Assembly (NCBI RefSeq): GCF_037038585.1 | Contig: NC_092520.1 | Span: 151,651,104 to 151,715,103 of the forward strand | Direction of reading: 5' to 3' | DNA length: 64,000 nucleotides | Origin: Patagioenas fasciata | Lineage: Eukaryota > Chordata > Aves > Columbiformes > Columbidae | Shown here: positions 1 to 64,000 of the stretch, one piece after another | Numbering within the stretch: position 1 is the first letter of the stretch | Layout of the letters: each line of letters opens with the position of its first letter | Made by a program: the position numbers and the translations under genes | The notes under the pieces: model-generated | Seen by the model: only the letters and a program-made list of their open reading frames with translations | What the model was told of the DNA's origin: nothing | The model's database searches: none

Positions 1-1738
1 TTTTTTTTTGCCACTGCTGTTTACCAGCAAAACAGTCCAAGCTGTGCCTTCCTGTCCAGCAAGTCAACCACTCAAAACCAAAATCCTACTTGGCATTTGT
101 TCGTTAAATGTATGTCAGATGAGACTGTGAAAGAGCTCGCTGGATCAGGAAAAGGAGCAAGTAATTTGCTCATTTAAGTGTTTTAAAGGCAGAATTGAGA
201 CAAAAAAAAAGCCACCATACACACTTCCTTCAGCTGGCGAACTACGCATTCTCATATTTGTCCCTTATGCTCCTAAGTAAAATAAGAAAATACAGTAATC
301 AGTCTAGGGGTTGTTTTGATTTCTTTTTATGCCTCATCACCAGTGCCAATAGTGGTCTAGGGATCATTCACTAATTATCATTCTACAAAACCAGAAGTGC
401 ACACTCTTACTTACATAGGAGAACCTCCCCCCTCAATTGGAAATATTAAAAACAGAAAAAATCTGGAGTCTTTAAAAAGTACAATTAAAAATACAAGACA
501 AGACAGGTTTACTTAAGTGAATAAGTTGGCATTAGAAGACAGAAACCACATAAAGCTGTTCTGCCTAGTTCCCCTTCTGAAGGCGGTAGTATCAACTTCA
601 TTTTTTTGTTACTCTTACGTTTCATCCCTATTAATATGCCAAGCAGAAAGAGTTCTGCAAGTTTCTATATGTTAACCCTGGCAAACTGATCTCCCTATTT
701 TCTATCAGTTAACTTGAAACACAATGGTCTCCAAGATGCTACCTAGCAACTTGTAGAAGTCATTTCCATAAATTAATTTGCAAGCAAATAACTCAGTATG
801 ACCAGGAAAAAAAAAAAAAAAAGACACACAGGAACAAACAGGGAAGAAAGCATCTGCAGTCATACCAGCCGATATTAAAAAAGTATACCCGAGGGCATAG
901 TGATTTCAAGGGAAGAAATCCACCCGTTGGGAAACATCATAACTAGATGTAGCACATACTGTCTCATACCAGAAGCAGAATGCTACATATTGCAATATGA
1001 ACAACTAGATCACTCACTGCCTTGCAAAAATGGTGAATGCATGCGTTTTGATCTTCAAACATCAACTCCAATTCAGTTGAAGTCTGAAATTCCTGTTATT
1101 GGACTGCCTATTAATTCACTAGTTTCCAGTGTATTAAATGGCTCATGCATTGTCTAATTTTTTTCACCTGTTGTAATAAGACACCTTAAGAAACAAGCAG
1201 GTATGGCTGTTGCCAGAACTAGTATTACACCAGAAGTTGCCATACTGCGTATTTCAGTACAGCTCCCAGTGTCAACTGAGGAGACTGGCGGAGTTACATG
1301 GAGTTCAGGCACCGATTAATCATATAGTTAACATCTTTTTTAAAAGGCAGTAGTTGGGGGGTTGCCAGGGAAGAATCCAAATTTAGTCCATACTCAGTAC
1401 TCAACACCTGTGTGTATCACACCGACAGAGCCACTAAACAGTCACAAAACCAGGAATGTTTCTTTCTTGGTTTCCTGAAAAAGAGCACTTAATGTTACAA
1501 AATTACAAAAGGGGATAACTAATTAATAACTCAGGGCTGGCCTGATGAACAGAAGGCTTCAGAGGTAGAGTTAGAAATACAAACAATAAAAACTTTCAGA
1601 AAAAATGACAGAATAGACACTGAAACAACAGTTTAAAAAATACATGGTGAATGTTACAAGCAAAACAGGCTGCCTCCACAAAGTCAGTCCTCTGAAAAGG
1701 CCAAACACCTTTTAAAAACAAGACTACCAAGAAAGAGA

Positions 1739-1928
1739 CAGCTGGAGGTAGGGGCACTACCCAAGACACTCCTGAAAATTCCCACTTTGTAATTGTTTTC
1801 CTCTTGTATTTAGCTCTAAAGATTGCTTCTGTTGTTTCAGATCTGAAAAAACCTGAAAGCCTTAAAGTCTATTTACTGAAAAGGAATGCACTTCACTCAA
1901 CAATGTAGTGTAGGAAAGCTGTATCTAA
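1739..1928 (+). repeat. Direct duplication, copy A (190 bp)
   Basis: This block reappears about 3 kb downstream at 4759-4943 in the same orientation. Both copies begin CAGCTGGAGGTAGGGGC and end GGAAAGCTGTATCTAA. By eye the copies differ at about five bases plus two small indels (a short gap near 1787 and a single base in an A run). That is roughly 95 percent identity. It has no CR1 tail, terminal inverted repeats or visible target duplications, so it looks like a local segmental duplication or two copies of an unrecognised dispersed repeat. Confidence 0.85.
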
Positions 1929-4758
1929 CTGCAGAACACTGTATTCTCATTTCTCAAATTATCAAGACCCTGTAGTAGGATCATGGTGTTTAACTGAATC
2001 TGTATTCCCTCCTGTGAATCACCAATATTTCAACATTTAAATCAGAATGATAGTTGTACCAACAGAAATACTTCAGAATCAAGTACTGAGGTTCTTGCTA
2101 CAACATAATTTTGTTAAAGGAACATAAGTGGTTCATAGGGACCATCATGTATGACAAAATTTCAGAAACACTGTAGGTGTCAAGGAGGGGCTTCAATAAC
2201 ACCGTAGGGAGTGAGACAAACCACACTATTAATTTTGGAAGCATTCTTATAACTAAACCCCAACATTTAACAGAACAGATTTTGTAAAGCAACTATGAAT
2301 CATCAATCTCCTAAAAAAAAAAAAAGCAACCACATGGGGAGGGGACACCTTTGTCACAAAATGGGCTTAATGCATACATCCCTAGAAATAACTCCCAACA
2401 TGCAGTTCAATCAAAATGCCAACTTCACCACAAGCCACTCAAACTCTAAATTGCAGAGTATATTAAAAATAGTTTTTGGGTTCACTCTAAGCCTATTCAC
2501 TTTCACGCCTGTAGCATTATTGGGCTTGCCTACTTGGGGATGTAAACAATGTCACACAACAGTGGTTGCCATTCAAAAATCCACCAAAGACAGGAAGTAG
2601 GAGGTTTTTATTGAGATTTTCACTAAGTGTTAGTTATGCTTAAAAAAAACCCTAGGGTTTATGACTCTTTTGGTAATAGAAGAAAAGGTAGAAATTTTTA
2701 TTTTGCTTTTTAATACTGTTCTGCAAGTATATGTTTGTACACACTGTATGTGCCAAGTGGCACAGTTACAAGCTATCATAATTTTCCCAGGCCTGCATCT
2801 ATTCACACCCACACTGGTATCTCGCAAATCCATACCCATATACATGCGTAAAAACAGATGTAGCACTTCATTAGTATATGCATAGATATTCATTAGTTGC
2901 TATTCATGCCCACAAACATGCTTATCACATCTGCAAGACAGTGAAAAGTTCCCTCTTAATGTACTGATCCCACGAACAGACCTATAATCTTATACTGGCT
3001 GTGTCTAAGCTTATGAAGGTCAACTACAATACAATAACACTGTATTTCATTTATCTCCCTTCAAAAACTGAAGGGATGCAGACTTTTATCCCTTTTGCAA
3101 GATAGCTGGAACAGCTAGAGATGAAAGAACTTCAGTGTAACATTAGATCAATAGTATTTTCACTGGTTTAAAAGGTAACACTACTTTCCTAGATAAGAAC
3201 AGGCTACAGAGAGAAATCCTGCAATGCTGCAAATGCCTATCTAAACTAGAGAGCAAAGTACAGCAGAATGACAGAAAAGCAACTATCAATATCATTCTCC
3301 TGCATACTCCGCCCAGGTTCATAGGCAAGTTCTGTGACACAGGAAAGAGAGCTAGGTCTCTCCAGCCTTGCTTCCTTTCGATTTCTCTTTAGGCTTTGCA
3401 TAGCTGAGTAACATTCAGATCCATCAAGGTTAAGACCTCCAAATTTTCACTAGCATTTATTTTAAGACTACAATGACTATGCCTGGTTTGCACTCCTCCT
3501 TCACAGAGCAGGCAGGGCACTGTATTTCAAGTGTCTTTGCAGAGAAGAAAGAAACTCCTTTCCTGAAAGTGGCTGCTCATCTTCAAGCAGTGAGACAAGT
3601 CACCTTCTGTCATTCTCTGAGTACAGTGATGGTTTAAGCCAATTCTACCTCACCACATCACAAACAAGGCCTGACACACAGTCCGCCCCTACTTATTTTT
3701 ACATGAAAGTACCATCCTAAGACCACACTACAGTAAAAGGTGCCCTTCTGAATCAGTGCAAAGCCCTTTGAAGGAATCATTAAGAGAACTACATGGCTAG
3801 AAACATCTCAGTGTAACACAAATGGGTACTTCGAATATCCATCCAGCTTTACAAAAAAAAAAAAAAAAAAAAATCAAAACAGCTTTTTAGTGTTCCAACA
3901 TTTTACCAAGCCGCTTCTAATTGCCAACTAATAGGAAAATGCAGAGTCATTTCTTCAATTATTAGAAGCCTCAAGTTTTCCACATATTCCATGGTAATTA
4001 AAAATGAGCAAGTAGCATATATTTTGCTAGCATAAATATTATGAGGTCATGTACAGGAAGAGGTAATTTTTCTTTATAAAACCAGTTGATACAGGCAGAA
4101 AAGATCATGTTCACAAGTGCACAAGCACACCTGAAGAAGTTCACTAAGCTAAGAGGGAAAGCAGCCAGCAGAGCAACTATATTCTCTCAGAAGTCCTGCT
4201 CCATCTATCTCTCAACCAGGGCCCTAGAGACCAAACATGGTCAGAACAGAAGTCTAGGAACCAAAACCCTACACCAGAAAAATCCGAATAGTGGTTCAAC
4301 AGAATTATTGATTTTATAACACCTCATTCAACCACTAGCTGTATTTCCTTTATTAACCTGCATCTGTTGCCTTTCTTTCACAGCAGCTATAGCCTTTCAA
4401 CACTTCTCTTGAAAACGTTTCCTCTTCTCCACAGTTATCAAGTATGTCCTCCCAAATACGAGACCATCAAACAACAACTTTTCTCAGTCACCCACTGTGC
4501 ACATTCCCCATACCCCAAGCAGCACTGACAGTAGCACTATCTTCACCAAATCATCACCACCTGACTAGTAATGCCATTACAACAGCTATGGGACTTCACA
4601 GTAAGCCTGACCAGGTTGACTATCTTTTATTCCAGTAAGGCTATTTTTAAACCCAGATCGGTGTTCTGATCAGACTCTTCATACACCCCCAGACAGCTGT
4701 GCTGTGTGGCAACAGGAGAAGAGGATACAGCACCCCAGAATAAAAAAAAAAAAAACAG

Positions 4759-4943
4759 CAGCTGGAGGTAGGGGCACTACCCAAGACACTCCTAAAAATT
4801 CCCACTAAGTGTTTTCCTCTTGCGTTTAGCTCTAAAGATTGCTTCTGTTGTTTCAGGTCTAAAAAACCTGAAAGCCTTAAAGTCTATTTACTGAAAAGGA
4901 ATGCACTTCACTCAACAATGTAGTGTAGGAAAGCTGTATCTAA
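4759..4943 (+). repeat. Direct duplication, copy B (185 bp)
   Basis: Second copy of the block at 1739-1928, same orientation. A 14-base A run sits directly upstream (4742-4755). The high identity ends abruptly at GTATCTAA, after which the two loci share nothing obvious. The poly-A on the upstream side is compatible with an antisense retroposed fragment, but copy A lacks such a run, so this is not established. Confidence 0.85.
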
Positions 4944-7900
4944 AGTCTGTTTAGAGAACAATGAACACTTGTCTTGATTTAGAATCTTCAGATCTGTGAC
5001 TTCACTACTATCAACATTTAAACCAAGGGGAAAAACACAACATTCATAACAAGCACTATATTCACTTTAACCCATTGGCTCTGCAGTAACACAGCTTAGC
5101 TGAGAAAGTCCTGGTTTTAATAATGCTGCCATAGCAGGGAAAGGAAAATCATTTTTGTAAGTGAAAAGCACAAGTCAAGCAAGAAAGGAATTTTGTTTGT
5201 TTGTTTCTAGAGTTGCCTTTTTATTTAAGAAAACACAATGGCAAGCATAAAAATTGCAGAAGAATGAAGCAGACAACAGTGCCCTAAGGGGAAGAGAAGG
5301 AACACAGAGGCTGCGCTCTGACAGCAGGCAAGTATTATCAGACTGTAGATCACTAAGAGGTGCAGAACCAAAGGCACCCCCAACACAAAAGTATATAGTT
5401 ATTATTATACATGGGCTATCTTCTCAATAGTGGCCATGCTACAGTACGCCTGCTAAGCATCTATTTCACTCTGTTTGTGGGGCTTTTTAAAGTCAATTTA
5501 ATACCCACAGAAAGACTCGGCACATCTTTCACAAGCCTGAGGACAGGAGTATTTACAAGATCACATACAAAGAGCGACAAGAAGTAGCTATTACACATTC
5601 ATTGAAAAATCAAAATGGATCTCTGAACATATGCCAGGGCATTTAAACTGCTTCCCCCTAACAAAAGGGCCTGCTAGAAAATATTTTCCTAAATAGCAGT
5701 CACACATAGATTGGTGTACCGAAGCAGACGTTCAAGGTCACTCAACCTCCAAAATTGTACTTCCTCCTCTAGCTGGTTTCTGTGGATCCTCAGATACAAG
5801 ACCCTTAAAACCTTTTTCTCTTTTCACGGCATCATGTCCAACTACTAGCATAAAAACCTGTTATGTTTTACAGACTCCAGCATTAACCAATGCTTCATCC
5901 TACATTCACCCAAATTGTCAGTAACAGCACAGCTATTTAATAGATTTCTCCTCCAACCTTAGAACAACACATGCCACGTACCAGATGTTCACTCACCCAA
6001 GAGCTCACAGCCTGCTGCCAAAGCCAGGGAAAAGGTGGGCAAAAGCGCTCAATTTGTCTGTGTTTGGCTGAGCAGCGTTCTCCCTCCTGTGCGCTGCATT
6101 CTGTAGCCACTGCAGTGCTCAGAGCAAGCAGAGTCGCAGGAGCAGCTGGAAAACAGCCTCGCATCTTCTGAGCTGAACATAGGTGTCCATCCCAGACCGA
6201 GGGTGGTTCTTTCACAGTAAACCTATCATCTACAGTTCCCTTAGCCAGAGGGTGGGTCACAGTGACAAGTGGCCATCGGAAAGTGATAACTAGGGCAAGA
6301 GAGAATAATAAAGGCAGAAAACTTGTGCATGTGTGTGTGTGTGTAGGAAGGGAAAAGAATAAGTGGAGCAAATAATGAGCGAAAGAATGGAGTCACTATA
6401 CAAAGAAAATTATTTACTGAACAGACTATTTGTGCTGCTGACCTCAGTTCATTCCTCTCTAAGTTTTAACTCCTTGTGGTCAGGACCTTGCCTAGGAGAG
6501 CAGGAAGGTCACAGCTCATTTCCACCACTAGCCTCCCATCGCCATTCTAAGATACAACTAAATCCTAGAGGTTAGGACACGCTCCAGCCATGGGCTGCTG
6601 CTCAGTTTTGGTGCTCCAGTAAATTGTGACAAATTAGAACACACTTACCAAAAGCCTGGGCAGCCTGCCATGTTTTGCACCCCACTTCACCTCTAAAGAA
6701 GGGCCTCTTTGAACCCAGAGTTGAAGGGGGTGGCTAGAGTTCATATCTCTACCTTTTTTAAGACCTTCACACATAGGATAATTTTTCTGCAGTACCTGAA
6801 TATTATAAGCTTATAAAAAGTTAATGCGTGCCAAACATTCCTTTCCACAACAAGGACTGCTGTATGCAAGTTAATCTCACACCCATGACCTTGTTATTGC
6901 CACCTAAAGATTGTGCTGTCATAACTGAAACTCCATAGACACTGCATCAATTTGCTGTGCATAACAGTGGCATGAACCTTGATATGTCACAGCAACTTGA
7001 TTTTGCACAGCAGGAGCTATCCCATCAAATGGGAACACTAATGTATTTTGTATTTTTACTAGGGAAAACAGGATAATCTATTTTTTCATAACTGAAAAAA
7101 ATATTTTAATACTATGTATTTTAAGTCATGACAGTATTTGAGAACAGGACCACAGAATCTACTTGCTTTCAGATTCCAGTACTTTTTAAGGATATTGCTT
7201 CCACGTTGGAGCTTACATGATGAAGCAAGCAGCAAACTCCACTGAAATTGTGCAATACATGGTGTAACTGAACACTAAATGTCATGATTGTGTTACATGG
7301 CCTAGTATTTAATTTACAGCACTGAAGACACATTCCAGCCCATACCACTATAAAGAAACTTTTCTAAATACAAGTCAAAGTGTCTGACTTTGAAGGCAGG
7401 CTGAAGGTTGTTCCCATTCTTCTGTCAGGTGTTAGAGAACTCCATTTAATCAAGTCATAGGAATTAAAACTGAGTATTTGCAATCGCAATCATAGCAAAT
7501 GAAGCACAATTCTAGTAAATAAATCAATCTAACTTAAACCAAGACAGCTGTTAGAAAGACTAGGATCAGCTACCCACTCCTGTGAATCATTTCCTGAATT
7601 GCCATAATTAGCATAGTATTGTAAGGCAATTCATCCTCAAATCCAACAGAAGAAATTAAGACTCCTCTTGATTTATTGTGTTCATCTCACAGCACTTTAT
7701 TCCCAGGCGATTTCCAAGTCTTGCCTTCAAGATCCACCTCTGTTGTGATACCACCAGGAAAAGGAACAACTGAGACCAGCTAGTGTGCAGCAAGCACTGG
7801 CCTGCTGGGTCAAGTCCAACCTATGGATCTTGAACCTTCTCAGCCACCTTGGCCTTTCCTCTCTTTTCACTACCATCCCATGCAGCTTTGTTGTATTTCA

Positions 7901-10842
7901 TGTTTCTGAAATTCACTGCTTCCTTAGAAGCCTAGAACAAAAGTACTATGCCCCATAGCTGAATTCACCAGCGGATGCTGACAGTGAGAAAGCATCATGC
8001 CTGTAAGTTATCATCATGGTTTGCATGAATGCGTACTAGAGAATTTGCCCACCATTGTCATCTGCCATCAAAAAAGCCTTGACTGCCTGGGGTGTTTTCC
8101 TGTATCCCAGTTGATGCCTATAGTTTTATGAAACCTGTTAGCTTCTCTCACCCTTGGAGCTCTAGATTTTTGATATTATAAACCCTGAGCTCATTGAGAG
8201 TTCGATGAAGCATAAAATATGTGTAGTTTAACAGTCAAATGAACAACAAAGGCCCTTTTGTGACAGCTGAAGAGTATGGGAATAGAGCAAAGGAATTAGG
8301 ACCTGGAAAAAGACAACCACTTATATTTGGAGGTGATGTTTTGCAAAATTTGATTAATCATCTGATTTATCAGTGACACGATATGAGTTCAAATACTTAA
8401 GTGTAACTGTTGCACTGACACAACCCATCTGAAGACTTTAGAGTAAGAAAAAAATGACAAAATAGAAGCACTCCAATGCTGCAGGAGTACAATGCAATAA
8501 GGAAATCTGAAAAAAACATTTTCTTTGAAATTTTGTGGCATAGGGTAAACGGTAAAGTCCACAGGCTTTTGGCAGAAAGAAGGAAGACTTTCTCCTTGAG
8601 AAAGTAAAATGATTGCACTTGCATAATAGCACCTTACTGCTCCTTGCGAACTACAGTTCCAAGATGACTATCTGAAGATGCAGCCCATCTTAAGATGGCA
8701 GAATTCATCACAGGTGAAAATAAGTCATCTTGTTATAGCAGAGAATGATGGATAGTGCACAGCAGTTCCTGAAATAAAACATTAATTTTTGACAATATTT
8801 CAGTTTGGGAATGCCTGTGATTTAAACTACAGATGTTTTGAGGAAGAAAATTATGAAGTAAACAAGTAATCTTCTAGAAGTTTCACCAACACTGTCAGCT
8901 AGCCTTAGAGAATAGAACAGACAAATATATTTATTTCAATCAACCCTTTCAGAGGATTACTAAACATTTTAATTCCTTTTATCATAACACTGCAGCATTT
9001 TAGAAGACTGTTGCTTCAGTAACTATTTAAAAATAAACTCTCCAGAGAGCACACAGCACTAAAAAACAAGCCTCTCCAGACTGATGAGACATCTAGACAA
9101 TCGTCCACCAAAGGGCACATTAGCAGAAGAATTCTACAGAGGAAGCAAACATCTCAAGTGACACTCTCGGAGTAATTTAACTCATGGTTCAGACTATACC
9201 ATTTCTCAATTAACATAACTGATTCCCCTCCAAGAGAGCAATACAACAAACTGCACAGCTAATCCAGTCCACAAGACATGTCCTGGATGCACATTCTATG
9301 TTCCTACTGGCTCCCCCTGTTAAGAACAGGCTTATTGCTAAACAAAATACAGTAGCTGCTTCTCCATGCACCAAAGAAAGGTAAGATAATGAACAGCTAT
9401 AAAGGAAAAAAAAAGCCTGTGGGGAACATGAAGCAGAAAAAGAGGGCAGTGGATGTAAGGAAGGAAAACACGTAGGAGGAGGAAAACAAAAGGAACACTG
9501 AATACAGAACGTGAATAGTGCACTCTGCTCTCTGAAGGTACAAAAAAAGCCAGTTTTCCAGTGGCACTATGTTCTGAGATGCAAGGATAAGATACCAGAA
9601 ACACAGTCCACTGATGCTGGGATGCCAGACTCCCTTCCCAGTGCTACTGAAGTCCAGTCTGACTGTGGTCAGAAGATTCTGCATCCTGGGGAGGCATTGG
9701 GTAGGAAGGGTACAAGGAGATGGGAGGTAAAAATACAGTGAAAAAGCAAATGAGGAGACCTATAGGAGATGAGAGACAGGTTACATGTTGCACATGCAGC
9801 ACACCATTAACAAAGATCTCCCTCCTGTCCCAGAGGGAACATGGATTAGGAGACTCGTCCCTCCCCTCCTGAACCACACTGTGAATACATTCATGACCAT
9901 GACTGTATGAAGGATTATATCAGCAGACAAGCTGGCCACCTTATCCCTCTTCTGACTTTAGTAAGCCCCATCATTTACTGTCTGGGTGGGATACGAGACC
10001 AGGGAAACCAGAACAAGAGTGGTATGAGTGCAGAGAGGTGCCCAAGGGACAGTTCAGAAGCAAGTCCACTCAATGTCATGAAGTGTGACCAAGTTGAGTG
10101 GAGCTAGAGATGACGGAGGATGTGCCAGAGACATCTGCACTGAAGGCAAATTGGTTATTCTAAAACAAAGGCTCCCAGATGACACAAATATATACCTCTC
10201 AAAGATACGTACCTCCTCATAAGCCCACAGAGTTCATATTTTGCAGCTTCAGAAGTGTTGACTCAATTTAAAGGTTGGTTCCCATCCTGAAGTAAACTCA
10301 CTGTCAAATAATACTCAATATGCTGAATTCAAAACTTCTCATCATTTGCAATTCTAAACGTCAACAGAAAAAATACGCTTTGTTCCACTCTTGCCTGCCT
10401 TATTTAAGAAAAAAAAAAATCTTAAGAGTGTGGAAATTTTTACTACATTTTAATACGATATTTGGCACAGCAGAGTTAAGGCACGTGTAATGCAACAGGC
10501 ATTATATGTAATGCAAAAGCAACAAGAAAAGTATAAGGCATAATGATGTGCTCAGCTGCAGCCCATCTGTCTTTTCTCTCTGAGGGAACATTGTATACCA
10601 TCAATGTGGAGAATTATTAGAGGAGATCTGCTACTGATGCTGTCACCTTCTGGATAACTGTTCCATTTTCACTTGTACAAACTTCTCTCTTTCAGAAGCA
10701 TTGGAAGCAAACCAGGTATCACCGACACCCAGCCTCTTCCTGTCTTTCTTGGATGTGTAAGCAGTCCTACTCTCCCTGGAGAGTCCACAGTATGTTTAGA
10801 TTCTGTTTATAAGCAGCAAGACAAATGACACAAAATCTAGAA

Positions 10843-11014
10843 CAGAGGTGTCAAACTCATTTTCACCAGGGGCCACATCAGCCTTGCTGTTGCCTTCAAA
10901 GGGCCGAATCTAATTTTAGGACTGTATAAATGTAGCTACTCCTACACTTATACAGTCCTAAAATTATATTTGGCCCTTTGAAGGCCTCTGGTGAAAAGGA
11001 GTTTGACACCCCTG
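10843..11014. mobile_element. Palindromic hAT-type MITE with 8-bp target site duplication
   Basis: A 172-bp element bounded by CAGAGGTGTCAAACTC on the left and GAGTTTGACACCCCTG on the right, which are inverted repeats of each other. The pairing extends inward through most of the element: AATTTTAGGACTGTATA on the left matches its reverse complement on the right. The right arm lacks about 20 bases present in the left arm. The element is flanked on both sides by the identical octamer ATCTAGAA (10835-10842 and 11015-11022). An 8-bp duplication and CAG-G termini are hallmarks of hAT transposons. At this size it has no transposase and must be non-autonomous. I cannot name the exact subfamily. Confidence 0.88.
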
Positions 11015-11022
11015 ATCTAGAA

Positions 11023-14000
11023 GAAACTTGAAATACCAGGTGCAAGGCACCCGTCTTCCCAGGCTCACCAAGGAAACTATACACTAAGGCTAATTCAAAA
11101 CCAGTCTTTCTTTACAATCAATGGAAAAAGAGGCACAGCTCTACAGAATTCTGAATGGGAGCCTCACTTAATTATTGCTTTAGCATGGCTAAGTGAATCA
11201 GCAAAAGCACATCACGTTCCCCAGAACTGTTCACTATTTCTTCATCTAATCTGGCTTCTCTTACTCAAACTGAGCAGAATTCTGTTTACAGCAGATGGAG
11301 TACCATACACAATGTACACAGACTAAAGAAATAACTTTCTCGTACAAAAAAAAAAAGAGATTACTGAAACATTATTGGATGTGACTGCTTAAAGCAAGAC
11401 TCCTAGGCAAACACCCACCTCTATCCCTCATTTCTGTGCAGATCACCACACAACTAGGATGAGAAAAAAAAAAAAATCTACTGTCGTCCTCTTTGTTTCT
11501 TCAGGCATATAACCATGATGTTGCAAGTGTTTGGAGGACACTTCTCATCACAAGATCCAGTCTATTACATGCATATCACTGGATGGATATCAATCGGCTC
11601 TGTGCTCTTCAATTGGGTTAGAGCCAAATTTGGTTTCTTGTTGCCTTTAGACTAATTTCTTTAATGAACCCTGAAAAAAGGTAAGCAAGTGTTAAATGGT
11701 GCAAATTGCTACAAGCTGCAGTATCTCACAAAAATAGAGGAGAGTTTATACTGTCCTTTTCACAGGACCTGACAAGAGAAGACCTTTTTAACAGGTGTGT
11801 TAGTTTATATAGCATATTTAGAAAGACTAAGAGAAGGGCAAGAAGGGCCTCCCAACCATCCCATTAAACCCAGGCAGTTCCACCAAGGCCATAAAAAGAC
11901 AGAAATGTTAGATAGGACTCACATGGCCACAAGCATTTTTACTTGCATGGCAGAGATAACAAGATATGATCCCACAAAAATGCTGCTGTTCTGTCTACAC
12001 TTTAAGAACTCTCCCCACAGACCCAGGGTAAAGAGATCTTAATAATTTAAAGGAAGGTCACTATAGAAGTTATGCTATCTATTAAGTCACTTGAGTTCAA
12101 AAGTTACTTAGAAGAACAGAAGATTATACCATAAGACTTCCTCAGACATGCTACTCAAAGTTCATTCCAAAGCATCTTGTAACCATGACGATAAAGGATA
12201 TAACTACATAAAGCTTGAAAGAAAGAGATTTAATAAAAGTCTTCAATGCATTGAAATGTCCTCTTCATCATACCACACACCACTACATCAACTCCCAGTG
12301 AGCCTTGCCTCACTTCAAAGCACTGCAGATTCAGAGGAATTATTTCCAAACAGCAGGGCAGAAAGCAGCAATACAGAACAATTTTTCCGCTGGCCAAAGA
12401 GGAAGTTGATGCAATAAGTGGGTTATTTCCCAGATTTTAATTTAACTGTACAACTGGAATCCTAATACAGGCAAACATGGCAAGACCCATACTGTAAGAC
12501 AAATATTCCTGGACTGATGTTGCAAACAGCACAGAAAACTGCAAGATTTTACCCTAGGTTTGTCTCCTACAATAATGTTTGAGATCACCAGTCTAAACCA
12601 GAATTTCAGTATGTAATACATTGCATTAGAGCAGAACAAGAAAACAGACTTCTTGCACACAGAGACTCCAACTCAAAGACTGAAATGATTGCTGGACAAG
12701 TGGATCCAAAGAAGGAAGGAAGCACAGCAAAAAGACAAAACCACTCAGAAATATAAGCAGTGGCCTAGTCAGTCCACTGCCATGCTGTTCTGGTTCAGAC
12801 AGCTTGTGGCAGGAGAGTGCATTAAAAAGTTATCCGAAGGCAGAAGATGAGGTAACTCCATAGATGTTTATGGGACTCTTCTTCATGATGGGTGAAAAGC
12901 ATCCATCTACCACTCCTCTTTCAGGATGAACAAGATAAAGAAGGACCACAACAAGGCTTTAGTGAATGCCTAAAAGCTAGTAGCATTAACAGGTGGAACT
13001 ACATGTCAAATTATGCACAGTATGTCACTGTAGATGACAGTCAAAAAGGACCAAGAAGAAAATTAGCTTATATCTGTAGTCATAGGACCTCACATATGAA
13101 TTATTGGCTAAAATAATTCCTTTGTCTGCTTAACAGCAGACAAAAAAAACCACAAACCTTTTAGTAAAAATGGTCATTGTTTTGAACAGTTGAGTGTCAA
13201 AAAGAAATACAGACACAAATGAGTGCAGCTTAGGCTAATTTTAACCATGTGGCTAGGCACAAAAGATCATATCTCAAAGACATTGTAGAGAAAGAACAAA
13301 AAAGGTTAACATGTAACTCAGATAAAGATCTGAGGAGAAGGCAGAGATGACAGGCTGAGAAAGACAGGAATGTAGCAAAAAGGTTTTCCTCACAATTTCC
13401 ACAGCTTTCTTCAGTGCTCCTCTAAAGTGAAATGCAGTTTCTCATATTGTCCACTGCAAAAATAATAGTTGCAGAACAGCTGATCTCTATTGGAACAATC
13501 AGGTTTCTGTCTTCAGCAAGAAGCTGGGCTGTTACTGTACATCTTTAGCAGAAAAGTTACGAACTTTCCTTGGGAAGTGTGGGATGAAATAGGTTCCTCT
13601 TTCCTGAAACTGAAATAATTCTATTGTTAATTTAGTGCTGTCTACAAAGAGCAAGAACTTGCATTTCCTTTCCTAGTCTCACTGAATACTTTTGAATTGA
13701 GCCCATTTCAATGCCTCAGAAAAAGAAAGAAAAACATCCTTCAGTTTCCTCCTGCTACCAAGCCAAATAATTGCTGCTTGATTAAACTTTAAAAGAAAAA
13801 GTCGGGGGGAAAGGGTGTCAGAAGAAAGGTTGCCCACACAGGTGAGCAACTTTTTTTTCCTTAAATTGCTTCTCATATCTGAGCACTGAATTTATATCAC
13901 AAGCCACTCCATACACATGAGCATCACAGTGCCTTTTCAAATCAAGATCCAGTACATGTAGGTGAATGAGAACAACTATGATGCATTTCATTTTACTGTT

Positions 14001-17000
14001 CACACAAAGAAACCAAATTCCATTAGAGCCCTATCAACTACCTATTTCAACTACCTAAAAATTAGAAGGAGACTGCAGGAACAGAAAATAAATAATTTGG
14101 TGATTGCATGTTTTAAACACTCAGTTGGAAACCAAGTGTTTTCATACCATTCACAAGCATCATCTACATGCAGATCTCATTCCTCAGTGTATGTTCTTGG
14201 CTTCTCCCAGATGCATTTTTCCCTTTCTCCCTCTCCCTTGTGCAATTACAACATAAGAAGTTATTCTGCTGGGGGAGGAAGGGGAAGAAAAAGAAAGGAA
14301 AGGGTGGCATTCCTACACTAGCTTACCTCTTTGCTGTGTCTCCACTGTTTTGCGCTCCCCTCCTAGTAAACAAACAGTGGCTACCTCTTGTATCTTATCA
14401 CATCATTTCCAAATAGCAGCATGAGCACTGGATCAGTATCATTGCTGCTTTATTTCCACTTGTCAAATTATGAACAGCATCTCCATAGCTGATATCCCAG
14501 TTACACCCTGTGAGTTTGCAAGGCCAAGGTCAATTCTAGGTTCCAGTGCTGCTGGAAGACCTAAGAAAAAGAAAGGAAGCCTCACCTGACGAAGCTCATG
14601 TAAAAAGCTGCTTCCTGGATTTACCAACAGGAACTTCCCCCTCCTCCCCTTTTTAATGGAAAGATGAGATTATCATTAGAAATATCTAATACAGCAAAAG
14701 GACTCGTCCAGGAAAACCCTCTCAGATCACATCCACATCAGGAATACCTCAGCAGCGTTAGAACAGTTGTACAGTACATTGGCAAAGCTTCATTTCACAC
14801 CCATATATTAACAACAGTGTAAAGACAAGTCCTAATAACACACATGCTTTACTCGTATAACTGAATCTCTGCAAGGACTTCACATACAACAGATCATATC
14901 CCTGAGAGATAGTCGCACTGATGGAAGATTTTAGCGTAGGTTGTTAAGATGTAGATCAACTGGCAGAGAACAGATTCTTAAAACATCAGAGCTGGAAGCT
15001 GCATGGAAGAAACAAGTTTTGACCAACACATTACCACTGCAGCCTGAGCCTTCTCTACAGTAACAGCACCAAAGTCGTAACACCAAACAAAGTCCATGTG
15101 CAGGCTCTGCTGTTGCTCTCACAGGTAATTTCCTGTGACAGGCAAAAGAGAGTGGAAGATTTCTGTCTCTACCACAGACAGACAGCAGCAGCATGGACAG
15201 TTCTCCCTCTTTCTTTACCTAGACCTACCTTGAATACTATTCTTAAGGTTACACTGACAAGCCAGCCCTTGTGTTTGCAAAGGAGAAAAAACAACAACAA
15301 AAACAAATGTAATTCATTCATAGATCACTTAAGTGACTGAGAAGTAATTTTGAAATCCTGAAAGATAAGAGGAACACATCCAACTAAGGATCAGTTCTGC
15401 CTCAGCTTTCTCCAACAGCAACATGTCATCAGCTCTGCATTACCACATGTACAACAGTACCTCAAGATCTCTCATGGAAAAGATGGTAAAGTAACAGTGC
15501 TGTGGTCTTTATCAAAGGAGACCTGCACCTGAAAAATAACTAAGATTTCTCATGTGAGGCATGTTTGCAGGATATTTGAAATTGAGAGATATGATAAAGC
15601 TTAGAATAAAATGCCATCCTAACCTCAACCAGCTGTGTGTAGGTTTACACAGGGAATATACAGTCACATACTATTTATAGATCATTTCTCAGGACACAGG
15701 ATTAGTCAGGAACAGGATTTGTATTCAAATCTATTGAAAATTGAAATTTAGGCACAGGTAATTCATAATCAGCATAACTATTAGTTATTTTCTCTGCACA
15801 AATACTTAAAAATAACTGTTAAAAAACTTTATGGTTGTCCTGTAACATTTAAGAGGACTTCCCCATCAATTAATTTAAGAATTAAAGCATTTCCAACCTC
15901 ACCAATTAGCTATAAGGTGTACCTTCCAACTGTACTCTAAGATATGAATGAATACAAGTCGAGTATATCTAGTTATATCTGTGTTCTTGGACAGAAGTAC
16001 TTTAGCAAGCTGTAATCTAAGTACAAAAATAACTGTTTTCTTAACTGTAGTAAGACTTCTTCATTTTCAGCTGCAGATGAATGTGTAGTGGACTTTTGGC
16101 AGGTTTAAAGGGAAACTGCCAACTTCAATCTAACTCTATATCTAGTTTTGTGCAAGTAAGCTTTCACAGAATCTTGGACCAGTAGAAATATTCCCATGAT
16201 TAAAGAAGTTAATTCCCATGCAGCAAGTTATTTTTACCAAACACATCCCTGCAGTACAACCAACTCAAACACAAGTGCTGAAAATGTGACAGTGAAAAAT
16301 AGGTAGAATAAGCACATTCTCCAAAAGAAAGGCAGAAAGAGGTACTAGCAGAACTACTGGGAAAATAAGTCTATTTCAAGTAAGTTCTTACTCATACACA
16401 GAAAGTCTTGTTTACTGCATTTTTTTCAAGCTCAGTTAACTTATAGCTTTCAAAGTTTGCAACTAAAATGGGCTAACTAATGGATAGTCAGTTTCTGAAT
16501 ATTCAGATTGTGCAGCGAGAGGTCACTTATTTGCTCAGCTTCCTCTACCCCCTACAGGAGTACTGACACAGCCCATTTGAAGTGCAGAATAATGAAGAAC
16601 CCCATTTTTAAGACTTAAGTCTAAAATCTAAAGAGATTTTTCCGAAGATTCTTCATTTTGTCAGCTTTTCAAAGTACAACAGAATCAACACAGGAAATGG
16701 CAATTTTTGTAGTGCCACGCTTGAAAAGTATTCCTCCATCTCAAGGGAAGTTATTGTCAGTTGCTCCACAGCACTAACCTTAAATGGGTGACTGCATGAG
16801 GTAAGAGATTACTTCTTTGGAATACAGAATGAAGTTGTTACAGTGAATGCATAAGCAGGTTTTTATTATAATAAAAGAAGGAACCTTATATTTAGAAGCA
16901 GTTATACTTGCTAAGTATTCTAACACCCTAAACACACCTTGGACAACAGCCTGCAGAGATTGTCTGTATCATAACAAAGAAAGTCAGAACAGAGATAAAA

Positions 17001-17140
17001 GGAGTAGAAAGCTGGACGTCCCTTGTACTGAATGTACCTGGGATAACAATTAAAAGGCTAAAAGCTTAGGTCTGCGAGACAATCACAAGTCTATATAAAA
17101 TAAAACCGGTCTACACAATTTCTCTGGTGGGGGTGTCACA
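11023..17140. other. Non-coding DNA, nothing recognised
   Basis: AT-rich sequence without a supported exon, repeat family or RNA gene. A purine-rich tract lies near 14270-14310. As with the stretch to its left, synteny suggests MICAL3 intronic DNA read on the minus strand, but the sequence itself does not prove it. Confidence 0.4.
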
Positions 17141-17149
17141 AACTACCTG

Positions 17150-18750
17150 GGGATGGAAGCACCAGGAACATTTTATGACACTGTGACAGTCATGGCTGCC
17201 AAGTCTCCCTGCGGTGTGAGGCGACCTGCACAGCAGCCACCAGCGATGGGGTCGACGAGAAGGAGCCGCACGGCAGCACCGGGGCGCCCAGCGGGGCACA
17301 GTGCTGCCGCGAGACCACGCTGCAGGGGCGTCCCCGCCGCCCTCCCGCAAGTGACCTGCGCCCACCTGGCACAGCCGCCGCCGCCTCCTCCACCCCCAGC
17401 CCGGGACGAGGGGACGCAGGTGTCTTTCACTGAACCACCCCCCTCCGGCGAGGGAGCGCCCGGGGTTCCCCTGGGAGGACGCGCGGCAGTCACCGCCTCG
17501 TTCCTCCCCGGCGCCGAGCCGTGTAATCGGGTCAGGGAGCCGGCAAGGACCAGCCGCGGGCCGCCTCGGGGATCGGGTTTCGCGGCCGTGCCCTGCCACC
17601 CTGTGCCGGCCCCGGCCGCTCCCTGCGGGCGCGCACGGCCCTCGCCCCGGCCCGCTGCCGCGCAGAGACCCCCGTGCTGCTGCCAGCGCCCGCGGCGTCG
17701 CGCCAGGCCACTCCCGGGGCGATGCCATGGGATGAAGCGGATCCTCCGCCGCCCCCGCGGGAGACGCCTTCCCCCGCCCGCGCGGCCGGGCAGCGGCCAC
17801 CGCACCTGCCGCACGGCGCCGCGCGGGAGCCCGCCCTCCTCCCCTCCCCGGGGAGACGGCGGCGGAGAGACCCCCACCGCCACACTTGCCTTCGCTTCAT
17901 GCTGCACTAGGTGCGGCGGTCGCGGGTCTGACGCGGCCCGAGGTGCCTCTGCGGCGGGGGGCGCCGCGCTGCGCCCGTCAGGCTGCCGGCGCGGAGCGGC
18001 ACGGCCCGACCCTGCCCGCCGCGGGAGGGGGCGGGTGAAGCGGCGGCGCGCGAAGCGGCAGCGCGCGCGCACCTTGGCAGCTACCACCGCTTCAGGGATC
18101 GACCCCGCCCCGCGCGCGGAGCGGTTGGAGAGGCGGGAGGAGGAGCGCGCGCGGGCGAGCCCACTCCTCCCCACCCACCCACCCGTTGGTTGAAAGTGAT
18201 ACACGGGTCGAGGGGAGAGTGGTGGGAAGCGGAGGGTCCAGCCGCGCGGGCCCACGGTGTCCTACAGGAGGAGGAGAAAGGAAGGAGAGCGACAGCAAAG
18301 GAAACGCACCACACGCGGCGGCAAACAGTAAAGGGACACTCGATTCTCCCCACGCAGCGCCTTCAAGTTCTCAGATCCTCCCCCGCTCTCTGGCAATGGT
18401 ACGCTCCTACCGCGCGAATTGCGCAGGGATTGGCCTCCCTGGCGGGGTGGGGGCGGAGTCAGGGCGCGCGCCAAACGCGACTGGAGGAGCGAAGATCAAA
18501 AAAGGGGCGGGGCCAAGCGGCAGCCGTTTAAAGCGCCCCGGGCTGGGTTAGTCTTCGCGTGCGCGGCCGCGCGCGCCGGGGGTGAGGTCTGTCACCCAGG
18601 CGCGCGGAGGGCCGTTGGGGCGCGCCCCGGTCAAGGTGCTTGAGGGGCTGGAGGGCGGGCGCGCCGCCCCGGGCCTTCTCTCTGTGCCTGCTTCTGTCAC
18701 GCTTGCCCAGGCGAGCGGGCCCCCCGCTGTTACCCACCTCCTCGAGGGGG
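17150..18750. promoter_or_regulatory. CpG island, probable MICAL3 promoter and first exon
   Basis: An abrupt change from AT-rich DNA to about 1.6 kb of GC-rich sequence crowded with CpG (for example the GCGCGCGC runs near 18060 and 18560). It includes several GC boxes, a CCAC-repeat patch near 18170-18183 and NotI/BssHII-like clusters. This is the signature of a housekeeping-type vertebrate promoter. In mammals the next gene upstream of PEX26 is MICAL3 on the opposite strand, so this is most simply its untranslated first exon and promoter (inference). Long frames on both strands here (up to 360 codons) are products of GC content: they are Pro/Arg/Gly/Ala-rich and show no MICAL or other domain. 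I could not fix a first-exon donor because several candidates fit on the minus strand. Confidence 0.7.
18429..18560 (+). promoter_or_regulatory. Possible plus-strand core promoter within the CpG island
   Basis: Reading rightward there is an inverted CCAAT box (ATTGG, 18429-18433), a GC box in GGTGGGGGCGGAG near 18445-18458, a consensus Sp1 site GGGGCGGGGCC (18504-18514) and a TATA-like TTTAAA (18527-18532). The order and spacing suit initiation near 18555-18560. A candidate splice donor (GGGGTGAGG) follows near 18580. This would be divergent to the inferred MICAL3 promoter and could start a long non-coding RNA. CCAAT and GC boxes work in either orientation, so direction is uncertain. Confidence 0.35.
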
Positions 18751-18759
18751 AAGCGAGTA

Positions 18760-19440
18760 TTTCCCGTTCGAAGTAAACCTGCTGCCGACTAGAATACTGC
18801 AAAAAACTGCCCCTCCCCCCCCAACACCCCTCCGGGCAAAGCCACTGCAGCCCTTCCAGATGAGGCAAGAACAACGAGGGTCCTCTTGGCAGGGCGGGGA
18901 GCTGGAACAATAGGCACCGCCACACAAAGCGCTGCCTGTCAGCGAGGCTCCTGGCACGAGATGAGGTGCATGCTTGGAACGTTTCCACATGCACTTCGCA
19001 TATGAGTGTGAAACGCTGATGAAGCCGAGAGCAGGAGACATGGCATGTAAGAAATCGGCAGGAGAAAGCTGGCAAATCAGATCTAAAAATGGCTGGAGAG
19101 ACGCTTGTAAAATCGTCATGAGAAAGGGCTAAATATATTTTTGGTTTGGGGTTGGTTGGGGAGAAGCTTGGCGCTGTGGTCATAGCAACTCCTCCTGTTT
19201 GGATCCTGCTGTGCTGGGGAAAATAGCTCATTGCCTGTGTCTCTGTGCAATAAACAAAATTACATCAGATGAATGCCTGTTCTCATTATCCTCATCTCCT
19301 GATAACTGAATCAACTTGGAAGACCCAAATATTGACTAATCCCTCAGGTTATGCTGAGATAATAGCAAAGGTACTGGATGGACAAGGAAATTACAAACCC
19401 CTGTTCTTCAAGAAAGCACTGAGAAGAATAAATCTTGAGT
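18760..19440. other. Flank of CpG island, nothing recognised
   Basis: GC content falls back to background over this stretch. I see no supported exon, RNA gene or repeat before the CR1 copy that begins near 19445. Confidence 0.4.
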
Positions 19441-19444
19441 ATAT

Positions 19445-19800
19445 CACAGAATGTTAGGGATTAGAAGGGACCTCAAAGATCATCTAGTCCAATCCCCCTG
19501 CTGGAGCAGGAACACCCAGATGAGGTTACACAGGAATGTGTCCAGGCAGGTTTTGAATGTCTTCACAGAAGGAGACTCCACAACCCCCCTGGGCAGCCTG
19601 TTCCAGTGCTCTGTCACCCTCACTGAGAAGATGTTTCTTCTCAAATTTAAGTGGAACCTCTTGTGCTCCAGTTTGAACACATTACCCCTTGTCCTACCAC
19701 TGGTTGTCACCAAGAAGAGCCTGGCTTCATCCTCGTGACACTCACCCTTTATATATTTGTAAACATTAATAAGGCCACCCCTCAGTCTCCTCCAAGCTAA
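19445..19800 (-). mobile_element. CR1 LINE 3' fragment, antisense
   Basis: About 355 bp of truncated CR1 retrotransposon, minus strand. On the plus strand it opens with CACAGAATGTTAGGG, the reverse complement of the CR1 3' tail. It continues through the usual 3' segment: the repeat's antisense versions of the 'rounded' GGTCATCTAGTCCAA-type motif, the three-prime coding end and the GGGCAGCCTGTTCCAG motif. It ends near 19800 in AT-rich simple sequence. Its tail (CCCTTCTAATCCCTAACATTCTGTG, read in two parts) matches the copy in PEX26 intron 1, so both belong to the same subfamily. Confidence 0.9.
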
Positions 19801-19872
19801 ATATATGTAAATATGTATATACACACATATAAATATATGAGTATGTAGGCTTATATATATATGTGTATGCTC
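19796..19872. repeat. AT/TATATG-rich simple repeat
   Basis: Degenerate alternating tract of TATATG, ACACATAT and TATATATA units directly abutting the 5'-truncated end of the CR1 copy. Low-complexity sequence with no other function visible. Confidence 0.7.
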
Positions 19873-22282
19873 ATCCGATTCCTTTTTAAAATGCTCTCAG
19901 AAGTCACTGGTTACTGGTGGAATGCTCTGCATCTGAACTAGCAGGAAGAGCACTCAGTTCACCATATACATACACGTTTGTATAGTGTTTATATATAAAT
20001 ATTTCACTCCTATCTCTAGACTTCAGTGTGTATAAGCAGTGCACACATATATATTGTCTTTGCTACGATTAGCTGACTACACCCTTGAATTCTTCGGCCA
20101 AGGGAACCAGTCAGTGTGCACCTGAGTAGAGCAGGAATGCAAACCAATACAGAAGCACTGTGAATGACCCAGGGATTAGGAAACAAGTACAACCCCAGGA
20201 TAATATGATAATAGCAATGGTCATATGAAAGCGCACCAGTTTTCCTTAAAATAGGCATCTCCAGGAGAGATAATTCAGACACCTTTTGCATCCAGAGCCA
20301 CAGTCTTCCAACTCTAACTTAAGAGACGTTTTGATCTCCATACTCTGTTAGAGATTTTGGCATGAAAAGCAGTCAGGTACTGTAATAACACCTGATTAAA
20401 AAAAAAAAAAAAGAGAGAAAAGAAAAATATACCATTCATAAGAGATGCATAAAACGAGCTCATAATACTGCTAAGGAAATCCTTACTACAATGTGGTGTG
20501 ACAAATATCAGCCAGCAGTGCACAATTCCTGAATCTCTATCTATATCCCTGCCTGAGAACAGATGGAGGGAAGCCTTTAGCTGATCTAAACTTGGCTCAG
20601 CCCACCCTGCGTACTTATGGAGTTTCTATGAGCGCAGAAATTAGAGCTACTGGTTGCACCCGCCTGAAAGCTGCAGCCTGCTGATTCAGCTCATGTGTTG
20701 GAAAATCTGGCACAGCCACCCATCCTTACCTGAGCAGAGGCACAAAGTCATGCACATACAAGTACCACAGGATGGGAGGAGCTCCTGATAGTGGGTATTT
20801 CCACATTTGACGTCAGTGAAGGCCACTGATGCAGTAGTTCTTTGCAAGGGAGGCAGCAGCTTGTGTCACCTGTTGATAGCCAAAATATCAAGGTGTCCTC
20901 CTCTACGAAGATGCGAGTTGAGGGTGCATTAGATTATTGAAAAATGAAAGCAGATGGAGGAGCAGGTTTACACACAGTGATACAGGAGACATTTTAAAAT
21001 GCCCTCAAAGGGCCCAGTGCATGCAGTGTGTCCACTGCTTACTAAGCGAGCACCCTGCCTCTCAACCATCACGGCTGTCCGTTTAAGAGTAATCTTCATA
21101 AAAAGCTAATAAGGACCTGAACAATTCCCATTAGGGAACTGAGGAGCCATCTGCACTCTAGCATGAGACCGTCTATGGCATCCACAGCAAGACTTGTATG
21201 TCTTGGGTGGATATTTTGGAATCCAGCACCAGAGAGGCTTAGTCATGTGACAGGTTTATTTGCATCATGATGCTGTTAGAGTCCCCAAGATGTTTTCACA
21301 ATGCTCTATAAGACGAAGGGTTTAAACAAGTAGAACTAAAGCAAAAACAAAGCACTGTACTTCCATGACATCTCTTTTTGTTGCGTGCATGTGGTGTTCA
21401 GAGTGGGAGGGGGGTGGAAGGCAGTACTGTACAGAATTTCAGCCTAATAAAGCACATACACAAAAACAAGGGACTGCAACATCAGTACAAAATGGGCTAC
21501 TTTGTAAGCGCAAGCTAAGAAGCTGAAATCCTGCATCACAGCCTAGTGGAAGACCGATGTTTCAGGCTGGTGATGTGCAAGGGAAGCCCATTACCCTGTC
21601 TTCCCCGAAGACTTTACAGAACTGCTGGTTTGCACTGGCCTAGATAACAGTCACCTTGCCCCAGCCAAGGGAAGATGCCCTGTGAACGTGTGCCTGGAAG
21701 CACAGTAAAACTGGGTGCCTGGTGCTCCAGAAATGAACACTAGTGAGCAGAGCAGCCATTGAGGCAGCAGTTCCAAGCCAACCCAGGGAAAAATATTGTA
21801 GTTCAGGATTCACCTCTTAAAAGGAGGTGAGGTGCTGCTACTCAAAATATGGTCAGAATATAGCACAGCTTCCCCTTTTGAAAAATCAATATACAAAAAT
21901 AAGGCCTGACTTTTTACATATTCTGTTTCTAAGAGAAGTGGTTGAAAGTTCATAAGGGCCAGGCGCTGCTCCCAGTTAGACAAGGAGTATAGCAAGGAAG
22001 GCAAATTGCAGGAAAATTCAAGAAAGTTTTTGGTATCTCTCTGATACCAAAGCTATTTTCACAGTAAAAATGGCCAAGGAATCTTGAATTCTCTTCTGAC
22101 GACCTTCCAAGGCTCAGAACTTGCCAGGTGCATGACCACTCCTGTGGGAATTTGTAATCTCTTTAAAAAACAAGAACGGCAAATTCCACAGAAAGCATTC
22201 TGTCCCAGAACAGAGTCCCCACATCTGGAATTGGCAAGTAAAAACACAGCAAGTGGATTTTCAAAAGAGGAGGCAATCACCA
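19873..22282. other. Intergenic DNA with a consensus CRE
   Basis: No supported exon on either strand. A perfect palindromic cAMP-response element core, TGACGTCA, lies at 20808-20815. A 15-base A run followed by GAGAG lies near 20398-20415. Otherwise it is ordinary AT-leaning intergenic sequence. Confidence 0.4.
20808..20815. promoter_or_regulatory. Consensus CRE (TGACGTCA)
   Basis: Exact palindromic CREB/ATF binding core. It is isolated in AT-leaning DNA, 2.3 kb beyond the 17-18.7 kb CpG island. An 8-base match can occur by chance in 64 kb, though CpG depletion makes it less likely. Occupancy is unknown. Confidence 0.3.
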
Positions 22283-22900
22283 ACTTACAGGGCTGGAAGG
22301 GATACAGAGAGGTCATCTAATTCCATCCCTGTGAAAGCATCTCTGTCCCATCTGTTTTACCCCTAAAAGACCTCCTCAGTGCTGCAGACACCACGGTCTA
22401 TCCAGGCAAGATGTTTTTTTCTCGTGATTCACTCTTTTTGCCTTTAGGTTTTCCCTAATGACTAACCTGTATCTCTTTTACCATAATTTACATCTACTTC
22501 TCATCCTACCCATCACAGACAAAGAAAACATTTGTTCCTCTCACTCCTGCAACAGCCTTGTAGATGCATCAAGATCTATCATGTCACTTCTTATTACATC
22601 CCCCAGACCTAAAACTCCATTTCTTCTTGCCTGTCCTCCCAGGTTATGTTGTGAGACCTCTGGTGACTCTCAATGTCCACCCTTGGGGGCTCTCACTTTA
22701 GTCCATGTCTCTCCTGAATTTCCCTGTGTCAGAAAAGCACAAGGTGTGTTCCCAGTTGAGGCCTTACCAGTATGATGTAGAACAGAGGAGCACTTGGTGT
22801 GCTCTGCAAACATCCCTCCTGTTTATGTCTTAGTATGATGTTTACAGTGCCAGAGGATTTATTTTGCTTTCCACATACATGGGCAGTATTTCTAAAAGTC
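22283..22900 (-). mobile_element. Old, diverged CR1/L3-like LINE fragment, antisense
   Basis: The plus strand carries GGCTGGAAGGGATACAGAG followed by GGTCATCTAATTCCATCCCT, the antisense form of a CR1/L3 3' end. Further on, near 22755-22850, GTTGAGGCCTTACCAGTATG and nearby sequence resemble the antisense end of the reverse-transcriptase region of old CR1 elements. The middle is too diverged to follow by eye. Boundaries are approximate, and the subfamily cannot be named. Confidence 0.55.
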
Positions 22901-25900
22901 AAGGCCACAACATGAAACCGAAGTGCCATTGAAGCATCTGAGATGCTCTCCATTAACCAGAACTCTTCTCTCCTGTATGCAAGTGTTTCTCTTAAAAGGC
23001 ACCACATTTAAATTGCTACCTGCTGGAGACAATTTAATTGGGGATCTCCTTGATGGGTTATGGTCTAATTTTCTTGTGGTCACATCTACTTAGATAGCTA
23101 GAGAAGATATTTTTTTTATGTAAAAGTAATCCGTATACAAATCAGCATCTGAACACTTCCAAAAAAAGAAATGTTTCCAGAAGAAACTGAGGGACAGCAG
23201 AGAAAGTCTAGTCTACAGAAGTCTTAAAATTTGCTGTCTTCTGCATCACCTGCAACTGTTAGTTGTCCAGGTCTGGAGAAAACATGAAGAGCTGTCTCTC
23301 TAAGCAGTAACACAGATGTTCAAATTGTGTTTGAAACAAGGCAGAAGTCATCAACCACCCAGCATTTGCCTGGTACAAGTGGTTATTCACTGCATAAGCA
23401 TTTGAATAACTGTCATATTTATAAAATGATGCTATTTAACCTCCTTCTGCCACCCCTGAACGTACACACATTCACTAATCTGGAGTGAAGTTGTGTGCAG
23501 GGGTGGGAGCTGAGTTCCAAATAAATTGCTGGTGGTGTTTTATTACAAGAAAATAAATACAAGACTAACGAGAAAAAACTACCTATCATCTCACTAAGAA
23601 AAAGTAGAAACTTCTCTAGGTAAAAACTTTTTCAGTTCAATGGGGAAATAAAAAGCTGACCCATCAGATCCAGTAAACTTTGATCATGTAGAAGAATGTT
23701 TCTGACCCTTCAGGCTAAGACAAGAAGCTTTCAGATAGGAGCTAACAGGAAAAGTTTCTCTGGGGGTACATGCAAATCTGCTGAGTGGTCAGTGTATACT
23801 AAGCATTTGGAAGCATTCTAGGAATAAGATACTCTCCTTGTCTGTGCATACACACTGTAGATAATTCCACTACTCACAGATTTTCCAAGCAGTAAAATGT
23901 AAAATTGCGGCTGGGTTTCCTACTACAACTCAGGACTGTGGATATACAAGAAGCTAATGAGAAATACACAACTTTCACTTCACTCTGCTGTAATTGTTTT
24001 AAGTAGAGGTAAACCAAAACAAAGGCTACACAAGGGCAGAAAACTCCCTCCCAAGCTTGTATGGTATGGTAAGGGCCGGGCAGAGTAGCCCAGCTGAGTC
24101 TGACTTCACGCTTCCTCTAAGAACAACAACAGGTCAGGTGTGTAAAGAGGTGCGAGATCATCTGAAGCAGTAAGACAGATGCATTTCAATGAGCAAAATA
24201 TAGATATGCAACAAGACCATACCCAGCTGAAATACTGCCAGGCTGTTGCCATGCTATGTGATTAACGTGTTAAACAAAAAATCAGATGTACAGCATTTCC
24301 TTGTGCTCAGCTAGTCCCCGAGGACTAAAGGAACAGATTTAAAAATACCTTGTGAAATGTAATAGAGAAGAAGTCCTGCAAGGTCATCACTGAGATGCAT
24401 CATTGGTTCTTCACCTCATTTGGGCTATACAAATTCTACACAAGAGCTGCCTGTGTAGGGGTCCCCTGAGACTGGTTTTCTCCACGTATCACGCATTAAG
24501 GTCTGAAGGGCGTGTTTACTATTTGGAGTTTGGATTAGGAGTGAGCCTGAGCTATGTTTTGTGTACTTGTTTGTAAAGCAATAATTTTTTACTCCTTTAA
24601 CCAAGCAAAAGGTAGCCCTGGTTGAGAACCTGGTTACTTTATTAGTACTATTAGATTTGTCCTTTGACAAGCTATAAAAAAGACTCTATCTATGTCCCAT
24701 TCAAATTCATCACTGTTTATAGAAGTATTGATAAAAAGGGGAAGGTAAATCAATGAAGTCACTTTATTGAGCCTGAGAATGTGGAACTACTATTAATAAA
24801 ACATGTTGATGTTGTTTTATGGATAGGTCAAAGTCCCGGTAAGGGTGTGTTTGTCATTCTAATTTATGTGCAATTTCATCAACAAAGTATTTGTTATTGC
24901 AGTATTGTATTTATTCATCTCCTGTTTTCCTCCCCCACAGCCAGAACATCTGCAAAACATTTCTGAATCTAAGCTTGTTGGGATAGGGCCCATTACTTTT
25001 ACATATTTATGAACTGTGTGGTACACTGGCATTCATTCAACAAAGACCGCTTCCCGAGGCTCATGCGCCAGTGACATAAACCGGTATGGCTTTGTGTGCA
25101 AGAGGTCCACATGTGCAGAGGTCACACAGGGGGCTGGAAATCCACTTACATCCAGAAGTACTTAAACTCCACTGCTGCAGAGGAACAGAACTATCTGCTA
25201 ATATCTGAGTGGTGCAAGAAGGCAAAAAAGGGAAGAATGGGTATTCATGGTGTCCTAAGGAATTGTAATGAAGAGTAACGGGATGAAATTGAATAAAAAC
25301 AAGTTGTATCTGACTCCAGAAACATTCTCTGTATCAAAATATTTTTAAGCCTGGTCAAAGAGTCCAAAAAAGCAAAAGCTACCATGCTTGTCTTAGTTAT
25401 AATAGACTGGACAAAGCAGAACACAGTACTTGTTCTGGGGGTGGAAAAATGAACAAATAATTCATTTCTGATTTCTGATTTTCTTCTGTTGTAGCCCAGC
25501 CTCTCACGCCAACACTCGCACAGGCACAGCTTTATATTATGTACACACTGGAGGGAGTGTATTCTGCCCTCATTGTGCAGAGCACTTACGCATGTGACTC
25601 CCATTACCACAAACAGAAGCTATGTTCATAAATTGCCCTTGTGTGCCTGGACTGAGCAGACCTGTCCCTATTTGCCTTTCCGGCTGGATTGCAAACAGTG
25701 CCTTTCCGAAGTCGAGGTTGTAAGATTTTCAGACCTCATGAGAAAGAACGTAGTCCATCTCCTCTCAGCTGTGAGAGCCATCCATGCTCCTAGGATCATT
25801 TGTCTGCCTAAATCTGCACCAGCAACAGAGCACAAGCACAGCCTAATAGTCCTAATGAGATTACAGCTAGAGATGCCCCAGTGCTGCCGTCTGGCCAAGG

Positions 25901-28900
25901 AACGGAACAAGCACCAAATTCATCTGGCGAAAAAAAAAATCCCCTTAGCTTTCATGTGAGCAGGCTGCAGGCTGATCAAGATTTCAGATCTGTGGTGTAC
26001 AAGATCCCTCTGATTTCTTTTTCCTTATAGTTTTTTTGCAATGCATTATTATTTTTTACAAAGCAGCATGTTCTTCTCGCAGATCTCTAGACTTAATTAA
26101 TATTTTTCAGTTGAGAATTTAAAACTGATTATCATACCATTCTGTAGCACAATTACATTTATAGATACCTATTGTTAGCCATGCTAGATGAATCTCACCC
26201 ATAGCTTTTGTGTGTTTGACTACTATCTGTCTGTACACTTGACTATTATATCCATGTGCTACAGTGGAGTGTGGTGGATCTTTGCCAATGTAATCATCCT
26301 TTTAATCAGTAGTTTATCTGATGCATTTGTTTGGCTCACTGGAATGAAATTGCTTGTAGCCCTATCATGCATAGGGCAAATACTCTTTCTCCACCTGTTC
26401 CAAGCGACATTTGGTTTACTTACTGCTTAAATTCTTAATCTCAAAAAAACAAATACGTTAGCATGTATAACAAAGGCTGCAATTATGAATTAAATGAAAA
26501 AGCTGATCTTTGTATAGTACCCTATCAGCTGGTGAGAGTACACAACCTGGTAACAATGCATTAAGATACAGATTGGGTGGCACACACTGCAAACTGCAGA
26601 CACAGCCTTGCAGATTTAATCGAACTTTGTGCGAGAAACCTGCTGCTAATGGGTAAGTCTGTGGCTCCTGCAGGACTTCATGCCTAGAAAAAAAATCTAG
26701 TAGTAGCACATTCATGGATTTTGTGTGAAGCCTATCAGAAGAGATAGCACAGACGAAAATTCCTCCCCTTAGAAATTAGTAACCCCAGAATGTCAATAAC
26801 AAAGAATAAATAACATTTTCAGCAAAAAGGTATGAGAAGCCAGCTGGGTCAGTACTCACAGAACAAGGCTGCGTAAGTGACCTTCTCGCACAGGTCACAT
26901 CCTCCCCGACAGGTGTTCATAGTTCTCCCACCTCTGCCAGGGCAGGCATCTAAACAACAGCCCGCTCACCACCACTCATACCCTTCCTCCGCACAGATTT
27001 CTCCTTGGAGGGCTTGCACAAACAATTTTCTCTTTCTCTAGGCTTGCAAGGTAAAGCCAAAGTAAAAAAGAAATGGGATCTGGGGTGTGAATCTCCTTCT
27101 GTATGTCTTTCCAAGAGCATCTCGCAGGGTCTCGGGGAGGCTGTGTGACGATGGGTCTGGTTGCCAATTCGTCACTGTTGCCATGGTAACGGAGCAGTGG
27201 TCCCCTGTGGCTTGGTAAGGGAGCAGCAATGGGAGCACCGAATGTATGCATTGCCTCCTCCTTTGAGGATTCCTGTGACCTGAGTACTCCACTCATTTAT
27301 TTTTTAGAGGCAGTTTTATACAGAAGGTACTTCCCTCACATCACCCCCACCCCCCGCTTTGGTTACTCCACTCCCGGAGCTCTACAGCATCTGTAAATCT
27401 TGTTTGTATGGCATAGGAGAGCTGGCATAGCCGCAAGAGAGCCTCTCGCTTCCTCTGGGAAACACCGTGTCATGTGAAAACAGGAAAAATGAAACCTTGT
27501 TCTGGTAAGCATCTGAATATCAGCACATGCTGACCAGTGTCTGAAGAAGTGCTAGGACAAAGCGATATAATTTTGTCTTTCTGAGCAGGTGAATGAGCAG
27601 CTGGGACAGCAATAGGGTATTTTTCTGCCAAGTGTTTCTCTGCCAACGCGATCGAGTGCAAGTGTGTGTGTGAGGCCCTATTACAGCTAAGGGGAAGCTC
27701 AGGGCAGGCAGAGTTGCTTTGTCCACGTCCCCTCAACTGAGACATTCTGATGTTATTCTTTTTGAGTCTCAATATTGCTGTTTTCTACTTGTTTAAGATA
27801 TTTTTGTTGTAACATTGACATAAATATTATTAATAATGTAAGGCAGTACAGTCCACAGCAGCAAAGACCTACAGACTGGGCTATAGTGAGAGTAGCAGCC
27901 AGGACTGCAGAAACAGGCATTTTTTTGCTGGACAATGAACAATTCAGGCTTGTTTTGGAAAGAAGATCCTTGGATAGTTAAATAATACCACTTGTTTATG
28001 GAACAGACTATTTAGCTCGTCTTCTTAACAAAATGTTGCTAACGGTTCTTTGTTGCTTTCCTTATTATTCTCTCCTAATGCCAAGAGCTTCTTTTAAGGT
28101 AATGGATTTCCTCTCTCAGGACGCCAGGAACAAACACAGCTCTGTATGCATGTAGGTGGTACGGATAAAAAACAAACACACAGAAGTAAAACCCACACAT
28201 TTGCTTTCTTAACTAACTTCCCTATCTTCACTTTTAACTCAGGTTGTTTGAGCTTTCCCTGACAGTGGCTCATTACAACTTGCTATGTAGGGACAGGCCT
28301 CCAGATGCCAAAATCCAAATATTAAAGATCCCATTATGATAGTGGGTTAAGTACCTTTTTGCCCCACTACAATCTGAAGCAGCAGAGATGGGACTAGCCC
28401 AGAACAGCAGTATCAGCCAGAAGGGTTAAAAAGACTTAAACCAGATTCAAAAAACTGTGAGTGGGCTAAAAAAATCTCAGATGTTAAAAACAATAACAAT
28501 TCAAGCCTTTTTACTTGTCTTTGCCTCTGCATTCACACTGAGTTTTCCAGCTTTTCTCCAACATACTACAAGGATTATAATTTAATTTGACTCAGAAAAA
28601 AAACTTCCATTTCTCCTATGCTTATGTGGTTGTAGATGTGGGGCTTGGAGAACATCACCAGGTGCAGCGATGGCCAGGACAGCGCCACTAGGCTTGGCAG
28701 TGCAGAAGTATCTCTACAAAGTAGGCAAGCCCATCTAGGCCCAGTCTCAGAAAGTCTGGAGCCTTCACATTAAAGATGATGGAATTTAACAGCATCCCCC
28801 CACACCTCCTTGCATGGTGGCTTTGTGGCTTGTTCAAAATTAGTGATGAGTACACCCGGACTTATAAGCATCTGGTTCCACACAGATATGAGATTACTAA

Positions 28901-30000
28901 AAATAAGAAGTCATGTTACATGTTAGTGTGAACTGCTTCTTCAGTAATCTAAAGCGAGAACGCAAGAAGATCAGAAACTGAACTGCACATGTTAAATAGC
29001 AAGAATGCTGGTCGGTGCATATAATTAAATATATCTGTCTTGCTGACTCCCACCCCCTGTGCCTTCCCCTAGACATTTTCATGCTTGGCTTAGTGAAAAG
29101 ACTTGGTGCCTCTGAGTGTGATACCATGAAACCATTCAAAATGAAGCTGTCCCCTGAAGAAGACAATCCTGAGAAGGAACAGTGCTGGGCTAGCAGGGGG
29201 TATGAAAGCAGCAAGTAACATAGGGGAGAGGAGATGGCTGGACTTGGGCTGCAGCACCAAGAAGCCTTTTCCATTTACAGCTTTATCCTCCCACAGTCAG
29301 AGCATCAGCTAGAGCTATTTAATGGGATCACGAGGGCTGCTGTACCATTACTTACGGAAGAGGGTATAAAAATGACAGCAGCTAATAAGCACCAATTTCT
29401 CATCAGTCGCCTCATCAGGTTAATTTCCCAAACAGAAGGTTTCAGAGGCTAAATGGCTGGAAATGACATTTCGGCTGCTGGGTCCAGGCCAGTATGGAGC
29501 GAGTAAATCCCTGCGCCTGCACACTCCGTTCTCAACCACAAACAAAAGAGAGCTGCCCTCCATGTACATCCACAGGAGGACATAGATGTCATTAACTGAG
29601 CTGAAAGGCTAAAGCCAGAGTACATTTATTATTCCTCACAATTAAGAGGCAACAGGAGCAGGAACATGAATGTTCCTTTGTCCATAAGTGTCCAGACCGC
29701 ATTCCTGGTCCCGAAGTTCCCTCACAGAAAGGAAGCCTTTGTCTGGAGCTCATGACTGAGGACAGCAAGAAAGCCTTAAAAAAAACCAGACGTGGTGGAC
29801 CAGGGTGGAAACATACCTTTAAGTGAGGAGTTAGTTCAGAGGAGACGTCCGTGTGTCTGAGGGAAGAGGCTGGCTGGTGCAAAGGGCAGAAAGCGGACAG
29901 AGATGCATGTGTGGTCTGAGAGCATGATAAAGGCAGGGAGTGTGTGTTTATGTGTGTAGGAAGGGAGCAAATTGTTTGTAGTGGGAGTGGAGTCCGTGCA
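22900..30000. other. Intergenic DNA, one RFX-type site
   Basis: No open frame here resembles a known family or has convincing splice sites. The stretch around 27.1-27.3 kb is locally richer in CpG and holds the X-box listed separately. The rest is ordinary intergenic sequence. Confidence 0.4.
27177..27190. promoter_or_regulatory. Perfect palindromic X-box (RFX site)
   Basis: GTTGCCATGGTAAC is an exact 14-bp palindrome matching the RFX-family X-box consensus (GTNRCC, short spacer, RGYAAC). RFX factors drive ciliary and related genes. TGACG (27156 region) and CGTCAC (27170 region) half-sites flank it within about 25 bp, and the patch is CpG-richer than its surroundings. It is 9 kb from the nearest CpG island, so a distal enhancer or an unannotated promoter are both possible. 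Confidence 0.5.
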
Positions 30001-30004
30001 CGTG

Positions 30005-30130
30005 AACTATAGATCTCAAAGCTGGAAAGAGCTTGTTGGCCTTTTCATTTTTCCTCCTCTAGCCACTGATGGCTTGAAAAATTGAATCTTCCACTCATTG
30101 CACCAAAGGATTTAATGTAGTATTGTCTGC
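30005..30130 (-). mobile_element. Possible very old L3/CR1 relic
   Basis: The plus strand has ATAGATCTCAAAGCTGGAAA and a following GAGCTTGTTGGCC, resembling a decayed antisense L3/CR1 3' end. The similarity is short and could be coincidental. Confidence 0.25.
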
Positions 30131-33100
30131 TCTAGTATCACCAGTCACTAATTAGGTAATTCTGGCAAAAAATTAAGTGGCAAGATTTGTTCTTTCAAAC
30201 ACTGAGGTTCATTTTTGCCCTTAGTATCACTATCCACGTATTTTTTAACATGCATCTTTTTCCACTAAGATCTATACTTAGCCTTATCGATGAGTATCTA
30301 TGCTGGTTTTCTGTTTTTAAAAGATGTGCCCACATTTGCTGAATTTTTGCTCGAAATTCTTCAGTGCACTGCTAGTAAAATTAATTCACAACAAATTTTC
30401 AAGGCTATTAGAGAGTTACCACCACACTAAAATGTGTTCTGTGCTAGGCTTTTTTCACAATATTTCCACACTTGATTTTCATGGAGATCCTTGCTCCTGC
30501 TTGCCTATATTCCTATTAACTGCTGCTATGGTCATGCCTGTTATTGATGGGTTTCTGGAAAGCTCAGCAACTCAGCAATTTCATAACTGCATTATAAATA
30601 ATTCAATCAACTGTTCTTCCTCACATCTACTTCTCATTTATTAATGGACTTTGTTCTAGGCAATATTTATCATCTCTCGTCACCATCCAATATATGTACT
30701 TGGGGGACGAATGTAATTAATTTGGCGATCCTTCTGCCAAAACTTCCTTCAGTCAGAGATTTGCATGAAGAATACCTGATTATGGTCTGTAGGAATTGGC
30801 CCTGTTTCTGCACACTAGGAACAGGCCAAAGTGAGTGCCCACAGGTGGGCAATGGCGTCCCACGGACTTTTTAACCCACAGGCATCTTAAGAGAAGCATG
30901 AAAAGGTGGGTTTATACATATGAGAAGTGGAAGGTGAAGGACATGGGGGAAGCCTGGCAAGGTGAAAGAGGATTCTGTGACATAAGAGCAGAGTAAACTG
31001 AAGATTTTATATTATTAACTCATGTTAAACTCTGGTTAGGTTTGGGGGGGTTTGTTTGTTTGTTTTAAACTTTACAAATAACAGAGGAGTGGATTTTATC
31101 TTTCCCCCTTTTTCAATCACCAGGCAGCTGTGCAAATATTTTAGCATGTGATTGTGGAAGCACAAGACTGAAAACTTCTGAATCCTGCCAAGAGAAAAGT
31201 ACAGGAAAACAAAAGGCAAACGCCTGGGGTAGATCTAGCTGCCAGGATCTCCTGTGCCCAGGGAATTACACAAAGGAAAAGGGAGATGTCTGATAGCTTT
31301 CACTGCTTACAGTGACAGTGTCCTGGGTTAGAAGGAAACACAGACTTTTGTAGTCTTTTTGAAGGAGGGTAGCAAAGGTATCCGAGCAATTAGCAGTCTA
31401 CTAACTCACGGCTTTCTTGAAGGTTGTTGGCTTTACCTGCAGCACCAACTGCTTGTATTGTACCTGCTTAAGATGGTGAGTTCTCAGGTTGCAGGTAAAC
31501 TGAAAACCTACTTTAGGCAGTGTGGTAAGTTGGTCTTTGAATTTAGGAAATCAGAGCTATATGCCTGCTCTACAGCTATACTGGCCTGGCATGAAACAGA
31601 TCTTCCTCCAGCAGCTTAAGGGTTCATCAGCAAAGCAGGGATTTGGGCCAGCTGACTAAAGTCACATCTCTTCACAAGTTCTCTCAGGAGTTTTTGCTAC
31701 TTAAGTGTGGGCAGCAGGTGATAACACAAACCTAAACATGCCACAGCCAGGAATCAAGTTGCACTGATTGTCTGCCAAAGAATCCTATCTTATTACTGCA
31801 AGGGAACAAATTAATCCATAAAAAATTAGCTTTTGCTTGCAGCAGTGTCTTTTGCCATGCTCATTCAGTGATTCCTCACATCAAATGACAGAACAGCTTT
31901 GTCTTTCCCTCCTGCTTAAACTAAAGCCATAGGTCATGCTGTAACTGTATCCTATCTCCCAGCGATGGCAAATGCTAAATTTTGCAAAAGAATGCATACC
32001 AATCCATCCTGCTGGGGAGAAGTCAAAGGAGCAAGATTTCTTCCTGAAGGTCATCATTCTGTGCCCTGAAACATAGAACTGGTGGTACTTCTCATTTTTG
32101 TTAGGCCCATATGATAGCTGAAGTTGCCCAAACAAACAAAAAGCCTTTGGCTGTGCTGCATGTAATCTCCCATCCCAGGGAATTAAGCAGGTGGTTATTA
32201 AAACTGCAATAACACCCACACTGCAAGCACATTTAAACCCTAAAGGAAGAAATTATCCCTTCCATCAAAGACAGCAAAATCATTTAATGATTTCAGGAAG
32301 TCTTCAGACTCCAAACTTCCTCTAACCATTTTTATTCTACTTCCATTTAATTACCTGAATGATTAATTAAGGTTAATCAGCTAATGTGTTGCACCATGCT
32401 TTGAATAAGTAAAGCACTTTATAAATAATTGGCATGAATTGTTTACTAGGCTACTATTTATTTCACTGTTTTTGCTCTCTGGGCTCTTCCTATTCCTTTT
32501 CATATTCACTTTCAGAGGCAGTGGCCAGTGCTGCCATGGCTATTATTTCTAACCCGAGTTATCCAGCCAGCAACGCCATTCCCCTGTGGCTATTTCAAGA
32601 AAATATAGCTTTTCTGGCATCCTCACAGGTATTTTCATGGAACCTGACTTTGCAGCAAAGACCTTTTGCCCTGTTATCCACTTAACAGCATTTTTACCTT
32701 GACACCAGGCTCAGACTCCAGCCTTGCAGCATCTACCCCCTGCCCGCATCTGCACAGCAGTGGTAACAGACGGAGACTCCCCTTGCTTGGCATGACAGCA
32801 GAAACCAGGGGTCGTTGCAGCCTCTCCCAAAATGGGATTGATTTCCCAATCAAGTCCTGGAAATATCTGCAATTCTGTCTTTCCTTTAGGAAGCTTAACC
32901 AGGGCTGTCTTGGTGTCGCAGGGCCTGAGCACAGACTACAACAGACTCATGGTTAATGTGGCCTCCAAGGACAAAGAGGAGATTTGTCTGCAACAGAAAT
33001 CTCAGCTTTCTGAAAAAGGCTTGAGGCCACCTCCCAGCGTCTCCACAGTCTTGTATGAGACTGAGCAGGCCATTTACAACTACATCTACAAGCAATGGTT

Positions 33101-36100
33101 TTGGGTGTCTCCAGTTGTGGTTGAGAGACCAGAGACAGGACTTCAAAAACCAGGATGTATCCCTCCAACTGAAATTAGCGGGCTCCATAATTATCATCTC
33201 TGTGAGGTAAATGTAAAAATTACTGGGTTTGCTTTGTTTTTGTTTAACTGTCAGCCATACAAATTCTGCTTTATAATTGAGAGTCAAGTCAAGTTCTTTC
33301 CTTCTTACTCATAAGTAACATTCAACAGGCCAAAACAGGCCACAGTGATGCCAAAAATATAACTCTTTGGAACTTGGTAAACAATTTTGTTGATACTGCT
33401 GAAAACAGAGCAGAATAATTTTCTCCTAGCGTGTTGGCTTTTCAGAGGTAATGACAACTCATTTCTTTGAGTCACTGAACTCGGCAAACCCAACTGTGAC
33501 TGCAACCAGGGCAGGCTGAGCTGGTGAATCTCGTGATCCTTTCTCTCATGTTCCAGTTTGTTTGAACTCCTTCTAGGGTCTCTGAAGCAAAAGACTGTCT
33601 CACATTCAGACAATAAAGCGGCAAAGGACAAGGCCAGAAATAAAGTCCCTGTAATGTTCCTGTCTTCCTTGCCTAGGTCACTGCTAGACAAGCATAGGAC
33701 TATTTCTAAGCAGAGAAGGGAAAGAAGAGAGGAAAGCATGGTACTAATTCGGTCCTCACAATCTCCTTTCCTTCTCCGTCCTCAGATTAGAAGCAGCTGT
33801 TCAGCATGGTTTTGGGGGCACTATGAAGCCCTGTTTTCTTCTAATCCTTCCTTGCCCCTCATTAACTCTGGAAGAAGGCTGCTAACAGCACTGGTTGCCA
33901 GCCACGGTGGCCATGCAAAGCATCCATTCCAAATTCTCCAGGTAAGTCCCATAGTGATGTCCAGGGGTTCACAAGTGCCAGTCACAGTCCCCAGTGCTGA
34001 GAAATGACAAGATCTGCCGTGAGTCAGCAACTGAGGAGCAAGGAGCCAGGGAACAAAACAGAGGAAGAAAAGCAAAGGGAAACAAATGGACAGAGCAGAA
34101 AAGCATACAGAAAACAAAAGAGATATCAGAGCCATTTAATACATTTTAACTAATTTGTGACTGGCATTTAAATACCAGGAGAGCTAGTTAAAGCACCAGA
34201 AAGATAGCGTACTTGTCCTGAAACCTGTATGCACATGACACAGGTATTATAGAGGCAGTATTGAGAATTCAAATATAGGGGTTCAAGTCTATGTATTACT
34301 GTGTGTATGTGCATGTTACGTGGTATCAACAACTCTGAGAGCGGAAAATCATGAGTGAGGCCTTGCATTATAACACAATAGGCTTTAAAACCTTAAGATT
34401 TTGAGTGTTCAAAAAAGCAACAACAACAACAACAAACCAAAAATACCCACAACAAAACAAAACAGGACTATGAGCACTTTTTTGCTACAATTGCAAAAGT
34501 GAACAGAAGTGGTTGCTGAAGTTTGTCTGTCTGTCACCCATTGGTACCTGGGCTGCAGAAGGCACACAAACCAGCTGGTGAATTCTCTGCTGCAAATATA
34601 AATTTGCCCTAACTGTCCTGACTGATGGCTTTCTCTGATAGACATAAACAGCAAATGACAAATTTGGAACAAATTGAAGCTGGTGAGATGCTGCCTGAGT
34701 GCCCGCTACAGAATGTGAGGAACAGCCTTATGGAGAAGACTGGGCAGAAGAAAAAGTTTATAAGGGTTTTGTCTTTTTTTTTCACCGAATCAAGAAGGAA
34801 ACAATATATGTAGATTCCTTGTCTTTGACCACAGTTGCTCTGTGAGACCAGGGTGATCAGTTTCTGTGGCTCATTAACTCAGGCTACTGATATTTCATGG
34901 AGATCAATGTATCATTTAATAGGGAGAAGCTTTTCAGCTCTGCAAGATTTTATCTGCTGATGACTACCATGATATTTATAGACATATCCATCAGGGTAAC
35001 AGCAGGAAGCAATTCTCTAGGGGTTGAATTTGGTGGATTCCCCCCATTTAAACTCCATTATGGATGCTGCTTTCTGTACAGGATTAACCACTTAACTCAC
35101 TGAATCCTGAACATCATCAGCTATTGTTCACAAGAACTGATGATATCCATAGCTTAGTTGTGGGATGGTTGACTTGTTTTCAGCCTCAATTATCTTTTCA
35201 AAGAATGAGGTCCTTTGTTAACCTCTGACTTGCTAAGCAATGTGTAGGCAGCCTATAAAGTACTTCCCAGTCTCCTTTTAACCCTATGATTTGGGCAGCT
35301 CTAGAGATTTAGTCCCATGATTGTCCTATTTCTGACCAGTCTGAATTTTCAACTGTCACATGAATAGCAAGACCAGAGAACCAGCTTTAATCGCAGCAAG
35401 CTTAGGAAAATAAACAACAGTGGCTTGGAAGATCAAGGCAGAAACTATGTGCATATTATGCAAAGTGCTTTAATGCTTTCAGCCTAACTTTTGGTAATGA
35501 TTTACAGAGCGTGCTTCCCTGCTGAGACTATTTTGAGAGTCATCTCCTTTGGGCATTTAGCATGCACTGATTCTATCTCCTAAAATTATCTGAGTATCTT
35601 TCTAGTATTGAATTTCTTCTGGTGAACACACCTTTTGGCATGAGACAGCCTTGCAAGGGGAGCTTAGAATAAGCCTATTGTTCTAGCAGATCACAGTGCA
35701 TTGGGAATGTTAACTGCTGCTTAATTTGACACAGAAAGACGGATGCTGAGTCCTGGCATGGACAAGTGTTCTTGAATACAAAAAACAAATACGAATTATT
35801 TAAGGTTTTGTTTCTAATCACCAGAGCTATCACCAGCCATGTCTGTCCACCCTTTCTCCCTTTCAAACTTACTGTGACATCCTCACCCCCCTATTTCTCT
35901 TAACCTTCTCTCATGTTTACAGCGACCTCCACCCTCATGACTTGTTTGGATTCCTGGTAACAGCCTGACACACCAGCACGCAGCTCTCATCTTCCTTTGC
36001 CTACTGCTCTCCTAGTGCTTTCTCGCAAATAGACTTAAAGAGAAACATGAGGGGAGATTCGATGTTCCTTGAGTGCAAGAATGAAATTCCAAGTCTCTGG

Positions 36101-36600
36101 TAGAACTCATTACATTTTCCATTCTTGAAGGTCTGGTCAAAATTCGTGCACAAATCTCATTCCCATTACTTTGCTCTTGCGTAATTTTATTCTGTTAGTC
36201 TATACAGTTGCAGTGTACTCTTGCTTCTTTGCTTTACACTAGTCCATTTCTTTTCATCCAGCTATGTCAGAACAGTCCATAAATACAACTTAAACTACAA
36301 AACTAATAAGTCTTCTGTCAGGTAGATAAGACAATGACATTATCATCTCTGTTTCATGAAAAGAGAAGCTGGTGTTCAGAGAGATAAAAATTTTACAGGA
36401 AGAAGCCTCTGGTCATTAAACCCTAATCCAAGACAGCCTGGGATCATTTTAATGCTTGAAATGTACTTATCCAGGACACTTTTAATTTTTAGCTAAATCG
36501 ATACACTTGTGCAAGTCTATTAATTAGTAGAATTGGTTTTGAAAAATGACTACATTATATAGTCCCTTAATCATCTTAGAAACACCTGGAACAGCTTAAG
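30131..36600. other. Intergenic DNA, nothing recognised
   Basis: No supported gene. A CAA microsatellite lies near 34418-34438 and a short TTTG repeat near 31049-31066. A 160-codon frame at 32832-33314 and a 149-codon frame at 33558-34007 have no family features or flanking splice consensus that would support them. Confidence 0.4.
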
Positions 36601-37091
36601 AAGTCATCATCAGGTCCCTCACCTTGCCAGTGACACTAACAGATCTTAAATGCCCTGCCCAGCCCCACCAAGAACTCTCACACTGCACCTCCTACCCAGT
36701 GGTCCTGGGAAGGAGGGCTCCACTTGAGCCCCATCCTGGGTACCCAGGCCTGGCCTGAGCTACAGCTGTAGCTGTGTAAGTCTGCAGACCTCTCTCCGTC
36801 TCCTGGGTGGACATTGGACCTATGTTGTACTCCTGCCTGCTGCTGCTCCTGACTGCACTCCCAGAATGGACCTTGAACCTAATTAATCACCTCACCTTGC
36901 CTGGTGTGGTTGATGGAACCTATTATCAGCACCCAATGCTGACCATCCTGCTCAGGTTGCTTGGGTTGCGACTGCACCCTGGTTGGGGAGGACACTGGCC
37001 CTGCCTGACCTGAGCTCACCCTTGGCTCACAGCTTGTCCCCTGCTCTTTCTGCTCCCCAACACCCTTGTCCCCATCACCAGGTCATTCTAA
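36600..37091. other. GC-richer, C/T-rich block upstream of a CR1 fragment
   Basis: About 490 bp of CCTG-, CTGAC- and CCTTG-rich sequence, clearly richer in GC than both flanks, running directly into the 5' end of the CR1 fragment at 37092. It does not resemble CR1 itself. It may be part of an LTR or another dispersed repeat, but I cannot identify it and see no terminal repeats or coding motif. Confidence 0.35.
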
Positions 37092-37417
37092 GCAAAAGGC
37101 CTGTAAGAAAGATGGGAACAGACTTTTCAGCAGGACCTGGTGCAATAGGACAAGGGGTAGTGGTTTTAAACTAAAGGAGGGGAGATTCAGGCTAAATGTG
37201 AAGAAGAAATTTTTTACAATGAGGGTGGTGAAACCCTGTCCCAGGTCACCCAGAGAGGTGGTAGATGCCCCATCCCTGGAGACATTCAAGGCCGGGCTGG
37301 ATGGGGCTCTGAGCAACCTGATCTAGTTGAAGATGTCCCTGCTCATGGCAGGGGGTTGGACTAGATGACCTTGAAGGTCCTTTCCAACTCAAACTTTTCT
37401 ATGATTCTACGATTCTT
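37092..37417 (+). mobile_element. CR1 LINE 3' fragment, sense
   Basis: Starts near GTAAGAAAGATGGGAACAG and runs through the CR1 3' coding end (the frame includes CPRSPREVVDAPSLETFK) and the 3' untranslated part. It ends TTTTCTATGATTCTACGATTC near 37417. It is the same subfamily as the antisense copy at 43.6-44.1 kb, judged by the shared residues of the coding tail and the CTTTCCAACTCAAAC motif. Confidence 0.92.
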
Positions 37418-40400
37418 ACATTGGAAATGCTGGAAAATATCTCATGAGCCAGCAAGCCACCTTGGTCCAAACTCTTTTCAGTGGTGGTTTAAAAGCAGCC
37501 ACTGATTTTGCAGTGAGGTGGCTGCCAAGTACGAACACCAGACATTGTGTTACTGCTCTCCAGATGAGCCAGTATTAATCCAGGGCAAGAGTAAGTTGCT
37601 GTTGGAATGCCATGCTGAATTCCCCTGGTTGCATCTGCTCAAGGATGACTGCAGTGGGAGATGGGATAGTTACAGCTTAAAGTTCACTCTAATAAATTAA
37701 AAACTTTTAAAACACGACTTGCCCCAACTTTGCTAGAGTTCCAAAGGATATTAATTACAGTTTACTAGCTTTTCTGTAATGTTTCAAGCAAGTTCTTTCA
37801 GGCTGTCTACATTGAGTCATTTTTTGGAAATAATCATTTTGGATCTAACCCTAAATGAGACACTATTTCAGATTTAGTAATACAGACTGGGTTTTCAACT
37901 TCCTCCGTGAACAGGCATCTGGAATCTAACGTGTCTAGAAAATTTTGGCCTGCCTGTTCAGCCTGGCTGTGCTCAGGCTGCTCTCAAAGCTGAAAACCTC
38001 ACTGAGAGACAAGGGTTAGATTCCTCACGGCCTGCCCTTCCCCCAGTGCCAAGAAGTAAACACGTATGTCTAAGGCTACGTAAACTAATTAGACACCTAA
38101 TCCTACTTTTGTCTGCATCTGGTGTTGCTGAGAAAGATGAGAAGGAGCAGCAAGTAAGGGAGGAACAGAGGGAAAGAGAACATCAGCCTGTCAGAGAAAC
38201 TGTGGCCAATACACGGCTCTGAACGTTCATTTTACGTGAACTGTAAGTATACCTCTCAAACCAACATGATCCTAAAATAGCACATAGGTGTTCAAAACGA
38301 CAGGAATAAAACCTCCCCAAAAGAGAGGTGTTGCACTTTCATTGACTACATTAAAAAGCCCAGAGGCAAATTAATAAAAAACCCAATATATTCTTAATTA
38401 CTATATAGAGTTTGTGAGCAAAATATCAAGCAGGGGAGTCCTGCCCACCGCAGTTCTCCTGCCAGAAGGGCACCAGGGAGTGTGCTCCCCGTGAAGTGCA
38501 AGACACAACAGTTGCATCAGCGAAGAACCCCTTCCCAGTGGGTCCTCTCCCAAGGCTCTGGCACCGCTACCACACAACTCTGCAGCACAGCTGGCTTTCC
38601 TGAAACAACCTCTCAGTACAACTTCTGCGAGCATCGCAAGACCTGGCCAAATCAGAGCCAGGACCAGCAGCCTGAGAGGCAGAAGTCTGCTAACTTCTGT
38701 AACGTTTTCTGTGATTTCTAATTCAAGACGCAGGAATGCATTGTTCATAGTGATAATTAACAAGAGATCCCAGTAAACGTACACTCAAAATGAGGGACAT
38801 ATGTCTCACAAATACTGAAAAAAAGAAGTACAGAGAAGTTAGAAAGCTAGGTTAAAAATGAGAAAAAATATATTTTCTGAAATCACCTCCTTTGCCTTAT
38901 GGTACAAATACTTTCAGGATTCACGCTGTCAAGCACTTCTCCCAACCATGAGAACATGTTTGCTTTTGAAAAAGAGAATAGGTGGAGATCGATGGATGAC
39001 AACCGATTTCGGCAGGTAGGGCTCTGAGAAGAGGTATTAACTATTAGAAGGGATTGCTACTCTAAATCAGTGAGCAAAGAGATGCTGTGCTAGGCAAACA
39101 AAATTTAATTGACCTACAGTGATGACAGGCTTTAGTATTTTCTCACAGATAATCACTGGTTGCAGAAAAGAAGATGCCTTAGGCCTTTAACCAAATTGGT
39201 CACCTTAAAGCTATGAAATGCCCCACCCAGCACTAATTATTGCTATTATAACAGTAAGAATGACATCAAAAGTAACAGCTGTTGTTCTTTGACTGCTGTC
39301 TTGCCAAGGCTGGTATTTTGTTTGATGAAGCAAAGAAAAAGGCTTGATCAACTTAAAACCATGCTTTGTTTCAAAAAGCTTTTGCCATTATCTGAATAAA
39401 ACTCAAGCTTCAACAAGTTGAGAAAACAACTCTGTGTTTCCTGTTTCCCAGTTTCCAGAATTTGCACTTTACACAGTGTTTTGTGCATCTGTGATGAAGA
39501 TTAAAAGGGGAATTTGCTCATGCTTTTATGTTATGTGATACCCCACGGTTGGACTGTGGCTGTGACTACCCCTGTAGGTGCCTTTTCTGCCTTCTACCGT
39601 CCTCGCCTGTTGTTCATGCAGGTTTTCATGCAGCCAAAATAAGAGGTGACTGCTTCTAAATAAAGTAACTAGGAACATCAGCAGGTGGTCTCAAAATCAG
39701 ATGCCTCTTACTCGTTCTATTTTTGAAACAACAAAATAGGTTTGATTCTGTGCCACCATGCTGGGTGAGATAAGAAAGCGGAGCACCACGATCGGCCATC
39801 TGTTCAATGCACAGCCAGAAAGTGTTCACCTTCACCCAGCCAAGGGCTCTGACAACCAACTACCAGGAGCTCGGGAAGCCCTGAACCTGGGCTAATTGAA
39901 GGGATCTGCAGCCACATATCTCCATATTTTATAGTGATGTACCGCTGATGGAAATTACAAGCAAATTACATGTTCTGGCATATCATGGTCCAGCCAGACC
40001 CAAACAAAAGCACATGGTGGTAAGGACAGAGCACTGCACACTGGGACCTGTGGTCTCTGTGGCACTCATTGCTTTATTAGACTTGCTGAGAGGCTAGTGT
40101 GTACTACAAAACTCCACAGCCTTCCTAGAAACTATCCTTTCCTCATGACTATCCTTTCCTCAGCTTTGCTTTTATAACTTCCAGCTCTTCTGTTTGTTTT
40201 TATATGGGTGTAAGAGGGTTTCTTTCTCTTCAAAACAAATCATAGGGCCCCACTGTTTCTGGCTCAAAGTCTCCCTAATGCTGCTAATCTCATATTAACA
40301 GCCTACTGACACAGAAGAGACCACAGAAAAGAGTGATTGCCAGCTCTCTGGCCCTGTGACCGTGTGCTGGTCAGATCTGGATTAATACTTGAGGCGATTT

Positions 40401-43200
40401 ACCTCGGGAGGCCTTGTTACAGGTGCCTGTAACTCTAAACTCTCCTTGAACCGCCTGGCAGCAGAGGGAGGAGGGGAATTTGTGAATCCGTAGCTGATGC
40501 AGACACAAACAAGGCCCCTCTGAAACTCACTTTTCCTATGGAAAATCAGGATGACAGCAGCAAAAAACTCCTTGGCTTCAGATAAAAGGTGAGGAACCAG
40601 GCATCAACATCCCACACAAAATCCACTGTGATGCTCCCTCTTACTACCTGTCACTGACAGCAAGTTTGCTTGACTTTAGCTTTTCTGATTACTAGAAATA
40701 GTCATCCAGGAGCACAGGCAAACACACTGCCTTCCTCCAGCATTTGTGTAGTGCTATAGCCCTGCCACGTAGGCTAATTCAGATACAAGAGTGACTCTTT
40801 CAGCTTTAAAAGCAGCTTAAGCTGTTCGTATTTAAGGAAGGACAGAAAAAGAGCATAATTCTTATTTATCAATGAGCATCCATGTGACAGTTTGGTTCAC
40901 CAGCCCAAATGTTCTCAGGCTTCTCTCCATGGCTGGGCTGCACCTCCTACATTTGCAGCTCTGTGCCCTCCCAACTCTGCTGCTCCATGACCCTACATAG
41001 TAGGAGGAGGGTGCTGGGATGACAGATTGGGCTGACCAGCTGCACTTGACGTCACCCAGCAGAAGAGAGTCCACCTGCTGCATCTGGGCTGCACGAGGAG
41101 GAACGTGCCCAACTACAGGGGAGAGAAACACAGGCAGGAGCTGCTGCTGCCCAAGACAAGGCATTGTGTGTGCTCAACTCTGGAGCCTGAGCATCCCTTG
41201 TCTCCACTGAGATGACTGTATTTCGGAATGATTTGATTTTGCTTGTTGACAAATTGTCAATAAAATAGGTAATTGTTCCTGGCCTGAAGTTAAACAATCC
41301 TGTTACTGAGTCACTATTATTTGCAGGTGAGAGAGGTGCAACAGGCTTGGGCTTCGAGGCACCACACTGTCCCCTCTAGGAAGAAGGGTGAAGTACAAAA
41401 ACATTCTACCATGCCTTACAGAGAAATTAACTTTACCTATAATTACGGTTATTATGAGGCTGCTTGTTCCACCTCGGCTTCTTAAATAACCACACTGCAA
41501 CTCATACAGATCTTCTCTTTAGAGCAACTGCTATGTCTCCCCAACTCTTCCCTGCCTCTAACGTAACTGCACGAGTGTTGCAGCTCATGTATCTTTCCAT
41601 AAGTCTTTATTAATAAGGAGCATCTGCAAGGAAACAGGATCTGACTCACTCTACAGCAGCTGCTCCTGCTGCTCGCTTCCCCACCTGAAACAACAGTCCC
41701 CTGTTTCAAAAGTTGCCTCCATCGCAGCCAAATCCAACATCACCAGTGCAATGCTGTGCTGCTCTTCTAAGGGACAGAACATTATTGGCTTCTCCCCGTG
41801 GAAGAAACTCTTAAACCATATCTTTGCATGTTGCTAACTTACCTTGGTTTTTGTGCTGTCTCGCTCCTTTTCTGAGTCTCAGTGGAGAGTATCCAGCCAG
41901 TGTGAGTCTTTTTCAAAATTGATTCCTTATCCATATTTGGGAATTTGTGCTGGGCATTAGCTGGTACAAGGCATGTTCTTCCCACAGTGCACTTTGGGAC
42001 TTGTAGTTCCCAAAAAGGAATGTTGTTTTCACAATTGCAAGCACCAAGCAACAGAAACAGAAGTCTGAAACTCTACCTCTGCCTTTGCTTAGCTGCTGGG
42101 CCCTTCCTTTTGCAACGTTTCCGTGCTGTGGTTTTGCCTTAACCAGCCTGAATCCTCCAGGAATTTCTTCCACGGCACAGTGAGCAAACCCCTAGGATGT
42201 AGGCTTGTGTGAAAGCTGCTACTGCAGCGTGCTCTGGCTGCTACCATGCGGGGCAGGTGTGTGTGGTCCTGCCTCCTGTAAACAGCTACTTAGAAAAAGA
42301 GAGTTATGATCAACTTTTTAATCATACTCTCCGTGCTTTATTTCCTTCTTCCAAGGCTGAAATGGCATAGAAACAGCTTTTTAAAACGTGTGTTGTGCTT
42401 TTAAACACAGTGTTAGCACATTTGATTTTTTAATTAAATGATGATATCAGGGTGTCAGCATTACAAAATAAATAAATCCTGCCTCTTCTGTAGATTCATT
42501 TTTGAAGAGAGTTTTCACTGACTGCCATAATTACCTTGTAACCAAGACACCCTATTGTTTTCAAATAACAACTAAAGAAGAATGTGAATCATTGCCTGTA
42601 GGGTACTGATGGAGACGCTGCTATCATGCCCAAACTCCAGTTCCTTTAACAGCATAACATGCTTCAAACTGTGGACAGAGGATGACTGAGGAAAAGGCCC
42701 ACGAGGAGACTTTTGTCCCAAAAGCAGAGTTCTTTACCCAGTGTGTGAGCAGCCGAATATACACACAGAGTCCAGATACCGTTTTCTTATAAGATTGTGC
42801 AATATCAGATGCTAGGTGGTAAAACAACAAAGCTAGCACACCTGAAACAAGCTGCATATTTATACATTTCAACTTTTAGCCACTCCTAACATCTTATACA
42901 CATTTATGCCTACTCAAAGTTCATTGCTCTAAACTCTGCTTGCTTCAGTGTAAAGGTACATTCTACTTTTATTCTTCTACGTGTGTTTAGTGAGTACTGG
43001 CATTTTCTGAGTAGGGGGCATTTTTTGAGTCTGAAGTCTTTACCGTCCTTACCTTTCCCAAAGTTACTGTCGATTTCTGCCAACTTCACGCTTCTTGGCA
43101 AACATCACCTGTTAATTCCTTCTGGGGCAGGATAGTCCTCTCTTATCAGTCTTTTTCGTTCCTCATAGACGATTTAACAGTCGTTAAAACTTGAGTTTCT
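37418..43200. other. Intergenic DNA upstream of PEX26
   Basis: No supported exon. A second consensus cAMP-response element (TGACGTCA, 41047-41054) lies in a slightly GC-richer patch at about 40.9-41.2 kb. The rest shows no repeat or RNA gene that I recognise. Confidence 0.4.
41047..41054. promoter_or_regulatory. Consensus CRE (TGACGTCA)
   Basis: Exact palindromic CREB/ATF core about 3.4 kb upstream of the PEX26 start codon, within the sequence CTTGACGTCACCC. Function is unproven. Confidence 0.3.
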
Positions 43201-43209
43201 CATTGAAGA

Positions 43210-43618
43210 GAGTCGAGACATCAGGGCCAGGAAAGGAAGGCACCACCATCCCGCCCAGGAGCCCAGCAGAGTAGTGGGGGAGCGCTCTCCCTTCGCTACC
43301 TGCCCCAACCCTCTCCTGCGGCAGGCCCGCAGCCCTCATGTCTCGGGGCCAAGCTGCCGCCTCCAGGGCGCGTTGCTCGGCCGGGACACGACTGGGCTGG
43401 GCTGACGCCCGGCGGCCGGGGCGGGGAACAGCAGCGGCTGCTGCGGAGGTCTGACCCGCCGGCTGGTGGGGGCGGCCGGGGCGGAGAGCGGCGTCTTGGG
43501 CGCTTCCCCTGGGCAGCCACGCGAGTGAGACACCGAGGGGGGGTTTGGCAGGGACCGGCACCGATCCCCGCCCGGCACGGCTGAAAGCGTCATGATCCCA
43601 CACCCTGCGGCTGCAGCT
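43210..43618. promoter_or_regulatory. Distal half of the PEX26 CpG island
   Basis: GC-rich, CpG-dense DNA (for example GGCGGCCGGGGCGGGG near 43412 and again near 43470) that stops exactly where an antisense CR1 begins at about 43619. It resumes in character after that CR1, at about 44115. I read it as one ancestral promoter island split by the insertion. A 163-codon minus-strand frame across it is Ala/Pro/Arg-rich, crosses into the CR1, and is not supported as a protein. A divergent non-coding transcript from this side is possible. Confidence 0.6.
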
Positions 43619-44105
43619 TAGAACCATAGAGGAGTTTGGGTTGGAAGGGACCTTTGGGTTGGAAGGGACCTTCAAAGGTCATCTAGTCCAACCCCCTGCC
43701 ATGAGCAGGGACATCTGCAACTAGATCAGGTTGCTCAGAGCCCCGTCCAGCCCGGCCTTGAATGTCTCCAGGGATGGGGTATCTACCACCTCTCTGGGCA
43801 ACCTGGGCCAGTGTTTCACCAACCTCGTTGTAAAAAATTTATTCACCATGTCTGGCCTGAATCTCCCCTCCTTTAGTTTAAAACCATTACCCCTTGTCCT
43901 ATTGCACCAGGCCCTGCTAAAAAGTCTGTCCCCATCTTTCTTAGAAGCCCCTTTTAAGTACTGAAAGGCTGTAATAAGGTCTCCCCAGAGCCTTCTCTTC
44001 TCCAGGCTGAACAACCCTAACTCTCTCAGCCTGTCCTCACAGCAGAGCTGTTCCAGCCCTCTGATCATTTCTGTGGCTCCTCTAGCCCCTCTCCAACAGG
44101 TCCCT
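43619..44105 (-). mobile_element. CR1 LINE 3' fragment inside the PEX26 CpG island, antisense
   Basis: About 485 bp. The plus strand opens with the degenerate antisense tail GAACCATAGAGGAGTTTGGG, then GGTCATCTAGTCCAACCCCC. It runs back through the antisense coding end (minus-strand frame with [19 protein letters not shown]) to CTCCAACAGGTCCCTG near 44105. An exact 18-bp tandem duplication (TTTGGGTTGGAAGGGACC at 43635-43652 and 43653-43670) is present near the element's 3' end. It sits about 395 bp upstream of the PEX26 ATG. Confidence 0.93.
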
Positions 44106-44114
44106 GTCTTTCCC

Positions 44115-44498
44115 CGGAGACCCCACTTTTAACCGCTAATCCTCGCTGTGCCGCGGCCCCCACTCGGAGAAACCAACGCGCCGACGAGCGGCCGCTGATC
44201 CCAGCTCCCTCCCGCCAGCGCTGCACTACATGTCCCGCCGGCCCGCGGGCGGGGAGGTGTCCGCTGGGGCGGCCCTTCCGCTGCCGGGCGGCGCAGGGGT
44301 TCCTTCCCGGCCGTCCGGGACCGTGGGAGGCCGCGCTGCTGCCGCTGCCTGCCCGAGCGGAGCCGAGCGCCGGGGAGGGCGGTGGCGGCGCGGGGAGCGG
44401 TGGCGGCTCTGGAGCCGGAGCCGGGCGGGCGGCAGGCAGTGGGACGCGGGGAGGGTGGCAGCGGCAGCAGCTCTCTCAGTAGCCCTCCCGCTGCCGCC
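44115..44498 (+). promoter_or_regulatory. PEX26: PEX26 proximal promoter and 5' UTR (CpG island)
   Basis: Dense CpG sequence directly upstream of the PEX26 start codon, with GGCGG and GCCGG repeats and no TATA box, as expected for a broadly expressed housekeeping promoter. The transcription start cannot be placed exactly. No in-frame ATG occurs upstream in the open stretch (the codon at 44382 is GTG), so translation should begin at 44499. CpG richness continues through exon 1 into intron 1 to about 44750. Confidence 0.7.
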
Positions 44499-44659
44499 AT
44501 GAGGAGCGAGCCTCTGGCCTGGCCCCCGGTCTCGGCCACGGCAGCCTCGCTGCTGGAGGAGGCGGCGGACCTGCTGGTGCTGCACCGGGACTTCGCCGCT
44601 GCCCTGGAGAAGTGTGAGGCGGGCTGCGACAGCCTGGGCCCCGGGACCGGCCCCGAGAG
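44499..44659 (+). CDS. PEX26: PEX26 coding exon 1
   Basis: Residues 1-53 plus two bases of codon 54. Donor GAGAG|GTGCGAG. GC-rich and inside the CpG island. Intron 1 (1,266 bp) holds an AT-rich tract and a sense CR1. Confidence 0.92.
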
Positions 44660-47600
44660 GTGCGAGCGGGTGTCGGGCCTGCGGAGCGGGGACGGGGCGG
44701 AGCGGGGACGGGGCGGCGCTGCGCGGCGGCTCGGTATCGCGTCAGCGTCCGGCTGGCTACATACCCGTCTGCACTGCCTGTCGTTTTACCTTATTTTAAT
44801 AGAAAGGCTTTTGTGTTGAATGATTATTTTTCTTTTTTTTTTTTTTTTGAGGGTTAGGGACCTCTTAGGTTTGAATATAAATATTATAATATTGATATAA
44901 TATTATAATTAAGAATATTATAATATAATTAATATTAGGTCGAGAGAGGTTCTCCTTCCCCTCTACTCTGCCCTGGCGAGACCGCATCTGGAATATTGTG
45001 TCCAGTTCTGGGCCCCTCAGTTCAACAAGCACAGGGAACTGCTGGAGAGAGTCCAGCGCAGGGCAACAAAGATGATGAAGGGAGTGGAGCACCTCCCTTA
45101 TGAGGAAAGGCTGAGGGAGCTGGGTCTCTTTAGCCTGGAGAAGAGGAGGCTGAGGGGTGACCTTATTAGTGTTTAAAAATAAAGGGTGAGTGTCAAGAGG
45201 ATGGAGGCAGGCTCTTCTCAGTGACAACCAATGGTAGGACAAGGGGTAATGGGTTCAAACTGGAACACAAGAGGTTCCACTTAAATTTGAGAAGAAACTT
45301 CTTCTCAGTGAGGGTGACAGAGCACTGGAACAGGCTGCCCAGGGTGGCTGTGGAGTCTCCTTCTCTGGAGACATTTAAAACCCGCCTGGACACATTCCTG
45401 TGTAACCTCATCTAGGTGTTCCTGCTCTGGCAGGGGGATTGGACTAGATGATCTTTCGAGGTCCCTTCTAATCCCTAACATTCTGTGATTATCTGTGTGA
45501 ATGGCAGTAGCACCAGTGGCTCTTGCCATGGTTTTCCTAGCTTTTTTTCTTTATTATCTAAATTAATAGAGGGTAGCGCTTATTGCTGAAAAGCGAGTTT
45601 AAAACCTGGCTTGGCTTTGGCTGCTAGCTGAGAACAGCCTGTCTGTATTTACATGTTTCGTGTGAAGGAATCTGTGCACGTTTGAAGGCAGCAAGGTGAG
45701 CCTAGTAGCCTTTCCAGCACCATTCTAGAGATACAGACTCTATGCATCTTTTTGGGGGGTTGAATGTGCCTTTTTTTTGGGGGGGTTAGGGGTAGAGGGT
45801 AACGGAAAGCAGGGGAAGCAGCTGTCAGAGAGCTGTAAAGTACCAAGGCTGGGATGCAGCTGGAAGGGATGTGAGGGGCAGTGTGGTTGTAAGAAGCACT
45901 TATTTAGTTGTCTCTTCATTGCCAGTTCTGCAGAAGTGAAATGCTCCCTTTGTGTTGTGGGAATTCAGGCACTGGCTGAGATGAACCGGTGGAGAGAAGT
46001 TCTGTCTTGGGTCCTACAGTATTACCATGTCCCTGAACATCTGCCTCCAAAAGTTCTTGAGCTGTGGTGAGTTTTTCTCTGTGGCTGTCAGATATACACA
46101 GGGTTCATGTTAAGTTTAATAGCAGGCCAGACTTGAATATTGCATGATATTTTCACTTTGCATGGTGTAGGTGAGGATGAAACCAGGAACAGGCCTGTTC
46201 TCGACATGTGTGTGCTGGAGTAAGCCTCCAGATTGCTTTATGATAAAGTACAAAAGGAGTGATGCCAAGAAAGTAACAGCAGTGGCTGCACCTATTGTCT
46301 GCCTCAGAAATCTGTGTTTCAAGTGCAGACCGTGATACATGCCTTGATGATAGCTGCCTGTGGGTAGTAACTGTCAGTGACCTCAACTTTTACAAAGATT
46401 TAGTGTTTTCTAATATTTCTACCTTATACTTCAGTATCCTGTTATATAGCAAAGTTAGAGAGCCCCAGGTGATGCTGGAGGTTTGCAGTAGCTGGCTGAG
46501 ACACCAACCCAACAAGAGCCTCCCAGAGTATGGTGCATTGCTGGAGCTCCACTTGTTGCACGTGTTGCTGCCGCTTGGCCGGTTTGAGGGGGCAGAAGAG
46601 CTTGTACGCGGCTGTGATGCTTTTGACAGTGAACAGCAACTAGCGTTTCTTGGGACCATTTGTGAAAGCCGATGCCAGTGGACTCAACGGGAAGAGATGC
46701 ACGCAGCTGTGGAAGAGAAGCAAGAGGCTGCAACAGAAACTATTTTGGGTAAGCTTTCCCTCTGGTGTTTGTGCTTCTCTTCTTTTTTATAATCTTGTTT
46801 CAGGTTAGTTGGTCCCTTGCTAACAAAGGGTAGCAAGTATGAACCATGTATTAAGAATATTGTCATGACAAACCAGCCATGAGGAAGTCCTATTGTGTAT
46901 CATGGAAGGCAACAGAGGACTTAGTGATCCATTTGCTGACAATTAAAAGCGTATTTAGTCTCAACCAATGTCAAGATACGAGAATTATTTTCCAGGTTCA
47001 AAAGCACTTCAGAATAAATGTTTTTTTGGGTTTTTTTTAAGTTACAAAAGGGAAACTAAAACTACCTAGTGATCCTTTAAGGGTACATTTTGTTGTCTCT
47101 GTGCACTCTCTGCTTCGTCTCCCCTTACATTTGAGCCCATATAGAGCAATGCTTGTCTGGCACTTCAAGTACTGCTGCTTCTCCAGAACAGTAAATCACT
47201 TGACGTTATCTCACAGGAGAGAAGTTGGCACTACTGTGGTATAAGATCATATTATACTATAGTAGATACCTAACAAAAAGGTATAATATAATTAATTGCA
47301 TTACAAAATTGTACTGGTTCCCTATTATTAAAAAAAACATCAAACAACCCAACTCTCATGCTATCAAACTAAGAAGAATCTTACTTTAGTATCTTAGTTT
47401 CTTATTATCTGTATCTATGTGATTGCTTTGCTTTGCTTTACTTTGCCCTTACTGCCTGTCTGTTCTTGCATTCTAGGTGCTCTGTCCCAAAAGCTCTTGA
47501 CGATGTTGACATTGCTACGTAGAACACTGAGGTCCATGTCGAGCCATTTCTATTTACTTCCTTACAAAAAGATGTTCTTGGCTACTTTTCTGCTTTACCT

Positions 47601-48238
47601 GGTGGTGGTGAGATTAGACCCAGGTACAGTGTTAAAATTTCCAATTGTTTAAATTCCATTATGGTTACAGAGAAGAGAATAGGTTATTTTAATAGATGTA
47701 ATTTGTGTAAATGTTTTATCTTTGAGAGACACAAAAACTGGGTGACTAGGAACGTACAGTCAGGCTTGTTTCTAGTGTTTACAGTTGCAATTCATATGGA
47801 AAGATGTAGCTCTACAGAAGCCACTTTTCTTAAAACCATTACTCCACCCTCAGCTCTTTGCAACATACAAGGTACAGGCTGTGCAAGGCAGGCTGAGCTG
47901 TCCTAGACTCAGCCTCTACCTCAGTCAACTTGAGGTGCTATGAGGTGAATAAAATACTGAAGGCTTGCAAGGGATGGGAGTGATGCCTCAAGCAAAGGCC
48001 CAAGTACTGAACCAAGTGGAAGTAATAGAACTAGGTTTCGATTAACTCTAGTTGGGATTAGTTTGTTCTTAATATGTGTAGCGTATCTTAGTTTTACCTT
48101 TTATAGTGAAAGGCTCTTTTGCTTTGTTCTGCAGCTTCTCCGACATCACTGCCGTTCATTTACAAACTGGTCCAGCTCTTCCGACAGGCTTGGGCAGCTG
48201 TATTTTCTCCTGTCCATAGGCGTCCCGTTCAAGACTAA
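44499..48238 (+). CDS. PEX26: PEX26, peroxisome assembly protein 26 (five coding exons, 288 aa)
   Basis: The coding sequence joins 44499-44659, 45926-46066, 46435-46748, 47477-47623 and 48135-48238. All introns are GT-AG and all phases match, giving 867 nt with stop. PEX26 is a tail-anchored peroxisomal membrane protein that recruits the PEX1-PEX6 AAA ATPase complex, which recycles the import receptor PEX5. Visible family hallmarks are [20 protein letters not shown] near the N terminus (PEX6-binding helical region), [17 protein letters not shown] and [11 protein letters not shown] in exon 2, [11 protein letters not shown] and HVLLPLG in exon 3, and a basic motif plus hydrophobic anchor at about 236-252 ([17 protein letters not shown]). 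A short luminal tail rich in aromatic and basic residues ends RPVQD. Human PEX26 is 305 aa. The ATG has a strong Kozak context (GCCGCCATGA). The third exon is the most conserved by eye. Identification is secure from sequence and synteny. Confidence 0.95.
44830..44937. repeat. T run and AT-rich tract in PEX26 intron 1
   Basis: A T run near 44833-44848 and then, from about 44871, a degenerate ATATTATAAT-type low-complexity tract ending exactly where the CR1 begins. Confidence 0.7.
44938..45491 (+). mobile_element. CR1 LINE 3' fragment in PEX26 intron 1, sense
   Basis: Starts near GGTCGAGAGAGGTTCTCC, a common internal CR1 position. It continues through the coding end ([19 protein letters not shown] in frame) and finishes CCCTAACATTCTGTGATT near 45491. 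Same subfamily as the antisense copy at 19.4-19.8 kb. It accounts for 554 of the intron's 1,266 bp. Confidence 0.93.
45926..46066 (+). CDS. PEX26: PEX26 coding exon 2
   Basis: Acceptor TTGCCAG|TTCTGCAG and donor GCTGTG|GTGAGT. It completes codon 54 as Ser and encodes residues through 100 plus two bases of Cys101. A second AG six bases downstream would break the frame, so 45926 is the supported start. Confidence 0.93.
46435..46748 (+). CDS. PEX26: PEX26 coding exon 3
   Basis: Acceptor ACTTCAG|TATCCTG and donor TTTTGG|GTAAGC. Residues 101-205 plus one base of Gly206. It encodes [12 protein letters not shown] and the conserved [16 protein letters not shown] block. Confidence 0.95.
47477..47623 (+). 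CDS. PEX26: PEX26 coding exon 4 (membrane anchor)
   Basis: Acceptor ATTCTAG|GTGCTC and donor GACCCAG|GTACAG. It covers residues 206-254, with the basic KK at 236-237 and the hydrophobic tail anchor at about 238-252, which PEX19 recognises for targeting in characterised orthologues. Confidence 0.94.
48135..48238 (+). CDS. PEX26: PEX26 coding exon 5 and stop
   Basis: Acceptor TTCTGCAG|CTTCTCC. It encodes residues 255-288, beginning (A)[16 protein letters not shown], and ends GAC TAA at 48238. The [13 protein letters not shown] part closely tracks the human C terminus; the last dozen residues diverge. Confidence 0.94.
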
Positions 48239-51200
48239 GTATATACTGTCACAGGATGCGTTTTTCTCTGCTGCTGTAAAAGTGTCAGCTTGTCTGGAGG
48301 ATGTCATCAGGCTCTTCAAGGATTGCTGAAATCAGTGCCCTAATTGAGATGACCACCTGTGAACTGTGTGGCGATACCTTCATTTCTTCTGATGGGGAAT
48401 GGTGGTATATGAATTTTGAAACCACACCAAGTATTCCTGATGTTTTGGTTGGCTCTATTGCATTGTTCTGTTCAACACCAGGGTAAAGCCACTCCTTCCA
48501 TAATCTGCAACTGAACAAGAATCCTCCTTTTCAAACACTTTACTTTTGCGTGAGGGTTGTATAGCCAGTTATGAATTATGGAAGAAGGTTTCATCCTTGC
48601 CAAATGCTCGGCAGTTCTCTGAACAAGTGAAATAATGTTCTTGGAGGCATGACTGTGAAAGGGAATGGATTAGGGGAATATTCTGTTTTGCCTGAAGACA
48701 TCTGAAAACTGAGTTCCTGCAGCATGGTATCTAGGACAAACATGTGGAAGAAAAACACTGGAGAAAGTGAAGCCTATTGCATTTTGAAGGCCATGGTTTC
48801 TCTTGTGACTGATGCCTCCTTACACAGTCATTCTTGATTTTAATCATATTTAAGACAAAACCAAGGTGGTGGGCCACAAAGGCTTTTTTGCTGCACTTAC
48901 TCTTCTTAAATGCAAATTACAGCACTTTGTTCTTGCTTGATGCATAGTAATTTTAGGAACATGTGGTGGTGGTAAGGAAATAGATTTATTTTTTTAAGCT
49001 ATATTCTTCTAAAGTGTCCAGTTGAACAACTGAAGTTGTTGCATTGTTTTATTCTTTCCCTACCTCTTGCTTTGTTTATGTAGATGTCAAAAAGTCTCCA
49101 TGTGTTTAGAATTGCCTCCCTCACCCTCAGTATCTAAAGACATGGGTTATATGTGAGCCATTTATCAATGCTCGATCTTCAGAACAAAAGTTTAGGTAGA
49201 AAGATATACTTCTCTGTGATCCCAAAACCTTCCCCAGATCTGTGGCAAGAAAATTATTGTCTTTGCAGAATATCTGTCACCAGACTGACCCCATTTCCAA
49301 CCTCTTGAGGCAGAAATTGGAGGTTTGGGGTAGAACACTGATTTCTTCTCTGTCTATCCACCTATCATCAGTTGACAAAGGGTAAATTCCAAAGGAGAGA
49401 GCACTGACCTAATTAAATATTGCTTTCACTGGAGTAAACTGCTTTGTGCTGGAGAGGACAAATAAAAGGGAAGGAGCACGCCATCTCAGCATCTGTGCCA
49501 AAAGGGTGCAGGCTGACTGACATCAGTTGAAACTACAAAATGTTGAGCAAAGCAGCCTTTTTGGTGGGCAAATTCTATCCAACACACCAAACCTGTGAAA
49601 AGTAGCCAGCAGAGATCCCAGTATGGTGTCTTACAACAGTAGCCCCCTTCAGGTTGTTCCTTTGTCTCTTGCAGTGGCCACACACTGAGGCAGTGGCTAT
49701 TTCTGTGTTCTTCACACAACAGCAGCCTGGTGGTGCCTTCAAATTGTGTGCAATCTGTTGCTTTACTGTCTACTGAGAGATTTTGAAAACAGTCTGCATC
49801 TTCACTGCTAAAAATAGTTCTATTTCTTCTTGAATTATCCCAATAGAGAAATATTCTATTATTTGTGTCAGATAAAGTGGAGCAGGTCATTCATGAATGC
49901 AGTAATGACCTTACCTGGTTGTCTCAGAAGAAAAACCAAAACAAGCCCATATCCTTCCACAAATTTTTTGTCTCTCCTAGGACTCTACACCAGGATAAGT
50001 AGCACATAATGCTTCGCTGTATCAAAGAGTTATTTCTTATATGCTCTGCTCACATAGGGAAGCTCTTTATATTGCTGGATGGTTCTCTTAATTCAACTAT
50101 AGGTGTAGTTAACAGCTCTGCCACCAACAGTTGATGGCAAACCAGGTAGAATAAAACACAGGAGCTCTGTCTGGTGTTGAACTCTTTCAAGAATTGACTA
50201 GGTTGTGTCTACTGGCCCCTTACTTTGTAAGGCCTCACTTTAAATACTTCGTGAGCCAGTTAGTGAAATAGAAAACTTCCCTCTGAAGTCAGGTCAGGTT
50301 CTCACCAAATTGACCATTTAGGTAACAATAGTTTTTTTGCTCTAGTTTTCTATTAGCATTTTTAGTTAGATGGTGGAGATGCAATTTTGGAGGTTGGGAC
50401 CAGTGATCTGAGCAGGCCATACATTATGTTTAGAATGCTGTTAAATGTCACAGCCACTCATTTACCAGGACTTTAACATTCAAGTTAAAGTGTAGGTCAG
50501 TAACCTTCACTTTTGAGTACTACTGACTATGTATTTGTATTGTATTTAATTCATCATGAGAGGGCAGGAAGGCGGAAACAAGCTCTTCCTAGGGTTTTTT
50601 TTTTTAATTAATACTAAAACTGCAATATTTATTTTTCACAATAAAGTGACTACTGATTTTGTAGAGTTGCTTATTTGTTCTGTGATTAAGTATATGAAAA
50701 CTTTTGCATTTAATGTATTGATACTCTACAGTTTTCAAATAATTTCTGGAAATTTTTCACTACATGCCCTCATTGTACAGGCATATTTGAATTAAGTAGA
50801 GGACTTGGTCAGCGTGAATCTGATGAGATCTAATCAACTGATGATGTTGGTAGGGTGTAAGCCTGCATTTTCATAGGAGTTCAAGGAGCGGTAATTACTT
50901 TATCTGAAAGATCCAGTTCTTTTTCTTGTGTGTCTTTGTGTACCTTAGTGTGGCCAAGACCAGAATACTACCAAGAATAAAGTACCTGATATTTATCTTC
51001 AGCTGTGTATTTTCTCTGCACTCTCATATCATGGAGGGAAAAGACAGCCATGGGGATCCTACCACTGAAGCCTTGTCAGAGAGAATGTGTGTGTGTGTGT
51101 GCCAGGTGTCTGTGAACTTCCTGTTAGTACCTCCAGGAAAGAGAGCAAATTCTAGTTCTGCTTTTTTGTTTTGCCATCTTCTTCCTAGATGCAAAAGAAT

Positions 51201-51690
51201 TTGTATTGGCCCATATAGTAGGCAGATGAATGGCTGAAAAACAGTTGTCTATCATCAGATGAACCAAGGTCACAGAGAGGAATGGCTGGCAGAAAGATGA
51301 GGTTTGGTGCCTTAGTACCAGGACACAAGAAGATAATCCCATGCACCTTGTCCACAGATGATCAAATAGTCAAGTGGAATTCCTTGCAATTCAACCTGTT
51401 CCCCAACTCAATCAGTGGAATCTAGGCAAGTTAACTCCATGTCCACCATTCATCTACAGTCACCTTTGTCAGAAGAGATGCCATTTAAAAATGATGCCAC
51501 CTTTTGAGAGTGTAAATGAAGACATTCTGAAATGGTTCAATAATCTTTTTAAATTAGTTATCAGTAACGTATTCACCAGTTGCTAGAGTTTTAAGGAAGG
51601 AAACTGGTCATTCGTTAAGATATTCTGTGTGTGTTAAAATTTTGGTTATTAATACCAATTGTAATTTTCTTCTTTTTTTTTTTTTTTTTC
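48239..51690 (+). other. PEX26 3' UTR and short intergenic interval
   Basis: No coding exon supported. Candidate PEX26 polyadenylation hexamers AATAAA lie at 49461-49466, 50150-50155, 50640-50645 and 50976-50981. Which one is used cannot be told from the sequence alone. A TG microsatellite lies near 51087-51101 and a T run at about 51671-51689. The interval separates PEX26 from the tubulin by under 4 kb. Confidence 0.5.
49461..49466 (+). terminator. PEX26: Candidate PEX26 polyadenylation signal
   Basis: First canonical AATAAA after the PEX26 stop codon, about 1.2 kb downstream. Later AATAAA motifs (50150, 50640, 50976) are alternatives. Confidence 0.4.
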
Positions 51691-51991
51691 CCTTTAAACC
51701 AAGGTTTAGCTTGGAAAGTTAACTGGGAAGACTTGCTTAAGAACAGACTTCAGGGCTGGGTCCTGCAGGTGTGTGAAAGCAGGCTGCTGGTGTCACAGGT
51801 GAGGGGCTGGAATGGGCCGGTTGCCTGGGAGGGATTGTGACCTCTCCTGCCTGTGCTGTGATGCTGCAGGGCCCCTGCCAGCAAGGTGCAGATCAGCAGC
51901 CACCTTGCACCAGGCTGCTTAGACAACAGTAGGAACATCAGTAACTAAAGCTGCTGCTACCAGTCAAGAAAGGAAGCACACAGAAGAAAAC

Positions 51992-51994
51992 ATG
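51992..51994 (+). CDS. TUBA8: Tubulin coding exon 1 (ATG only)
   Basis: Alpha-tubulin genes characteristically have a first exon whose coding part is just the start codon, spliced to CGTGAG. AAAAC-ATG|GTAAGA is the only site in the upstream 3 kb that I find with this layout, a good Kozak base (A at -3) and a strong donor. Intron 1 would be 1,340 bp. The 5' UTR presumably lies in the preceding 50-150 bases. No TATA box is evident. Confidence 0.75.
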
Positions 51995-54900
51995 GTAAGA
52001 AGAGAAACAGATTGTTTTATGAGATAACGAGCAGTGAGTTTGGCCCTCTGTTTCCCCCTAGTCAGGTCAAGATGTGAGTGAAGGCAGGAAGGTTGAAGTG
52101 ACTTTTTTTGCTTCGTTTTGGGGGCAACAAATATTGCCCACAGTGTACAAACTATTGTATTAGCTTATTGGTAAACAAATTTGGAGTCCAATATGTACAG
52201 CTGCGTTTGTGTTCATAAATTTGTTGTAAGCGAAGTCACATGCAGGCAAAGAAGGATGGGGTTGGAATTTATATTTCCTTTTTGGGTGGAAGCTCCTCTG
52301 GATGTGCCTTGAATACAGTATGTTGAACCCTCTATTAATGGCCTTTTCCTACTAGATTGTGAGTATTAAAACTAAGAACAAAGAAATGTGGACATTTCCC
52401 TGGAAACTCCATAAGACAGGATGGGAATCGTCTGCCGAAAGATTCATATTCAAATATAGCATGTCCAACAAGAATGTTTTTGAGACAACTCTTTAAATTC
52501 ACAGTACTTGGGATCCTGCATAGCAATCTGCAGGAGGAATTGTGCTGCTTTTTCTAATAGAATATGATATTATATTTTGTGTTTCTGATTTCTGTTACTA
52601 AACTAGGTACTTGACACAGTAATGAACACTTCAGAAACTGGTTATTGACTGAACACCCATGATTACAGAAGCCTACGTATGAGAAGAATTTATCAGGAGA
52701 TTAATTTAATCTAACATGTAAAGAGTGCCAAGTCCTCTTGAGTATCAAGTTAGCTCTTCACGTGTTAAATTGAATTAAAAGTACCCAGAGAATGGGCTGA
52801 AACAGTGGTTGAAATTAATTAAAGTACTAAAGGCACTTTAATTCTAGTTCCTTTAATTTCTACAAACCTGTTCTCCACCTGTCCAACACACATGTTCAAC
52901 AGCAGATCGAAAGATCAGAAGATACTTTGTTACCTTTGCTTTATCTAGATATCAATAAGTCAGTCTTCTCCCAGATAACTGGACTTGGCTCACAGTCCTT
53001 GGCTGGGACCTACTATTGTTTATTTTGTGTACCTATACACAGTTTTTCTATCTGTATGGGCTTATGTGCACTTACATGTAGATCCCATGTGCTGTACACC
53101 ATGTATAGGCATGGCTGCATATCTCTAGCTGTTGTGATTATTGCTTCTTTCTACGCACAGCAAAATATTTTTCTTCCTATTTGTAAATAAGTGTCAGAAT
53201 ATTTTCCATTAATCCCAGTCTTGTGGAAAATTTTGTAATCATTCGTTGATTTGGGGTTTCAAGTAAGATCAGCTTGTAGAGACTGAGGATATTCACTGTT
53301 TCTTCTCACTGTTTCACTTGTCTCCTCCTTCTAGCGTGAGTGCATCTCTGTTCACATTGGCCAAGCTGGAGTTCAAATTGGCAACGCATGTTGGGAACTC
53401 TTCTGTCTGGAGCACGGTATTCAGCCAAACGGCACTTTCACCGACCAACCCAACAATGATGACTCTTTTGCCACATTCTTCAGAGAGACAAGTGCTAGAA
53501 AATACGTGCCCCGGGCTATTATGGTGGACTTGGAGCAAACTGTAATAGGTCAGTATAGAACTAATATTAATTAACTCTTCTGGGTGCCAAAGTTCAGATT
53601 GCTGAATAGCAGGACAATGCCCTGTCCATTAGGGATGATCCCAAAATGCAGGCAAAATGTACAGATTTTAAGTTTTTAATACCAGATATTACTAAAAGCT
53701 CTGTTATTCTCGATGAAAAGATGAAAACTGGACTGCATGCTGTCATGTGTGCTCTACTAATCATTAATAAAATCAAAAGTTCACTGTTGCTTAAACCTCC
53801 ACAAGATATGAGTACAATTTAGCTTTCTTAAAGAAATTCCTTTCTGGTATATTTTTTTTTTTTGTGATGTTGTTTTTCCTTTGCTAACAGATGGAAAATG
53901 CTTTCCTCCACATTCATATGTAAGAGACAAGCATGAAGAATCAGACAACAGAAGTGTCCTGACAGATTTTCAGGGGAAACCACAGTTTTGCTCTTGCAAA
54001 TCTCCTCTTTTTCCAGTCATTGTCCTGAAGGTTCTAATGGATCTTCATCTGATCAGTATATAGAGTGGAAATTTTACCACAGCATGGCACAGCCCTCCTG
54101 TGATGAACGAATTCATTTGTATAACACAGCAGCTTACACTTAGAGCAGAGTCCACTTCTTTTTTTCAATACTGAGAACATCTCAGAATATACTCCTTACC
54201 TCTGTACTTTGTTTTTCAACATACAGGTCTTCCATAGCATTTTCTGCCAACATAAAATGCTCCATTTGTTTCGCAAACCCTACCAGCCTTGGTGAATTAT
54301 CTCTTCCAAGCTTATGCTTTTTCTCTCTTGTGCAGATGAAGTGCGGACTGGCACCTACCGGCAGCTTTTCCATCCAGAACAGCTGATCAGTGGAAAGGAA
54401 GATGCAGCAAATAATTATGCACGTGGCCACTACACCATTGGCAAAGACAAAATCGACAAGACATTAGATCGTATCCGCAAGATGGTATGCCCTATTATAT
54501 TGAAAGCAAGACCTTAGGAGAGTGGGAGGGGAAATAAACACCACATACTTTTTTTTTTTTGATAGTGGCTCTTGTTTTGCATTTACTATTGTCATTGGCT
54601 CAGAACAGAAAAATGCAGGCCCTATCCCATCTTGGTTTTCATATGAATGAAAGACTTAAATGCAACATCTCAAATATTACTACAGCATTATTATTGTAAG
54701 AAAAACATCAATATTGTTCTATTGATGCGCTAGCCTGACATTTACAGGGGAAAAGAGACAATGAGAATTTTCTGGGAAGACTGCTGACTTTTGTGTTGTG
54801 CACTGGGTGTGGGTGTTGCTCGCTCTGTCTGAGGGTATAATTTAAAGATATGTTCACTTATTCTTTCACTTTTCCTGTTGGCTTCCAGGCTGATGCCTGT

Positions 54901-56612
54901 TCTGGGCTGCAAGGATTCCTGATCTTCCACAGCTTTGGTGGGGGTACTGGCTCTGGCTTTACCTCCTTGCTGATGGAACGCCTCTCCATGGATTATGGAA
55001 AGAAGTCCAAACTGCAGTTTGCCATCTACCCAGCTCCTCAGGTCTCCACCGCTGTGGTGGAGCCCTACAATTCCATCCTGAACACGCACACCACTCTGGA
55101 GCATTCGGACTGCGCATTCATGGTGGATAATGAGGCCATCTACGATATCTGCTGTCAAAACCTGGACATCGAGCGTCCCACTTACACTAACCTCAACCGC
55201 CTGATCAGCCAGATTGTCTCCTCCATCACCGCCTCGCTACGCTTTGATGGTGCCCTCAATGTGGATCTGCCAGAGTTCCAGACAAATCTGGTGCCCTACC
55301 CACGCATCCACTTCCCCTTAGTGACCTACGCCCCCATCATCTCCTCTGACAGAGCATTTCATGAGCAGCTCTCGGTGGCTGAAATCACCAGCGCCTGCTT
55401 TGAGCCCAACAACCAGATGGTGAAGTGTGACCCAAGACAAGGGAAGTACATGGCCTGTTGCTTGCTCTACCGTGGTGACGTAGTCCCCAAAGACGTCAAC
55501 ATAGCAATTACTGCCATCAAGACCAACAGATCTGTCCAGTTTGTTGACTGGTGTCCAACAGGCTTCAAGGTGAGTGCAGCTGCTGTGAATTTCTCTTTAA
55601 TGTTTAAAGGACAACTTCAGTCTAGCAGAAAACTTGTACTTAAAGTTCTAATCTTGCATGTTTTGCACTTGTAAGAAGAAATGTAAGAAAGGTCTGTGTA
55701 TATAAAACGTGCCTTTTCTCCTTTGGACAACACATTGACACAGACTACGAAATATTTAAATAAATGGGAACATATACAGTATTGCTATTTTCAGTAACAG
55801 GAGAATGTCAACCCCATAAGACTTTAAATTTAAATAAATTGCATTTTGGAAGAAAGATCAATGCAAGGTCTATACTCTGAAGATGCTGAGACACTGGAGA
55901 ATGTCCTTCATGAGATTTTAAAAAACAAACCACCCAAACAAAAAATCCCCAAAGTTATCGGTGCTGTATTGTAGGCAAGTGAAACATTTCTACATCTCCA
56001 TGGAGAGAGATTTTTTTCATTGTCCCAAATTTTCCCATGCCTTCTGACATATTTGTATGAGTTTTTCTTCATTTAGAGTCCAGTTCTGGTTGTTTTCCCC
56101 TCTTTGTTTTTTTACCTTGAGTGAGGGTAAGGAATTGACTTGTGCACAGAAAAATAGCTTGAATGGCATTAGACTTAACACTGATGTGATTTTGGTTTTT
56201 CCCTACCTCTTTTCCTCCCCCCACCAATGGTTTTACAATTTCCTTACCCTATTTATTGTTCAATTTTGTCCTTTTCTCATAACTCTTTTTATTCCTCCAT
56301 ATTTTCTATTGATATTTGCAGGTTGGGATCAACTATCAGCCTCCTACAGCTTCACCAGGAGGAGATCTAGCCCAAGTTCAGCGAGCAGTCTGCATGCTGA
56401 GCAACACCACGGCCATTGCAGAGGCCTGGGCGAGGCTGGATCACAAGTTTGATCAGCTGTATGCCAAGAGAGCTTTTGTGCACTGGTATGTGACTGAGGG
56501 CATGGAAGAAGAAGAATTCTCAGAGGCCCGAGAAGACCTGTCTGCCCTGGAGAAAGACTATGAAGAAGTGGGAACTGACTCATATGAAGAAAATGATGGA
56601 GAGGAATCTTAA
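51992..56612 (+). CDS. TUBA8: Alpha-tubulin, TUBA8 type, divergent (five exons, 445 aa)
   Basis: The coding sequence joins 51992-51994, 53335-53548, 54336-54484, 54889-55569 and 56322-56612. All are GT-AG with matching phases. Alpha-tubulin pairs with beta-tubulin to build microtubules. Seen here: N-terminal MREC (recognised in tubulin mRNA autoregulation), the signature GGGTGSG at 139-145, and the catalytic glutamate equivalent to E254 at 251 (VDLPEFQTN). C-terminal [20 protein letters not shown] and an acidic tail are also present. The split after CPTGFK is the TUBA8-type intron position. Oddities: three residues are missing in the H1-S2 loop and no lysine stands where K40 is acetylated. 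ICCQ replaces ICRR at 209-212, LEQTV replaces LEPTV, WYVTEG replaces WYVGEG, and the last residue is Ser instead of Tyr or Phe. The frame is intact, so this looks like a functional divergent isotype. Position next to PEX26 supports TUBA8; it may be the TUBA8B-like member of a tandem pair. Confidence 0.9.
53335..53548 (+). CDS. TUBA8: Tubulin coding exon 2 (K40 loop deleted)
   Basis: Acceptor CTTCTAG|CGTGAG and donor GTAATAG|GTCAGT. At 214 nt it is 9 nt shorter than the usual 223-nt alpha-tubulin exon 2, matching the three missing residues in the luminal loop. Residues 35-45 read [11 protein letters not shown], with no lysine. Confidence 0.93.
54336..54484 (+). CDS. TUBA8: Tubulin coding exon 3
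   Basis: Acceptor TTGTGCAG|ATGAAG and donor AAGATG|GTATGC. It is 149 nt, the standard length. It encodes [20 protein letters not shown] and [20 protein letters not shown]. The segment after YTIGK is more divergent than in common isotypes. Confidence 0.94.
54889..55569 (+). CDS. TUBA8: Tubulin coding exon 4
   Basis: Acceptor GGCTTCCAG|GCTGATG and donor TTCAAG|GTGAGT. 227 codons carry [27 protein letters not shown], the T7-loop glutamate and [10 protein letters not shown]. The coding sequence has higher GC than the introns. Confidence 0.96.
56322..56612 (+). CDS. TUBA8: Tubulin coding exon 5 and stop
   Basis: Acceptor ATTTGCAG|GTTGGG. 96 residues starting VGINYQPP and ending in the acidic tail [16 protein letters not shown], then TAA. 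The terminal aromatic residue used in the detyrosination cycle is absent. Confidence 0.95.
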
Positions 56613-56837
56613 AATTCACTCTGGCCTTTCCAGTGCATAAGATTGCATCTATGTCTCTTTTTTGTGTGTGTGTGGCTGCATTTCTGCTTGGTGCTCACAC
56701 ACCTAATCCATTGCTATCTTAGTAGACTGTTATCCACTATGAGGTCACAAGGCAGTAAACGTAGGATATATGACCAGCTAATCATTAGTCACTTTGCCTC
56801 AGAGGGTAACAGGCTTCATATTGTAGGAGTTTCATAC

Positions 56838-57616
56838 TGTATGAGGTTCAACAAGGCCAAGTGCTGGGTCCTGCACTTGGGTCACAACGACCCCAGGCAG
56901 CGCTACAGGTTCGAGGAGGAGTGACTGGAGACCTGCCTGGCAGAAAAGGACCTGGGAGTGTTGATTGACAGCCGGCTGAATATGAGCCAGCAGTGTGCCC
57001 AGGTGGCCAAAAAGGCCAACAGCATCCTGGCTTGTATCAGGAATAGTGTGGCCAGCAGGACTAGAGAAGTGATTGTGCCACGGTACTCAGTGCTGGTGAG
57101 GCCCCACCTTGAATCCCATGTTCAGTTTTGGGCCCCTCATCATAAGAAGGACATTGAGGTGCTGGAGAGAATTCAGAGGAGGGTGACAAAGCTGGTGAGG
57201 GGCCTGGAGCACAAGTCTGATGAGGAGCGGCTGAGGGAACTGGGGCTGTTTAGCCTGGAGAAAAGGAGGCTGAGGGGAGACCTTATCGCTGTCTACAACT
57301 ACCTGAAAGGAGGTTGTAGCATGGGAGTGGTCTGTCTCCTCTCCTGAGTAGCAAGTGATAGGACAAGAGGAAATGGCCTCAAGTTGTGCCAGACGAGGTT
57401 TAGATTGGATGTTAGGAAAAAATTTTTCATGGAGAGGGTTGTCAGGCATCAGAACAGGCTGTCCAGGGAAGTGGTGGAGTCACCATACCTGGAGGTGTTT
57501 GAAAACCATTTAGACAAGGTTCTTAGGGACATGGTTTGGGCTAGAGTTAGGTTATAGTTGGACTTTTTGATCCTGAGGGTCTCTTCCAACCAAAACGATT
57601 CCATGATTCTATGCAG
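56838..57616 (+). mobile_element. CR1 LINE 3' portion downstream of the tubulin, sense
   Basis: The longest CR1 copy, about 780 bp. It starts near ATGAGGTTCAACAAGGCCAA and includes the C-terminal reverse-transcriptase region (frame with [20 protein letters not shown] and [19 protein letters not shown]), broken by stops at 56922 and elsewhere. It ends AACGATTCCATGATTCTATG near 57616. Different subfamily from the four shorter copies, as shown by the GAGGGTCTCTTCCAACCAAA end. It lies in sense orientation between the tubulin stop and the first good polyadenylation signal, so it is probably part of the 3' UTR. Confidence 0.93.
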
Positions 57617-57657
57617 GACATAAGTATTACCAGCTCCATCAGACTTACTGAGATCAC

Positions 57658-57663
57658 AATAAA
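57658..57663 (+). terminator. TUBA8: Probable tubulin polyadenylation signal
   Basis: AATAAA just beyond the CR1 tail, followed about 20 bases later by TGTGTGTGATAGGTGT, a good GU-rich downstream element. I find no canonical AATAAA between the stop codon (56612) and here, so the transcript probably reads through the CR1. Confidence 0.6.
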
Positions 57664-58930
57664 TCAAAACCATGAAAAAAAATGTGTGTGATAGGTGTAG
57701 GTAGGGTATCTAAGAATACCAGCTATGATTTCAAAGCTTAAGTCTTCATAAGGTATATTTTTGTATATTTCCATTGGTTTAGGATTCTAGAACAATATGT
57801 TTTTAAGGCAGGCAGGCAGGTGGCCAAGCATGGCCTAAGGTTAAACTAATGGAATAACAAGAGAAACTGTTGGATGTTGCTGACAGTAGAACAGGAAAAG
57901 TGGCTGTTCAGCCCTAACCTGCATCTGAACTAATGAGGTAGCAGCAGGAGAAGGGAAGTTTTGGTACCTCCCCCACCTTGAATGTTAGATATCCACAGAA
58001 AGTGGGGGTTGACTTAGTGAGAGTACTAACTAAAGCTGAAATTACCAAATAAAGGTGAAAAATTAGCAGAACAGGGCCAGTGGTGAAAAAGAAGGGGACA
58101 GCAGGATGTGTCTGTTTAGGAGGGAGGGAAAGCAAGAGAAAGGTAAAGAAAATGTTTGGGGGTACCTCTCAAGCAGCCTCGTGCTTGAACAATGTCTGCA
58201 TCAAGACCATGAGCCTGTTGGACTGACCTTACCATGTATCCAACTTGCTTCTGAGCTTGTGGTTATGTGGTTATCTGGAAAGTTTCCCTTAACACTGATG
58301 AGGAGACACCCTGGAGGAGGTGGAGGACAGACCCAGTATATACCACTGTTATTTTTATGATCTTTAATTTATTTAAAAAAAAAAATCCATGTTTTCGCTG
58401 AAACATATATTCAGCACATACAACTCCAGCAGGGCTACAGAAATGCATTAGGTTTTGCCCAAACTGCTGAGGAGTGTTGTTTCCTTTCTGGTAGCTCAGT
58501 TTGTATTAGGATCACTAAAAGGTCATATGGAAAAGCAGGCACATCCAGAAACATCAACTGATGTAGTTTACCTTTTTATCTGCAAAATGAATGGCTGGTC
58601 TTTATATTAATAACTGTAGTTCTGAACTTGCTGTATTAGGGAAGATAATTTTGCATGTGCAGTCTAATTCCACATTTTTTAACACATATAGAGAAATACT
58701 GTATATGACAATTTTTACCGGAAAGGAAATAACTCTTTGGAAAATGCATCCCAAGATGTACTTAATTGTTCTTTATTTTAAAGTAATTTAAAAAATACAC
58801 AGCACAGTTCTCTGTTTCAGCCATAATACCTGAAAACCAATATTTTATCAATATAGCAGTTTTATGTGGATATTGAAATTGTAGACGTTAGGATTTCAGA
58901 AATATCTGGAACTAGCTGCTGTGAATTCTC

Positions 58931-58943
58931 CCAGTAGGTGGCA
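58931..58943 (+). promoter_or_regulatory. CTCF-type motif
   Basis: CCAGTAGGTGGCA fits the core CTCF consensus CCASYAGRKGGCR at every position. It lies between the tubulin gene and the inferred next promoter, a natural place for an insulator, but short matches occur by chance. Confidence 0.4.
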
Positions 58944-61139
58944 ACAGAGTGACAAAATGGAGCTCTACAGGGGAGACAGGGAAGCTTTTATATTTTTATT
59001 CACCTAATGTAAGAATGTGCTGTTATGTGTGGGAAATGCAAAGACTTTCACACACAAAATTAGAAGTGAAAGAGGTTTCTGTATGATCACCGAAAAACTT
59101 CTTAGGAGTTTGGTTTTGTGATATGGCATATTACTGTTCTAAAATAATCCACAATTCTGGCACTATTGGTGAATCACTTAGCTAACCAAACTGTAGGGAG
59201 TGATGTCCATCTAGTAGAGGAGATAAAGGAGATGACTGTCCTTCATTTGCCAGTTGATATATTTTGATCTCTAGTCAGAACAGAACTGATAGATCACGGG
59301 ACTTAGTGCTTCTCGTGACCTAAGGTCTGGTAGACAGTACTTCTAAACTCTAGATTGTTCAGAACTTCTATTTTCAGAGAGGCGACTGCTTTTAAACAGA
59401 GGAAAAGGATTTAGGTTTTGTACGGCAGTGTTAAGGGGTGTTTAAAAATCCCTCTAAGAGGCTGATCTTGATAGAATCATAAACCATTTGAAATAACTCC
59501 CAACTCCACAACTCTCACATTTCTCTGGAGGGCACCCGTAGCACAGCACCCGGGAAATCCTTTGAGCATATCCAGACCACTCCAGCTGCATACAGGCTGT
59601 GCATCACCCAGTTAGCACAGGCTATTCACGAACCTTCTGGCACTAAAAGCCATTCTAGTCACTCTAGCACTCATGCCAAATTCATTTATTTGCGCATCTC
59701 AGGACTCCATGGCAGATCTTTTTTTATAACCAAGCTCTGCTTAGCTCTTGTCATCATCTACCAGTGTCGCAAGGTAAAAGCTGAAGTGGGCAGGTCTTGA
59801 CCAGGCTGCTGGGCCATCAACTCTCGCCATGTGGCGCATGTCTCAAGCCCATTACATGCAGGATGGAGAAGTACCCCACAAGCTCACCGTCTGCCCACAC
59901 AGGCTGGATGCCAGCATCAAGCAAGATTACTTTCTTTCCAAGAATCCAGGCCCAGGCCACATCTGCTTCATGTCTCTACAGAGTAGAGCCTAGAGGCCAA
60001 CTCTGGAGTCAAGAAAACGCACCAGTACCTGGGAGCAGAGTTCCACATTGTGCTTTCAGGTTACCCTCTAAATCTAGGCCGAGGGTTTTCTGCCTAAGCT
60101 CTCTGCAACACAAGATGACAGAGCAAGGAAAGGAAACCCCATGAAAAACAGTACACCCAGGTCTTCCTCAGGGCTTTTACATCTGTGTCTGGCCTTCACC
60201 CCAGACTAATGCATATTTCCAGCACTTGAATGCATGGGCTACCTCACGACAGAGAACGTCAAACACTGTCTTTGGTCTAAAGCAGATCTGCAAAGGCCTT
60301 TTTCTTAGCTATGTGTCTGTGAGAAATGGAAGAACAGTAGCCTGGGTCATCCCCAGGCTCTTCAAGCTCAATTAATTCTAGAGAGACAGGACATAGCCGT
60401 TGCACTCCTGCTGGCCAGGAACACCACTCAAGACTCCATTGCTCTCGGCTCCTCAGAAGTTGACTGGTGAGGCACAACCCAGACTGTTCAGTGTGGCAAC
60501 CCAACATTGACGAGTCTGCAGGTCCTGGGACAGCTGAGTTTGAGTGGGGTGGAGAGAGGAATTATTAACACTGACTCCCAGAGGTGCTCTCACTGCCTAC
60601 TTTGGAAGAGAAGAGCAGGGCAAGGCAATGTAAGAGCAGAAAAAAGCAGAAATGGACTAAGTTGCAAATATTTTAGTAATTCATAGAGCTCTTTTAGGTT
60701 TTCTGGTTGATAGATCTGGCATGTTGACTCAAAGAACGCCTAAGAGGATTTGAGTGATGGACTGCTCAAAGTACATGACCTGAGACTTTTTTCCTCAGGT
60801 GGTTCTCCACATAGAGCTCCACCTCTGGTGAATCTGGCAGTATTAACATGTCAGATTGTCTCAAGTGCCAAAGCTTGGCTCCTTTGCAGCAAGAATACTA
60901 GAACAGCCTACTCCCTAGTCTCAAAGCAATGATCTGATGGTTTTCTGAAGAAGTGTGGTACTTAACTTTAACATAGTAGCAGATAGAAATTTTCATTCTT
61001 CCTCCATAAAAAATATTTGTGGCTCCAGAAATCTCTGTAGCTTTTCCTAGCCAAAATCAAAGAGTAGTGACTTGTAGGTTTATCTAAAGATCAGCAAAAT
61101 TAAGACTATATATACGGATGTGAGTTTATAAAACACAGT

Positions 61140-61178
61140 ATGAACTACTTCCAGCCTGGTATTCTGTGATTCTATGAT
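61140..61178 (+). mobile_element. Short CR1 3' tail remnant
   Basis: GAACTACTTCCAGCCTGG followed by ATTCTGTGATTCTATGAT matches the extreme CR1 3' end including two tail units. The sequence upstream is not recognisably CR1, so only a heavily truncated insertion is present. Confidence 0.6.
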
Positions 61179-62030
61179 ACTTCACACTCTTAAAATGTCG
61201 GTGTTAGTTAGAGAAGATCCTTAGATGCTGGTTGCCAACAGTGGCAGAACAATCTATCAATATAATCATGTCAAAGCAGACTAATCTAAAATGTAGGAGT
61301 TGTGTATTTAAATTTTTACTGATTAAACATCATAATAAACAGTATGTTTCTAAAGTCAAGGGATGAATAATACTCAGATTCAAGCAATTGGGTGTGCCTT
61401 CCTCTTTGTTACCTGGGAGTTGCAATCATGAGGATTTCTCCGCTGAGAGAAGCTGCTTCTTTCCAATGCTGAGCTAGTGCAGAAAGAGCAAACAACAAAG
61501 TGGTGGAGGCAACTGCCCTAATTTGGTGTGAGAATGTTTGTGTGATGCCTCCAGCTATGTCTCGCAATAAGCACTGCAATGAGAATCAAATTTCTTTCAG
61601 TGTCTGGGCAGATGAGTTAGAGCCTGTACTGGATGCTGCCTCATACTGCTGACAGCCCAGATGACTCTACACAGAAAGAGAAGCAATAGAAGTGAACTGA
61701 AACATTAACAGAGAGGCAGCTGGAGTAAGGACAGAAAGAAGTCAGGCCATCACTTAAGAACCCTGGCAGAGGACACTTCGGAATGGTAATTATATTTTCC
61801 AATTCTCTATTTTTTTTTCTATCCTCTTTTCAATTTATTTGCTTTTGTATGCCCTCTTGGTCTTCTGTATTGGAATTTAGGAGTGATTTTTCTCTACACA
61901 TGTACATGCTGGCAAAACAGGGAATTGGGATGGTATATGTCTTGTAGGCGATATATATGGGTAATACTCAGTTGTTAGAAAGTGTAGTGTATGGCGTGTT
62001 AGGCAGCTACACTCAGATTTAATAAACACA

Positions 62031-62315
62031 CCAATCAAGGCGGGACTAAATTGGAGATCGGGGGTTTATCTGAGCCCAGCCTGTCTGGATGAATTTGCAT
62101 AGGCAGGGGGCGGTGGGATGGGCAGGAGGCAGCGATGTGGTGGACAGAACCACGGAGCCCGTGACCTCCTCCCCAACACACGGTGACACTGAAACGCGGC
62201 AGCAGGTGCCTGGTGCCGGGCCCAGGCTGCCTCCTGCCTTGCAGCCCAGAGCCCAGCTGCGGCACAGACCTGCTGCCGCTGATCCAAAAGGGAAGGACAC
62301 ACTGCTGGAGACACC
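62031..62315 (+). promoter_or_regulatory. Putative promoter and 5' UTR of a second alpha-tubulin gene
   Basis: A GC-rich patch rising from AT-rich flanks. In order it has CCAAT (62031-62035), an octamer ATTTGCAT (62093-62100) and a GC box GGGGGCGGTGGG (62106-62117), then about 200 bases of GC-rich leader before ATG at 62316. This arrangement is typical of a vertebrate promoter. The assignment to tubulin rests on the ATG|GT exon end that follows. A different gene start is possible. Confidence 0.45.
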
Positions 62316-62318
62316 ATG
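62316..62318 (+). CDS. Putative ATG-only first coding exon of a TUBA8 paralogue (partial)
   Basis: GACACC-ATG|GTAAGAGGGG is a strong Kozak ATG coinciding with a strong splice donor, the structure of alpha-tubulin exon 1. The bases after the ATG (GTAAGAGGGG) resemble those after the first tubulin's ATG (GTAAGAAGAG). No CGTGAGTGC-type exon 2 occurs between here and the window end, so the rest would lie beyond 64 kb. Inference, not proof: three coding bases cannot identify a gene alone. Confidence 0.4.
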
Positions 62319-64000
62319 GTAAGAGGGGAGTGTGGCGACACCCGTCACGCGGGGACCGGGAGGACCGTGGGCGAGGGAAGGCAAGGGATTCTGCTGTTGT
62401 TATCAGTGGTTTGCTCCACAAAACTCCTGATCTCACGCACCAAATACCACATAAGAGAATGGGAGAGGAGCGTCAGAAAATGTCACTGGAGCTGTAAGGT
62501 GTGGCGAACCAAAGTTTTCTTCGGAGACTGTCTAATTAGTGGAATTATAAGATAAATTACATACAGAGTCTTAGCTTCTTAGTACTTTCTGTTGTGACTC
62601 TATTTTCTAAACACAGGTTCATTTTCAGATGAGATTTTTGTTTGTTTGTTTGTTTTTTCATTTAGAAATAAAAAAAAGTTACTTACCTGTGTGTCTGTTT
62701 TAAATTAATTTAGCCCCAACGGCTGTACTGTGCATAGCTATACAGTGTATACTTGTGTGTTTCTGGGGTGCATGAATGTTTTTATATGTGTATGTGTTTA
62801 ATTAAGAAAAAAAAGCCTTTCATTTTTAAGATTTGGGGGGGGGGAGGGCTCTTATAAATTTGTAGAAACCTCTCAAAACCTCTTAGAATGTGAAAAGTCC
62901 ATTTCACCTTGTACCCAAGTTTATGTCTAGCACTGAGTCTTATTTTGGTGCAGAGAACTATGTTATTTTTTGCCAATAGAGCTGCAAGTCCAAAATGAGA
63001 GCGCTCATTTCGCAGGCAAGATACAGACTTTCTCAGCCTCCCCATGCCTTAAGGCAGACCTAGGGTAGTGAACATGTTCTGGGAATAGCTGGAAGACTAA
63101 AGTCTACCTTTGCACAGTAAGTACTTAAGCCAGTTAGTATTCTGCTTTTTTAATAGAGTCAAAGCTGTCCCAGGTTTAGTCAGGTCCACAATTTCTAAGA
63201 CAGGTCCTGGTACTTTAGTGATGTGATATGAAACATGAGTTCGGAGTAGGCTCCAAATTTAAATATCACGTAGAGATCAGTTTACTCTGCCGGTGACTCA
63301 GTAGAAGGCCCACTCTCTTCCCTAGTAGAAGTCTGATATCTATTTTAAAGCTGTTTACTATGCAAAATTAGAAACCTCTTTGTTACTGTCTCCTCTCCTT
63401 GTCAGAATATTTCCAAATTACTGCTGGGGTAGGAGAAGATGGGAGCTGAAGGCAGGAGTCATGGCCAGAGGCCTGGTTCAAAAGGTAGTGTTGAGATACT
63501 GCTTCAAACTAGTGCAGAGGAAAGCTCAGTCTAAAAGGAAAGGAGCCGGTTCTACAATATTAGCTATCTAAGGCAACATTCCCTTGTTCCATCTGTGAAA
63601 AAACAGACAAATTCCTCTACCGATCTGAGGAACAGGGCAAAGCAGCTCCTTAGGTTCCAAGTGCTGCTCGACTTGTAATTGTAGCTTTGCTCTAAAAGGT
63701 ATGATTTAAAAAAAATCACCTGGCCTCATTGCCATGTTTAAAAGGGAAAAAAAGATTTTTCTTTTCTTGTTGCCAGCCTCACAGATTCACATTGGGATTT
63801 AAAAGAAAGGCAGGAGCCTGTCCTGTGCAAAATCAGCATCAATCGAATTGTCTAAGCCTAAATATGCCTTCAGTGTCTCCTGAGTAATCCTCCAGATTGC
63901 AGCTCTCCTGCAATATACCGACCTGTGAAGCCTCATCATCATGCAAATAAGTCAGATACTTTTGCACAACTCAGTTGAGAAAAACAAGGTAGTGCATGTA
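62319..64000. other. Probable intron 1 of the inferred second tubulin, no exon seen
   Basis: Contains a TTTG repeat near 62638-62655 and a G-rich run near 62836-62848. I see no coding exon on either strand. It is consistent with intronic sequence after the putative donor at 62319, but equally with intergenic DNA. Confidence 0.35.

Follow-up and report, generated by a model that had tools for sequence, protein, structure and literature searches.

Gene content of the window

The window, by which we mean the whole 64,000-nucleotide stretch of Patagioenas fasciata DNA analysed here, carries an alpha-tubulin gene and, upstream of it on the same strand, PEX26 (Table 1). The tubulin gene consists of an ATG exon and four more coding exons separated by GT-AG introns, which together form 445 codons followed by a TAA stop; its spliced product matches the Pfam profiles Tubulin (PF00091, 1.5e-61) and Tubulin_C (PF03953, 8e-52). 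PEX26 is represented by five collinear pieces matching PF07163 (44496-48235, profile 22-300 of 302), and its stop (48238) falls about 3.75 kb ahead of the tubulin ATG. The window gene shares this neighbour with human TUBA8, which in the human gene order lies between PEX26 and USP18. PEX26, TUBA8 and USP18 are named together in the published literature, as established by text match; USP18 was not recognised downstream by eye among open reading frames of at least 60 amino acids up to 60 kb and of at least 28 amino acids at 58-64 kb.

The start of PEX26 lies in a G+C-rich segment (43001-45000; 0.58 and 0.64), and a 16-base tandem repeat is located inside that segment (44681-44716). A strong G+C-rich island, in which no exon was identified, occupies 17001-19000 (0.71 and 0.68 per kb, the neighbouring kilobases having 0.36 and 0.42); it is perhaps the promoter of a gene to the left of PEX26, such as MICAL3, which holds that place in the human order. 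What we take to be CR1-like retroposon fragments are found at 56925-57600, just past the tubulin gene, with a similar piece at 44913-45400 in a PEX26 intron. Their translated pieces (56925-57347 and 44913-45173) gave no Pfam match, and the CR1 end word, present twice in the window against 0.56 expected, is not clearly above chance, 12 of 100 shuffles having at least two copies. No Rfam family reached its gathering score within the window, and no tRNA was detected there.

Table 1. Coding features of PEX26 and the alpha-tubulin gene in the window (slashes mark exon borders)
Feature	Positions	Strand	Evidence
PEX26 first coding piece	44496..44657, approximate	+	PF07163 1.7e-13, profile 22-66 of 302
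PEX26 second piece	45933..46067, approximate	+	PF07163 4.7e-26, profile 80-123
PEX26 third piece	46430..46789, approximate, frame probably overruns exon	+	PF07163 6.8e-30, profile 124-229
PEX26 fourth piece	47485..47649, approximate	+	PF07163 2.8e-14, profile 226-278
PEX26 last piece with stop	48113..48238	+	48113-48235: PF07163 2.6e-08, profile 271-300
Alpha-tubulin coding exon 1, ATG alone	51992..51994	+	AACATG/gtaagaag
Alpha-tubulin coding exon 2, 214 nt, holds shortened loop	53335..53548	+	ccttctag/CGTGAG ... TAATAG/gtcagtat, translation
Alpha-tubulin coding exon 3, 149 nt	54336..54484	+	Spliced frame
Alpha-tubulin coding exon 4, 681 nt, with GGGTGSG and E254 equivalent	54889..55569	+	Spliced frame, alignment
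Alpha-tubulin coding exon 5, 291 nt including stop	56322..56612	+	Spliced frame; tail without terminal Tyr/Phe, K370 equivalent is Q

A shortened, lysine-free loop in an intact alpha-tubulin

Residues 35-45 of the tubulin, encoded in exon 2 by bases 53434-53466 (translation, bases checked), form a loop that has proline as residue 40 and lacks lysine altogether. Aligned with TUBA1B, TUBA1C, TUBA3 and TUBA4A, this loop is three residues shorter; the placement of the gap within it is arbitrary, MAFFT setting it at canonical positions 42-44, and the shortening coincides with the site of the K42 of mammalian TUBA8. The earliest lysine in the window protein is residue 57, which matches canonical K60, so that K60 is kept. 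At 9 bp the difference is divisible by three; the frame is preserved and the gene otherwise intact. The first-pass annotation, which had read a shortened loop with P40 and no lysine in an intact gene, is thus borne out on both counts, by the exon 2 translation and the alignment with the four isotypes, and by the 445-codon open frame with splice signals at every junction.

Outside the loop, the equivalents of the catalytic E254, of the nucleotide-site residues E71, D98 and T179, and of H283 are all preserved in the alignment. The same alignment reveals several departures from positions that are otherwise unanimous. Next to E71, P72 of the DLEPTV motif, a proline in all five comparators (the four isotypes above and human TUBA8), is replaced by Q (CAA, 53536-53538), and the arginine pair 214-215, equally unanimous among the five, is changed by R214C and R215Q (55153-55158). 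Further such replacements are K280R, Y282F and K370Q, the last at the equivalent of a residue named as acetylated in the available part of PMC11006419. The protein ends in GEES, with serine as its last residue rather than a terminal Tyr or Phe.

Affinity with TUBA8

All five comparators used in placing the gene were mammalian, and the letters of human TUBA8 among them are provisional. They agree with the A40, K42 and terminal Phe reported in the accessible portion of PMC5384676 and with the tail FEEENEGEEF of PMC7464520. With TUBA8 letters of this kind, the best identity of the window protein is to human TUBA8 (388/445, 87%), as compared with 377-380 of 444-445 for TUBA1B, TUBA1C, TUBA3 and TUBA4A; the margin above the canonical isotypes, resting on these provisional letters, is only about 2 points, and the window protein differs from those isotypes by about 15%. 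Among the best 60 of 66 PDB sequences there was no TUBA8 chain, and the top match was alpha-1C.

Across all columns, 27 residues distinguish the TUBA8 class. The window protein has 10 of these; at 6 of the positions it retains the residue of the canonical isotypes, and at the other 11 it shows a gap or a residue found in neither. When the loop is excluded, 408 columns are unanimous in the four canonical isotypes; TUBA8 departs from them at 16 and the window protein at 42, with joint departures at 10 (hypergeometric P 2e-7), seven of which show the identical residue in both (positions 24, 67, 130, 270, 275, 293 and 299). We considered whether shared TUBA8 residues could by themselves establish the class and rejected this, given a leave-one-out control in which five of the nine departures of TUBA3 were also found in TUBA8 (TUBA4A, 3 of 10; TUBA1C, 0 of 4; TUBA1B, 0 of 0; window protein, 10 of 50). 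As such sharing is not exclusive to the window protein, we relied instead on a count of isotype-private residues and on a tree. Outside the loop, the window protein possesses 7 of the 16 residues private to TUBA8, as against 1 of 4 for TUBA1C, 0 of 3 for TUBA3 and 0 of 5 for TUBA4A, TUBA1B having none. In a small, unrooted FastTree tree of six sequences, with mammalian comparators, provisional TUBA8 letters and the loop columns removed, the window protein pairs with TUBA8 (support 0.995), with a long branch of 0.10 for the former and one of 0.03 for the latter.

The loop itself points in the same direction as the private residues: T, F, Q and ND are common to the window protein and the mouse peptide TFGTQASKIND quoted in the part of PMC5384676 at hand. 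The window protein resembles human and mouse TUBA8 in having lost K40, in a TF..Q loop start that runs into NDD, in lacking a terminal tyrosine, and in the private residues. It differs from the mammalian forms, which by the excerpted account have a normal-length loop, A40, K42 and a Phe end, in its loop shorter by three, the lack of any lysine there, the Ser end and K370Q. Two of the absent features, the terminal Phe (Ser here) and K42 (no lysine precedes residue 57), we treat as mammalian details rather than as class-defining for TUBA8. Taken together with the PEX26 neighbour, the gene is most probably TUBA8.

Probable history of the loop and competing explanations

According to the accessible text of PMC5384676, human and mouse TUBA8 lack the K40 peptide, having alanine at 40, lysine at 42 and a terminal Phe instead of Tyr. 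Because TUBA8 is already without K40 in mammals, we read the absence of K40 in the window protein as a feature of the class and not as an effect of the 9-bp difference. The first-pass annotation had concluded that the isotype cannot be acetylated at K40; that consequence holds for a loop predicted from the sequence to be lysine-free, and what falls away is the implied surprise, since A40 was on record for the mammalian proteins. The K40 absence is hence known for the class, and what is particular to the window copy is the lack of K42, the shorter loop, the terminal Ser and K370Q. From this comparison of sequences we infer an order of events in which the loss of K40 is probably older than the shortening: TUBA8 would have replaced K40 early, and in this lineage the loop would later have been cut by three codons, with K42 also gone and Ser as the end. 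An intact TUBA8 orthologue with such a history is the explanation in which we have high confidence.

A bird counterpart may have been known for decades. In 1987, Pratt, Okamura and Cleveland described a divergent alpha-tubulin of chicken testis whose gene encodes no C-terminal tyrosine, a likeness to the window protein that goes as far as the citing description in PMC9081340. The window gene could be the orthologue of this chicken gene, a proposal that is compatible with TUBA8, as both may be one and the same gene. The missing terminal tyrosine and the divergence of about 15% from the canonical isotypes speak for it, as do the citation of the chicken isotype and the use of TUBA8B as a chicken spermatid marker in the portion of PMC12690856 available, and we lean slightly towards accepting it. 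Among the open-licence literature matches listed (titles and abstract starts), none concerned a bird TUBA8 with a shortened or lysine-free loop, and the available part of PMC11791314, which covers chicken erythrocyte alpha-1/beta-1 tubulin, has no bearing on the TUBA8 loop. A gene labelled TUBA8 is listed in PMC11432639 among those for turkey seminal plasma phosphoproteins.

A different possibility is that the gene is a relic losing constraint in one lineage, with a loop shortening that was neutral. Such decay would fit the changes at positions on which the comparators agree (P72Q, R214C, R215Q, K370Q), a branch to the window protein roughly three times as long as the TUBA8 branch, and the fertility of the Tuba8 knockout mouse (PMC5384676, as excerpted). 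Moreover, in simulations of neutral point change, with indels and splice sites left out, 8.3% of 2000 runs ended without a stop when 57 replacements were made, and 30% of 2000 when the number was 28; the open frame alone is therefore weak evidence of selection. Nevertheless, splice signals at all junctions of an intact frame, 87% identity to mammalian TUBA8 (by the provisional letters) and the retention of the nucleotide-site residues argue against a relic, which we regard as unlikely. Less probable still, to the point of being hardly credible, is the removal of the 9 bp by a sequence or assembly error: an in-frame error is compatible with a single sequence, but the gene is otherwise intact, its difference of 9 bp is divisible by three, and the remaining loop residues are of the TUBA8 type. 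For this last reason, one would not expect to find K40 even if such an error had occurred.

Predicted behaviour in microtubules

The window protein should assemble, given that the nucleotide-site residues and H283 are kept, and with its nucleotide-site and lateral-contact residues retained it would join ordinary microtubules. The engineering of recombinant tubulins with a hexahistidine tag within the K40 loop (PMC9096264, in the part available), like the His insert in the K40 loop of PDB chain 8ixf_I, suggests by analogy that the loop tolerates changes of length. The short loop of PDB chain 9umu was dropped as a precedent, for it may only reflect residues omitted from the deposited sequence. 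As the loop offers no lysine, ATAT1 could not mark the protein, and as the terminal serine leaves neither Tyr nor Phe to remove, it would be no substrate for detyrosination; judging from its residues, the protein should resist acetylation in the loop as well as simple cycling of tyrosine. Its incorporation may accordingly be pictured as giving rise to patches, or whole microtubules, insensitive to marking by K40 acetylation and by tyrosination.

TUBA8 is known as a tubulin of testis and muscle. To judge from mouse and chicken, spermatids are the likely site of action of the window protein, and perhaps muscle. In the available text of PMC5384676, mouse TUBA8 was seen in spermatids and was absent from shed spermatozoa, and mention is made of a report to the contrary, which places TUBA8 in the flagella of human sperm. 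A more ambitious reading, which we advance tentatively and consider rather doubtful, is that birds, or one bird group, conserve an alpha-tubulin blind to the acetylation and tyrosination marks, whose loop was shortened under selection so as to alter lateral contacts or the binding of luminal proteins in spermatids. If this were true, it would furnish a natural loop-shortened isotype for probing roles of the K40 loop beyond acetylation. Likewise, were the short lysine-free loop common to birds and constrained across them, it would amount to a natural experiment, within TUBA8, in which the structural role of the K40 loop could be told apart from acetylation; otherwise, the window gene is an ordinary orthologue in a class already known to be without K40.

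Alpha-tubulins lacking K40 also occur in the flatworm Fasciola hepatica. The excerpted account in PMC3820024 gives Asn at position 40 for isotypes 4 and 5, which in this respect resemble the window protein, and a one-residue loop deletion for isotype 4. These flatworm isotypes are presumably of separate origin from TUBA8 and, unlike the window protein, isotype 4 keeps a lysine at 39.
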